Source of the DNA: Amphiura filiformis
Taxonomy: Eukaryota; Echinodermata; Ophiuroidea; Amphilepidida; Amphiuridae
DNA length: 64,000 nt
Reading direction: 5' to 3'
NCBI RefSeq assembly: GCF_039555335.1
Contig: NC_092640.1
Location: forward strand, 38,980,295-39,044,294
Shown: piece by piece, positions 1-64,000 of the stretch
How positions within the stretch are numbered: the first letter of the stretch is position 1
Layout of the letters: each line of letters starts with the position of its first letter
Position numbers and translations under genes: made by a program
The notes under the pieces: generated by a model
What the model saw: only the letters and a program-made list of their open reading frames with translations
What the model was told of the DNA's origin: nothing
The model's database searches: none

Positions 1-334
1 AGCACGTAGTGCGATGGAATTGAAACTCCGTTCGTCGACGTGAGGCCAGGCGATCGTCACGCTTGCAGCATGTGGACGTAGATGGCAGCAGCATTTTTCT
101 TTAATTAGCATATTCGTGACGTCATGTTAAAGTAAGTCTCCACAGCACTACGCATATTTTTTACGTAGCTTTTAGTACTATCGTGGTGGCAGCAGCATTT
201 TTCTTTACTTTTCCAAAATGGCCCCGCCCGGGAGACGCCATTGGACGCCATGTTAGTGCAGGGTAATACACAGGGAAAGCCGACGCTGTCGCCACCTTTT
301 TGTATTGCGCTAGCATATGAGTTGCAACGGCCTG

Positions 335-680
335 GTCTCCACAGCAGCCAGTTTGGTTCCGCTCCCTCCACACAAACAGTCTGCCAATAGTCACGAACTG
401 GTCCTTTTTGATTCGCTAACGGTTTTCTGCCGACGTCATCCAGTTTGACGTCAAACAAAGCTTTCAATTGGTCGATCGGCTAGACGGCTACTTTATTATT
501 CATGAGCAAGTTTGACCCGCCATCTCGCCAGCTGCTCGCCAGCTGACTGAGGTCAATCAAGTTCCCGTATGTACAGCTCTACGGCGAGATTTGTGTAGCC
601 AATCAGAAACGGCGTTATAAGTGGCCATTGGCAGACTGTTTGTGTGGAGGGAGCGTAACCAAACTGGCTGCGGAGGAGAC
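335..680. repeat. Inverted-repeat element, ~56-bp arms
   Basis: The arm at about 335-390 (starting GTCTCCACAGCAGCC) is the reverse complement of the arm at about 625-680 (ending GGCTGCGGAGGAGAC), with a few mismatches. The spacer of about 230 bp has no reading frame worth calling. This is the form of a non-autonomous inverted-repeat transposon. No target-site duplication was identified. Confidence 0.6.
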
Positions 681-718
681 TATTCGCCATAATGCATTCT
701 AGAAACGCTTGCTGTTAG

Positions 719-796
719 AATAAGAAACATTTTAATGCTAATTTATTGCACATTCTAGGGAAGCGTGGTTCCCTTTTAAAATAACCGAGTGAGAGG
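719..796 (+). repeat. Dispersed repeat, second copy at the right window edge
   Basis: The stretch containing AATGCTAATTTATTGCACAT and a following TTTTAAAATA-C/G-CGAGTG motif recurs at 63924-64000, where the window cuts it off. Similarity is high but not perfect. The right-hand limit of the element cannot be seen. Confidence 0.55.
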
Positions 797-1202
797 GTTT
801 TCAAGAAAATATTTTTCCTGTCAAAACTGAAGCATCCTCTGTATAAAAGAAAATATGAATATTAACCGCACATCATATATAACGATTCGTGATACCCAAT
901 TGTGGCACATTTGATGTCGTTCATGAGGCAGAGAATTTTATTTCAATTATATACACACCAAAATATTTCTTTAATTGAGCGAGAATGGCGATAGAAAAAA
1001 CGTTGAAAATTCCATGTATAAATGACATTAGACCCAACAAATGATTACTGTTTCGTTTTTATGGTAATCTAATCTTTTATTTCCTGAAATAAAATTATGG
1101 GTCTAATGTGGGTTAATTGTATAATTGATGAAAACATCGACGTGTATAAAAGAAGCTACAAGAAAAATGGTAGGCCACGCCACATTGATAATCTATGCTT
1201 TT

Positions 1203-2235
1203 AGTATACGGCTATGGCAAGCCAAGGGGGCCAAAAGCGTGGAACAGCTACGCGTAGCTTCTTTCTCGTTACGAGCAGCTGTTTGACCAGTCAAAATAGT
1301 CAAATTTAATCACGTGGTTGGGTCGTTAGCTGCGCGTAGTATAGTTATAGGTATCCTCTTTCACAATTATTATCTTGTAATTAATTTACGGAATTAGCAT
1401 ATAGATAACGAACAGGTAAAGGAGGCCAAATCACAGCACGTGTCAAGAGAACATGTTGCTAATGCCTGGCTAAAATGACACAAAGCATATTTATTTAGTG
1501 TTTCCAAGTTTACACCGTGTTTAATAGCAAGTAACTTTATACTCGTGCTGTATTTAGCGGTGCAGGGGATATGAAGGTCAAACAACAACTACTATACTGA
1601 TGTAAAGCGCTGTGTAAAAAGATATTGCAGGAAAGCGATATCACATGCCACTGTGTAAATATGGAGAGAGTAAAATGGGTCATCATTTTTTTTTCGGAAC
1701 GGGGGGTCCTAAATTTACAAAAGTCGGCGTCACTATTTCGGCATCAAAATGTTATGACCCCCGACTCCCACCACCGATACACCTTACCCCCTACACAGGC
1801 TAAAATTGTATTGAAATCAGTCGTTTTGAATACAATAAACACACTATCTGTAGTCATCTTGTGACTCCCTACATTTTGTCATTATCAATTTATGACCCCC
1901 CCCCCTTATTTTTCTTTCCAAAAAGTATGACCCCCTATATTTGGGATCCCTTCCGAAGAAAATGATAGCCCCTAAATATAGAACAATCATCATTCTGTTC
2001 AGATATTACTTAAATAGCACCTATACCATTTTTTTGCTGATATAGGCCTAGTCCTACTACAGATATTTTCATTTACAAAAATTAACAACGCAATATTTGT
2101 GAGAGAGGATGTTTACATCAGCTCCACGTGTTTAAAACCGCGAATCTGATTGGTTAATAAGCTGCACGTAACGAGAAAGAAGCTGCGCGTAGCTAGTCCC
2201 ACGTTCTGAGCCGCTTAGCTTGCCATATACGGCGA
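1203..2235. mobile_element. MITE-like element with ~70-bp terminal inverted repeats
   Basis: The left end (TATACGGCTATGGCAAGCC, on to CTTCTTTCTCGTTACG near 1280) is matched in reverse complement by the right end (CGTAACGAGAAAGAAGCTGC near 2166 to GGCAAG-like sequence and the mirror of TATACGGC at 2235). The interior holds a patch with repeated ATGACCCCC runs at about 1670-1980. No transposase was seen, so this is a non-autonomous DNA transposon of unassigned superfamily. Confidence 0.6.
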
Positions 2236-2267
2236 GTTCGTAGCGCACGTGTGAATCAAAATCGATA

Positions 2268-3090
2268 TAGGGTAGGTGCAGGTAATATGGGACAGCAGGT
2301 AATATGGGACACCTGTTTTCATTTTAACAAAAAAGTAGCTTAGAGAAGGTAAACACTTTAAGTTGATTTGTTAAGTGTTTAGAGACATCAATTGTGCTTC
2401 TAGAAATGCAGTTTTGGAGTCTGTGTATCAAACTCTTGGAAATCAATGCCAAAAAGAGTGAAATTGCCCAAAAAATTATGTCGTTTTTTTGGCCTGATAT
2501 AAAATCAATGACGTCACATTTTATGATTGTTTATCCAAAAACTCTGGTACTGAGGGGGCATTTGTCATTTTTTATGATCTTTAGGTGATGGGTTAAGCTT
2601 ATCAGCAGGTAAAATTCCACTGACAAGTGGCACTTTCCTTTTATAAATGATTATTTTCTCTGATTTTCAACTGAATGGGTGCAGGTAATATGGGACACAT
2701 AGGAAATTGTGTGCATTGTCAATGCGAAAAGCAAAACTATTTAGAAAATTGAATTTTCTTGTAGAAATTTGCATTTAACATTCAAAATCATGTAACAAAA
2801 ACGTTCTTAGAACAAAAGAGTGATTTTCTGAACTTTTTGATTTTCACCATAGAGATAACACAGTGTCCCATATTACCTGCACATGCAGGTAATATGGGAC
2901 ACTTGACGATGACGTCATTTTGACGTCATAGCGTCCAAACAAACATAAAAACAAGGTAACATTGCCTGTTTTATTAATCTTAAAGGACAGGTTGTTCATC
3001 ATAACAATCTCTTGTGGGCATATCTTCTTTAGTTTTTATGCAAATAAGCTAAACGTCCTTAATGGTCCCATATTACCTGCAGGTACCCTA
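2268..3090. mobile_element. Inverted-repeat element built on GCAGGTAATATGGGACA
   Basis: The ends are TAGGGTAGGTGCAGGTAAT on the left and the mirror form ATTACCTGCAGGTACCCTA on the right. The motif GCAGGTAATATGGGACA recurs inside in both orientations, near 2279, 2296, 2682, 2865 (reverse), 2884 and 3064 (reverse). There is no plausible protein. The subterminal motif copies could be transposase-binding repeats of a non-autonomous element, but that is inference. Confidence 0.65.
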
Positions 3091-3310
3091 CTATTGTCCC
3101 GACTATTGTGCGTGTAACGCCGTGTATAGCCTCATTTATAAAACACGTAGGCCTAGTTATCAACAATTGAGCGCTATTAATACACATTAATGTTTTTAAA
3201 CAAATAAAATTCCAAAATATGTTACGTTTTCTGTCTTTGCTTGTCACTTGGTATGTTGAAGAAATGAAGTTGCGATTATATTTTTAAATTTTCATCATGA
3301 CACCATCAAG

Positions 3311-3544
3311 TAGCCCTACTAGTATAGGGCCTTTTTTTTCTTTATTTTTTACACGCTATACTCGGAGACACGCTAAACCCCGAGAACTGCTTAACCCACT
3401 AACCGCTGTCCCCGAGATAAAAGGACAGCGATTAGTGGGTTGTGAGCTATCACTGGGTTTTTAGCAGTTCTCAGTTTATAGCATGGTGTCTCGGAGTATA
3501 TAGTGTGTAAAAAAGAAAAAAAAGGCCCTATACTAGTAGGGCTA
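3311..3544. mobile_element. Near-perfect palindromic MITE with 8-bp target duplication
   Basis: Arms of about 105 bp starting TAGCCCTACTAGTATAGGG fold back around a short centre near 3415-3425. The 8-bp direct repeat CCATCAAG flanks the element at 3303-3310 and 3545-3552. An 8-bp duplication is typical of hAT-type transposition. The element lies directly against the tRNA-like sequence downstream. Confidence 0.8.
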
Positions 3545-3552
3545 CCATCAAG

Positions 3553-3658
3553 CCTGATAGCCGAGCGGTCTAAGGCGCTGGTGTTATGTCAATATCCGAC
3601 GTATAGGAGTACATTATAGCGGCTGATTGCAGCGTGGGTTCGAACCCCGCCGGCGCCT
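3553..3658 (+). tRNA. tRNA-like sequence (degenerate tRNA or SINE head)
   Basis: It has a good internal box A (TAGCCGAGCGGTCTAAGG) and a perfect box B (GGTTCGAACCC), like leucine or serine tRNA genes. The 3' acceptor strand CGGCGCC has no proper 5' partner because the sequence before box A reads AAGCCTGA, and the anticodon arm cannot be folded cleanly. I read it as a tRNA pseudogene or the head of a SINE, possibly disturbed by the MITE beside it. Confidence 0.4.
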
Positions 3659-3699
3659 CTGACAAAAGAAATTTCATTTATTTTTTTAAATTTCATATT

Positions 3700-3900
3700 A
3701 TGTTAGGGAAATGTGACTGGGAGAATGTATGTATGGCGAAGAGTGGTGTGGAACGAGACTATAAAGTTGGCGTAGTTGCGTAGCCTCGTTTGCAAGTCGT
3801 GATATATCAGATAGACGGAAGAAGGATTTGTATCTGTGGCGTGATACATTGTGTAAGAGACAAACGCAAACTCTTTAGGGAGCAGTCTTGATTTACTCTT
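3700..3900. repeat. Dispersed repeat (GTTGCGTAGCCTCGTTT family)
   Basis: The segment around GGCGTAGTTGCGTAGCCTCG, followed by a GTGATA-rich stretch and an AGAGACAAACGCAAA motif, is related to 24180-24380 and 47320-47420. The open frames across it are not conserved between copies, so no gene is called. Confidence 0.5.
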
Positions 3901-4048
3901 ACCTGAGACAAGAGGTATATTCGTCTCAGCTCTTACGATCGCCAACGTGGGCAGCGAATAATGCCAGCGATTCAGGGAACCTCAAAAAATATTTGCCCAG
4001 GGATTCACCCCCCCCCCCTTTGACAATACCAAATTTCTTTGCTCCCAG

Positions 4049-5271
4049 TTTAGGGGCTGATGTGCAATAATTATGAGCGGCCCACACCGACACCGCCTGG
4101 CTAATAATTATTTGGTGCAGAAGGGACACTAAAATGAATACACGGGATCGATACACGTGAATTGCTATGCACGATTTTGATATCAGACGAAAATCTTCTG
4201 ATACCGGGTTAGAAAATGATGAATATCTCCCGTCATGATTTTTTTCTCAAGAAACCAGATTTGGTCTCATAAACTTGGAAATACGTGTTGAACAGATATG
4301 ATAGTCGCTAGAATGCGCTTTGAAAATTGGCCGTGCGCTTTGAACTCAAAATTTGACCATTTTATATTGCGTTGGTCCTGTTATGGACTACAGCGTGCAG
4401 CGTGTAGCTGCACTCACTGTAGGCAGTATAAAGTCGATGACCATTGACCTCAATGGGGTATACAAGCTTAATCACGCACAACCAAGATCGATTACCCGGC
4501 TATTGTGAGTAGCCTTAGTTATGTCCCTCGACTAATTATTAGTTTAAAAGAGCTTTAAAGGTTTGAACCAAATGGCTAATCGTGGCTGTGGATTTACCTA
4601 CCATGGCGATTCCTGCCATGAAGATATAGGGTCGAAGACACTGTGCGGCCCACCAAAAATTGCTTTCCCCCTTCTCGGCCTGCCAAAAAATCTTTGCCCG
4701 CCCCCGGATATGCCAAGTTTATGGGATCCCAATTTGCAAACCTTAAAATGATCTAGGCCTATACATGTTGCGACTCGCATGCGAGCAGGAAAATTGGCAT
4801 ATTTAAGCATTTCCGTACGGTTTTCCTAAGCCTTTATAGAGCGTTTTATTTAAAAGGCGCCCCAAGAACAGGGCTGTCAACTCTCACGCATTGACTGTGA
4901 GTCTCACGCATTGGGTCACTTTCTCACGCCTAGGTAGTAAATCTCACGCAAAAAGCTGGAAAATGAGTAAAATCTCACGCATCATCATGAATAATTTATC
5001 GCTCTTACCCCCCCCGCTTTTAGCTGCTTTTCACATTCCCGAGCGCCGTGGCTCAAATAATCGTGGTACAAAATGAACATTGGAGTCGGCAAATCCCGGT
5101 ACGCCTGTCTCACGCCAAGCAATTCCAAAAAGTTGACAGCCCTGCCCAAGAATGTGTGCCAAAAATCACTTGCCCCCCCTCTCGGCCCCGCCCCCCTTTT
5201 GGCTTGCCAAAACATTTTTGCCCCCCCCCCCAATTTTACCCTCCCCCAGGGTGCATAATTAATGCACAGCC
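4049..5271. repeat. C-rich repeat ending in a GGGGCTG..CATAATTA inverted repeat
   Basis: The left end near 4049 (AGGGGCTGATGTGCAATAAT) and the right end near 5271 (mirror of GTGCATTAATTATGCAC plus CAGCCCCT) are inverted copies. Inside are runs of CCAAAAATC-GCTTGCCCCCC type and a GGGATCCCAATTTGCAAA segment, both repeated at 12780-13015 and 31565-31985. Several open frames cross it in both directions. All reflect poly-C/poly-G runs and are not supported as genes. Confidence 0.5.
4869..5144. mobile_element. hAT-type MITE with internal CTCACGC repeats
   Basis: The termini are CAGGGCTGTCAACT on the left and AGTTGACAGCCCTG on the right, flanked by the perfect 8-bp duplication CCCAAGAA (4861-4868 and 5145-5152). 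Inside, TCTCACGC occurs at least five times at irregular spacing. Ends of CAGGG type and an 8-bp duplication are standard for hAT elements. It is inserted into the older C-rich repeat. Confidence 0.85.
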
Positions 5272-5274
5272 CCT

Positions 5275-7000
5275 TTTATGCCAGATTTTTAAAGAATCGC
5301 ATGTCTGGCAGAAAATGTACCACTTACCTTCCCGCTCACACTGAACCAGACTGTCCACCCCCCGGTCCATCCACTGGTCACCTGAGCGTGAATCCCACCC
5401 ATAAATATTAGGGACCATTCACAAACACTTGTTGGGTGGCCTGATGCAAAAAAAATTAATCACAAAAAATTTCAGCCCCCCCCTTTTCATGTCTCAAAAA
5501 TTTCAGGGCCCCCTATTTGACATGAAAATTATGGGTCAACCCCATACTATAGAAAAGCACTGGCCTAAACTCAATTTTCCTGGGAAAATTTGTGGTCAAT
5601 TTTTTCAGGGCACCTGCTTAGGAGGGTCAAAACTTTGAAGGGCCCCTCCATTTTGCATCATGCCCCCAAAAAGTGTTTGTGAACGTTCCCTTAAAATATA
5701 TCAAAATCCTTGGAAAGGGTAGGCCTACCCCAAAATGGTGGCGCATAGGGCGTACCAACCATGGAGAACCCCCACCCGAGTTTTTAATACCACAAAAACA
5801 TGCAAAAAATTGGCTATAAAAAATTATGAGCCCCCAGGCCAGGGGGTAAAATTCCCAAGTTCCTATAAATGGGTGTGCCAAAATTTGTTTGTCCCCCACC
5901 CCCTCTCAGCCTGACAGCCTCTCGGCCTGCCAAAGAATTTTTGCCCCCCCCCTCAATTTTACCCTCATGTTTCTACAAGTTTGGGTGTAATATCAGTGAT
6001 GCCCAAAAATCTGAAGATGCTAAAAATCAGTTGCCCTTTCCCTTTTGACATGCCAAAAAATATTTTTCCCCACTTGGCCTGCCAAAACCCCTTTGCCTGC
6101 CCCTATAATTCACCGCCCCTGCATAGGCATAGATCCCAGGGGGGATGGTCAGGGGTGGTGATCAATACAATCATCCCCCAATGTTTTTTTTTATTATTCC
6201 CTGTACTTCGGGGACTGGTGGAAAAAAAAAGACACAACAGAGATGTAAGCCACGGCCATTCCCAATGTTGACGCCTGTACAATGTGGGTTTCTGACCATA
6301 TTAACCTTATATTTGGCCATTTTAGCCTCAAAATTACCCATTTTTGCACGCTTCACACACATGTATTCCACTTTTGCCAGTTATTATTCTGTCGCCAAAA
6401 GGTGCTGCATTCACTTCAAGAATTTTCCCAACCTCATCCCCCACCAATGTCAAAAAGAAATCTACCCACTGTACCCCTGGGGTAGGTCCTACACATAATT
6501 AGGCCTATAATTGCTCCTCCCCTTCCCCATCCCCACTACCTGGACCAAGATCTGGACCCCAGCTCTCCACACTGACCTCCATCTTTTACCCTGGAGCTCC
6601 AGGGCCCACCGCAGTGGCGTAGATTTCTTTTTGACATGGGGGGGGGTGATGGGGTTGTAAAAATGCAGCATCTTTTGGCCACAGAATACGTTTATGGTAA
6701 AAATGTGCACGAAGCGTGCGGAAAAGTTTGCCTAACTGATGAATATGGTGCAAAAGTGGAATAAATGCGCTCAAAGCGCATGGAAAATGGCCAAATATCA
6801 GGATAATTTTGTCAGAAACTCACATACAGGTGTCAACATAATTATAGATCAGAAATGATCAAAATTAAGGAAATAATGGGTTAAGCCACTAATTGCAACA
6901 TAATCCATTTAATCACCAATTCACCATTCATTTCAGAAAAGCATATTAAATAATGTATCAAAAGTCCCAGAATTTAGAAGTTGGTCAAATCTTGTTAAAA
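5275..7000. other. C-rich, low-complexity non-coding stretch
   Basis: Repeated CCAAAA and poly-C patches (5470-5530, 5890-6120) and a GGCGTAGATTTC-type transposon end near 6613 are present. The open frames here have biased composition (Pro, Phe, Gly or Trp), no domain and no splice-site support. I see no gene. Confidence 0.5.
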
Positions 7001-7011
7001 ACCATACCGAA

Positions 7012-7264
7012 AAAAACTCCATACTTAGCATATGTGCTTACTATCAAGCGCTTTTGAAAACATGAAATTTTACCAAAGTCCAATTTTTCCAACTGAGCTA
7101 ATGAATGGGGTTGATAAACACATTTGCAGGTTTACAGGTTTGTATATAACTATGTGTATGGATGATTTGCTAAAAACCCTTTACACTTTGAATGGGGCAT
7201 TTAATGTTTGCACGTTTTAAAAGGGCTCAATAGTAAGCACATATGCTAACTATCGAGTTTTTAC
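7012..7264. mobile_element. Palindromic MITE with TTAGCATATGTGCTTACTAT arms
   Basis: The left arm (about 7012-7056) and the right arm (about 7208-7264) are reverse complements over about 45 bp, including the 20-mer in the call. The interior of about 150 bp is AT-rich and non-coding. Confidence 0.65.
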
Positions 7265-7531
7265 GGTATCTATGTAAATTGCTCTTATTTATATAAGGAT
7301 TCAGAATAGTTTGACCCCTCTCCTACAAACAGTTCTTAGAGTTCTAGGCAAAAATGTCAACATTTTGGGGTCCACAATAATTGAAAAATATTTTCATCCA
7401 ATCGGTCTCAAATTGTTCCTTTGACAAAAATGAATCAAAATAAAAACAATTGCAATGTTTTTATGTAACATCATAAAACAGGTCAAGGTCAGCAGGGCTC
7501 AATGGATTTTGATCTTTATGGCCATGTCACC

Positions 7532-8126
7532 AAGGTAACTAGACCCTCCCTCGGGTCCGTGGAGAACGACTGGTAATGTAGATTACATAGCATTAAAAAT
7601 ATTGTTGCCTTGCGCATACCATGTCCCCAGACCGCGTACGCGTGCCAGATGAGCTCAATACCGTTCAGTTGTTTACAAGTGTCCCAAACTCGATCTCCAG
7701 CGCAGCGCATCACATCATTTGAATTGAAACTGGGGCGGGGCTATCATATAATTGACACCAGAATCACGGGCTTAGTTGAACGATTTTTTGGAAGTGAAAT
7801 CTCTAACACTTCGGAACAGTCTCGGCGTGGGGAGCGGTCACTGAAATTTAGCGTTCAATATAGGAGGTGTGATTAGTGTAGTGGCATCAATTTGTGTAGA
7901 AAGAGGAATTGGTTTTGGGCGCTGTGAATTGGTTTTGGGCGCTGTGTATTTAGAATCGGGGTGGGTGAAGGACTATGGCATATTTTTATAGGCTATTATG
8001 TAGGCCTATCGTTCCATTATCCAGGCCGGACCGAACCGAGACTGTGGGACAGTCTACAAGGTAACTAGACCCTCCCTCGGGTCCGTGGAGAACGACTGGT
8101 AATGTAGATTACATAGCATTAAAAAT
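7532..8126 (+). repeat. 457-bp repeat body flanked by identical 69-bp direct repeats
   Basis: The 69-bp segment at 7532-7600 (AAGGTAACTAGACCCTCCCT at its start) is repeated at 8058-8126. Between them is a body (7601-8057) nearly identical to 13443-13903. Direct repeats around a conserved body could mean a miniature LTR-like element or part of a longer tandem array. The repeats do not start TG or end CA, and no target duplication is visible. The 88-codon frame inside is identical in both copies only because the DNA is. Confidence 0.75.
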
Positions 8127-9480
8127 CAACCCAATACACGGACCCTCCCAGTCTGTAGGCAATTTGACTTCCAGCTCCCACAAACTGCTGGAAGTTCACT
8201 TTTACGGATTTGGAGTCACGCAATCTTTCTATATACCACGTCCGTGTTCTTACTGCCTCACCGTTTGTGTAAGCAGTGGTGTAAGCGACTACAATTACCG
8301 ACCAATCAATGCAGCTTGGCGGCGCGGCGATATTGGAAGAAGCTTCCCTTGATAAATAATGAGCAAACATTTGCAAACCGCACGCGCACATGTACGCATA
8401 TGGACAATAGGACTAAATCAAGTCGAGTGGTTTATTTACATAACGCGTAATGTTGATCGAGTTTGACAGTGATACAGTGTCTTTACCATTTATTAGTGAT
8501 TTGAAACTTTTAAGAATTGAGTAATTTTTCCGAGTAATTGAAATGCAAGATATTTTATTTTAGGCTGGGTTTTAGGTATGTTTTTTTACTGCTGAGAATT
8601 CTGTGCTGAATGTAATATGGGATCAGTTCCCGAAGGATTTGAAGGAAGTGGGATTGGAATTACATTTGACAAACAATATCAAAAACATTGAAAGAAAGTA
8701 TATTCAAAATATCATGAATATTGATTTGTTTGTTTTTGTTTGTTTTTAATTCTTTTTTTTTTTTTTTTGTTATAGTGAGTCTTCGGTGAAGGAAAATTAT
8801 ACCCCCACCCCACCCCCAAAAGGGTACTCAACTATAAATCTAAAAATCATTTTTGAATAAAATTTCAAGCAAATTATGCCCATAAATCAGAATATTCTTT
8901 TACTTCATTTATAACAAAGTGAATCTTGCTATACTTTTGGCTTTTCATGGGGACGTAGAAGAAGGAAATTTGCACCCAAAAAAGAGTCAAGATTCTTCAT
9001 TTTGTGGAGTTTCCTAAAATTCTATCTATGAATAAAAATTGTAAAAAAATCAATTATGTTTTTATTCTATAGTAACTACAGAAGTATCGTGATAAAATAA
9101 AGCAGGGGTGGCAGAAGAAGGGACGGCAAAAGAATTATTAAAAATAGACATGATAGAAAAAAAAAATAAAAACATTTGTGCCCGCTGAGAGAAAAAAGTT
9201 AACATTGCACGTATAGTAGGCCTATGCATAAAAAACATACAGTCGGGTCGATCGGAAGTAGGTCTTATAATAGGCCTGCAATTACTTTAGGCATTGCTTG
9301 AAGGCGGGTCCTCGTCCTAAAAGCATGTGAAAATTACTGCCGGCCCGCCAATATTCAGGGCCCGTCGCGCGTCGTCACATTTTGTGACCAAGTCAGTATT
9401 ATTAAGACGGACTCTGTGCTGACTTTAACACCAATACATGCATGCTTTAATATTGTGAGTCTCAACTCTCAAGTCTTGTA
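8127..9480. other. No gene recognised
   Basis: AT-rich sequence with a short CpG-richer patch at 8220-8450 and a poly-T tract at 8752-8768. Open frames at 8164-8450 overlap in three frames without any domain or splice pattern. Confidence 0.4.
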
Positions 9481-9489
9481 AAGCAATGA

Positions 9490-10450
9490 TTTAAATAGTG
9501 TAAAAATGATGCACCAAATGGCTTCAATTGGGCCTTCATTTTGAACATTATTTCACAACTTCTGAGGGGGAACATCCCCTCAAACACCCCCTGCGTAGTG
9601 GATAAACAAGTAGCCATTTTCGCTTCTGCTTTCAATATTTGCCAGACTTCAAACTAAAATTTTACACAAAATAGTGCCAAAATGGTCCACCATATCGCTT
9701 CAATTAGGTCTTCATTTTGCCAAAGTTTCTTACATCCCCCTCAGACACCCCCCTGTAGTGCACAAACAAGTAGCCATTTTTTGCTTTCGACACTTTCCAA
9801 TTTATGTTAAACACAATTTATATAAGCTAATATGTAGGGAAAACGTGTCCATTAAATTAGCACGAAAGGCTTCATGGACCGCCCATTTCACAATTTTTTT
9901 CGGCTTTTCAAACTAAAATTGTACACTCTAGGCCTTTAGTGTCAAAATGGTCCACCAAATCGCTTCAATTAGGTCTTCATTATGCAAAAGTTTCTTACTT
10001 CTAAGGGGGAACATCCGCCCTCAGACACCCCTCTGCATTGTGGCCAAACATATAACCATTTCCGCTTCTGTTTGGAACATTTCCCAATTTTTGTTTAACA
10101 CAATTCATAGGCCTACAATAATAGGGAAAACTTGTCCACAAAATTCGCGCAAAAGGTTTCATGGACCGCTCATTTCACAATTGTTTGGGCTTTTTCCAAC
10201 TAAAATTTTACACTCTATAGTGTCAAAATGGTCCATCAAATCGCTTCAATTAGGTCTTCATTTTGCACAAATTTCTTACTCCTCAGGAGGAACATCCCCC
10301 CTCAGACACCCCCCCGGCCCCTGCGTTGTGGTCAAACAAATTACCATTTTTCGTTTCTGCTTTCGACATTTACCAATTTTTGTTTAACATGTTTAACACA
10401 ATAAATTTACAGGAAAAACTTGTCCAAGAAATAAAAAAAATAAAAACCTG
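9490..10450 (+). repeat. Tandem repeat with ~290-bp unit (three to four copies)
   Basis: Units share, in order, ATCGCTTCAATTAGGTCTTC, a CCCCTCAGACACCCC segment, a CATTTTCGCTTCTG-like segment, a CTTCATGGACC segment and AACTAAAATTTTACAC. Clear unit starts are near 9680, 9945 and 10215. Related units lie in reverse orientation at 48880-49460. The open frames reading through are not independently supported. Confidence 0.7.
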
Positions 10451-11589
10451 CGCGAAATGCCAAGAAGGTATGCCTACGATCCCCAAGGTGTCAAATGAAA
10501 ACAAAGTCCCTCCCCGGCTGATGCAACATGGTTCAGCTATATAGTGACAACCGCTCTAGTAGGCCTATTTGGTATGTCGGCACACAGACGGCTAGCGGCT
10601 CGTTGGCAATCATTGACTCTTATACACCCCCTAATGAAAAAGGTCTGGCGACGCCCCTGTATCTATGAATAAAAATTGTAAGAAATTAATACATTTGGAG
10701 CTGGGGCAAACATTTTTTACTCAGTCGTCTCGAAGGGTGGGGCAAGCAATGTTACTTTTTCCAGCCGAGAAGGGGGGGGGGGGAAGCAAGCGATTTTTGT
10801 CACATATTCATGGGACGTCTTCAGTGCCGCCGAGAGCCATTACGGGCCCCGGGGGCAATGTGAACACACGGGACCCTTTGATCAGTGATGTGCAGGACTT
10901 CATAAACAGTGATAAGTATGTGTGTGTGTGGGGGGGGGGCAACAGTGGCGTGAGTGGTGAGGGACGGAGGTTGGTGTAAAATCCTTAAACATAATGTTGC
11001 AGCGGAGCAAAAGTAGCATGTTTAGCTGCCAATAAATCAAATATGAACATTGAAGGAGACAAATGGCAAAGCGCGCACAAATTTGCAATTCTAAAGTGGC
11101 ATTTTGCTCCCAAATAAAGTTTCTCTTAACAACTTACACAGAAGTGCAAAAAAAATTGCCAATTTTAAGCCAATTTAAGCTAAAATGATCCAAGTATGAA
11201 TCGTTAAGTTGGTCAAAATTTGCAATTTGAATTAGCGAGTTTTGCTCCCAGATTGGACTTATTGAAACCATAGGTATTGAAACAAACTCCGTGCGAAGCG
11301 CGGAAAAATTGCCAATTTTAAAGGTAAATGATCAAATAGGCCTAATAAACTGATGGGCACAATGCGGGCAAAGCGCGCGAAAATGTGCAATTAGTGTTCC
11401 CACGATTAAGCTGCACTCTCCTGATTTCTCAAAGATTTCATTATATCGAGGATGATCAAACAGAAAATCAAGTGAAATATTTATTAGAGGGTGTGCTTCA
11501 AAGGCTATCTTGGTTTTTTTTTTTAATGCACGTCTCTTTTCTTTTGCTTTTTTTTTTTTTTTACGGGCCCGCAATTTGTTTGATTTTTA

Positions 11590-11765
11590 TGAGCCGTACG
11601 CGTAAGAAGAGCAAAGAAAACAGACCTTATAATGGACCCGTGCAAAGAAAAGACACCGTAGTGGGCCCGTAAAAAGCAAAGAAAAGATACCATAGGCCCG
11701 TAAAGGAAAGAAAAGAGACCTCAGTGAGTATGTAAGCAAAGAAAAGATACCTTAGTGCTCTGCGT
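11590..11765 (+). repeat. ~37-bp subrepeat array, left part
   Basis: About four or five units of the form GGCCCGTAAAAAGCAAAGAA plus AAGATACC-TTAGT. The array resumes at 12484 after the inserted palindromic element. Confidence 0.65.
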
Positions 11766-11809
11766 GCTAGCCATGCGCTTCAATGGAAAAAGTTAAAAAT
11801 CTAATTTTT

Positions 11810-12480
11810 GTATGTAGGTGGGATGAAAAGCCGACGATCAATTGAAAATTTTGACCTTTCGTATTGAAGATATGGATTTTTTTCCCAAAACACCAAAAAA
11901 AAATAGGTCTTTTTGGGGAAAAAATCCATGTCTTCAATATGAAAGGTCAAAATTTTTAATTGACCGTCGGCTTTTCCTCCCTGCTACATACACTTTAAGA
12001 ATATGTCATTAGATTTATATAATTTACTTCGAGGACTGTTATATATCAAAAATTTGAAAAATATCAAATTTTTATAATTTGTCATAAAATTTGTATTATA
12101 TTGTGATTTTCAAAAATGAAAATTATTTGATATCAGAAAGACATGCTTCGTATTCAGAATGCAATTCGATAGGTCTGAGGTGCTCTCATGTCCCACAAAA
12201 AATACTGTCGAAACGCAATAAACGCTCATTTTAGATCCCTTAAGTATAAATCATCAGATTTATAAAGTTTACTTCAAGTACCATGAGTACTGTTAAATAT
12301 CAAAAATATCAATTTTTAATGATTTGCCATAAAATGTGTATTAAATTGAAAATTTAAAAAAATCAAAATTATTTGATATCAGAATGACATTTTTCGTATT
12401 CAGAATGCAATTCGATATGTCTGATGTGCTCTAATGTCCCAAAATAAATACTGTCCAAACGTTCATACCCCAGCCCTTAA
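11810..12480 (+). mobile_element. TTAA-type palindromic element, rearranged copy
   Basis: It begins at TGTATGTAGGTGGGATG and has the palindromic core with GCCGACGATCAATTG and its mirror CAATTGACCGTCGGC. The right half ends at CCC-TTAA near 12236, and a second right half follows, ending at CCC-TTAA at 12480. The full-length relative is at 42257-42928. The head-to-tail right halves suggest unequal exchange or a nested insertion. Confidence 0.7.
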
Positions 12481-12483
12481 GGA

Positions 12484-12720
12484 ACCCATAAAAAGAAAAA
12501 AGAGACCTCAGAGGGCACGTAAAAAGCAAAGAAGAGATACCTTGGGCCTAATGGACAAGAAAAGAGACCTTTGGTGGCCCGTATATAGTAAAGCAAAGAA
12601 AATATGCCTTAATTACAAGGTATCTTTTCTTTACCATTTACGGGCCCCTGAGGTCCCTTATCTTTTCTTTTACTGCCACATAGTAAAGTATGTTTTCTTC
12701 ACTTTTTACGGACCCGGGGT
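12484..12720. repeat. ~37-bp subrepeat array, right part with an inverted segment
   Basis: Units of GCACGTAAAAAGCAAAGAA type continue to about 12600. From about 12618 the same unit runs in reverse (GGTATCTTTTCTTTACC, ATTTACGGGCCCC), which makes the array a foldback structure. Confidence 0.6.
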
Positions 12721-12779
12721 AACGCACCCCCCCACCCCCACCCCCCCACCCCTTGTCTGCGGCACTGGGCGTCTTTGAA

Positions 12780-13015
12780 ACAAAATGCTATAAGACTTAG
12801 GAAAACAGCACGGAAAGCCCCGCTCGCTGCACTCGCAATATAGGTAGGTCCTATCTAGACCTTTTAAAATTTGCAAATTGGGATCCCACAAATTTGACAT
12901 ATGCAAACTGGAGGGGGGGGGCAAGTGATTTGTGGCAGGCCGGGAGGGCAAGAGATTGTTGGTACGCTATTTGGAAATCCCCCATAGCCCAGCTCATAAT
13001 TATTGCACAGCCCCT
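12780..13015 (-). repeat. C-rich repeat, reverse copy
   Basis: It is related to 4640-4870 and 31600-31850: the mirror of the TACGGTTTTCCTAAG segment, the GGGATCCCA segment and an end at CATAATTATTGCACAGCCCC near 12995-13013. Confidence 0.6.
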
Positions 13016-13440
13016 GAAGTGAGGGAGATTGTCCAAAAAAAGGCCATAATACGGCTGCATAAATCGTTTTAGTACTTTGAGTATCCTGATATATTGGCTA
13101 AAATAAGAAATAAGAAATGCTGATCGACACATAGATAGGCCTAAAACTTTATCTTTTACCATACTTAGTGTATAAATTTATGCATAATGTTCATTAAACT
13201 TAGAGTAATTTTCTCGCATTTTTTAACACTAGCTTACGGCCTTTTCATGACAGATAAAACACGTTAATAGCCCTGAGAAACTGTAGAACTATGAGAAGAG
13301 AAAACGTGCAAACAAGACCTTCATGTTAACACTTTCTTTGCATAGTCTTTTTTTTAAATACATCCTTAAACATCATATTTTCAACTTGCTAAATAAAATC
13401 ATCATGAATAGGATTTATTTATGCAGTGAACAGTGAACTT
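13016..13440. other. No gene recognised
   Basis: AT-rich unique-looking sequence between two repeats. No supported frame, RNA gene or repeat was seen. Confidence 0.4.
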
Positions 13441-13442
13441 AA

Positions 13443-13911
13443 TATTGTTGCCTTGCGCATACCATGTCCCCAGACCGCGTACGCGTGCCAGATGAGCTCA
13501 ATACCGTTCAGTTGTTTACAAGTGTCCCAAACTCGATCTCCAGCGCAGCGCATCACATCATTTGAATTGAAACTGGGGCGGGGCTATCATATAATTGACA
13601 CCAGAATCACGGGCTTAGTTGAACGATTTTTTGGAAGTGAAATCTCTAACACTTCGGAACAGTCTCGGCGTGGGGAGCGGTCACTGAAATTTAGCGTTCA
13701 ATATAGGAGGTGTGATTAGTGTAGTGGCATCAATTTGTGTAGAAAGAGGAATTGGTTTTGGGCGCTGTGAATTGGTTTTGGGCGCTGTGTATTTAGAATC
13801 GGGGGGGGGGGTGAAGGACTATGGCATATTTTTATAGGCTATTATGTAGGCCTATCGTTCCATTATCCAGGCCGGACCGAACCGAGACTGTGGGACAGTC
13901 TACAAGGTAAC
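13443..13911 (+). repeat. Second copy of the 457-bp repeat body
   Basis: Nearly identical to 7601-8057; the main difference is a longer G run at about 13800-13811. It is followed by only the first 8 bases (AAGGTAAC) of the 69-bp flank seen on both sides of the first copy. Confidence 0.8.
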
Positions 13912-14218
13912 AAACCAGCTGACCTAAGATTATGGCTAACTTATCTTTTTTTAAATGTTTTTGCAAGCGGAGCAATCTGAGACCATTTAGATTAAAATCA
14001 GAGAATTTGCCAATTTTATACCCTGTGGAATCACCAGATTTTGACATTTGACCTTTCCCCTATAACTCAAGTACTGTACATCAAGGACAGAACAAACTAT
14101 ATTTTTTCTGAACCCTTTTGTGTGAGCTTTTGGGAGATGGATGCATGTGAAATGAATTCTGTTGCAATTAGTGGTGGGAGATTGCATATTTTGACTGGCC
14201 ATAATGTATAGCGATGTA

Positions 14219-14404
14219 ATGCGACTGGGTTGCATGATTAGCCAAAGGACGACCCGCAGGTCTTGATGCGACTGGGTTGCATGATTAGCCAAAGGACGAC
14301 CGCAGGTCTTAATGCGACTGGGTTGCATGATTAGCCAAAGGACGACCCGCAGGTCTTAATGCGACTGGGTTGCATAATTAGCCTAAGGACGACCCGCAGG
14401 TCTT
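14219..14404 (+). repeat. 47-bp tandem repeat, four units
   Basis: The unit starts ATGCGACTGGGTTGCATGAT and ends CCGCAGGTCTT, repeated four times with single-base differences. It lies just beyond the inferred 3' end of SRSF7-like copy A. The end of the unit resembles the single CACAGGTCTTATG sequence at the matching place downstream of copy B (about 33015), so it probably expanded locally. Confidence 0.85.
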
Positions 14405-14475
14405 GGGTCCTAAATCCACAAATACTCAATTGAAGAACTTGCACAACCAATAAAAGTTCCTTGAGCGCTCTAGCT

Positions 14476-14481
14476 TTTATT
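14476..14481 (-). terminator. Poly(A) signal AATAAA, copy A
   Basis: AATAAA on the minus strand with a GT-rich TTGGTTGTGC downstream. The same pair occurs at 33568-33573 for copy B, inside about 160 bp of sequence conserved between the copies, so this is the likely 3' end of the transcript. Confidence 0.6.
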
Positions 14482-15112
14482 TATGTTTGAACATGTACAT
14501 GTATAAGAAATTGGTAACATCACTTTTTTAACATCAACACACAACCATACTTAAATGGAATTATAAGTTCCACTCAACAATACCTGTAAAAAAATTGACT
14601 TTCAAAGAAAAAGTACAGAACAGCAAGAATAGAGTTTCTTCATGTCAATCATTATCTAATTTTAGTTAAGGTGGACACTACTAAAAAAGGATCGTAAATA
14701 TTTACTGTATTAGCATTTTCCAAATTTTTTGTTCCACTACCGATAACTTTAACACTTTATAAATCGGATGAGCGTCTCTATTCATTCATTAAATGTTCTG
14801 GCAACAGATTTATTTGTACTGAAGTCCCGAGCGTTCTTTGTCACTGAAAACACTTTAGTAGTCGGCACCATGAGAACAGAAAACAATTTGGTATTGTCAG
14901 GTTTTTTTTTAGATCCTTTCAAATTTTTGTATTATACAATAGTGCCTCCACTCTGCACTTATTACTATCCATTTCAGTTTAGAGAATACAAGTCTGTTAT
15001 TTTACACATTTTACTAAACAGTGACAGCATCTGAAAATTGATAATTCCATTTCTTTGGAGAATAATAATTATTTATAATCTTTGTGTCTTTGTAAATTTC
15101 AAAGTTAAGTTG

Positions 15113-15283
15113 CTTTATGCAAGCATCAATTTGAGGCTTGAACCTACCCACCTCAAGCCTCAGCATATTATCAATGTTGATTCAATGCCGATGATTGAGG
15201 TAAAACTCAATCATCAGCATCGAATCGATGTGTCGATGCTTGAGGTGGGTAGGTTCAAGCTTTAAATTGACACTTGCATAAAG
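15113..15283. mobile_element. Palindromic MITE in the 3' UTR of copy A only
   Basis: Arms of about 46 bp start CTTTATGCAAGCATCAATTT and end in its mirror CTTGCATAAAG, with AACCTACCCACCTCAAGC inside each arm. The matching site in copy B (near 34248, TAAAG then AAATCAACAATATTT) lacks it, so it inserted after the duplication. Confidence 0.8.
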
Positions 15284-15604
15284 AAATCAAAATTATTTGA
15301 GTCCTTACATACTTGCCTATCTGTAATACCAATTATCAATGTGGCAATACATCACTCTTCAGATAGTAATAATTTTGTACATTTCCTCACTTACTGAACG
15401 TATCACGCACGAGTACCAAAAACATTTATAAAACTAGTCCTGAAACAAACTGTTTACAACAAAGACGAAATAAAAATAGGCCCTGACGGCAAATACTAAT
15501 ATTTGGTTACAGCTGCGACACAAGTTCTATTCATATACCAACCGTTCCTCTGAAACGAGGAGGATGTTGCCGTATCAGTGTACCTTTTGTGCTATGCCAG
15601 TTGA

Positions 15605-15790
15605 CAAATCCATACACTCGTAACACCCCCTATGAAAAAACAATAACCTTAATCTCCAAAACAGGGAGTGTAAATTTCAAATGGGGTTACCTACATGGGC
15701 GACTCCATTTGAAATCTATAGACTATACCTTCGGATTAAGGTCATGTCTTCCATACGGGGTGTATTGATTTCAACTCGAATAGCCCATTA
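15605..15790. mobile_element. Inverted-repeat MITE, shared by both paralogues
   Basis: The core GGGAGTGTAAATTTCAAATG pairs with CATTTGAAATCTA and ACGGGGTGTATTGATTTCAA. The same element is at 34548-34740 at the matching position of the copy B 3' UTR, so it predates the gene duplication. A partial relative is at 57720-57830. Confidence 0.7.
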
Positions 15791-16204
15791 TACATTTATT
15801 TTATTCTACGGATAGTTTTATCAAGTGAATAGATAGTGAGAGTTATTTTCATGGCATGAAAGTTTTGAAACTAACTTCATTAGTGGCATTGTCTTTTTAA
15901 AGACAATGATTGTTTTAATACCCTTCAAACCATCCAATGCGCACACAGCCTTTTCTTAGGAGCTCACCATTACCAATGAATATAAATAGCAAATAAAATG
16001 AAAAAGTGTACATAAACTGTTACAATGAATGCTAGATTAAACACTATCTGTGACCATTCACATCAAAACATGGCATATTGTGATGTCTTTGAAAATATTT
16101 ACGGTTTTGTTAGCTTGTTCACTTTAAAAATATTTATTTAAGCCTCGTACATCACTGTTGCACAATGTAGATTATATTTTATGTAACAAAACTGTATACT
16201 GCAA

Positions 16205-16399
16205 AGGAGAGTTGGGTTAGTTGGCACATCTGCATTTCTGACACAGCTATAGTTAATTTTATAATTTTTGTGAAATACTGACATACTTCATAAAATTAAT
16301 ACCGGTGTCAGAATCCCTTCAACAAAATTAACTACTGCATCTGAAAATATCCATGTTCCAACAAACTTCGGGGATTGGGCAACTGAACCAACTCTCCCC
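16205..16399. mobile_element. MITE with GGAGAGTTGGGTTAGTTG ends
   Basis: The left end GGAGAGTTGGGTTAGTTGGC and the right end CAACTGAACCAACTCTCC are inverted copies about 195 bp apart, within the 3' UTR of copy A. Confidence 0.55.
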
Positions 16400-17081
16400 T
16401 ACTTTTGTACAAATTTGCTATGTGCGTTTCTGACAACTTATGTCGTAATGTGACCCACACGTTCGCTTCTTTCAAAATACTTGCGAAATATGACAAAAAG
16501 TGTAATTCACCTGGTTTTAAAAATGAATCTCAATTTCCCCAATTTCATTTCACCAAATGCTTCACTATAGGGGGAGGGGGTATTTTACAAAAGATGACCA
16601 AAATATTTGAAAAGAACATTTACAAACTTTCAGAATGCATCATGTATGGAGAGGTTGCAATGCACTTTCTAAATGAAATACTTTTTTTTATATAACCTTG
16701 TACAGATGATAATATAACAAAAATGAACATTATGCTTTTGCCTCGCATAAATGTCTCGGCCCACAGTGAATCTCATTTAAGTTTGGTGGACATTAATACT
16801 GTTAATAACTAATAAACTACAAAACCCCAAAAAATATACACCCCCTGGTTTTGACATGATTTTTTTTTTGGTGAAAAATGATAACATAAATACTGTACAT
16901 GAAACTAAATTAGGCAGATGTCATAGTTCTTTCACTTGTCAGTCTTAGTACATTGATTTTTGATTTCCAAATACAAACATTTTTTTTATAGTTTTTTTTT
17001 AGTTTTACAAACTTTCACCCACATTTAGCTTCACACAGTTTGGACCACGTCTTGTGTACTGAATGGCGATCAGCATCTTCT

Positions 17082-17100
17082 TTAGTCCTTTGGAGAAGGG
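17082..17100 (-). CDS. Copy A terminal coding exon (ancestral frame)
   Basis: The acceptor TTTCAG precedes CCCTTCTCC. In the ancestral frame it encodes the tail S-PSPKD and then TAA. Copy B ends PSPKN-stop at the same position. In the shifted frame of copy A it would be read 67 bases further, to a TGA at 17015-17017. Confidence 0.65.
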
Positions 17101-17207
17101 CTGAAACATAAAATAAGAGGAATAATTAGAGACATGGGATTAATGGGAAACAATCAAGAGCTTTTCTACCAGGACTCAGTTTGATATAAAATTGGACCGA
17201 TTGCGCC

Positions 17208-17330
17208 CGTATTTATTGGTTGAGCTATTTTAAAACTAATAGTGAGACCAATAAATATTGGGCGTAAAGCATCAGATTTTATCTTTATGTGTTGGATCCA
17301 ATATTTTCACACACTTGGATTCATCAAAAT
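17208..17330 (+). repeat. Dispersed repeat with the empty site of a hAT-type MITE
   Basis: ATATTGGGCGTAAAGCATC here has a single GCGTAAAG. The related repeat at 21778-22155 carries a 217-bp MITE flanked by two copies of GCGTAAAG at exactly this point. Both share GTGTTGGATCCAATATTTT downstream. Confidence 0.75.
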
Positions 17331-17800
17331 TTAATAATGGGAAAAAGTGAGTCCTGGTCCTCCTGATTTTTTGATTTTTTTATTTCAAGACAAATCAAGG
17401 CATAAATAGCTGTTATCATTACGGTATAGCCGACAGGTTAGCCCCTAGACAGCTGTTAACCTACTTTTTCCCGTTTCTGGAATGTGAGGCAGGAGTGCAT
17501 TCCATGTGCAGGCTGTCGATGGAACGAAGGACTTAAAGTTACCTCCCACAGTGAAGGATAGGGTGTATGTACTGGATAAATGTGTACATGCCTAAGTTGA
17601 CATTGTGGGTTTCCATGTCCAGCCAAACTGATCACATGGGGAACTGATGTAGAGCTTACCCTAGTGCATTCATTGTCCTAGGACGGTATAATTAATTATG
17701 CAATACTTCCGTGCCATACCTGGCAATCTCTGGACAATTTTCCGTTTATCCAATGGCAAACTAGGTGAAAATCATGTTTATAAACTTGCGGTCATATATA

Positions 17801-18068
17801 TGTGACCTGCTACCACGAAATGAGCGTGAAGTCACAAGTTATTAGTCTGTACCAGTGTAGATTTGAAACATCCTTATTGCTGGCTACTGACTCAATGTTC
17901 TTGGTTTGTTACGCACCTGTACAAGCCAGTATTATGTCCTTCTTGAATGGGCCATAATATTGGCTTGAACAGGTGCATGTGAAACACAGAGAACGCCAAC
18001 GCAGCAGCCAGGACATCTCAAAACTACCAACTTGTGACTTTACGCTTATTTCATGGTAGCAGGTCACA
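17801..18068. mobile_element. Mariner-type MITE in the last intron of copy A
   Basis: Inverted ends TGTGACCTGCTACCACGAAA and its mirror TTTCATGGTAGCAGGTCACA are flanked by TA on both sides, with arms of about 42 bp. The core has a second inverted pair (CACCTGTACAAGCCA and TTGGCTTGAACAGGTG). TA duplication and this arm layout fit a Tc1/mariner-type MITE. Confidence 0.8.
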
Positions 18069-18277
18069 TATGCTTGATAAAATCTCAAAAAGTCAATTGT
18101 CCCATCATTCGGCATATTCTTCTCTTTCACCAAACATTTCCAGATTCACAGAATTAATTGCATGTTTGTTTGACATTTTCATGTTTTTGCGCGCTCTGAG
18201 TTACTCAGAAGATTTTGCGCCTTATAAGAACCACCCATGTATTATTATTACGATATCATTTTAAAAATAATACTAAC

Positions 18278-18343
18278 CTGCGACTTCTGGTGTAGCGACG
18301 GTTGCGTCTCGGTGAGTTGGAGCGAGAACGGGACCTAGAACGG
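18278..18343 (-). CDS. Copy A RS-domain exon
   Basis: 66 bp between the acceptor CTTTGTAG and the donor CAG|GTTAGT. In the ancestral frame it encodes alternating Arg-Ser followed by NSPRRNRRYTRSR. It is 6 bp shorter than the copy B exon. Because exon 2 of copy A is frameshifted, this exon would be read in another frame and would lose its RS character. Confidence 0.75.
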
Positions 18344-18813
18344 CTACAAAGAGGAGCAGATAAACCAAAATGAAACGTGTTAATTTAAAAATAACAACAG
18401 CTCCACAATAAATAGTAAGATGTGCACATACCATATCAAATGTCAATTTCTGGTGACAAGAACAAACGAAAATGGGTTTACTCGAGCTCAGAAAAAGATC
18501 CAACATGTCAACTATTTGTGTTGTTTTATCACCTCCTTTTCATAACATTATAATAGAGCAAACTAAATGGAGCAAAGACAAGGACAACCTATCCTTTCTT
18601 CTGCTTTAAAAATCTCTCGATGTGTGCTTTGCATTTTACTCGCACTTTGAGGCAACAGGTCAACCTACTCATGCACACAGATTTTACTAAATTGTTGTTT
18701 TTGGAAATTGATGTTTGGTCATATTCTTTTTTTTTTCTTCTGTTTTTCAAGGAAGCTACTTTTAAAATCAACCAGAAAATAACAACCTTATTGTGTCATT
18801 TTCACACACTTAC

Positions 18814-19302
18814 CCTGCAAAATGAACATTTCTCTGTTAAAATACGAAACATGTGAACTCTTAAACTGGCACGTGCTTTGATAGACGGACGGTACAGGGC
18901 ACTCCCACCATCAATGAAATGATGAACCGTAAACTCGCCGAAAACCAAACACCAAGAAATATATCTGAATGCCTTGCGCTCTCATCACCGAAGGGCGATG
19001 ATCGAAAACCAACTTTGCAAAATGTGCACGCCTGATGGTGACTTTAGAAGCTTTTTGTAAGAAATTTGTGGTTTGGAAAGAGATAGACGGACACCTGACG
19101 CTAGGTCCTCATAGGGCAGAAGAAACTATAGCTATGCAAAACCTGAAGCCATGTGCAGGTCTTGTGATCACACAATGCTAAACTTATGATGATCACATGC
19201 TAGACACGTGACGCTATAATAGCACATGCTGACTGACTGATATGATATTGTAGGGAGAAGACCCGAGGAACATAACCGCAGACTTATCCAAAATCAAAGA
19301 CC
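18814..19302 (-). promoter_or_regulatory. Poison cassette exon of copy A
   Basis: A 489-bp block in the intron between the zinc-knuckle and RS exons. The acceptor is CCTAATTTTCAG|GGTCTTTG and the donor GCAGG|GTAAGTGTG. Joined to the upstream exon in the ancestral frame, it reads six sense codons and then TAA. It is about 90% identical to 38260-38733 while most of the surrounding intron is not alignable. Length (489 bp), position and early stop match the poison exons of vertebrate SRSF3/SRSF7, whose inclusion sends the mRNA to nonsense-mediated decay when SR protein is in excess. Inclusion here is predicted, not shown. Confidence 0.8.
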
Positions 19303-19576
19303 CTGAAAATTAGGAATAAAAACATTATTGTGGTAATTGGGAGTTGTAAAAACACTTTCTTCATAAGCCTTTTAAAAACCTGTTTTGCACTAAGGTGCTA
19401 AACACTCCAAATCTGGATGTTGGTATAAATCCCCTGGAAATATTTTGCTTTGTAATGAGGAGGAAACTATATTATTAAAAAAATTAAATCATGGAATAAT
19501 TAACAACATAATGGCTACTGACCTGATACCCCATCATCCTATAATGCACAAAACTACATTGTACTCTGAGAGTTCA

Positions 19577-19905
19577 TATGGAATCACATTAAGGCTATAA
19601 GGGCCATCAATATATCGACAATTTTTAATCAATATATCGACTATCCAAAATGATTGATATCACTTTCTGAAGAAAATCGATATATCCAAGTTATTAGATT
19701 GCTGAAAGTGCATATACAGTGTAGTTGACTAATATAACGGAATCACATTTATAGGCTATAAGGACCATCGATATGTATATGTATCGATAATAATCAATAA
19801 ATCGACTCTCCAATAATATCAATATATCACTTTCTAAAGAAAACTAAAATCCAAGTTATTAGATTGCTGACAGCGCATACAGTGTAGTTAACTAATCACC
19901 TAATT
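19577..19905 (-). repeat. ~160-bp tandem duplication in a copy A intron
   Basis: Two units, each from GGAATCACATT-AGGCTATAA through ATCGATATAT-rich sequence to CCAAGTTATTAGATTGCTGA. The copy B intron has no such sequence. ATCGATAT motifs are frequent within each unit. Confidence 0.75.
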
Positions 19906-20796
19906 CATATTTCTCAAAATACCTTTGTGTTGTGCATGATTAAAGGATGGGATATGGTCTGAAATTTGATGACATAATATGTATGTAGTGCAATAATTTT
20001 TGCTGTGCTAAATCTGACAGTGCAAGTGAATATTCCTGGCAATGAGAAGAACAAATTTGAATCAATATTGTTGATACATTTGAAACATTTTCTCTGGAAA
20101 AATAAATGTTTGGTCAGAGTTTCCCAACAATTGTAACTCAGACCCCACCCCCTCCCCCCCCACCAAAAAAATATTGCCAGGCTTCTACTTCAGATTACTG
20201 GCATTGCTTATCATGTAAAATAAATCACTTGAAAAGATAAAAAAACTGCAACTTGGTTATAGAAGGGGTGGCAATGGTGGATGCAATCACTGACCAATCA
20301 GAGGGAATTTGATACCTCTCATATAGGGAAGATTAAGCTGCTTTAGGAACCAATTCGAATCAATCTAGATACAGATTTCTTGAGTGCACAACAGCTACTC
20401 AGGGGTATATAAATTTAATAATTCCCTACTCTTTGCTTGGGATGGAAAAAATGGGAAGTTATGGAGGACGATAAAAGCCCTGAATTTAAAATATAAATTA
20501 AGGTATGGGAAAAAATAAGCCCTTCTGTAAAAGTAATAATATTTTTATACATAGTATGTATACCCTGTGGACAAGGTGCATGCAGCTAACATCCAAAACT
20601 TGTTAATTTAACATTGATAAGGTCTCTGGATCTGCTTGGCTTGGTAATGTACAAAGCATGTGCAACATATCCCCCAGACTGAATTACATAAAGTATATTT
20701 TCTATGGTTATAACAATCCCACAAAAGAAGTCCTGCATTTCCTTCAAGGTTTTAAACCAACATTAGATAAATGCACGAACACATATTAAGCTGTAC

Positions 20797-21110
20797 CTTC
20801 TTCTGCTGCTGCTGTAACTGCTGCTGTATCTACCACCACCACCACCACCACCATTCCTTGAACCCTCTCCATCACCCGGTCCGCGTCCATGTTTACAGCC
20901 ACGTGCAAAGTGTCCACGCTCTCCGCATGCGTAGCAACTCTCGTTCGTCTGTCACGCAGGGGCCTCGGCCGTATCCGCCGCCACCACCACCATAGCCACC
21001 CCCTCCCTAGCCGCCACCACCACCGTAGCCGCCGCCACCACCACGGCCGCCACCCCTTCGTCAGTCCACTGGCAATTTCAACTTTGACCTCTTTGCCACC
21101 GCAGAGACGT
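20797..21110 (-). CDS. Copy A exon 2: end of RRM, Gly linker, zinc knuckle; broken frame
   Basis: The acceptor TTCCTACAG and donor AAG|GTACAG match copy B (20797-21110 is 314 bp; copy B has 288). The first 16 residues after the junction ([15 protein letters not shown] region) are normal. Compared with copy B there is an extra base at about 21063, a TAG in the ancestral frame near 21008, and single bases missing near 20960 and 20945. The CX2CX4HX4C knuckle ([15 protein letters not shown]) is still encoded around 20900-20940, but in a frame not joined to the RRM. Confidence 0.65.
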
Positions 21111-21464
21111 CTGTAGGAATGCAGATACAAAACAAAATTTGGGAATAAATAATGAATGTGTGACATTGAACAGTGATTTGGCTTTTAAAAAAATGTTTGA
21201 TTGGCATATTTAAATTAGATTTGTACAAAACACTTGCATGCAAGCCCAAATTGAGATTTTTTCATGTATGTACTTATTAAAATGTTTCTTTTACTTGAAA
21301 ATGACAAAAATATTTAAGTATCCACTCCTGCAATTTTTTCTTGATTAAAAAAATTACCCAATGTCACATTTTTAATGTTAAGTAGCCTAGGTCAGCACAC
21401 TGATTGAAGTAAGACTAAATTTCACATGCACTGAACCTTCAATGAACAATGAAAATTTACTTAC

Positions 21465-21694
21465 GTTCCATCCAGTTCTTTGACTGCATCTTTAGCATCT
21501 CTGGAGTCTTCAAATTCGATGAAAGCAAAACCTGGTGGATTCCTTGCTACCCAGACGCTCCTCAGACGACCATAGTGATTGAAGGCATCTTCAAGTTCTT
21601 CTTTCCTTGCATTTTCTGGGAGATCTCCTACGTACACCTTGCAGTCTCTGTCATAACCTCCTCCTCCTCCTCTACTACTAGACGAATAAGACAT
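21465..21694 (-). CDS. Copy A exon 1: RRM N-terminal part
   Basis: It starts at the ATG in CAAGATGTC and encodes [18 protein letters not shown] followed by RNP2 VYVGDL and RNP1 GFAFIEFE, ending LDG-T at the donor AAC|GTAAGT. The RRM is intact and very close to copy B; the Ser/Gly insert near the N-terminus is specific to this copy. A likely 5' UTR acceptor (AATTCTAG) lies at 21737, so the exon probably starts there and a non-coding first exon lies upstream. Confidence 0.85.
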
Positions 21695-21777
21695 CTTGGA
21701 ATTCTGTTGTGGTAATGTGGTCCTTTCTAAAAGATTCTAGAATTAAAAAAAAAGGCATCCAAAGATCTGGTGAGCAC

Positions 21778-22155
21778 ATATTTATTGGTCGAGCTATGAG
21801 TATTGGATGACGTAGTCAAGTCCCAATATTTTCAAACTCATAGCAAGACCAATACATGTAAATATTGGGCGTAAAGCAGTGTTCGAAATAAGCACTTATC
21901 CTCTTGTCCAAAAATCACTGGGGACAACCATATATTGAGCTTTGTACTTATCCCCTGGACAACTTCTATATTCTACCTTCAAAAGTATGACACATTTTGG
22001 GGACAACCAAAATGTATTGAGGACAAGCAGAATTCATGCTTTAGTTATCCTCTGTATATTGGATAACCTCCATATTTTCCTTATTTCTGCATGGCGTAAA
22101 GCATCCAATTTTATCGTAGATTACAAAATGCATGTGTTGGATCCAATATTTTAAT
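21778..22155 (+). repeat. Dispersed repeat interrupted by a MITE
   Basis: Related to 17208-17330 on both sides of the inserted element: a TATTTATTGGTCGAGCTAT segment on the left and GTGTTGGATCCAATATTTT on the right. Confidence 0.65.
21877..22093. mobile_element. hAT-type MITE (CAGTGTTCGAAATAAG family)
   Basis: The left end is CAGTGTTCGAAATAAG, and the right end is a decayed mirror near CCTTATTTCTGCATG. A perfect 8-bp duplication GCGTAAAG flanks it (21869-21876, 22094-22101), and the uninterrupted target exists at 17262-17270. The interior (ACTTATCC, GGGGACAACC, TCCCCTGGACAAC) is shared with 46001-46219. Confidence 0.85.
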
Positions 22156-22159
22156 TTTT

Positions 22160-24400
22160 CACAAATAGTACCTGCTCAAGGAATTTGAGCGATTTACAAT
22201 GTACACACAGTATGGTTTGATTTTGGCAGGCATTTGAATGTTTGAATGTCCAATGGAATTGAGGTGCCACGGTCAATTTCTTGAGAATGTGTCACCTGTG
22301 AAAGGAGTGTGTGCATGTTTTATGCAAAGCGCCCTCATATTGTATGATCTTTTTTGGACATAAAATGGTCATTTTAAGAAAACGACAACTCCAATATTTA
22401 TGCAACTTTCATAAATGGAATTCTAGACATCAATTTTATGCAAACCAACAACAAAAAATGAAAATATTGATTTTCAGCCCCCCCTCTCAATATACTTGTT
22501 TTGGCGGCACCTGTACTCATTTTTGGCTGATTTGGATCAGGAGATCATACCACATCAAATAAGCTAGTTCAAGTCATAAATTTCCACTCAGCAACAGCAG
22601 ATCACCTCAGCAGAGCAGCCAATCAGAGACAAGTGCATTTCAACGCAGTTAATACACGGTGTATGCTAAAAAATACGCTCTCATCAAAGATTTACTGCAA
22701 ACTATTATAAAATTTATAGTCAACAAGGATAGTAATTAGTATAGGAGAGAGCGGACTTGGGTTATTTCACTGGCAACTTCATGACTTGCAGCTCAAAAAC
22801 AAAACATTCCAAGCACTTTTTTGACGTAAAAGAGCTGAATCGGTGATGCAAACTCCAAAACTTTCGCGCAGCACGAGCGCTTGAACTTGAAGTATGCTCG
22901 CTTTGACGGCGATTTACGCTCTCGCGTATCAAGCATTCTCAAGCGCAGGCCTTATATTAAGTATGCCTGGACCAGGAGCTAAAAAGAGCTCCTGTTCCCA
23001 AAGATGGCTCCTGGGTCCTATAGTTTACAGTGTAAAATATTGGACACACCAGGAGCTAAAACTGGGCAGCCATGGGGTAAAAAAAAAGCCTGGGTGCCTG
23101 CTTAATATTTATAAGCCTTGTTCAAGTGCGTTTGACAGTTTTTTACTGCTTGATGCTATTCTGCATTTATTCAAAATAGCGAGTTTCACAAAAAGTGTGA
23201 TGTATTTTTCTTTTTAAAAAATCCCCTCATTTCACACATTCTTTGCCACTTTCCACTCATCTAATTGTCTTTTCATGTGATGGAAGTGATGCTGCTTTTA
23301 AGTTTTATGAAGGTATGTTTCTTGCTTCTTTAATAATTTTTAAATTGTTTTTTGAGACAAAAACTTCCTAGCAAAATAGCTGTTTTCACTTTCAGTTTCA
23401 CAAAGGTTGTTTCGACCTTGATTTTTACCCCATGATTTCCCTCATTTATCGAAGCCCTGCCCTCCTTCCAATACAAAGTACCTTGACTTCAAAGTGTTTG
23501 GCAACTGTTTAACCTTGATGCAAAAGTAAACCTTGATGCAAACATAATAATTTAGCCCCTATTATAGTATATTATAGCGAGGGTGATCTAAAGGAAAAGA
23601 TCACCATGATTTTATACATGATTGTATTTTTTAATATCACAATTCACATTCCTCAATTTTTTAAAAACTCAAAAGTCACATGACTATGAGTGCCAAAGCC
23701 TGTTTCATGTATTGACATAAATGCACACAATAAAAACCATTCTTGCATAAAATAATGAATAATGAAAAATCGGCGGCATGAGATTTGAAAAACGGCCGGA
23801 CGCAAATCTGAAAATTTGATTCACATGGCCTATAATTATCATGGCATGTCCAACATGTGCAATGCTTTGTAGGCAAAAGTAATCGATATCGGCAACGCAC
23901 GGACTTTTACGTTCATTCAACATTTTCAATATCATTTTTCCCAAGTCAATCGACACACAATTACAATCCCACTCTCTAAACTTTAAAAGTAAACAAATGT
24001 GTACAAAATACTGTAACTCAAAAACGTAAATTTCAATACTTACTATGTGTAATTTCTGGTTAAAAAGCCTGCGATTAGTGGGACGCAGGTTGTAAATTTC
24101 AGTGATGCTGCTCAAGTGAAATAATTAGTACCAGCCGTATAGATCGTGAACGCTACACGCGTGTTTGATAATGCTTTTACACACGTTATGAACGTTCCGT
24201 ATGCGAGCGATCTTTAAAAGTTGGATTGAGATTATAAATTTGGCGTGGCCGTGTAGCCTCTTTTGTACATCGTGATGCTTCAATGGGCAGTACAATGGAT
24301 TTGTGTTTGCTTTGTGGTATACTGTGAAAGAGACATATGCAAAATTTTAGGGGGCAATCTTTATTTATTTGAATAATGTGCTGAGCATTCATCTATGGTG
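22160..24400. other. No gene recognised; dispersed repeat remnants
   Basis: 22563-22745 is a decayed reverse copy of the palindromic element at 48027-48247 (shared GCAGCCAATCAGAGACAAGTG). 23990-24110 and 24180-24380 resemble 47140-47420. No coding frame has domain or splice support. Confidence 0.45.
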
Positions 24401-24426
24401 CTGGCACTGCTGAGAGTGATGAATAC

Positions 24427-24593
24427 AATTCAGCATCGAAGTGGTTACGTAATTCTCTTGGTTACCGGATCACGCTACTTTGGTATGCCTTCGAGTGCCA
24501 TATACTTTATGTGGTGATCATTTCGATCGTGGTTCATTACTCTAGCGCGTGATCCCGTTGACATAGTAACATTACGTAACTTCGATACTGAAT
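24427..24593. mobile_element. Palindromic MITE
   Basis: The arms ATTCAGCATCGAAGTGGTTA and the mirror TACGTAACTTCGATACTGAA pair over about 50 bp. The core GGATCACGCTA with GTGATCATTTCGATCGTGG is related to the inner element at 33113-33303. Confidence 0.7.
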
Positions 24594-24810
24594 ATTGGCA
24601 ATATGTTTGTTATCTATAATAACATAAATTTTTTTAACAAAAAAATTGCAGATTTCAATGATGAAATTATGCAAATTAATATGCTAATTAGCTAATTAAT
24701 TGGTATGGTGTTCCATCTACCCCTGCATTTACCCCACAACAGATCCACTTGACTATGGAACACGGTTGACTACCGGTATTATAACATGTTAATAATTTTT
24801 TTTTGCTTAA

Positions 24811-25124
24811 AGGAGGATTTCGTGATCCTATCATCCTCTTTTTATGACATTTTTCAGTACATATCCACGAAAAAAGCTTATTTCCAAAATTTCAGTTGAT
24901 TCCGATTTTGCATTTGCGAGTTATGCATGATTATGTGTAGGCCTATTACTGCTCCATAGACATTAGACATGTGTTGTATTTGGCGATATTTTTGCTAAAC
25001 GAATTAATCTGCAAGAAATATTTGGTACATAAACATTATATAGCCAGAGGTATCCAGTGGTGTAAAAATCTCAACTTTTTTTGGGAAAAGTGGGGGATGA
25101 GGCTGTGGATCACGAAATGCCCCT
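24811..25124 (+). mobile_element. piggyBac-type MITE flanked by TTAA
   Basis: The left end AGGAGGATTTCGTGATCC and right end GGATCACGAAATGCCCCT are inverted copies. TTAA sits at 24807-24810 and 25125-25128. A second copy in the opposite orientation is at 28016-28349. TTAA duplication is characteristic of piggyBac-type elements. Confidence 0.8.
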
Positions 25125-25312
25125 TTAAAATGGTTTATATAAATTATTATGAAATTATGACTATGTAGGCCTACTACCATGACTACAAATAACTAATTCA
25201 TGGTATCATACTGCAGTTACTGTCCGTTTTCCTATACACAATACACAGTGCTCTTTCCCATTGACGCGTGACCTCTACAAATAGCCCTACGTTAAAAGTA
25301 TGGGGATATGAC

Positions 25313-25622
25313 TAGTTAACGTCGCTGTGTGAAAAATAACCGGCCAATATTAAAAGTACTCTTCTAAAGTTCTAGAAAATATAGTTTTTTAACATGTCCT
25401 AAATTTTTAGCTAATTTAGATGTTTGGAAATATATGCGTACTTTGGTGTTTTAGTTAATGTTATAGGTAGTTAACGTCGCTGTGTGAAAAATAACCGGCC
25501 AATATTAAAAGTACTCTTCTAAAATTCTAGACAATATAGTTTTGTAACATGTCCTAAATTTTTAGCTAGTTTAGGTGTTTGGAGAGGGTCGCACTTTTGT
25601 GTTTTAGGAAGGATATGTAAAC
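25313..25622 (+). repeat. 155-bp tandem duplication
   Basis: Two copies, each starting near TAGTTAACGTCGCTGTGTGA and sharing AATAACCGGCCAATATTAAA and CATGTCCTAAATTTTTAGCT. The second copy diverges towards its end. Confidence 0.8.
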
Positions 25623-27175
25623 GACAGATAACACCAAAAATATGAAGAAATTATTTCCAAACCGTGTTAAGTCAACAATCATTATGTTGCTCATTTTCAA
25701 GAATGCTGGTTTACAAAAAGCAGGCCATTGTCTCATTTCGTGAACAAAGGTACACATACCATTGTTTCCTTTCGTTTCCTTTATAATCGGTTACCCAACT
25801 GAAGCTATAATACCAGCTTTATTGCGATATCGCACATGAAAACAGACACATGTGCACCAGAGAAGATCCGATTTAAGAGTGAGCTGTTTCAATGAGTGTT
25901 ATCTGCTAGCTTTTAATGGGGTTTAAGTCCTGCAAAGGTCGAGATGAATTCTACTGTAGACATGACTGCATCATGTACCATGTAGATTAGGCCCCTATTG
26001 ATTTTATCAAAATCTGATAACCATTTTTACGTGGTATTTTCAATACCATGTTATAAAAAATCATGAACACAAAATTATTGTTAATTGTTATTCTTTTGTT
26101 CAGTCACATCGTCACAAAATATATGTTAAATAAAATATTCTGATGTCTTTTCAATGTAGATATATATAGTTATGAATATAGGCTCCTTGCAAGTAATGCC
26201 CCTTGTTCCAATTACCGATATCCCAATCCCATTAGGCCTCCCCAATTTGTTGGGGTACTGGAACACCCGCATGACCATGTATGTATTTGGCGTATTTGGA
26301 CTGAGAACTAGCTTAATCTGTCAAGTTGTAGTACTAATACTATTATCTACTTTATTGAAACAAAAAAATCATATAGGGCCTATGGATAGGCCCTACCCTC
26401 CCGTGATATACCCCGGTATTAGTGTTCATTTTGATTAGGTATATTATCACTTTGAACAGGACCGTCGCTAGACCATTTTCTCGGGGGGGTCGAGAAATGT
26501 ATTTTTGCTGGCACCTGGGCATGACAACATGATTGGCATTGCAACCACTAGCTCATCGGATTGAAGACACCCCTCCCACAACTGTAGCCAAGCTGTCCCA
26601 GAAATTCTTTACCAGGAAAAGCGCACGAAAAATTGCTAAAGTGCCATTTTAATGCTAAATTTCAAAGGGGGATATATGTAGCCTACCGAGTCACCGACGA
26701 GTCAGTGGCCAATTTCAAATCGTCCCACTGATCTGCTAAAAATACAGTTTACATGCTAAAATGAACAAAATTGAGGACAGCTGTTTCCTTATCGTGCCAT
26801 AAGGAAGATGCATATGCCTTTTACAACTTTTGGTTAACTTTGTCCCGGTATTTTGATCCAGCTAACGAGTTTTATGTTTTTTCCAGGCATCAAAGGAGCT
26901 GCTAGCACTTTATGATTTAGGCCTTTAGAAAAGGATGGAATTATAACTCTTATTTTTAAGATTCGTGTTCAAGTAAAACTAACTACTCATAGAAAGTCTT
27001 TACCGAGATAAAGCGCGCGAAGCGCGCTGCACTAATTTGGCATTTTAATGGGCCAAAAATGGGGTTCATCATGGTCCTAGGAAAATGTAAATCGTAAATT
27101 TTGTCAGAACATTTCTGTCGACTGAACAGGGGAGGGGACTGCACCCCGGGGACTGCACATGGCTGCACATTAATC
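25623..27175. other. No gene recognised
   Basis: Mostly AT-rich sequence. A transposon-end-like CAGGACCGTCGCTAGACC is present near 26458 and a GCGCGCGAAGCGCGC-type motif near 27013. Nothing supports the open frames at 26172-26438 or 26983-27279. Confidence 0.4.
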
Positions 27176-27179
27176 CATG

Positions 27180-27590
27180 CAGTGCTGGATTTACCTTTTT
27201 TGGGCCCTGTGGGCCCTGGGCCAGGGCAAAATACGGAGGCTCCCAATCTCACCGTGCGGAGGAAGGCATATGAACTCAAGTAGCCAAGTTTTGATTTATA
27301 AATAAGGCTTTAAGGGGGCCCGGGCATGCCTGATCCAGGGGGCAAGATCGACAGTGGCGGAGACGACCATATTTTATTCTGATTCACATGATTCAAGACA
27401 TTTGCGCGCGAAGTGCGCAAAAAATTTGATATTTCAGACAATTTAAGCCCCCAAAATTCTGAAATTTTACCATATTTTGGCCCAAAACATGGTGTTTTGG
27501 GGCTATAAAAAAGGAACATGCACAGAACAATTTTGGAGGCCCTTTACCCGGGCCCATCTGGCCCAATGGTAGATGGTAAATCCAGCCCTG
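27180..27590. mobile_element. hAT-like MITE (CAG-GCTGGATTTACC ends)
   Basis: The left end CAGTGCTGGATTTACC and right end GGTAAATCCAGCCCTG are inverted copies, with GGGCCC-rich subterminal sequence on both sides. The flanks match at only 5 of 8 bases, so the target duplication is uncertain. Confidence 0.65.
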
Positions 27591-28015
27591 GTCCCATGGG
27601 TAATCTCCATTGGTGCTGATGAAGGGCGCAGTGCATAGGGGTGACGGGATGCGGACATATTTTTTGTCGATCTTGCAAAATCATTATTTCTTTGTCCACA
27701 TCAGCTCAACGCGTCTGGTGAACATCATTGTATATATAGGGCCACAATATATACCGGCTCAAATTACGAACTTATTGTAGGCCTACTGTAGTTTTTATCC
27801 CCTGCCCCCTCGCTCTCTCATGTGATGTTATAGATCCACATCTCTCCCTCCCTTTCTCTCCCTCCCACCCATTCTCTAGCTCCTATTCCTTTCTCTCTTT
27901 TCCCTTTTTAGGGATCGCCAGGGGGAGGGGGTCGACATCAGTCGCACCCCCACACACCCATGGTTCATACGGCCCTGACTTTGAACCTGATCAAAATGAA
28001 TAGTTTCCGTTTTAA

Positions 28016-28349
28016 AAGGGCATTTCGTGATCCACAGCCTTCCCCCCCTACTTTTCTCAAAAAAAGTTGAGATTTTTATACCACTGAAAACCTCTGGCTA
28101 CATGTACCAAAAATTTCTTGCAGATTAATTCGTTGAGCAAAATTATCGTCAAATTTGAATTTCGTTCTGCATACCAGAACGAAATTACAACAGTGGCCTA
28201 TATGCTATAGAGCAGTGTAAGACGCATAATCATGCATAACTCGCAAACGCAAAATCGGAATCAACTGAAATTTTGGGAATAAGCTTTTTTCGTGGATATC
28301 TACTGAAAAATGTCATAAAAAGAGGATGCTACGATCACGAAATCCTCCT
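28016..28349 (-). mobile_element. piggyBac-type MITE, second copy
   Basis: Ends AAGGGCATTTCGTGATCC and GATCACGAAATCCTCCT are flanked by TTAA (28012-28015, 28350-28353). It is related along its length to 24811-25124 in reverse orientation, with an extra insert near 28155-28200. Confidence 0.8.
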
Positions 28350-28689
28350 TTAAGTAAGCCTAACTATTTAAATTGAAAAGATCTCCAGTATTTGACAAGA
28401 TTATCCATTTCAATTTGAAAAGGTTCTATTATATCCCCCTCGGAGAAGACAAACTATTCAAGTTTCATTTTTGATATAAAGAACCTATTTATTTTGCACA
28501 AGAACCTATTTATTTTGCACAAGAACCTATTCATTTTTTTTTTTTTTGACATGAATAATCTTATCAAATTTGATGAGTTTCTTGTCATTTTGATGAGAAT
28601 ATCCGATTCAAGAGAAATAGGCATATGTTCATTTTGAAGAGAATCCCCATCCGAATAGTTTCCTTTGTCAAATTTGACAAGTTTCTATT

Positions 28690-28840
28690 CAAAAACGAAT
28701 AGGACCTAGATCGTTTTAAGAGTGTTCTCTAGGGGGTTTATCCCTCAGAATCTCAGGCCTCATCCTTCATCACAGTTCCTCGAGCACTGCTGGAAAAGAC
28801 CGAAAACTACTGACAATTATTTTTTTTTTTTAGGGGGGTC
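28690..28840 (-). repeat. Dispersed repeat shared with 47760-47860
   Basis: The segments GGGGGTTTATCCCTCAGAAT, CAGTTCCTCGAGCACTG and GACCGAAAACTACTGACAAT recur as reverse complements inside the element at 47649-47996. Confidence 0.65.
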
Positions 28841-28854
28841 CATAGCTCCCTCAT

Positions 28855-30940
28855 CATTTATACTCACATCCTCCTACATACTGAAGATAACATTATACCT
28901 ACCTTGCTATCTACTGAAGATAGCTTTATACAAACCTTGATATCTACTGAAGATAGCTTGATACGCACACCTTATCTACTGAAGATAACTTTATACCCAC
29001 ACCTTGCTATCGTCTGAAGATAGCTTTATACCCCCACTTTAATTGCTATCTATACCAGGTCTACCGAAAATAGCTTTATACCAACACCTTGCTATCTACC
29101 GAGGATAGCTTTATGCTCACCTTGATATCTACTGAAGATAACTTTATACGCACACCTTGCTATCTACCGAAGATAGCTTTATACGCACACCTTTAATTGC
29201 TATCTACCGAATATAGCTTTATACGCACACCTTTAATTGCTATCTACCGAATATAGCTTTATACCAACACTTTGCTATCTACTGAAGATAGTTTTATGCT
29301 CACCTTGATATCTACTGAAGATAGCTTTATACGCACACCTTACAATATCTACTGAATATAACTTTATACCCCGACACCTTGCTATCTACTGACTGAAGAT
29401 AGCTTTATACCCTCAATTTAATTGCTATCTACTGATGGTAGCGTTATACCCACACCTTGCTATCAACTGAAGATAGCTTTATATTTAACTTGATATCTAC
29501 TGAAGATAACTTTATACCCACACCTTGATATCTACTGAAGATAGCTTTATACTAACATGCTGCTGCTACATACTGAAGCTGACTTTATACGCACACCTTG
29601 CTATCTACTGAAGATAGTTTTACACTCACATCCTGCTACATACTGAAGATAACTTTATACCCACACCTTGCTATCTACTGAATGAAGATAGCTTTATACC
29701 CACACCTTACTTTATCTACTCAAGATAACTATATACCCACACTTTGCTATCTACTGAAGATAGCTTTATACTCGCATCCTGCTACATATATCGCTTTATA
29801 CCCACACCATGCGATATCTACTGAAGATTACTTTATCCCCACACCTTGCTATCTAGGCCTACTGAAGATAGCTTTATACCCTCAATTTAATTGCTATCCA
29901 CTGAAGATAGCTTTGTTCCCCCCTCTTGCTACTTCTAGAGATAGTTTTTCTCCCACTCCTTGCTGTCTACTGATAACTTTATACCCACACCTTGCTATCT
30001 ACTGAAGATAGCTTTACACCAACACCTTACTTTATCTACTCAAGATAATTATATACCCACACTTTGCTATCTACTGAAGATAGCTTTATACCATCGCTTT
30101 ATACCCACACCTTGCCTTGCGATATCTACTGAAGATTACCTTATAGTATACCCACGTATATCCTTGCTATCTACTGGAGATAGTTTTATATCCTCAATTT
30201 AATTGCTATCTACTGAAGATAGCTTTATACTCAAACATTGCTATCTATCGAAGATAGCTTTATACCCACACCTTAATTTTGCTATATCTACTGACGATAA
30301 CTTTGTACCCATGTACCTCAGTGCTATCTACTGAAGATAGCTATATACCCACACCTTAATTTTGATATATCTACTGAAGATAGATTTATACCCACACCTT
30401 GATATCTACTGAAGATAGCATTATACCCATACGATCTACTCATATATACACACCACTATATCTACTGAATATGCTAAAGATAGATAATCACACCTTGCTA
30501 TCTACTGAACATAGCTTTATATTTATACACTTTGCTATCTACTGAAGATAGCTTTATACCCACACCTTGCCATATCTACTGAAGATTACATTATACCCAC
30601 ACCCTGCTATCTACTGAAGATAGCTTTATACCCCACTTTAATTGTATCTACCGAAAATAGCTTTATACTCCCACCTTGTTATCTACTGAAGAGAGATTTA
30701 TAAGCTTTACTCACATCCTGCTACATATATCGCTTTATACCCACACCTTGCTATATCTACTGAAGATAACCTTATCCCCACACCTTGCTATCTACTGAAG
30801 ATAACCTTATCCCCACACCTTGCTATATCTACTGAAGATAACCTTATCCCCACACCTTGCTATAGCTTTATACCCTCAATTTAATTACTATCTAGCTACC
30901 GAAGATAGCTTTATACTCACACCTTGCTATCTACTGAAGA
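28855..30940 (+). repeat. 2.1-kb minisatellite of 35-bp hairpin units
   Basis: About 50 degenerate units of consensus CTATCTACTGAAGATAG plus CTTTATACCCACACCTTG. In most units the first part can form a six-base-pair hairpin (CTATCT, loop ACTGA, AGATAG). Some units carry loop variants (ACCGA) or stem mismatches, and a few longer units have TTTAATTG inserted. The Leu/Ile/Tyr-rich frames reading through are products of the repeat and not genes. Confidence 0.9.
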
Positions 30941-31560
30941 CTTCAGGAAATTTTGAAAGAAATGGACCAATCTCAGGAAATTTTTACTCTACCCTAGTGC
31001 AAAAGGATAGGGACAAGTGCATTTCCAGGATTTTGCCGTTTCTCAGGAAATTTTGACAACATCAAGTGGCATCTCTATCTCTGGGCGCATTAGTCCACTC
31101 AAACCCACCCATAGATATACAAAAAAATCTCTGAAAAGGTACCCCCAAACTGTGGCACGTCCCTGTATACCTTCAACCAGGAAGACCCCCCCCCCCCAAT
31201 CTGTCATGTGTAAAAGGGGTGGGGGAAAAGATTAGCATCTCTGTGCGCCCAATTGACAGGCACATTTGGGCAAAAGTGCCCAAATTAGGTGATTTTTGTG
31301 ACAAATTGGTATGGGTTGCAAAAACTAAGCTTAGAGAAAGTCAGCATCCAAAAGTTTGTGGCACATCCCCATACAATTTTATTTGAAGAACCCCCCCCCC
31401 CCTCGCAAGGGGGAACCAATTACCCTCTTCTTATGGCAAGCTGGAAATTTTGCAAAATTTGAACATTCTCATCCTGCTTTTCTACGCTATTTGATCTGAC
31501 CTCAGTGGATATGGTGGGCTTGTCCATCCATGCTTTCTAAATATTAATACTATAATAGAT
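30941..31560. other. No gene recognised
   Basis: It contains CAGGAAATTTT repeats at about 30953-31055 and a poly-C run at 31180-31195, with a second at 31390-31402. No supported gene. Confidence 0.4.
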
Positions 31561-31564
31561 GTTA

Positions 31565-31985
31565 GGTGCTACTATAGCTTATTATGAGCCGGGGGGTTCC
31601 AAATGGTGTGCCAAAAATCGCTTCCCCCTCTCGGCCTGCCAAAATCGCTTGCCCCCCCCCTGCCAACAAATCTTTGCCCCCCCCCTACATATGCCAAGTT
31701 TTTGGGATCCGAATTTGCTCATCTTAAATGGTTGTCCAGATATATGTTGCGAGTGCAGCGAGCATGAAAATTTGCACATTTAAGTGTTTCCGTACTGTTT
31801 CCTAGGCCTTTTTACAGTGTTTCATTTAAAATGCGCCCCATGAATATTATGCCAAAAATCGCTTGGCCCCCCACCCTTGGCTTGCCAAAAATGGCTTGCC
31901 CCCCTTTTTGGCTCACTCGCCAAAAATTTCTTGCCAAACCAATTGTACCCCCACCCATCAGGGCTCATAATTATTGCACAGCCCC
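31565..31985. repeat. C-rich repeat with CATAATTATTGCACAG end
   Basis: It shares the CCAAAAATCGCTTCCCCCTC segment, the GCCAAGTTTTTGGGATCC segment and the terminal GGGCTCATAATTATTGCACA with 4049-5271 and 12780-13015. Confidence 0.6.
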
Positions 31986-32154
31986 TTAATTAAACAACTG
32001 ATGGTCGGATTGAGTTTTCATGGCCAAAACAGGATAGTTCAGTCATCGACAAATGTGGGAGGTGGGTAACTCGATTGAAAACCTCATCCCCCCACTTTAC
32101 CCCATCAAAATGCAGATTTTGGTATCAGGTGAAAGCTCATTTTTCTCATTAACT

Positions 32155-32373
32155 TACTATAGTCTGTCCAGATAGAAGTACAAAGTAAATAGACCTCGGA
32201 AACTGGAGGTATGAGAATAATTATTTCAGTGCAATGCTTCTTTGGTGCGCCAACTGCTGCGCGATTTGTGCACCACGCTCTTTAAGCGTCGCGTCGCACT
32301 TGTGTGTGACGCAAAGCATCGACCCCCGATGCCACCGATTTGGTTTGAACTTCTAAGTGGACAGACTGTAGTA
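32155..32373. mobile_element. Palindromic MITE (ACTATAGTCTGTCCA ends)
   Basis: The left end ACTATAGTCTGTCCAGATAG and the right end (mirror: AAGTGGACAGACTGTAGT) form arms of about 25 bp. The interior is CpG-rich (GCGTCGCGTCGCAC), without a coding frame I can support. Confidence 0.65.
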
Positions 32374-32439
32374 TTAGGCATTTCAAACTGGAAGTTTCAA
32401 AGAAATCATAAAACTGTCAAACCTAGACTCGACTGTAGT

Positions 32440-32765
32440 TTCCCACGTTTGAGACTAATTCAACAGTTTTTTTGATGATATCTTTGGAAATACACCAATT
32501 TCAATTTGGAACTCCTAATCTCAATATTTAATGAGAAAAAATAGGTTCTTTCATATGATATCAATTTATTACATGATCGTTATTGTCATTAATAAAAAAC
32601 ACTGCAGAATCTGAGAATCATATTGAATTTATTGCTTTTCAAGGAACACTTGCATTTTCTTTTTTTACACGAATGCTTGAAAAGGATGACTTTTTATGTA
32701 ATATTTAAGTTATAAAGAATTTGATTTTCCAAATATATCGGGTCACCTTCCTTATAAAGAGCACC
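32440..32765 (-). repeat. Dispersed repeat, reverse copy of 57905-58330
   Basis: AAAGAATTTGATTTTCCAAA, the GGGTCACCTTCC segment and the GAGACTAATTCAACAG segment match the left arm of the foldback element at 57905 in the opposite orientation, with many substitutions. Confidence 0.55.
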
Positions 32766-33047
32766 TTGGATTGGGGCAAATAGCCTTAAGACTAAGCCTT
32801 TTAAAAGACTAAGAAATTGCTGTAAACTCTTTTACGAGAGCTTACTTCCGCGATGTTGACAACGCAACACATATGGCATCAGAATTAATGTGATCAAGCA
32901 TACATACTACGCTTCATAGGCGCCTTGTTTAACATCGCGGAAGCTCGCTCTCATTCAAGGTTTACAGCAAAATACAATAGGATAAAATCAACTGCTAAGT
33001 TTGTATGAATGCCACCACAGGTCTTATGATCTACTTCCACAAATACT

Positions 33048-33517
33048 AGTACCGTATTCATTCCAATAAGCGCCCATAACCCAATAAGCGCCCACCCAGG
33101 GAATACAGTGAAATTCGCTGTCGTAGTGCACGTTAGAATATGACCGTTGCTAGGCCAACTGGATCACGCTTTCTTTGTTACGAACCACTGATCGAAATGA
33201 TCACAACACAAAGCCTATGGCATATCAAAATTCGGAACAGGTGTATGAGCCCAGCCTTGGGAGCAGTAACCGTTGGTTACTAACGTGCACTACGACAGCG
33301 AATAGCTTGAGGATTTGAAGTCCTGTGTAAACTTGCAATACATTTACTGCTTCAGAAAAGCTACTGGAATATCTTGGGACCCTATTATAACATAGGTAAA
33401 TTTGTCTCTAATAACCGGCCCTTACAAAAAAATTAGGTAAACCAGGTAAAAAATAAGCGCTCACCCAAAATGGCTTTGTAAAGCGCCCTGGGCGCTTATT
33501 GGAATGAATACGGTACT
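33048..33517. mobile_element. MITE (AATAAGCGCCC type) downstream of copy B, with a nested palindrome
   Basis: The ends AGTACCGTATTCATTCCAAT and its mirror GGAATGAATACGGTACT enclose repeated AAGCGCCC motifs. A second palindrome with ends ATTCGCTGTCGTAGTGCACG lies inside at 33113-33303. The matching place past copy A reads CCACAAATACTCAATTGAAG without the element, so insertion followed the gene duplication. Confidence 0.8.
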
Positions 33518-33567
33518 CAATGGAAGAATTTACACAACCAATAAATATTTCCTTGAGAACTCAAGAT

Positions 33568-33573
33568 TTTATT
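33568..33573 (-). terminator. Poly(A) signal AATAAA, copy B
   Basis: AATAAA on the minus strand followed by GTTCTCAAGG and TTGGTTGTG. It aligns with the signal at 14476-14481 of copy A. Confidence 0.6.
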
Positions 33574-33683
33574 TGTTTGAACATGTAAAACACATTGATA
33601 ACATCACTTTAAAAAACATCCAAGACATAACCACACTTACATGGAATTAGTAGTTACACTCAACAATATACATCTACTTGCTT

Positions 33684-33914
33684 CAGGCCTGTACGCAGCC
33701 TCCCCCAAAAAAAACCCTCCCCAAATTTGCAAAAGTACACAAAAAGTCCCAAATATCACAATTTGCGATTTTGTTTACGCTTTTTGGTTTAAAAAGCTCC
33801 AAATTTTGAGAAGCCCACTTTTCACAAAATTTCCCACCCCTCTTGAAAAAAGTCAATTTGTTCGAAATCAGCAACCCCCTCCCCCCCCCAAAAAAAATCC
33901 TGCGTACGGGCCTG
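33684..33914. mobile_element. hAT-type MITE (CAGGCCTGTACGCAG ends)
   Basis: The left end CAGGCCTGTACGCAG and right end CTGCGTACGGGCCTG are flanked by the perfect 8-bp duplication ACTTGCTT (33676-33683, 33915-33922). It lies in the 3' UTR of copy B and is absent from copy A. A related end (GCGTACGGGCCTG) occurs near 49476. Confidence 0.85.
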
Positions 33915-34547
33915 ACTTGCTTATATTTAGTAAGGACCTCACAACTGTAAAAATTGTCTTTCAATGTTGAACTGACACTAGGGAACGGGGACAAATTAAA
34001 AAAAAAATTCTCCATGTCAATCATTATTTCAGATGATGAGCAAATGCACTAGTTACGGACGGATTGCACGGAGCAGCTGGACAACTTAATACCATATCCA
34101 TTTCAGTTTACACCACGGGATGAATAGTCATATTTTACCATTTTACTGAACAGTGATAGCTTCTGAAAATAGTCAAATCCATTCCTAAGAGAGAACAAAT
34201 TATTACTTGTATCCCTTTGTTTCATTTTGTAAATGATCTGGCTAAAGAAATCAACAATATTTGTGTCTGAAAGATTTGAGTTGGTGTAGCACGGTTCACA
34301 TCCTGTATTTACCGACCCATAATACAGTTTGTTTTTTTAAAGTAATAATTATGTACATTTCCTCACTTGCCAACGTATCATTCACAAGTACCAAAAACGT
34401 TTATAAAATAGTCCTGAAACAAATTGTTTGCCATTCAAATAACAACTAAATACAATTACAAATAGGCCAAACACAAAGATAATGAGGTTACGACACGGAC
34501 ACGGTATCAATTCATTCTATCTACCCACCTGTTCTGCTTGTACATGG

Positions 34548-34740
34548 GCTATTCCATTTGAAAACCAATACACCCTCTCTATGGAATGACCTTAATCTTC
34601 AACACAGAACACAGGGAGTGTGAATTTCAAATGGGGTTACCTGAATGGGCGACTCCATTTGAAATCTACACCCCCTGTGTGGGAGATTAAGGTCATGTCT
34701 TACATACGGGGTGTATGGATTTCAACTGGTATAACCCAAT
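34548..34740. mobile_element. Inverted-repeat MITE, counterpart of 15605-15790
   Basis: It has a GGGCTATTCCATTTGAAA end and the mirror-like TTTCAACTGGTATAACCCA end, with GGGAGTGTGAATTTCAAATG and CATTTGAAATCTACACCCCC inside. The position matches that in the 3' UTR of copy A. Confidence 0.75.
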
Positions 34741-34837
34741 AAGGAGGATGTTGCTGTCACAAAAATTGTACAAAACATCTCTCTCAATTGACAAATGGGT
34801 ATACCGAACAAATAAGATATATTGAGAATACTTGGAA

Positions 34838-35035
34838 GGTAATTCGCTCCTTGCATGGTCATCAAGTTTTGGGTAGAGCCTCTAACTGGCAACATACATG
34901 AATAGGAATTGAATCAGCAATACAAATTTATGTAACTTACAGTAGAGTTACACAATTCTTTCTTTCATGTCTGTTGCTAGTTTGAGGCTCCACCCAACAT
35001 GGCGGAACCATGCAAGGGGTGAATACTCTCTCCGT
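34838..35035. mobile_element. Inverted-repeat element in the copy B 3' UTR
   Basis: TTCGCTCCTTGCATGGT at 34845 pairs with ACCATGCAAGGGGTGAA near 35020, and GGGTAGAGCCTC pairs with GAGGCTCCACCC. The open frame at 34967-35191 overlaps it and is not supported. Confidence 0.6.
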
Positions 35036-35235
35036 CGTTTAATTCTTCAAACATTCCAACTTCCATGTCCGAGAGCTACGCAACCTATAATATACTTGGT
35101 ACATGTCCTAATTTGTCTAATGTTTACCAAAGTTACACAAATTAAAAGAAAAAACAGTGTACATAAACGTTTTGGCTTTACACTATATTGATGAACCGAA
35201 CTTTTTTTATCACTATTTGTAACCAATCAATAAAC

Positions 35236-35390
35236 AAGCCCTGACAGAGCAGTTCTTCTGAGGTGAACCAAACCAGCCTGGTTATCAAATTAATCAGTGA
35301 TAAGTTTATCTCAGAGATAACCTTGTCACTGATTAATTTGATAACCAGGTAGGTTTGGTTCACCCCAGAAGAACTGCTTTGGCGGGGCTT
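35236..35390. mobile_element. Near-perfect palindromic MITE, 155 bp
   Basis: Arms of about 65 bp contain GAACCAAACC, GGTTATCAAATTAATCAGTG and GCAGTTCTTCTG and their mirrors, around a short TTATCTCAGAGATAA centre. It is found only in copy B. Confidence 0.8.
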
Positions 35391-36490
35391 CCCCTTTAAT
35401 TAAAAAATGCCACCTCCCGCATTGAAGTAAATTATACTAATTGTGGGGTTTACGAACAACTGCCCCAATTCAATGTGACCATGCGTTTTTTTTTCTTCCT
35501 TTCTTCCAAAAATACTTTTGGTATCATATCTTGCCATCGACTTTGCAATTTAGAAGCTTATTTACAAATACTAAAAACTTTGTGCCTAACTTTAACCAGG
35601 AAAAGAAGTCTTTTTTAACTACATATTTTGTTCGTGATGCTCGTACAAAACACATCCTGAACCACCTGATCATTCATATCTGATAAGTTCCTAGCAATTT
35701 CTGCAAGATGATAGCAAGTAAAAACAAGTAAAATTTAAAAATAATGACTTTGATCAGGCTCAGCAACCCTGTAATAAATGTACCCATTACTTTTCACTGA
35801 TAAGATTAAGGGCAGGGGTTATTGTACAAAAGTTGCTTTATATTTGACAACCATGTTTGTATATATTCAGCATGCATTTATACATGTACAGAAGGGGTTG
35901 CACTGCACTTTTTACATGGGCATTAATCCTGCTCAGTGAGGCATCTTTGAATATCTCCACCCAAAAAAGTTGGAATTATCACACCCCTCGTCTACAGTAG
36001 ACGGTACAAAGGGCAACAGCTCTCTGTTGATTCTATAATTTATTTATACATTGGATACAGGATTGAAAAATATCATGTTGCTGCAGCATTCACACTTTTT
36101 AACCTCAGGCTACAACAATTTGCCTTGCATAAAAGGTTGCTTCATTTCGAGACTCTGCTCTCTGTGAATTTCAGTAGTTTTAGTTTTGTTAATATGGCTA
36201 TACAGTGTTTGAGTTGTACAAAACCAAAAAAAATTGACACCCCCAGTTCTTGACATGATTTTCCTTTTGTTGACAAATGATAACAGAAATACTGTGCATA
36301 AAACTAAATTAGGTGAATGTCATTGTTCTTTCTTGTGTCAGGGAGTCGTAGTACATCGATTTTAAAAATTCAAATACAAACATATATAATTGTTTCAATT
36401 TCAAGAACGTTCACCGACATTTAGCTTCACACAGTTTTGGACCACGTCTGGGTGTACTGTAGCATGAAAAAATGGCGAGTAACATCTTCT

Positions 36491-36509
36491 TCAGTTCTTT
36501 GGAGATGGG
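36491..36509 (-). CDS. Copy B exon 4: C-terminal residues and stop
   Basis: After the acceptor CCATTTCAG it completes a Ser codon, encodes PSPKN and stops at TGA. The remainder of the exon is 3' UTR. Confidence 0.85.
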
Positions 36510-39500
36510 CTGAAATGGAGAAAAATAAGAATAAATAATCAAGAGTTATTTTACATTACAGTACTAAATTCTTTTGTGCTACTTTGTTGATGTAGACATT
36601 ACCAGGGGAGGGCACTTAACACAAATGAACATACGGGTATGTTCCCCCGGAGAGACCCCCTTTTTGGATTTCGCAGCTCCGACAGACCCCCATATTTGGC
36701 CAAAATAGAGCTCCAAAAGACCATTGATTTTGATAATTTCAGCTCTAAAAGACCCCCAAATTGCTCATTCCTCATATATATTTATATGTTTTTTTTCCCA
36801 GGCAATTTTCAACTAGAAAGCCAAGAAAGGCCCTTGATTTTGACTGTTCGCAGCTCCATAAGTCCCCCTTTTACTGATCGTACCTCCAAAAGACACCCTT
36901 TTACCGGTACACCTTCAGCTCCCAAAGACCCACCCACCTCAAAATTCCAGGGGAACATACCCACCAAAATGAATGCGAAACAAAATACCTACCTTACACC
37001 ACCTCGCTTGCCATGTAATCCCTATGCCATTACTTTAATGTCGGCTTCATTCCATAGTGGCGCAAGGTCACCTCAAGCGTGGTGACACTAGGATCCACAA
37101 CATGCTGATCTATCAGGGCACAATTCTTTAACCCAATACATTTGTACATTTATTGAACGACCTTTGAAAATTTGGGTACAAAAACTCATACTCCGCAACT
37201 TGAGGTCAAATTTTTCACTATGATTGTTTAATTGAGGTTATTGAATTATGCCATTGGGATGAGGCCATTGCTGGCAATAAATATCAAACAGTCATAATTG
37301 GTGGTCATATCAAATCATCCCCAAGTCAAGAAGGTTCAAGAAAGTTCTCTCATTGTTAATTGTTGGTTATACATACCTATACAAAATACTATGCCTGGTA
37401 ACCCACCACTTGAACAGGATTTAGCCAAAGCAAACAAAGACCAGTGCTATTAAAAATTCTATTGCCATCTAAGGTAGAAGCTTATTATCCTCTTCAACAA
37501 TAGGATTATTGATTGGTGTTTGACTATCAAAATGAGATAGATGTCGTGCCAGCTAGAGATGCCGATGAATACGACCTGCATGCATATTTCACACTGTAAC
37601 TCAGAATACAATTTAGGGAATTTACGGCTCATTCGTGCTGTATGGTCACAAATTGTCCCATCAGTCCACTCGTTATTCTTCATCACATTCACATCACGTA
37701 AATATTTATTTTTAAAACAAAATTAATGATACCAACCTGCGACTTCTGCTCCGGCTGTCACGGTAGTTACGTCTTGGTGAGTTGGAGCGAGAACGGGACC
37801 TAGAACGGCTAGAAGGATGAGCAGAAAAAACAAAATCAAAACGCATTAATGTTAAAACCCGAAGTTGCACAAAAATATATCTGTAAAATTAAATGTCTGG
37901 TTACATGAACAAAGAAAATGGTTTTATTCGAGCTCAGAAAAAGATCAACCTATCAACTATTGTGTTGTTTTAATATCACATCCTTTCCATGACATAATAA
38001 AAAGTGCACTGATGGAGTTAAGACCGCGAAAACTTCCTTTTCTTTTTCTTCTCCTTTATAAAAACAATATCTCTCAATGCGTGCTTTGTATCTGACTCCC
38101 AATTGGAGTTAACTGATCAACCTACTCATGCACACAGATTTTACTGAATTGTTTTTGGAAACAGAAGTTTGGCTTTTTTTTCTTCAAGGAAGCTAGCTAG
38201 TTTTTAAAAATCATTCTGGCAAAAATAACAATCTTTTTCTGTCACTGTCACACACTTACCCTGCTACATGTACATTTCTCTGTTAAAATACGAAACATGT
38301 GAACTCTTAAACCGGCATGTGCTTTGATAGACGGACGGTACGGGGCAATCCCACCATCAATGAATGATGAACCGTAAATTCGCCGATAAGCAAACGCCAA
38401 GAAAAATATCTGAAAGCCTTGCGCTCTCATCACCGAAGGGCCGATGATCGAAAACCAGCTTTGTAAAATGTGCGGATGGTGACTTTAGAAGCTTTTGTGA
38501 GAAATTTGGTTTGGAAAGAGAGAGACGGACACTTGACGCTAGCTCCTCATAGGGCGGAAGAAACTATAGCTATGCACACCCTGAAGCCGCAGCTCTTGTG
38601 ATCACATGCTTAACTTATGCTGATCACATGCTAGACATGTGACGCTATAATAGCACATGCTGACTGACTGATATGATATTGTAGGGAGAAGACCCGAGGA
38701 ACATAACCGCAGACTTATCCAAAATCAAAGACCCTGAAAATTAGGAATAAAAACATTATTGTGGTAATTGGGAGTTGTAAAAACACTTTAATCAAAGGCC
38801 TTTTAAAAACCTATTTTGCACTAATGTGCTAAAACACACAAGATCTGGATGTTGGCACAACTCCCCTATAAATCAAAGCAAAAATCTTGGAATGAACAAC
38901 TTCTGAACTTTATCCCACCGTCTTAAGATGCACTCCAGTGTACTCCACAAGGGTCAATACAGACGGAAAACGGAACCCTACTGAGAAACTTTGTCTGAAA
39001 ATCTTTTTTTGAAGTTTTTATATATGCATCAAGCTCCTGCGGTCTTGTTTTAACAAAGAAGTCACTTTATTTTGAGTTGAAGAATAATTGAATGACAAGC
39101 CTATGTTCGAGTTCGGCATCTAAAAGCCCTGCCACTTTGTCATCAAAAGACCCATCACATTTCAGCAGGAATTCAGAAGGGATCATAAAAAAAAATCACA
39201 TTTCTCCAAAATACTTTTGTGCAGTGCATGATTAGAGGATGGGATATGGTTCGAAATCCATTGAATTACAGTCCAACCTCTTTTTTACCTGGCAATGATT
39301 TGACCATGCATTGGCAATGATTTGACCATGCATTGGCCATGATGGGACCACGCATTGGCCATTATGGGACATGAAATTAAGGTGTCAAAGCATTAAGAAC
39401 AAGTACCGGGTAACGATCAAACAGCCTGATAACAAAAAGATCCGTACAGAGAGGTCGGGATGAGAGAGGTTGGACTGTAGTGCAATATTTGCTTGACAGT

Positions 39501-40536
39501 GCAAGTGAATATTCAAGCAATAAAAAAACAATTGAATCAATTGTTGATGAATTTATAAAATTTCAAAAGATAAAGTCTAAAAATGTTCCTGCCAAACACG
39601 AACCTCGTGCAACCCTAAATGCTGGTAAGTTTATGTAAGTACTGTAAGTTTGTACAATATGTACTTTTGTCAGTTCAAATTAAAAGCAAGAGCACATATT
39701 AAGCTTAAATACCTTCTTCTACTGTTGTATCTGCCACCGCCACCGCTACCACCCCTCTGGCCTTCTCCATCACCAGGTCTGCGTCCGTGTTTACAGTCAC
39801 GGGCAAAGTGTCCACGTTCGCCACATGCGTAGCAACTCTCATTGCGTCTGTCGCGTGGTGGACCCCTGCCGTATCCACCACCTCCACCACCGTAGCCGCC
39901 ACCACCACCACCACCATAGCCGCCGCCACCACCACCACCACCACCTCTGCGTCGTCCACTGGCAATTTCGACTTTGACCTCTCTGCCGCCACAAAGACGT
40001 CTGTAGGATTGCGGAAACAAAACAAAATTGAATAATGATATAACTTAGACCTACTCTATAAATTGATAATCATATACTACATCTTGTGTACTGTGTAGCT
40101 CATGAATGCTATTTTTTTTTTTTTGAAAAGTTGAATGCGTAAAAATAAATTTTCCAACATCACCCGCTTGCATTTTGTATGTTGATTATGGTTTCTGAAT
40201 TTGACATCCACATTAACTCAAATATGTCCACAAGCTACCAGATGCAGATTTGTCAGCTAGGTCTGAACAACTGAGACTACAATGTAAATTTTACATGCAC
40301 TGAACCTTGAATGAACAATGAAAATGTACTTACGTTCCGTCAAGCTCTCTGACTGCGTCTTTAGCGTCTCTGGAGTCTTCAAACTCGATGAAAGCAAAAC
40401 CTGGTGGATTCCTTGCTACCCACACGCTCTTCAAGTCACCATAGCGATTGAAGGCATCTTCAAGTTCTTCTTTTCTTGCGTTGTTGGGGAGATCTCCTAC
40501 GTACACCTTGCAGTCTCTGTCGTAGCCTCTAGACAT
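36491..40536 (-). CDS. SRSF7-like: SRSF7-like SR splicing factor, copy B
   Basis: Joined exons 40536-40334, 40000-39713, 37808-37737 and 36509-36491 encode 193 residues. The RRM is at about 11-83, with RNP2 VYVGDL (11-16) and RNP1 GFAFIEFE (46-53). A glycine/tyrosine-rich linker follows (84-114), then a CCHC knuckle (C124, C127, H132, C137), a second Gly-rich stretch, and a short RS tail (164-188) ending SPSPKN. RRM plus one zinc knuckle plus RS is the SRSF7 (9G8) plan; vertebrate SRSF7 is longer, with a longer RS domain. The family binds pre-mRNA and promotes splice-site choice and mRNA export. All junctions are GT-AG with consistent phases. The start is the ATG in CCAAGATGTC shared with copy A; an upstream in-frame ATG at 40608 lies beyond a likely 5' UTR splice acceptor at 40572. 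A poison exon lies in intron 2. Confidence 0.92.
36605..36965. repeat. Inverted repeat with GACCCCC motifs in the last intron of copy B
   Basis: CGGGTATGTTCCCCCGG near 36633 pairs with CAGGGGAACATACCCACC near 36950. Between them, CAGCTCCGA/AAAGACCCCC motifs recur every 40-60 bp. A 148-codon frame runs through it and beyond, but it has repeat composition and no domain. Confidence 0.6.
37737..37808 (-). CDS. Copy B exon 3: RS domain
   Basis: 72 bp between the acceptor CCTTCTAG and the donor CAG|GTTGGT. It encodes [20 protein letters not shown] plus RSR. The last seven Arg/Ser residues differ from copy A, which has RRYTRSR. Confidence 0.9.
38260..38733 (-). promoter_or_regulatory. Poison cassette exon of copy B
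   Basis: 474 bp bounded by the acceptor CCTAATTTTCAG|GGTCTTTG and the donor AGCAGG|GTAAGTGTG, in the intron between the zinc-knuckle and RS exons. Splicing from exon 2 (ending AG) gives AGG, five more codons and then TAA, so inclusion would end the protein before the RS tail and leave two exon junctions downstream. That layout triggers nonsense-mediated decay in known SR genes. The 5' 110 bp of the exon and about 60 bp of upstream intron are almost identical to copy A. Confidence 0.85.
39713..40000 (-). CDS. Copy B exon 2: end of RRM, Gly linker, CCHC knuckle
   Basis: 288 bp between TCCTACAG and AAG|GTATTT. It encodes [18 protein letters not shown], then runs of 9, 7 and 6 glycines separated by tyrosine, [12 protein letters not shown], the knuckle [14 protein letters not shown] and a [14 protein letters not shown] stretch. 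The opposite and alternative frames are also open over about 100 codons because of the GGN repeats. They are shadows. Confidence 0.92.
40334..40536 (-). CDS. Copy B exon 1: RRM N-terminal part
   Basis: It encodes [17 protein letters not shown], helix 1 ([14 protein letters not shown]) and beta strands through [20 protein letters not shown], ending DG-T at the donor AAC|GTAAGT. It differs from copy A at few positions apart from the N-terminal insert there. Confidence 0.92.
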
Positions 40537-40609
40537 CTTGGAATTTGTGGTGTGGTCCTTTCTAAAATGTTCTGAAATAAAAAAAAAAATTAGCTGGGCT
40601 GTTATCATA

Positions 40610-41480
40610 ATTATGTACTGATATTTAAAGCTCCCACATTCACGTCAATTGTACACTTGAGTGATACAAGGCCCGGCCGCTCTCGAACCATGCGTCTCGC
40701 TTTCTTTCGCGACTGCCTGCTTTTGCGATTGCTTTTGGTAACAGAAGTAGGTGAAGGTGGAGTTGTACTCTTTGTTCATTCATCATTATTGTTGATAGTA
40801 TTAAAGTCAGAAAATGGCAAGTAGAAGTAGCTGAAAGTTATTTTAAAGGAGAAAATTAGAAATGAAAATAAAATAATTACTTATTTTTGAGATTTTCAAT
40901 TTTGGATGCGGGCGGTAAACAGGAAACTAATAATCAAGTGCGAAGGGCCTAATTGCCAAACAATATAGAATAGAAAATTTGACATCAACTTCTCAAAATA
41001 TTGGAGAAATATGCTCACCAAACATTCGGAAAGTACGCAATCCAATTCTAGTGTCTGACCGATCAGGTCCTAAATCTGAATCGGCCAATCGATTCCCTCT
41101 TTGATCTGCCGATTCGATCACCGATTACCAATTCCCCAATAAACAATGGCTGCCATCGCCATGAGTAAATTTCACCTGTACATGTATGTTGAAAGGGTAC
41201 TTGTACGCAAAGTATTACCATAATAATGTATGCTCTGACTGAGCACAAAAATACACTCCCGTGCTCATTTACAATACTTAATTTGACCATGATTATTCTA
41301 AGTTCAATTTACCTTTTCCCCTGATATCCGAGTCCGTCGAACCATTTTAATATTGTGTTTACGTTCAAGTCAGTATTGAGTTTTGCACACAGCCCGTAGC
41401 TCTCTCTCCAATCTGACACGCATGTGTGTAACCCGGAAGTAAGAACTACAATTGTACATATTCATCTGTTGGCCGTACGA
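40610..41480. other. Region upstream of copy B, first exon not located
   Basis: A poly-T tract and CAG at 40572-40590 on the minus strand look like a 5' UTR splice acceptor, so a non-coding first exon and promoter should lie here or further right. A CpG-richer patch at 40670-40750 and donor-like sequences exist, but none can be chosen with confidence. Confidence 0.3.
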
Positions 41481-41481
41481 C

Positions 41482-42087
41482 CAGGCCTCGAAATAAGCCA
41501 GAATTTCTGAGAGCTATTTGGGCCCTCGATCTTAAATGTTTGAGGGCCCTCACAATTTTTTTGGGCCCGAATTTAGGGCATTGGTTTTAACCTATGAACC
41601 ATACAAATAAGTGAGAAAAATAGTAATTTTTTTTAGCGCAGTGATTTATAGTGCGCTACGCACAGGCACAACGCCTAGGCGTTGATCCACAAGCCTCAGC
41701 ACACTTTACAGGTTGTCGCTGACCACTACGGCCCCACATTATTCCATAAGCCATTAAACAACAAATCAGGGACTTTGCTGCTTCAAGAGCGCACATCCTA
41801 GACATTCCACATATACTAGTAACCATCGCAACCAGGATCAGCTCCCCGAGTTTCGTACGGGTTACAACGAGACAAATTAGCAGTAAGTTCCTTGTCCAGG
41901 GGAATTTCAAGCTAACTCAATTTTTCCACGAGAGCGTATTAGGCACCACCAGGGTTCGAACCCGCAACCTATCGCACCATAGTCGAACGCCTTATCGATT
42001 GAGCTAACTTGACTGAATTTTTAGGGCCATTTGGGCCCGTCAGATGTATCTTTCAGGGGCCGAGGGCCCTCCTTATTTCGAGCCCTG
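41482..42087. mobile_element. hAT-type MITE carrying a nested SINE
   Basis: The ends CAGGCCTCGAAATAAG and CTTATTTCGAGCCCTG are flanked by CGTACGAC and CGTACGAT (7 of 8 match, 41474-41481 and 42088-42095). GGGCCC-rich subterminal sequence lies on both sides. The central part is a tRNA-derived SINE. Confidence 0.8.
41632..42012 (-). mobile_element. tRNA-derived SINE
   Basis: Read on the minus strand, the head has box A (TTAGCTCAATCGATAAGG) and a perfect box B (GGTTCGAACCC), followed by a body of about 290 bp ending GCACTATAAATCACTGCGC and an A-rich tail (near 41632-41640). An 84-codon frame inside is Cys-rich by chance. Tail and box spacing fit a SINE. No flanking duplication could be fixed. 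Confidence 0.7.
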
Positions 42088-42256
42088 CGTACGATGTACG
42101 TACATGTGCATGCGGGGAATTACCTGATTATCTCAACTGCGTGCCTGAATCACGGTATGACTATAAGTTTATCGCCTACAAAGCTTGTTCTTTTGCTAAA
42201 TTTCGCTTGATTTAACTAGTCTAATTCAAAGAAATATACCAATAAATGAATACTTG

Positions 42257-42928
42257 TTAAGGGCTGGGGTATGAGCGTTTGGACAGTATTTATTTTGGGA
42301 CATTAGAGCACATCAGACATATCGAATTGCATTCTGAATACGAAGAATGTCATTCTGATATCAAATAATTTTGAATTTTTGAAATTAGCAATTTAATACA
42401 CATTTTATGGCAAATCATTAAAATTGATATTTTTGATATTTAACAGTAGGCCTACTTGAAGTAAACTTTATAAATCTGATGATTTATACTTAAAGTGTAT
42501 GTAGGTGGGATGAAAAGCCGACGATCAATTGACAATTTTGACCTTTTCAGTATTGAAGATATGGATTTTTTTCCCAAAACACCAAAAAAAAATAGGTCTT
42601 TTTGGGAAAAAATCCAGATCTTCAATATGAAAGGTCAAAATTTTCAATTGACCGTCGGCTTTTCCTCCCTGCTACATACACTTTAAGAATATATCATTAG
42701 ATTTATATAATTTACTTCGAGGACTGATATATCAAAAATTCAAAAATATCAAATTTTTATAATTTGTCATAAAATTTGTATTATATTGTGATTTTCAAAA
42801 ATGAAAATTATTTGATATCAGAAAGACATGCTTCGTATTCAGAATACAATTCGATAGGTCTGAGGTGCTCTCATGTGCCACAAAAAATACTGTCGAAACG
42901 CAATAAACGCTCATTTTAGATCCCTTAA
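42257..42928. mobile_element. TTAA-flanked palindromic element, full-length copy
   Basis: TTAA-GGGCTGGGGTATGAGCG on the left and CGCTCATTTTAGATCCC-TTAA on the right bound long arms that each contain a CAGTATTTATTTTGGGACAT-like segment and GAATTGCATTCTGAATACGA. The core has GCCGACGATCAATTG and its mirror. Other copies are at 11810-12480 and 53990-54557. TTAA at both ends suggests piggyBac-type mobilisation. Confidence 0.8.
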
Positions 42929-43500
42929 GCTTCAACAATTACTTTCATGATATTGGGTGATCGGTGCATTACATTGGCGGATGAAGGAAAAATCGGCCGA
43001 TGCAGATCACTACCGATAAGCTAATAATCGGTGATTGACTACAATGATTGTCATGAGTGTTGACGTTTGTGAACGGTCCCTCGGCCTTATCCCCACTGGT
43101 CATGTTTTTGAGGTGGGCACCCAAAAAGGTGGAACTGTCACATTTTCAAACATTTTTTCTCTTCTTATTCCTATATTTTAACTAAAATCCATCATGAAGA
43201 AATGGTTTTGGTCTTATTTTGCAGATAAACTATTAATTTAATGAAATAATAACAAATTCAGTTGAACAAATGTATTAATTAATTACAACAGCTTAATTAA
43301 GTTAATTAGTCAGGGGTGGAGCAGGAAGCGGAGGAGCAGGGTTAGCGGTGCCTGGTTAAAACAGGGGGTCCAGTGGAAGCTATTTGGACCCCTTAACCCC
43401 ACCTTTATTCTGAAAATAGGGCGTCCAAACCTAAAAACAAAGGGTCCAAAACGCCAAAATCTTTAAAAAATAAAAAAATTGAAAAATACCAAAAAGTTAA

Positions 43501-43660
43501 TTTTTAACAATTTAATTTAATTTAATTTAATTTAATTTAATTTAATTTAATTTAATTTAATTTAATTTAATCTAATCTAATCTAATTTAATCTAATTTAA
43601 TCTAATTTAATCTAATTTAATCCAATTTAATCTAATTTTATTTTATTTCATTTTATATTA
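43501..43660 (+). repeat. TTTAA pentanucleotide microsatellite
   Basis: About 28 units of TTTAA, with TCTAA variants becoming regular in the right half (alternating TCTAA/TTTAA). Confidence 0.95.
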
Positions 43661-43742
43661 TCTATATATTGATTATATTCCATGTCTACCGCCTGCTGAG
43701 GCTGGTCAATAATTAATTTTATACTGCCTGGAGAGGGCAGTA

Positions 43743-44774
43743 CAGGGGTAGAAATAAGGGACCATTTCCTGATAGCCATCCGGGCTATCTAGCCATTTTT
43801 TCTGATAGCCCTGAAGGAAATTCAATAGCCCTGAAAAAAGACATTGTTTTCGCACAATTCAAACCAATCGTTTGTTCAAATATTCAGTTATTATCAGTGA
43901 GTAACCCCCCCCCCATAATCAGGGGTAACACTAGGTTTTAAAACCAGGGGTTCTCAGAACCCCTGAAAGTGTTAAAAATATGCGCTCAAATCCTAAAATG
44001 AGGGGTTCTCTAATCTGTCAAGTATTGAATGTACCGTTTTAATTAATATATTTACTTACTATAAAAGTGTTGCTTTATGCCATAAAAGTTCGCCGAATTC
44101 CACAAAATGCAGTTCAACTTCGGCAAAGTGCAGAATTCAACACCATTGGCACCACATGGAACCCATGCTTTACTCAATAAAAAATGACATTTCATTGCAA
44201 ATGAGTTCAAGTTTAGGCCAAATATTATGATATTTATTGAATTACTGGAGTATGATGACTACGTGTATAAAACATAATTCAAGGGCAACTTTTTGTCATT
44301 TTTAATAACTACGGCCAATCATTGTGTCGTATTTCACCGATGGCATATCTCTACACACCACCCACAAAGCATTTCTTTCCGATCCCTAGAATTAGAAATT
44401 ACCAACTCATGTACGTGTCATCATTCAGTACTGCAATAACTTATCAGCAGTGGTTCTAGACAATATCGCAATCTGTGTAATTATGCCGGCGGTGTGTATT
44501 TTATTTCTATTTTAAAATTATGTTACAATACTACGGTGACTTCACTTCAACATTTATGTTACATTGCATTTTATGTTACATTTTCTGGACAGGCCGTAAA
44601 TATTGGAGATCGAAGCTTTTATTTTTCTTTCACATGTTTTCATTTTTCTGCGCGCATGAAAACCCACGACAGCGAGTGTCAATAGCCCGACGGGCTACAT
44701 GGAGATAAAACCCAATAGCCCGACAGAAAACCTAATAGCCATGGCTATCGGGCTATCGCTTATTTCGACCCCTG
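43743..44774. mobile_element. Inverted-end element (CAGGGGT-GAAATAAG family)
   Basis: The left end CAGGGGTAGAAATAAGGG and right end CTTATTTCGACCCCTG are inverted copies. AGCCCGGGCTATC-type motifs (GATAGCC, CGGGCTAT) lie just inside both ends. Flanking direct repeats are only CAGTA. Its ends resemble those of the hAT-type MITEs at 21877, 41482 and 46001. Confidence 0.7.
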
Positions 44775-45339
44775 CAGTATATCTTTGTTTATCTTAAAAC
44801 CAAGATGGTGGACTCGATCTCATAAAGTTCGCGATACGGCAAAACATCTGAAGTTACTGTAAATTCTACTTCACAAATCAGTATTACTGTGTGATATCAA
44901 TTATTGAAGTAAATTAGTCCATAATTCACCATTTTAGGGGTTCAGTTGCTTGGAAAATGATGTGCATATTATGCAATTTGGGGCCTAGAATGCCGGACTT
45001 TCTGAAAGTTTTGGAAGGCTAACATAATGACCGGCGACGATATGAACTGAAAATTGACGGCGCCCAGCCTTGGATATTCCTAAAAACAACGACTTTTTGT
45101 GCCCGATTTTGAAAATTAATGACACATTTAATGTAATTAAACAGTTAACATTGTTAAATGGGAGGATTTTTTATTTCTACACAGTAAATCCGGCTGCGAT
45201 TTGGATGCGTCCAGTTGAGATTTTTTGGACCCCTTAACCTCCTTGGATTTAGAAATTCAGTGCGTATATATTTACCCATTTTCAAAATTTTGCGTCCAGG
45301 ACGCAATGACGCATTAAAACGCGAACCCTGCAGAGGAGC

Positions 45340-46000
45340 TCTGTGTAATTCCAATGGGGGAGTTGGTGTTTGTTTTAAAAATAGTTTATTGATGCAGGCT
45401 AATTGTGCATTGTATATGCCTACATGTACATGTACCATTGTTACAAATTATTCACTGTAGGCCTATATTGATTTTTGGAACACCATATGGGAATTGAATA
45501 TAAATGTGATATTATAGCAATTTTTAAAACTATTTTGAATATATTTCCCAAATTTAAAGTGCATTGCTAACAAATGCTACAAGTTATGGCACTTAAAACT
45601 CAAATTAATCAACTTAAAATACAACTTTTTCACATCCTGTATAACACAATGGGAAAACAAATGTAGAACAAAGTATATATTTAATGAAAGGAATAATTGT
45701 GTACATTCCAAATATCAAGTTCATTTTCCAATTTACTATACTATGTAGAAATATTGGAGTGGTAAAGAAATGTAATTTGTTAGGTATTTTGCAGTGGAAT
45801 CAGAGTACACCCTGTATATCCACTCAAACTTTACAGATTTGCAATCCTGACAATGTATGCTTTCTAAAAATGTATATGTTTACATAGTTTGGGTGAAAAC
45901 TTTTTGAATTATAATCAGAAATACAAAAAAGGAGTTGATTTTTGACAAATTGTAAGATGTGACACAATTGGGTCCCACCTGAAAAAACATGACTCACTAC
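45340..46000. other. No gene recognised
   Basis: AT-rich sequence without repeat structure or supported reading frame. Confidence 0.4.
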
Positions 46001-46219
46001 CAGTGTTCAAATAAGCACTTATCCTCTTGTCCTCAAATCACTGGGGACAACCATATTGAGCTGTGTACTTATCCCCTGGACAACCATTATTTGGATTCTT
46101 TGCCCTCAAAAACATGACATTTATATTTTGGGGACAACCAAAATGTTTTGAGGACAAGCAGAATTCATGCTTTAGTTATCCTCGGGACAACCTCCATATT
46201 TTCCTTATTTCGGACACTG
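46001..46219. mobile_element. hAT-type MITE, relative of 21877-22093
   Basis: The ends CAGTGTTCAAATAAGC and CTTATTTCGGACACTG are flanked by CTCACTAC and CCCACTAC (7 of 8). The interior ACTGGGGACAACCATA and TATCCCCTGGACAACC are shared with the other copy. Confidence 0.85.
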
Positions 46220-46569
46220 CCCACTACATAATTTCCAGACTTGTGCCATTTGTAGCGCGCATGTTATTTTCAAAACTCAATCCTTACCCAGGTGGCGAGT
46301 GGCATGATCGAGCCGGCAACTTGTGAAACCGCCGGCCTGGCCGTATGGCATTTATATATACTCGGTTAGTTTTGTGGGGTTCATTAATATCGAACCCCAA
46401 CGGTTTTAGCTTGTATTTATATTATTTTAAATAACATCTAGGCCTATTTGTTTGTGATATTTCAAGCGTTTTAAAATTTCAAAATAATCCCATTCAATTA
46501 GTGAATTACACGGTTGACGATGGAAATTTACTGTACTGAATTTAGAGAATGCACGGCGACCACCACCTG

Positions 46570-46858
46570 TCCCTAGTAAAAGTTAATTCTTTATTACTTC
46601 CGTGGTCCGAGCTATGCGCCAAGCGGGTTAAGTGTATGTGTAGACATGGTAGACGAGCGTACACACAGAAGAAATAAGCAATCACGCTGATTGGCTGATC
46701 AACGGACTTGACAACAAGCCGGTTGACCCATTGGTCGTCTGCGCGGCGCGTAGACTCCGTAGTAGGCGACCGTGACGCGATCGCAATTCCGCAATTCACC
46801 AGCGCGTACCCGGACGGACCACGGAAGTAATAAAATAAAAAAATTAACTTTACCCTGC
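46570..46858. mobile_element. Palindromic MITE (AAGTTAATTTTTTTATT ends)
   Basis: The left arm AAAAGTTAATTCTTTATTAC plus TTCCGTGGTCC is mirrored by GGACCACGGAAGTAATAAA plus TTAACTTTACCCTG on the right. The interior is CpG-rich. Confidence 0.65.
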
Positions 46859-47139
46859 TAAAACATCAAAATTGCCATGCTTGCTGCGTATGATATGATT
46901 TTAAACGTACATGTGTATGTGTATTGTCATGATTGTGTTGTGTGACCGCAACCGCACGCATACAACAATGGAAACGGTAGCATGTTCATCTCATGCACTG
47001 ACTAGCACCACCCATGGCCATGCTGTACTGCACTGTTTGCATGTTTGTGTACTACAGTGATGATTTACCTTCGTAAAGGATAATTTGAGTCTATCGATCC
47101 ACAAATACAATCTTGCTTTGCTAAATTAAACAGTAAATG

Positions 47140-47420
47140 AAACAGCTCATAATATCGCTAACAAATAGTTTGTATCTCAAAACTTACTATGTTTAATCTC
47201 CAGTTAAAAACCTGCAATTATTGGACGCAGTTCATCTTTTCGTGAGTTGATGTGAAAGAAATATCACCGTCCACAGAGACCGCGGACGGAAATCGCATTA
47301 CGTTCACCAATATAATGAACGTTCCGTATGTAGGTTGGAACGAGACTAGAAATTATGGCGTGGTTGCGTAGCCTCGTTTACATGTTGTGACACTTCAATG
47401 GGCAATACTGCAGATTGCAT
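47140..47420. repeat. Dispersed repeat shared with 23990-24380
   Basis: Shared segments include AACTTACTATGTTTAATCTC, CAGTTAAAAACCTGCAATTA, the GACGCAG motif, GAACGTTCCGTATG and GTTGCGTAGCCTCGTTT. On the minus strand the first forms an ACATA|GTAAGT donor-like motif in both copies. Confidence 0.55.
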
Positions 47421-47648
47421 TCTGGGAGTTGAAGCCACAATATAAGTTGGGTATGAGATATATTAAAAATATTAGGGAGTGGTCTTTAGCATTGTTGTGA
47501 GCTCATGGGTGGGGGGTACAGATATTTAATACATTTTTGTAGTATTTAATATGATTTGAATTAATATCAAAATACAAACTGTAAAATACAACTTACAAGC
47601 AAGTAAATTCAGGAAAAAATGGACTTGTACTCCAAACACACTACCGTA

Positions 47649-47996
47649 AGGCCGTATAAAATTAATGTTTTGGTTCTCGTCCAGAGGATTTTCATGAATT
47701 GATGAGGGAGGGAGGTGTTTTTTTGTTTGTTTTTTTTCAATGTAAAATTAGCATTGTCAGTAGTTTTCGGTCTTCAGTGCTCGAGGAAACGATGAGGCCC
47801 CTTTTTTTTTTCTTCAAATGTGAGATTCTGAGGGATAAACCCCCTAGAGTACCACAAAAAGACTTGGAAGTGATGCTTGTTCTCTAATAAACTTATTTAT
47901 ATGTATGAAGATTTCATAAATCATTCCAAGGTCTAAAAAAAATGAAAAATCTAAAAAAAAAAAACCGAGAACCAAAATATTAATTTTACACGGCCT
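47649..47996. mobile_element. MITE (AGGCCGT..AAAATTAAT ends)
   Basis: AGGCCGTATAAAATTAATGT plus TTTGGTTCTCG on the left and CGAGAACCAAAATATTAATT plus TTACACGGCCT on the right form arms of about 32 bp. The interior includes the GAGGGATAAACCCCC segment shared with 28690-28840. Confidence 0.75.
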
Positions 47997-48026
47997 AAAA
48001 TGCATGGGGATCGGTCAATTTAGGGC

Positions 48027-48247
48027 CTATACTAAAATGCAGAAAACCTTTGACGAGCGCGTATTGTAAGGATACATCGCGTATATACTGCGTTGCACGC
48101 ACTTGTCTCTGATTGGCTGCTAAGGCAATATGTTGTTGCTGAGATGAAATTTGTGAACTGTGCGCCGTAGGCCTACGCGTTGTTAGCGCCGAATTTGCAA
48201 CATCACGGTAGTCGCGCTCGTAAAAGGTTTGCTGCATTTTAGTATAG
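48027..48247. mobile_element. Palindromic MITE (CTATACTAAAATGCAG ends)
   Basis: CTATACTAAAATGCAGAAAA on the left and TGCTGCATTTTAGTATAG on the right, with GACGAGCGCG mirrored by CGCGCTCG. A decayed relative is at 22563-22745. Confidence 0.7.
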
Positions 48248-48535
48248 GGGAAGGTGGCCGGGCTATAAACCACAGAACGGAACACTTAACTTCGAGGCCA
48301 TGCTCTGTGACGTCACCATAAGTAATATGACTGTATGATATGTTCAGTTGAAGTTTGTATTTACCCTTAATATACCATTAACCAATAGCCTATAACTTGA
48401 ATCTTACAATTTTTTATAAAAATGAAGAAATATTTTCAAAAAAATAAATCCGTTTTGCCCCACTATCGGGGCAAAACGGAACCCCTATGGGGCAAAACGG
48501 CACCCTGGGTGTAAACTTATATCAGTAGTTCCATC

Positions 48536-48770
48536 GGTAGGCCCTAGGCCTAGTTATATGTAGGCCTATATTCAGTTACAATATTAAGTGGGCCTACCAT
48601 ATCTGTGGAGTGAGTGGTTAACTTCTTAGTAGGCCTATAATAGGCCCTATGTATGACCAATAGGCCTATTTGATTAGAAAGAAATATTAAGTAGGCCTAC
48701 CCATCTCTGTGGAGTAAGTTAACTTTTAATCATTAGGCCCTAATTCTATCTATAGGCCTAGTATGCCTAT
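48536..48770 (+). repeat. Patch dense in TAGGCCTA/TAGGCCC palindromes
   Basis: TAGGCCTA or close forms occur about ten times in 235 bp. Scattered copies are found all over the window. It is non-coding. Confidence 0.7.
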
Positions 48771-48799
48771 GTTTCAGCGAAGTGTTTACCATGCTCGAG

Positions 48800-49545
48800 T
48801 AGGCCCAGGGGCGTAAATCCATTTTTGAAAGTGGGGGGGGGGGGGACACACTGACAGTGGGGGAAATCAATAAATACAGTTTAAAATGGGCGCAAAGCGG
48901 CCATCGCTTTGCGCTTGCGCGACGCAGGGGGTGTCTGAGGGGGGATGTGGCACCCTCAGAAGTAACAAACTTTTGCAAAATGAATACCTAATTGAAGCGA
49001 TTTGGTGGCCCATTTTGGCACTATTAGTGTGTAAAATTTTAGTTTAAAAAAGCCAAAAATTTGTGAAATGACAGTCCACAAAGCCTTTCGTGGAAAAGTT
49101 TTCCCTAGGCCTATAAATGACATAAATTGGCAAATGTGGAAAGCAGAAGTGAAAATGGCTACTTGTTTAGCCACTACACAGGGGGTGTCTGAGGGGGATG
49201 TGCCCCCTCAGAAATAAGAAACTTTTGCAAAATGAATACCTAATTGAAGCGATTCGGTAGCCCATTTTGGCACTATTAGTGTGTAAAATTTTAGTTTAAA
49301 AAATGACCATCCATGAAGCCTTTTGTGGAAAAGTTTTCCCTATTATTGTAGGCCTATTAAATTACATAAATTGGCAAATGTGGAAAGCAGAACCGAAAAT
49401 GGCTACTTTTTGTATACTTTTGCAAATTTGGGTAGGTGCGGTCGCACCCCCACCCCCCCCCCCGCAGCCCCCTGCGTACGGGCCTGCCACTGATATGTTA
49501 GGCCTATAAGACCTGCCCCCCCCCAATCCGCGCCTGCGGGTGTAG
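48800..49545 (-). repeat. Reverse-oriented ~290-bp repeat units within a GC-rich repeat
   Basis: The left edge CAGGGGCGTAAATCC is a transposon-end-like motif. Two units with AATGAATACCTAATTGAAGC, CCCATTTTGGCACTATTAGT and AAAATTTTAGTTTAAAAAA repeat at 48961 and 49205. They are related to 9490-10450 in reverse. Confidence 0.65.
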
Positions 49546-49789
49546 AAGTGAAAGCGACCACTTGTTTATAGGCCTATACACACAAGGGGTTGGGGGTGTC
49601 TGAGGGGGATGTTCCCCTTCAGACGTTGGAAAATGTTACTGAGGTCCAATTGAAGTCATTTTGTCAAAATTTTACTTGAGATTTGAGATTCACAATTACT
49701 AAAGCATGCATGGATTGATGTTGAAATGACGTGGACCCATGCACCTTCACGCAACGCCTAAAATAACCACAGGCCTAGGCCTATATAGG

Positions 49790-51240
49790 AGTAACTACAG
49801 AATACCCCTCTCGGGGGTATAGTTGTATAAAGTTGTAACATGTTTGTATGTATTGGAATAGGGTGTTTTGTGCTTGAGTGGGGTATTCTGTTTTAATGAT
49901 TTGTGTATGGTAATGTTCTGAGTATGGTATTCTGGAAACTAAGTATAGGTCTTGGTTTTTTTGTTGGCGCAGTCGGCGCAGACATAGTCGAAAAACCGAC
50001 ATGGTTGGCGTTTGAAGTGGGCGCAGTTTAAATTGGCGGGTTAATTGGCGGGTTATTTAAGTCGCAGTTGAAAAAAATGAAGTCTGTTTGTTTGTTTGTA
50101 ATTTATAGTGTGTTTTTTGCTAGTTGACTACTCGGGAGTGTAATTGCCCGGTATAGGTGTCGGTTTTTAACAAGGCGCAGTCGGCGCAGACGTAGTCGAA
50201 AAATTGACATGTTTGTTCTTTGGGGCGTGGTCGCAGTAGCCTATTGCATGGGAATTAGGTGTTTTGTGCGTGAGTGGTTGATTGTGTTGTAATGAGTTGT
50301 GTATGATAATGTTGTGAGTGTGGTATTCTGGAGACTAAGTATAGGTCTTGGTTTTTTTGTGGGCGCAGTCGGCGCAGACGTTGTTGAAAATTGACAGGTT
50401 TTTTCTTTAAGCGTGGACATAGTTGAAAGTGAGGATTTTTTAAATTGGGCGTGGACGTAGATTAGCGGGGATTTGTCCCCGTTACCGTTGAAGGAGTACA
50501 AGATGTGGTACGTTTGTGTATGGTAGTAGGCCTATGTGAATTATATTTGGTACTACACGTATACCTGGACAAATTCTATGTCTAGTTTTTATGTCGGCGT
50601 AGTCGGCGCAGACGTAGTTGCAAATTAACAGGTTTTGGGCTTTGAGCTTGGACGTGGATAAAATTGGTGATTTCATGAATGGAACATAGTGTTAGGGGGA
50701 TTTGTTTCCCTTTACGTTAAATTAGTTTAACGACTATAATATGTTAGTTTTTGTTTGATTGTGTGTAAATGTGGGCAGTACATGTACAGTTGGACATAGT
50801 TCTTGATTTTTATGTCGGCGCAGTCGGCGCAGCCGTAGTTGTAAGTGGCAGATTTAGCATTTGGTCGTGGACGTGGTTAAAAGTGGCGATTTTATAAATG
50901 GGGCGTGGATGCAGTATTGCGAGGGAATTTGTCCGCAATGGCGTTGAAGGAGTAGGCCATCAATATGTTGTTTTGTGTTTGATAGTGTTTGAATTTGTTG
51001 TTGGTACATGTAAGTTGGACAACGTATAGATCCTGGTTTTATGGCGGCGTAGTCGGCGCAGACGTAGTTAAAATTGGCAAGTTTGTGCTTTGGGCGTGGT
51101 CGTAGTTAAAATGTGATTTTATATATGGGAATGGTCGATTTGTTCCCGATGAAGCTGATTGGTATGCTATGTTGTTTGGATATAGGTCGGGGTTTTTATG
51201 TCGGCGCAGACGTTGTTCAAATGGTGGCACGTTCTGGGTT
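49790..51240 (+). repeat. ~220-bp satellite with GGCGCAGTCGGCGCAGAC core
   Basis: The core recurs at about 49967, 50172, 50363, 50594, 50815, 51044 and (shortened) 51200, spaced 155-230 bp apart. Each core follows a TAGGTCTTGGTTTTT-like stretch and precedes CGTAGTTGAAAATTGACA-like sequence and a GGGCGTGGACGTAG segment. The reverse-strand frames are repeat-derived. Confidence 0.8.
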
Positions 51241-51289
51241 TAGGCGTGGATGTTTAAATTCAGTGTGTGAATTTTGTTATATTTGATTA

Positions 51290-53130
51290 CGTAAATGTTA
51301 ATAATATGGGAACGTAATTTGTTTTGTGGATTTAATAGGATTAGGGGAAGCTAAAAGAAAGGGGTAATCGCGTATGACGTTTTAAGAAAGGGGTCATCGG
51401 GTATATTCGAGTTAAAATATTTGGACCTACTCACAAGACACACATATCATCACGTTGAGTGCTGTATATGTTCCGCCCCTTTGGGCCGTGACAAACTCTC
51501 TCCGTGGATCGGTTTCTTGGGGTGAACCCAAGCTGGCTACCTCTGAAGATCCTTAAAATACATTGTAGGGTATTTGCCCCGGTCTTCATTTGGTACCATA
51601 TTATTGAAGGTTATCTTTGTATGGGCGGAGCCATAGGCGGAGAGCCATACTTTAATTTTGTTTTGCAATATTTGTTCGCACGTTTAAGGGTTTATCTAGC
51701 CACTGTATAGATTGAAAGTTGCAGGGTATATAGTATGTAATCGAATGAAGAAGTAGATAGATTTTCTATAATAATATGTGTTCAGGAGAGGAGATATTTA
51801 ACAAAAACAAAAACACCCAAGTCCGTCAAATGCACGAATAAGAATACGTGTATAGTATAGGCCTATCCACCATTGGGGAATTGCCGCAGCTGATTAGAGT
51901 CGTTCATTTCGTGCGGTACATGATTAGAGTCGTTCATTTCGTACGGTAAATAGAGGACAATGGGTGTATTTTTTGTTTGCTTTTGTTATGCTTTTTGGAA
52001 ACACTCGCGCCTGCTATAAAGTCGTTAATTTGTTTGCACAGACCTAGTCTCCTACACACCCAATTTGTGTCGGGCGATCCGAACAAACATCGTGATAGCC
52101 ATATACAGTCTGGCCCGAGGCACAGACTATCAAGTGTTTATTTACCAGTGACCTTCAATAAAATCGATACTGTAGTATAAACATGCTATAAACAGGGTGT
52201 CCCTGAAAGAACTGTTTCGTCAGAAACTTAATTGTTTGGGTATTTCAACACCACAACTAAACAAAACTAAATACTTTTTGAATTTTGACAATAAGACGAA
52301 ATATTAAGATTAGAAATTTAATAACGTGGCATAATCACTGCGCATCATAATTTTTACTTCATTTACTGTATAAAACACATCTTTTGACTCATTATGACCC
52401 CAGATTTTTTCTTTTTTGAGAAACAAAAATCCTTCCAAACTTTACATAGAGCCAAACATTTACAAGATTCAATTTTTTTTTATTTTGGCATAACAATTCA
52501 GGGAATTTTGTTTTTGTTTGTTAACGTTTGTTTTAATACGCAATCACTCGGGCACACCCTTTTCAACGAAAAATGAAAACTTTAATCTCAACATTTAATT
52601 TTGAGCATGGAGAAAGGAAATCATAATTTCCTTCCCGTTTCTCCCCATTTTCCCCTTCTGTTTTTCTTCTCTTTTTTTCATTTTGCTTTTCACCTTTCCA
52701 CATTTTTTCTTCTCAGACAACCCTTGTTTACCAAAAGTAATAAATTTTATTTAATTTATGACGACACAGCATTCTGTCATCCCTGTCTAGCCCCGCTCCA
52801 AAGGTCTGACCTGGTTGTTAAACCGGCGCAGGCCAGATGTCAGAACTGCAAATCAAATGCAGCAAGGTAGAGGTTGTAATATCGTGCACATAGCTACCTA
52901 TACCTTGCTGTGTATAGTGAACAGAGCACGTGTATTTTGCTCACTGGCAATTGATACAAACAGAAGGTATCAATAAATGGGACAGTATGAATGGATCGTT
53001 TTCGAAGTTTATGTTGTGATGAAGTTTGGCAGTCAACATGTTCGATGATGCCGAGTATTTATATAGGGTCTACAGGGGTTTTAACAACATGGTGTATCGC
53101 CTAAACTTGGTCAGTTGTATTTGTAGAGCT
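51290..53130. other. No gene recognised
   Basis: It contains a 33-bp direct duplication (GATTAGAGTCGTTCATTTCG, 51893-51953) and a CAGGGTGTCCCTGAAAG motif at 52194 of the type seen at transposon ends. The frame at 52601-52870 shows CxxC pairs but no recognisable domain. Confidence 0.4.
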
Positions 53131-53131
53131 G

Positions 53132-53590
53132 AATAGATTTCGGGGTCATCCAAGGTCACCCAGGGTTCATCTGAGGTCAAATGACTAAAAACTGTCATAA
53201 TGGCACGAAACTTGGTGGGTATAGTCAACACTTAGAGTAAAATTTTTGGAAGGTCATTTCGGGGTCATCCGAGGTCACCCAGGGGCATTTGAGGTCAAAT
53301 TACTAAAAACTGTTATATGGGCTCGAAACTTGGTGGGTATAGTCAACATTTAGATTCAAATTATAGGAAGGTCATTTCGGTGTCATCCGAGGTCACCCAG
53401 GGGTCATCTGATGTCAAATTACTAAAACTGACATAACAGCATGAAATTTGGTGAGTACAGTCAACATTAAGAGTCAAATGTTTGGAAGGTCATTTTGGGG
53501 GTAATCCAAGGTCACTTAGGGGTCATCTGAGGTCAAATGACTAACATCTGTCGTATGGGCATGAAACTTGGTGGGTACAGTCAATATTGC
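53132..53590 (+). repeat. ~119-bp tandem repeat of AGGTCA-like half-sites, four units
   Basis: Each unit has AGGTCATTTCGGGGTCATCC then GAGGTCACCCAGGGGTCATC and TGAGGTCAAATTACTAAAA, followed by GAAACTTGGTGGGTA-AGTCAACA. The AGGTCA-like hexamers are spaced 5, 4, 5 and 4 bases apart. Confidence 0.85.
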
Positions 53591-53989
53591 TAGGAAACTG
53601 TCTATACATACAAACTGAACTTCCACCACACGGCTCGGGTTGTTTTGGTAAAGCAATACCAACACCTGTTGTGAACACGACACCACGAGGGGATATCCCA
53701 TATCCCAACCCGTGCTCTGGGCATCTTGTAAAACATAAACATTACACAGCCGTGCGGCCTATTACATTTCCATATTATTTCCTTCTTTAATCACCCCACA
53801 CTCCCCATCCACCATCCAGGCTTCGCCCATACAGGGTTCTGAAAAGAAACTCACATCTAAACACAACCACTACCATACCATCACCCAACAACCTTGCACA
53901 CCAACCGCGTATGCCGAAAATTTAAAACCGCGCAACCCGAGAACCGCTCTAGTTGAATTTTAATGTTATCGCATCAATTAGGACCAGTC

Positions 53990-54557
53990 AAATTGAGAAA
54001 TGGTGTTAACAGGTTTGTTGAACCAGAATGCTCTTCTGATATCAAATAATATTCATGTTATGACAAATTTTTAAAATTTGATATTTTTCAAAATTTGGAG
54101 ATATAACAGTTCTGGAAGTAAATTATATAAATTTAATGATAGTCTTACATTCTATGTAGCTGGGAGGAAAAGACGACGATCAATTGAAAATTTTGAGTTT
54201 TCATATTGAAGATATGGACTTATTTTCAAAAAGACCAAATTGTTTTTGTGTGTTTTGGAAAAAAAAACCAATATCTTCAATTATGAAAGGTCAAAATTTT
54301 CAATTGATTGTCGGCTTTTCATCCCACCTACATACACTTTAGGTAGAATTTATTTCGAGTACTGTTCAATATCAAAAATATAATTTTTTAATGATTTGCC
54401 ATAAAATGTGTATTACATTGCGAATTTCAAAAAATCAAAGTTAGTTGATATCAGAAGGACATTCTTCGTATTCAGAATGCAATTCGACGTGTGATGTGCG
54501 CTAATGTCCCACAATAAATACTGTCCAAGCGTTCATATCTCTTCCCTTAATGTATTG
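53990..54557. mobile_element. TTAA-type palindromic element, third copy
   Basis: The core GACGACGATCAATTGAAAAT and mirror CAATTGATTGTCGGC, a right half with CGTATTCAGAATGCAATTCG and an end at CCC-TTAA (54553-54557) match 42257-42928. The left end is decayed. Confidence 0.7.
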
Positions 54558-55740
54558 AAATTATGCTGGGCTAATCTTTATGTCTAGAAATATGTGGTAT
54601 AAGGTCGATTAAGAAAATACTCGTTTAGGTTTTCCTGCTTGATTTTGTTTGGTTAGGCCCTCTGTTGATCAAAAACTTCTTGAAGTGTTTCATAAACTAT
54701 ACAGTTGTAAGTCTATAGAACTTATGAACCATTTTCATGAAAAGGTAAAACTGAAAGTTCTGAAGATGAATTTTTTTAAGCATATTTAAATAAAAGGAAG
54801 TGGGGTGGAATGCTAAACATATTTGTGTTTACTCGCCTACAAATCTTATTCCACATCGCAGCGCAGTGCGATGTTCCGATGCTTTTAGGGAACAAACCAA
54901 AAGATCGATGACGTCCTATAAACGTAACTAGTTTCGTTTCTCAGTTGACCCCCTCCCTCCCTGCCAGAAACGTAATAATGAAATTTTGAAAATTTTGACA
55001 TAATAATAATAATGATATATACTTCAGACCTTATCTCAAGGACAATATTGTTCAAGGTTGCGCCGCAGGCTTACAAAGAGACAATATTGTTCAAGGTTGC
55101 GCCGCAGGCTTACAAAGAAACAATAGCAATCAAGCTTAAACTTTAAATTAGCACCCGATAGAGGGCAGGGCCTGAAGAATGAGGGAAATTATGGGAGTAA
55201 ATATTTAACGGAATAAACTGCATAATCATACTATTTAGATTTATTCCGTTAAAAATCTTATTTTAACTTATCAAATTACTAGTTTTTATATTCTATGGTG
55301 TCAAATATTTAATATGTGATCCTGTCTTCTGGAGTACAAGAGTATACTCTCACATGATACTTAATATGTGATCCTAATACAGTATCTCATATTAGTTTTC
55401 ATGTTCTCCTACCCACTATGGGTGGATATACACAATTATAGTTGATTTGTTGATGGTTTATTAATAATAAAACTAAATATACCTACAAAACTGTATGAAA
55501 ATATAAGATGATTGTAGTTATACGGTTATATACAAGGATTAGAATGTACACGACTTTGTTTGGTTTATTAAGATTTTAAAGGTGTTGATAATGATATAAT
55601 CATGGTAATGTGTTTCTGTACTTACTTACAATTTGATGAACAATGTGTTCGTATGTTAAGTACTTTCTTTACAAAATAGAAGAATAACATTATATAACAT
55701 TAAATCCTCCACCACATAATACTTATAAATAATGGGCTAT
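54558..55740. other. No gene recognised; 47-bp direct duplication
   Basis: ACAATATTGTTCAAGGTTGC plus GCCGCAGGCTTACAAAGA is duplicated at 55032-55125. The rest is AT-rich and shows no gene. Confidence 0.45.
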
Positions 55741-55859
55741 TCCAGATAAAACATGCACCCCCCCCCCTATAGAGGGCAACGGAAATCCAGATTTTTTGGT
55801 GGTCTTTGGGGCTTGGAATTCCAGCCTATTCTACTTATGCTGTTCCAAAATCCAGCCTA

Positions 55860-56100
55860 TTCTGCCTATGCTTGGCGCAAAATTTCCAGATTTTTCCACC
55901 GTTTTGTTAGTCTGAAGGCATAGAGGGTGTTGGAATTCCAGGTTAATTGTGTTTATCCTTGGTTGGATTTCCAGACTTTTTTGCCTCTGGTCAACAAAAT
56001 TTCCAGATTTTTCCACCGTTTTGTTAGTCTGAAGGCATAGAGGGTGTTGGAATTCCAGGTTTATTGTGTTTATCCTTGGTTGGATTTCCAGACTTCAACA
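55860..56100 (-). repeat. ~118-bp tandem duplication (TTCCAGATTTTTCCACC)
   Basis: Two units containing CCACCGTTTTGTTAGTCTGA, GCATAGAGGGTGTTGGAATT and GTTTATCCTTGGTTGGATTT, almost identical. TTCCAG motifs continue on both sides. The reverse-strand frames are repeat products. Confidence 0.8.
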
Positions 56101-56680
56101 AAATAATATTTTTGTCGATTGAGTTGCTGGAATTCCAGATGGTTTTGTTAGTAATTTGTCGGGATTTCCAGCCTTTTGTGCAAATAGATATCAGGAATTC
56201 CATTCTCTTCCAGTTCAATGCAATTTGTCATTATGTATGTGCATATGTAATGTATGTTGGGGTGTTTTCTCCCACCGGCCACCCCACAAGTTGGTGGTGG
56301 GTACTAGTTATACTCATCATGATTGACAGTCCAAGTGACCATGACAACCAACATTCTTGTTGAGTAAGCCTTAATTATTAGTAGGAAAGAAAAAGAGCAA
56401 GGTACACCAACTTAACGGAAAACAAGTCGCAGGGTGGCGAATCAGACCCCTCCCCTACTCAGTTGACAGATATGTTGTGACAAAATTTACAATTTGCATC
56501 TCCCTTTTGGTCTATTTTAGACCAAAATTAACCCTAGATTGGCCCATTTATTATTAAAATGCCAAATTGCCGCACTTTGCGCACAATCTTGGTAAAGCCA
56601 TTTGAGTGAGTAGATCTGCAACAATCATGTTGCCTTGCCCACAGGACCATCAAAAGGCAAACCCGGCCATATACCAGGTA

Positions 56681-57696
56681 CACACTTAAAACTACGGGGT
56701 TACATTTTCCGTGGTCATTTTGAATTGACCACATTTGGGGTTGTTTTGACCCTTCAAGGGGATTGTACTGTTTTAATTTGCCCACATTCACAAGGTCATT
56801 TTAGCTACGACGAACGTGGTCAAAAACTTAGCATTTTGCCGATACTGTCGCGCATTGATATCAGTTTCAATCTTCCGCTTTGAAAATCTCAATTCATAAA
56901 TGAGTTTAAACATGAGCTGCAATTAATGTTTGTTGATTAATAAATAAAACTAATTTTTTGACCGAAGTTACCCAATTTGTCAACTTTATAATGACTTGCA
57001 TTTCGGAACTATTCACATCAGCGCCATATTTGTTCTAATTGTGTAGCTCAGCGGATTGTCGTGTGTGCTTGTCTGCATGATGGAATATGAAAAGTTAGTT
57101 GAAAAGTGAGACTGCAAGGATGCATAGACCCTTATATGCACGCAGATTCATTCCAATTTCATGCTGTCGTGGCTGGTGTCTTGGCTGCAGTTGTTATAAG
57201 CTTATATCATGTAAGCTTATAATACGTGAACTGTCATAGGCGATGACCGACTGTGTGTGAGTGTGATACACAGATGCATTTTGCAGTTTGCTGTTTATGT
57301 AATGCTTTCTCTGTGCAGAAACACACTTATGTCCTGGTGGGACCAGCATGACCATATGCCTACTAAACAAATCCAAACAACCCCTAAATGTGGTTATTGA
57401 GTAACCCTATAAAACAACCCCTTTCAAATGGGTCATTTCATTTGACCCCGAAATGAGGTCATTAAGTAACCCAATAAGACAACCCTTTTGAAGGGGTCAT
57501 TTCATTTGACCCCGAAATGTGGTAATATTTTGACCCCAATGGGGTTACCATTTGACCCAAATACGTAGTCATTGCAATGACCCCGACCAATGGGGTCAAA
57601 ATGACCCCGTTAGTGGTATGGTGTTTAGTTGATAACTATGCTGGGGTCAAAAATGACCCCGTTTGGGTAATTTTTGACCCCGTAGTTTTAAGTGTG
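56681..57696. mobile_element. Mariner-type element with TGACCCC/GGGGTCA interior
   Basis: The ends CACACTTAAAACTACGGGGT and its mirror CCCCGTAGTTTTAAGTGTG are flanked by TA (56679-56680, 57697-57698). The interior has many GACCCC and GGGGTCA motifs in both orientations, densest at 57410-57680. There is no transposase frame. Confidence 0.75.
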
Positions 57697-57719
57697 TATA
57701 TGATGTACACATTTTAGGC

Positions 57720-57830
57720 TATTCTAGTTGAAAGACATACACCCTGTATGGAAGACATTACTTTAGTCTCTCACACAGGGGTCAGGGGTGTAGATTTCAA
57801 ATGAAGTCACCCCAAGAAAATGGTTGCCCT
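57720..57830. repeat. Partial MITE related to 15605-15790
   Basis: GGCTATTCTAGTTGAAAGAC, ACACCCTGTATGGAAGACAT and GGTGTAGATTTCAAATGAAG are variants of the element in both SRSF7-like 3' UTRs. The other end is missing. Confidence 0.55.
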
Positions 57831-57835
57831 GAAAA

Positions 57836-57890
57836 TAAGCTGTTTCTTTACTCAATTAATGAAAGTTTCATTGAGTAAAGAAACAGCTTA
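57836..57890. repeat. Short perfect palindrome
   Basis: AAGCTGTTTCTTTACTCAAT and its mirror fold around a TAATGAAAGTTTC centre. It could be the relic of a longer element. Confidence 0.7.
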
Positions 57891-57904
57891 AAACAAGTAC
57901 ACTA

Positions 57905-58830
57905 CCTTAAAGGAAGGTGACCTGATATATTTTGAAAATCAAATTCTTTAAAACTTATGTATAATATGAAATGTCATCCCTTTCAAGCAAAAAAAAAAAA
58001 AGAACATGTAAATGTTTTTTTGTCAATATGCCTAATTCCTAATGGAATTACGGACATTTATACAGCATGATATTGGTAGTCTACAGTATTTTTATTAATG
58101 ATAATCATCATGATCATGTAATATATTGATTTCACGTGAAAGGCCCTATTTTCTCATAAACATATTGAAATTAGAAGTTCCAACTCAGTGTATTTCTGAA
58201 GATATCATCAAAAAACTGCCTAATTAGTCTCAAAATATGGTATACCATATTTGAGACTAATTAATTTTGACAGTTTTTCTACGGAAATATAACGATTTGA
58301 AACGCCAAATGTCAATATCCCGGGGTCAATATGTTTATGAGAAAAATATGAGCTTTCATCTGAAAAAAATAATAGTATCAAAGGCTACGAAAAAACCCTT
58401 CTCTACGGCCCCAACCGACCTGGAATTTGTGTTTTTGAGAATTAAAAAAACCATTTATTTTGCTTAAATCATAGAAAATATGTTTGTAAAAATTCTTCAG
58501 ATTTGGGTGATATTTTAGCGTAATTTCAAGATAGCCTCTCTGTAGAAAAACAAGTACAAAAAACACCCGACCCTATACTTGAAGTTGAAAGGTCCGCCCG
58601 TAGAATAGGGTGTGTTTTATTTTTTGTCGCCAAAAATACAATAAATAACATGACACCAAAAACAGAAATTTTGACAATAATAGTTTTTTTCTGATCATTT
58701 TAATGTAAATTTTGACCAAAGTATCAGTAAATTATGATATAGCGAGATTACACGTAAATATAAAATTTGAAAGACTCTTTGGTTTATATCAAATGATGCT
58801 CCCCGCCTAAAATATCCGGACATTGGGTTT
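57905..58830. mobile_element. Foldback element centred near 58243
   Basis: The centre is the palindrome TAGTCTCAAAATATGGTATA plus its mirror TACCATATTTGAGACTA. Left-arm features (AAATTCT-GATTTTC, CATATTGAAATTAGAAGTTC, TTCTCATAAACATATTG) have degenerate mirrors on the right. The left arm is related to 32440-32765. The right boundary is approximate. Confidence 0.5.
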
Positions 58831-59740
58831 TTTTTGCATGTTTTGCATTTGGAAAATGTTTCATTACAAACCAAATGTCAGATGAAATCGTCTCTATGGA
58901 TAGGCTTCTGAGGGATAGGCCTATATGAATCCAATATCATACTAGCTAAAACTACTGTTCTTTGAATGGAACAAAATGCAGATGTTCAATCGAAATGCAT
59001 CTTCTCTGATGTTATGCAAAATATAGTAATATCAAATATCATCCCTTTTATTCACGGGATGTGATTAATTAGCATATTATAAATTTGATGAGGAATTTTA
59101 ATATTTATATGCCATTGGGTTTTGTGTAGGGGATGGAGGAAAACAACTTTGATTGAATGCCATCAAAATATTAAGATACCCTGCATCTCGTTTCTACTAG
59201 GCTTTATTTAATTAACTCATTATAATTATAATTGAAGTTTTGCTTTTGTAAAACCTACAATGTTCTTAGCACATCTAAAATTCTCCTGCATGCTGGTTGA
59301 ACATAAAAGGTTGAATAACACATGGAGATTAAAAACGTAAGTAAACAAAATCAAATCTGGTAATTTGCAAAACTTTAACCACAGAGCAGTACATGTATGT
59401 GTAACAGAACAAGATCTTGTTCATGGTTGTTTGTTTAACCATAGATAAAGATAATTATGCTCTTCAAACACATTAAAGGTTCCATGACTTGGCAAACAAA
59501 GTTATGTGTTTATAATGCATGCAGTCTTCACAGTCACTCCAGGCTATGTTTTGGATGGGGGGTCTGCTTGATCAGCAGAAAAGATATTTCTCCCATCTTC
59601 TGGTATTACAGTAAAGCTATCATTTGCTGCATATTTTGCACAAATTTGTACTTCTTACATGATTGTAGTTGCCCAATGCTATCTGAAATACCATGTAAAG
59701 GACTAAACCTCCAAAGTAAAATTTAGAGTTTTTGGCTAAG
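58831..59740. other. No gene recognised
   Basis: AT-rich sequence. The 89-codon frame at 59457-59726 has no recognisable domain or splice context. Confidence 0.4.
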
Positions 59741-59747
59741 CTTTACT

Positions 59748-62700
59748 ATACCCTACCACATTTGGCCGTCGCCGAAGCTACCCTAGTTTTAGCCCTGCTA
59801 CACCGACGGCGCGAAACTCGATGATAGGATTACATTGAATGATGTATGGATTAACTTAGTGCAATAAATAAATCACTTAATTCAGCAAATTAAATAAACG
59901 AACGAGAGAGATTCAAAACAACATTGTAGTAATTTAATTAATAATGCCACTATATAATGAAGAAGAGGAACATTAGGAAATTTTTAATTTAATTAATATA
60001 CATAATTATTTCTTTGCTTCCCATAATCAGCCAGGAATCATAAATCTGCATAATGATCAGTTTCCATTCATTAATTACCTTATTTAAAGAAGAGATAAAA
60101 AAATTATTAATTAACTTAAGAACATTAAATAAAAACATTAACTTTTAACAATAGTCAGTCATTAATTATAATATGTAAATTGATGCACACCAGGAAGGTT
60201 ACCGTTGTTGCAGGGCTACAGCGACTTCGCCGTTTGATAATTAATCAATTAATTAACGTTCTTAAACAATTAACTTTTATCAATATTCAGTCATTAATGT
60301 TATGCCCATGAGGAAGGGTATCGTTGTTGCAGGGCTACAGCGACATCGCCGTTTGATAATTAATGAATGAATGAATTAATTAACAAACAAACAAACAAAC
60401 TTTATAAATATTCACCCATTAATGCGATGGCTATGAGGAAGGTTATCGTTGTTGCAGGGCTACAGCGACATCGCCGTGTGAACTTTGAACAATTTCTCAA
60501 CAACCCTGCTACCGATTTCCATGATTTTTGTACCAATTTTCTTCTTTTTAAAAGACCTTGCTAAGTATAAATGATAAAAATTATCATGATTATACGTCGT
60601 TCATAAACGCCCCTACCACTCACAAGCTTTACTTTACATTGACCGCGTTCTGACGTTCAATACAAATCTGAATAAAGATGGAAGATAATTAATAGTTCTG
60701 TTTCATTCAGAATGTTTTGTTGAACTTGTAAAAGAAATGTCTTATGATGCTTATTTTTTCACCTATTAGTCGGAACTGTATGAGCGATGAATGACAATTT
60801 TCTTCTTAATTAACTTTTCAGTGGTCACGGTCCTGTTTTTATTTATAACAACTGCAAAGTATGAAATCACATAAACCAGTGTATACGTCGTTCATAAAAG
60901 GCCCCAACCAGTGATACCCAGGTGCAAAAGCTCTGTTTCTTCTTAATTAATTTTTCAGTGGTCACGGTCCTGTTTTTATTTATAAATCACATAAACCAGT
61001 GTAGGCCTATACGTCGTTCATAAAATGCCCCAACCAGTGACAACCAGGTGCAAACTAAGTTCTGTGCATTATGCGCTTACCAATCAACTTAACTTGCTCT
61101 TGTCAACAAACAAGCAACTCCCCATTTCACATGTACATCATAATGTATATCGCCCAAGCATCATCATCTACAATCCAACGATCACTTGTATCAATATGCA
61201 AATATATGATTCAATACGTGCATGTTGATTAATAGGGATTAGTTTTTCAACAGCTTTATAGTCGGCATGGGCGGGTGAAGCGTAAACAAACATGTGTTGG
61301 TTAATCCTAAAACCAAGCAGGTCATTAATTTTTATTCTTTAAGTAATCGAATAATAAAAAAAATCATTCGCGGCGTCGCTGTAGCACGGCAACAGCGTTA
61401 CCTTCACCCAATGGCAAGGTATAGGTTAGCGGCGTCACTATAGCACGGTAACAGCGATACCTTCCTCCTCTTCATTACATTTATTTGCTAACATGATCAA
61501 GTCATTACAAAATACGCAAAAAGTCTAGCTTTGCGCCGTCGCTGTAGCACAGCAACAACGATAGCTTCGCGCCGTCGGTGTAGTCCAGTAAAAAGGGCTA
61601 GCTTCGCGCCGTCGCTGTAGCACGGCAACAGCGATACCTTCGCGCCCTCAATTTAGCCCCTCAAAAGGTATAGCTTCGCGCCGTCGCTGTAGCACGGCAA
61701 CAGCGATACCTTCCTCCCTACATTAATTTGGTGACATGACCAAAATAAGGTATACCTCAGTGCCGTCGGTGTTACCATACGGAAATAGGTATACTTTCGC
61801 GCCGTCGGTTTAGCCCCTCAAAAAAGTCTAGCTTCGCGCCGTCGCTGTAGCACGGCAACAACGACACCTTCGCGCCGTCGGTGTAGCCCATTAAAAAGGT
61901 ATAGCTTCGCGCCGTCGCTGTAGCACAGCAACAACGATACCTTCCCGCCGTCGGTGTAGCCCTGTAAAAAGGTATAGCTTCGCGCCGTCGCTGTAGCACG
62001 GCAACAGCGATACCTTCGCACCGTCGGTGTCATGGTCGGTGTAGCCCCGTAAAAGGTATAGCTTCGCGCCGTCGCTGTAGCACGGCAACAACGATACCTT
62101 CCGCTACCACACTCATTTGCTAATATGGCAACTTTAACAATTAGGCCTACATAAGGTGCACCTTTGCACCGTCGGTGTGGCCTTACGGAAATAGGTCTAC
62201 CTTACCGCCGTCGGTGTAGGCCCCTCATAAAAGGTCTAGCTTCGCGCCGTCGCTGTAGCACAGCAACAGCGATACCTTTGCGGCGTCGCTGTAGCACAGC
62301 AACAACGATACCTTCATTCACCATCACAATATATGATACGTATTTACTCCATGAAATAAATGCCACTCATTAACAATTAACATTCCTCTTATCAATATAA
62401 CTTTAATCACTATTAACAATCATTGTTACACCCTCTTATCCCTCACACTCATTATTATTATGTCATAATTATTAATTAATTACCATCGCCCTCTAACCCA
62501 TCATAATAATTAGAATTATATAATCATTCATAACCAATTACAATCGGCCTCTTATACGTCACACTAATTAAAATTATATCATGCTTATTAGCATCATCTT
62601 TTGATGCGATCAATCATTATTACTTGAGTACATTAAAATCTATTACGCATAATTAATGTCATTATATAATGCAATATAGTTATTTCATTATGCTTAAATT

Positions 62701-62930
62701 AAATTCAAATATGACATATCTAGAAGTAACCACAATAATTTAATCGTACTAACACTTATTACCTTGATGAATGCAAACTTCATTAAGTCAAACGCCGACA
62801 TATATTATTAAAAACCTGACTCATATACCTCTAATCTATCCCATTAATAGGTAATTCTCGCCGACGCGACGTCGGTGTAGTTTTACCAAAAAAGGTGCAG
62901 CTTCGCGGCGCCGTCGATGTGGTAGGGTAT
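59748..62930. mobile_element. Large foldback-like element with GCCGTCGCTGTAGC subrepeats
   Basis: ATACCCTACCACAT at the left (59748-59761) and its mirror at the right (62917-62930) bound the region. The left part has dispersed units such as GTTGTTGCAGGGCTACAGCG plus ACATCGCCGT (60192, 60311, 60430). The right part (61370-62320) has about 20 units of the opposite orientation, CGCCGTCGCTGTAGCACGGC and CGCCGTCGGTGTAGCCC types alternating. The middle has a ~125-bp direct duplication (60797-61050). This resembles foldback elements with subrepeat-built arms. No coding sequence was recognised. Confidence 0.65.
61370..62320 (+). repeat. Alternating GC-rich ~35-bp subrepeat array
   Basis: Two related unit types alternate. 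One contains CGCTGTAGCACGGCAACAGCG, which can form a CGCTGT/ACAGCG hairpin. The other contains GTCGGTGTAGCCC and ends AAAAAGGTATAGCTT. The ATACCTT and AAGGTAT at unit borders are mirror images. Reverse-strand frames of 66-75 codons are repeat translations. Confidence 0.85.
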
Positions 62931-62944
62931 TCTAAAGGTACTCC

Positions 62945-63920
62945 GAGTTTTTATAATAAAACTGGGATCCCCCAAAGCTCCACAGTTAAGCGGCTAAGTC
63001 GGTTTTTTACTTTTTACCTCATTATTTTCGCTTAGTTAAAACTGAGACTAGTAAACTTGAGACTGTTGGTTTACTAGTCTCAGGTTAAAATGATCAGAAG
63101 ACCCCTTGACAGATAAAGTGTTACTAGTACATGTAGTAGTAATATTATGTAATCATAGTATTTTTTGTCATAAAAGAAAAACAAATTTAAAATTTTACCA
63201 AAATCGTACATTATGTCTTTTATCATCAATCTCCAAAATAGGAAAGATAAGTGGTCTATGGTAAAACCAAATTTATCGAACGTAATCAAAGCAATAAAAT
63301 TATTATTTGGCCAAAACAACAACAACAAACAAACATTTTATTGTCCCTGTCCTTTTGAGGATTCTGATTTTCGCCAGCTAAGAGCTGGCTATCTAATTCG
63401 GAGATCGTCTTTGTTTGATAAAGAGATTACGGGGTACTAGCATTGGTTTGAATTACTCAGCGGAAATTTTTATGGTGAAAATATATGTAAGACATGTTAT
63501 TCGATTTGTATTAGAAAAGGAAAGTATGTTTTAGCTGTGGGCCTACTATGGAGTGCAGTCTGAAGTGTAGAGGTGTATCTTACTGACTTGCTTTTAATAC
63601 TGACTTTCTAACCTTTTATAATTTTATAATATATAGTTACCCCTTTGGCTCTAAAATCATAATTGCAAGACTCTGAATTTGTAAAGCTATATAGTTAGTA
63701 TAGACCCTACCGAATTCTGGCCACTCGTCCTTTATATTTAAATAAAAGTCTCCCCTCCATAAAGTACCACGGGGCAATTCATAAAATAAAACCATAAGAC
63801 AGGTGATAAGTGTGAATGGTTGTGGAATCGAACTAGAGAAATAGCTCTCTGTCACTTAGAACTTAAAACCAACATGTCTGCCATTTCAATTGTTATCCAT
63901 TCCAGATGAGTTTCCAGATG
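62945..63920. other. No gene recognised
   Basis: A short inverted pair (ACTGAGACTAGTAAACTTGA and TTTACTAGTCTCAGGTT) is present at 63040-63090. The open frames at 63080-63440 and 63637-63855 have no domain or conservation evidence. Confidence 0.4.
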
Positions 63921-63923
63921 AGT

Positions 63924-64000
63924 AAGAAAAAATGTAATGCTAATTTATTGCACATGCTGAGGAAGCCTGATTACCTTTTTAAAATAGCTGAGTGGGAGGG
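63924..64000 (+). repeat. Partial dispersed repeat at the window edge
   Basis: It matches 719-796 through AATGCTAATTTATTGCACAT and TTTTTAAAATAGCTGAGTG-like sequence. It is truncated by the end of the window. Confidence 0.55.

Follow-up and report, generated by a model that had tools for sequence, protein, structure and literature searches.

SRSF3/SRSF7-type genes of the window

The 64-kb stretch of Amphiura filiformis DNA analysed here, referred to below as the window, harbours on its minus strand a gene of the SRSF3/SRSF7 family (gene B), one intron of which contains the block that is the main subject of this report. The translation of gene B with the block skipped is a protein of 193 aa, 100% identical over all 193 aa to an A. 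filiformis protein of the NCBI database (P0001) that is labelled "uncharacterized protein". The domain search detected an RRM (PF00076, 1.4e-18) and one CCHC knuckle (PF00098, 1.3e-06) in this protein, the translation ends in a C-terminal tail of RS repeats, and the nearest relatives in the PDB are SRSF3 and SRSF7. With RRM, CCHC knuckle and RS tail all present, the product of gene B belongs to the SRSF3/SRSF7 protein family. The features of the gene are as follows (a slash marks the exon/intron boundary):

40334..40536, minus strand: exon 1 (CDS start, RRM); translation identical to P0001; donor AAC/GTAAGT
39713..40000, minus strand: exon 2 (end of RRM, Gly-rich part, CCHC zinc knuckle); 3' end in phase 2 (AG/); donor AAG/GTATTT, 7 of 9 consensus positions
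38734..38833, minus strand: intron sequence just upstream of the block, with 94% identity between the two genes; the final 56 bases form the intronic part of a 151-nt identical run
38260..38733, minus strand: predicted poison cassette exon, 474 nt, with splice sites, TAA at 38717-38715 and stops in three frames
38101..38200, minus strand: island of conservation within the downstream intron (two 50-nt bins at 74% and 86% identity); contains TGCATG at 38132-38127, which gene A also has
37737..37808, minus strand: exon 3 (RS repeats), 72 nt; translation identical to P0001
36491..36509, minus strand: coding part of the last exon; normal stop TGA at 36493-36491

Several minor elements were observed around gene B. 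At the start of intron 1 (40333-40285) the similarity between the two genes extends past the donor site, as part of a 245-nt pair of 90% identity that reaches 40285. An inverted repeat at 35236-35390, with 77-nt arms that are 90% complementary and separated by a 1-nt spacer, lies about 1.1 kb downstream of the coding end, possibly within the 3' UTR of gene B. Upstream of the gene, on the minus strand at about 42020-41940, a tRNA-like sequence with a B-box (GGTTCGAACC) is probably a tRNA-derived SINE; ARAGORN called no tRNA genes in the 64-kb window.

A second SRSF7-like gene (gene A) is located in the same window, in tandem and in the same orientation, approximately 19 kb from gene B:

21465..21694, minus strand: gene A exon 1, compared with gene B
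20797..21110, minus strand: gene A exon 2; differs from gene B by three single-base indels and a TAG; read as P0007
18814..19302, minus strand: gene A copy of the predicted poison exon, 489 nt, in the same intron, its splice sites and stop matching those of gene B
18278..18343, minus strand: gene A exon 3 (RS repeats), compared with gene B
17100 onward, minus strand: further exon of gene A

Relative to gene B, one base is inserted and two single bases are missing in exon 2 of gene A, a TAG is present in the old frame, and the NCBI protein P0007 (231 aa) is a frame-shifted reading of this gene. Gene A may be a recent pseudogene, encode an RRM-only protein, or reflect an assembly error. The dN/dS ratio between the two genes is about 0.14 over the alignable codons, suggesting that the loss of gene A, if real, is recent. 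Even in gene A as written, inclusion of the block would still stop translation, at the 29th codon of the block, which is the first stop in that frame. Genes A and B came out as sisters (100/99) in a tree of 24 RRMs picked among the 120 listed proteins, in which the deeper echinoderm branching shows no resolution. In P0024, another predicted SRSF7-like protein of A. filiformis, no RS repeats follow the zinc knuckle, as would be expected of an out-of-frame reading.

Splice sites, frame and stop of the block

The first-pass annotation of this DNA had placed a 474-nt block with its own acceptor and donor between the zinc-knuckle and RS exons, with a TAA after six codons in the frame of exon 2, and each of these elements was recovered to the base. 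The acceptor (...TTCCTAATTTTCAG/G) sets the first base of the block at 38733 and the donor (...GCAGG/GTAAGTGTG) sets the last one at 38260; both match the quality of the other splice sites of gene B, and both are kept in the gene A copy. Scored against the nine-position donor consensus, the block donor AGG/GTAAGT agrees at 8 positions, and the exon 2 donors at 7 (AAG/GTATTT, gene B) and 6 (AAG/GTACAG, gene A). Splice-site-like sequence by itself is weak evidence, since an acceptor-like/GTAAGT pair occurred in 25% of 300 dinucleotide-shuffled introns. The real intron of gene B contains a single such pair, namely the block, and it is the presence of a copy in gene A that raises the block above chance expectation.

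Inclusion from the phase 2 end of exon 2 would be read as AGG GTC TTT GAT TTT GGA TAA, ending translation after six codons and giving a predicted product of 169 aa for gene B. In both genes the block length (474 and 489 nt) is divisible by three, hence poisoning would be achieved by the stop, without a frame shift. Stops are found in every frame of the block, numbering 4, 8 and 7 in gene B and 6, 6 and 6 in gene A. According to the 50-nt rule, a stop that precedes a later exon junction by more than about 50 nt directs the mRNA to nonsense-mediated decay (NMD). The TAA of gene B is located 455 nt ahead of the junction at the end of the block and 527 nt ahead of the last junction, so that, judged by this rule, the inclusion mRNA is a predicted NMD substrate.

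The position of the stop bears directly on the possibility that inclusion serves mainly to produce a truncated RRM/zinc-knuckle protein without the RS domain, or to control nuclear retention, rather than to bring about decay. A truncated product of human SRSF3 has been described for transcripts that escape decay, and a 169-aa counterpart is predicted for gene B, yet the distances of 455 and 527 nt speak for degradation of the message. In human SRSF7, a split-ORF arrangement exists, in which a second ORF with the RS domain opens inside the exon. There is no ATG past the last block stop in the RS frame of either gene A or gene B, hence an SRSF7-type split-ORF is impossible in the A. filiformis block. 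On balance, a principal role in making a truncated or retained product appears unlikely, and the poison exon reading is preferred.

Words of the inclusion tails of genes A and B were present in none of 124 proteins (the best 120 of 4208 together with 4 tail-search matches), and the search for a protein with the predicted truncated tail returned five records, P0001 and four others. NMD isoforms are rarely recorded as proteins, so the absence of an inclusion-tail protein is weak counter-evidence. No candidate was obtained in a conceptual-translation search with the 3' open frame of the block, and an exact-pattern scan of viral and prokaryote contigs with the acceptor/stop segment gave no match, as expected.

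Conservation of the block between the two genes

The comparison of genes A and B, which involves two sequences, that is one gene pair of one genome, yielded 94.3% identity for the block (446 of 473 aligned positions, 27 differences). The corresponding values for the coding exons were 89.2% (181/203, exon 1), 84.6% (242/286, exon 2) and 87.9% (58/66, exon 3). Among the introns, identity amounted to 94% in the last 100 nt upstream of the block, 78.2% downstream of it (P=8e-13 for block versus downstream intron), 50.7% in the distal upstream part, 56.8% in intron 1 and 43.3% in intron 3. The last three are low overall with a few alignable islands; two of those in the upstream intron are found at 39257-39193/19965-19902 (65 columns, 86% identity) and at 39563-39494/20090-20015 (76 columns, 80% identity).

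The block differs less than the exons and less than the synonymous sites of the same gene pair. Entered as 27 differences in 463 positions, it falls below both the fourfold sites (16 of 62 differing, P=5e-6) and exons 1 and 2 together (66/489, P=5e-5). Over 145 codons dS is 0.49 and dN 0.070, and the corrected divergence of the block (0.059) is thus about one eighth of dS. The tandem pair may be regarded as a natural experiment, in which the regulatory exon appears to be more tightly held than the protein it regulates.

The conserved tract is sharply bounded. Along the intron, identity in 50-nt bins is 40% and 54% (39000-38901), 72% in the next bin, 88-100% from 38850 to 38251, and 72-74% thereafter. 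The longest identical run measures 151 nt (38789-38639) and spans the acceptor, comprising 56 intron and 95 exon bases, whereas the longest runs of the three coding exons that were compared measure 38, 20 and 33 nt. When the 40 change events within the block and the 100 nt upstream of it were reshuffled, a run of 151 nt was reached in 3 of 20,000 trials. Both genes agree in every base of the acceptor, of the first 95 nt of the exon and of the first 12 nt of intron past the donor, and the reading frame with its TAA is kept as well.

Gene conversion is common between tandem copies of the same orientation, and genes A and B, located about 19 kb apart, are of this kind. It could therefore be argued that a recent conversion event made the two blocks alike and that the block itself is functionless; the 151-nt identical run would suit such an event, and a short tract confined to the block is compatible with two sequences from one genome. 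Against this stand the uneven identity (51% in the distal upstream intron, 94% in flank and block, 78% downstream), the edges of the tract, which lie some 100-130 nt ahead of the acceptor and directly past the donor, the flanking coding exons on either side, which have not been homogenised, and the retention of both splice sites and of the stop. Conversion of a functionless block is accordingly judged very unlikely. Conversion covering the whole intron, by which the first-pass annotation had supposed that its reading might fall, is ruled out by the same identity profile. What stood of that reading is an NMD-suited stop exon, strongly supported by the sequence and by paralogue conservation; the whole-intron alternative attached to it did not stand.

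Constraint on non-coding sequence does not by itself specify a function, and the conserved tract takes in about 100 nt of the upstream intron. The block might hence be a conserved intronic element, such as a transcriptional enhancer or an intronic non-coding RNA, with only incidental splice sites. No Rfam family matched at the gathering score anywhere in the 64-kb window, and the folding energy of the block was no better than that of shuffled sequences (z -0.69 and -0.30). Moreover, the tract is edged by an acceptor and a donor that are identical in both copies and occupy the place of the SRSF3 poison exon, which makes an element unrelated to splicing highly improbable. Coding function of the block is ruled out by the stops in every frame and by the seven indel events between the genes (3, 4, 2, 1, 5, 1 and 1 nt), six of which are not multiples of three, so that the constraint on the block is not exerted on protein.

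In a search for motifs of the SRSF3/SRSF7 type, no enrichment of GAC/GAY or CNNC-type motifs was detected in the block (CNNC, 28 versus 24.0 expected; GAC, 0 versus 2.3 expected in gene B). A scan of 11 motifs over 6 regions gave its smallest P values for GTGATC (0.007 in block A and 0.015 in block B, uncorrected, the motif having been picked after its repeats were noticed) and for GCATG (0.030 in block B and 0.158 in block A, likewise uncorrected). The TGCATG of the conserved downstream island may be taken as a lead towards RBFOX, one without statistical significance; RBFOX control is not claimed.

Poison exon reading and proposed mechanism

The block lies within an intron of a coding gene, is delimited by an acceptor and a donor, and shows strong non-coding conservation, as a cassette exon does. 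Taken together with the position of its stop, these properties are best explained by a predicted poison cassette exon that feeds NMD, and this is very probably what the block is.

In the scheme that we propose, the block would be skipped by default, exon 2 being joined to exon 3 and the full SRSF3/7-type protein being produced. If the block were included, translation would end six codons into it, the mRNA would be committed to NMD and less protein would be made. We infer that inclusion does occur and that it would rise with the level of SR protein, either of the gene itself or of its sister, which would complete a negative feedback loop; that the gene's own product exerts such control is the part of this scheme that is purely inferential. 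The exon 2 donors, which are poorer than that of the block in both genes, may leave the choice between the two splicing patterns open to regulation.

Relation to known poison exons

The closest counterpart of the block is exon 4 of mammalian SRSF3 (SRp20). In human and mouse, this exon has been described as 456 nt long, normally excluded and carrying a premature stop near its 5' end, and its inclusion is reported to be promoted by the SRSF3 protein. The A. filiformis block similarly belongs to an SRSF3/7-family gene, is placed between the RRM-side and RS-side exons, carries its stop near the 5' end, is of comparable length (474 nt in gene B, 489 nt in gene A) and shares the exceptional non-coding conservation described for SRSF3 exon 4. 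The intron phase may also agree: a published primer across the human SRSF3 exon 3/5 junction encodes SPPPRRRS, which would fit a phase 2 intron immediately ahead of the RS repeats, the exact boundary being deduced from the primer. Autoregulation has been demonstrated in mammals, whereas for A. filiformis it is a proposal. To our knowledge, human SRSF3 has no zinc knuckle, whereas the gene B protein has one.

When three fragments of human SRSF3 exon 4 (58 nt in total, taken from printed oligonucleotides, one of them assigned to exon 4 through its primer pair) were compared with the block, no significant similarity was detected over this short length, the best P being 0.09, uncorrected. The individual P values were 0.09, 0.995 and 0.30 for block B and 0.325, 0.745 and 0.36 for block A.

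In its domain composition (RRM, zinc knuckle and RS tail) the gene B product resembles human SRSF7 (9G8). The human SRSF7 gene has two poison exons, 4a and 4b, whereas a single block is present in A. filiformis. Inclusion of 4a and 4b has been reported to increase upon depletion of UPF1/XRN1 and to decrease upon depletion of SRSF7 (P<0.02 for 4a, P<0.06 for 4b), and SRSF3 is described as crosslinking within the poison exons of both SRSF3 and SRSF7.

Negative feedback and cross-regulation have been reported for Drosophila Rbp1 and Rbp1-like (Kumar and Lopez, 2005), an invertebrate SRSF3-family pair under mutual control. According to Lareau and Brenner (2015), all human SR genes are affected by unproductive splicing and most of the events are of independent origin, but the poison exon of SRSF5 is ancient and can be aligned to sea urchin; in the text of their paper SRSF3 is named once, in a context other than invertebrates, and SRSF7 is never named. 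The SRSF5 exon of animals belongs to an SR gene different from the SRSF3/7-type host in A. filiformis. As for the Drosophila pair, its regulation reportedly involves an alternative splice-site event and not a long cassette exon.

The sharply bounded, ultraconserved-like exon of an echinoderm gene offers an outgroup for distinguishing between an ancient and a convergent origin of the SRSF3/7 exon. It is possible, if somewhat doubtful, that the block and the vertebrate SRSF3/SRSF7 poison exons descend from one ancestral exon. Such an exon would date back at least to the deuterostome ancestor, and would have outlived the duplication, nearly unchanged even in the copy whose zinc-knuckle exon is decaying.

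A literature search, the coverage of which left out most subscription papers, returned no publication combining "poison exon" and "echinoderm", which says little about novelty. Among the matches listed on poison exons or SR proteins and NMD in sea urchin and other invertebrates, the only ancient echinoderm SR poison exon was that of the SRSF5 work. The A. filiformis block is a poison-exon candidate in an echinoderm SRSF3/7 gene, strongly supported by the paralogue comparison.

Other features of the window

A 300-bp direct repeat (7598-7897 and 13441-13740), the two copies of which are 100% identical and 5.8 kb apart, is a recent insertion or duplication. In addition, minisatellite-like arrays with distinct units were observed at 14217-14441, 28875-30929, 49936-51069 and 61357-62319.
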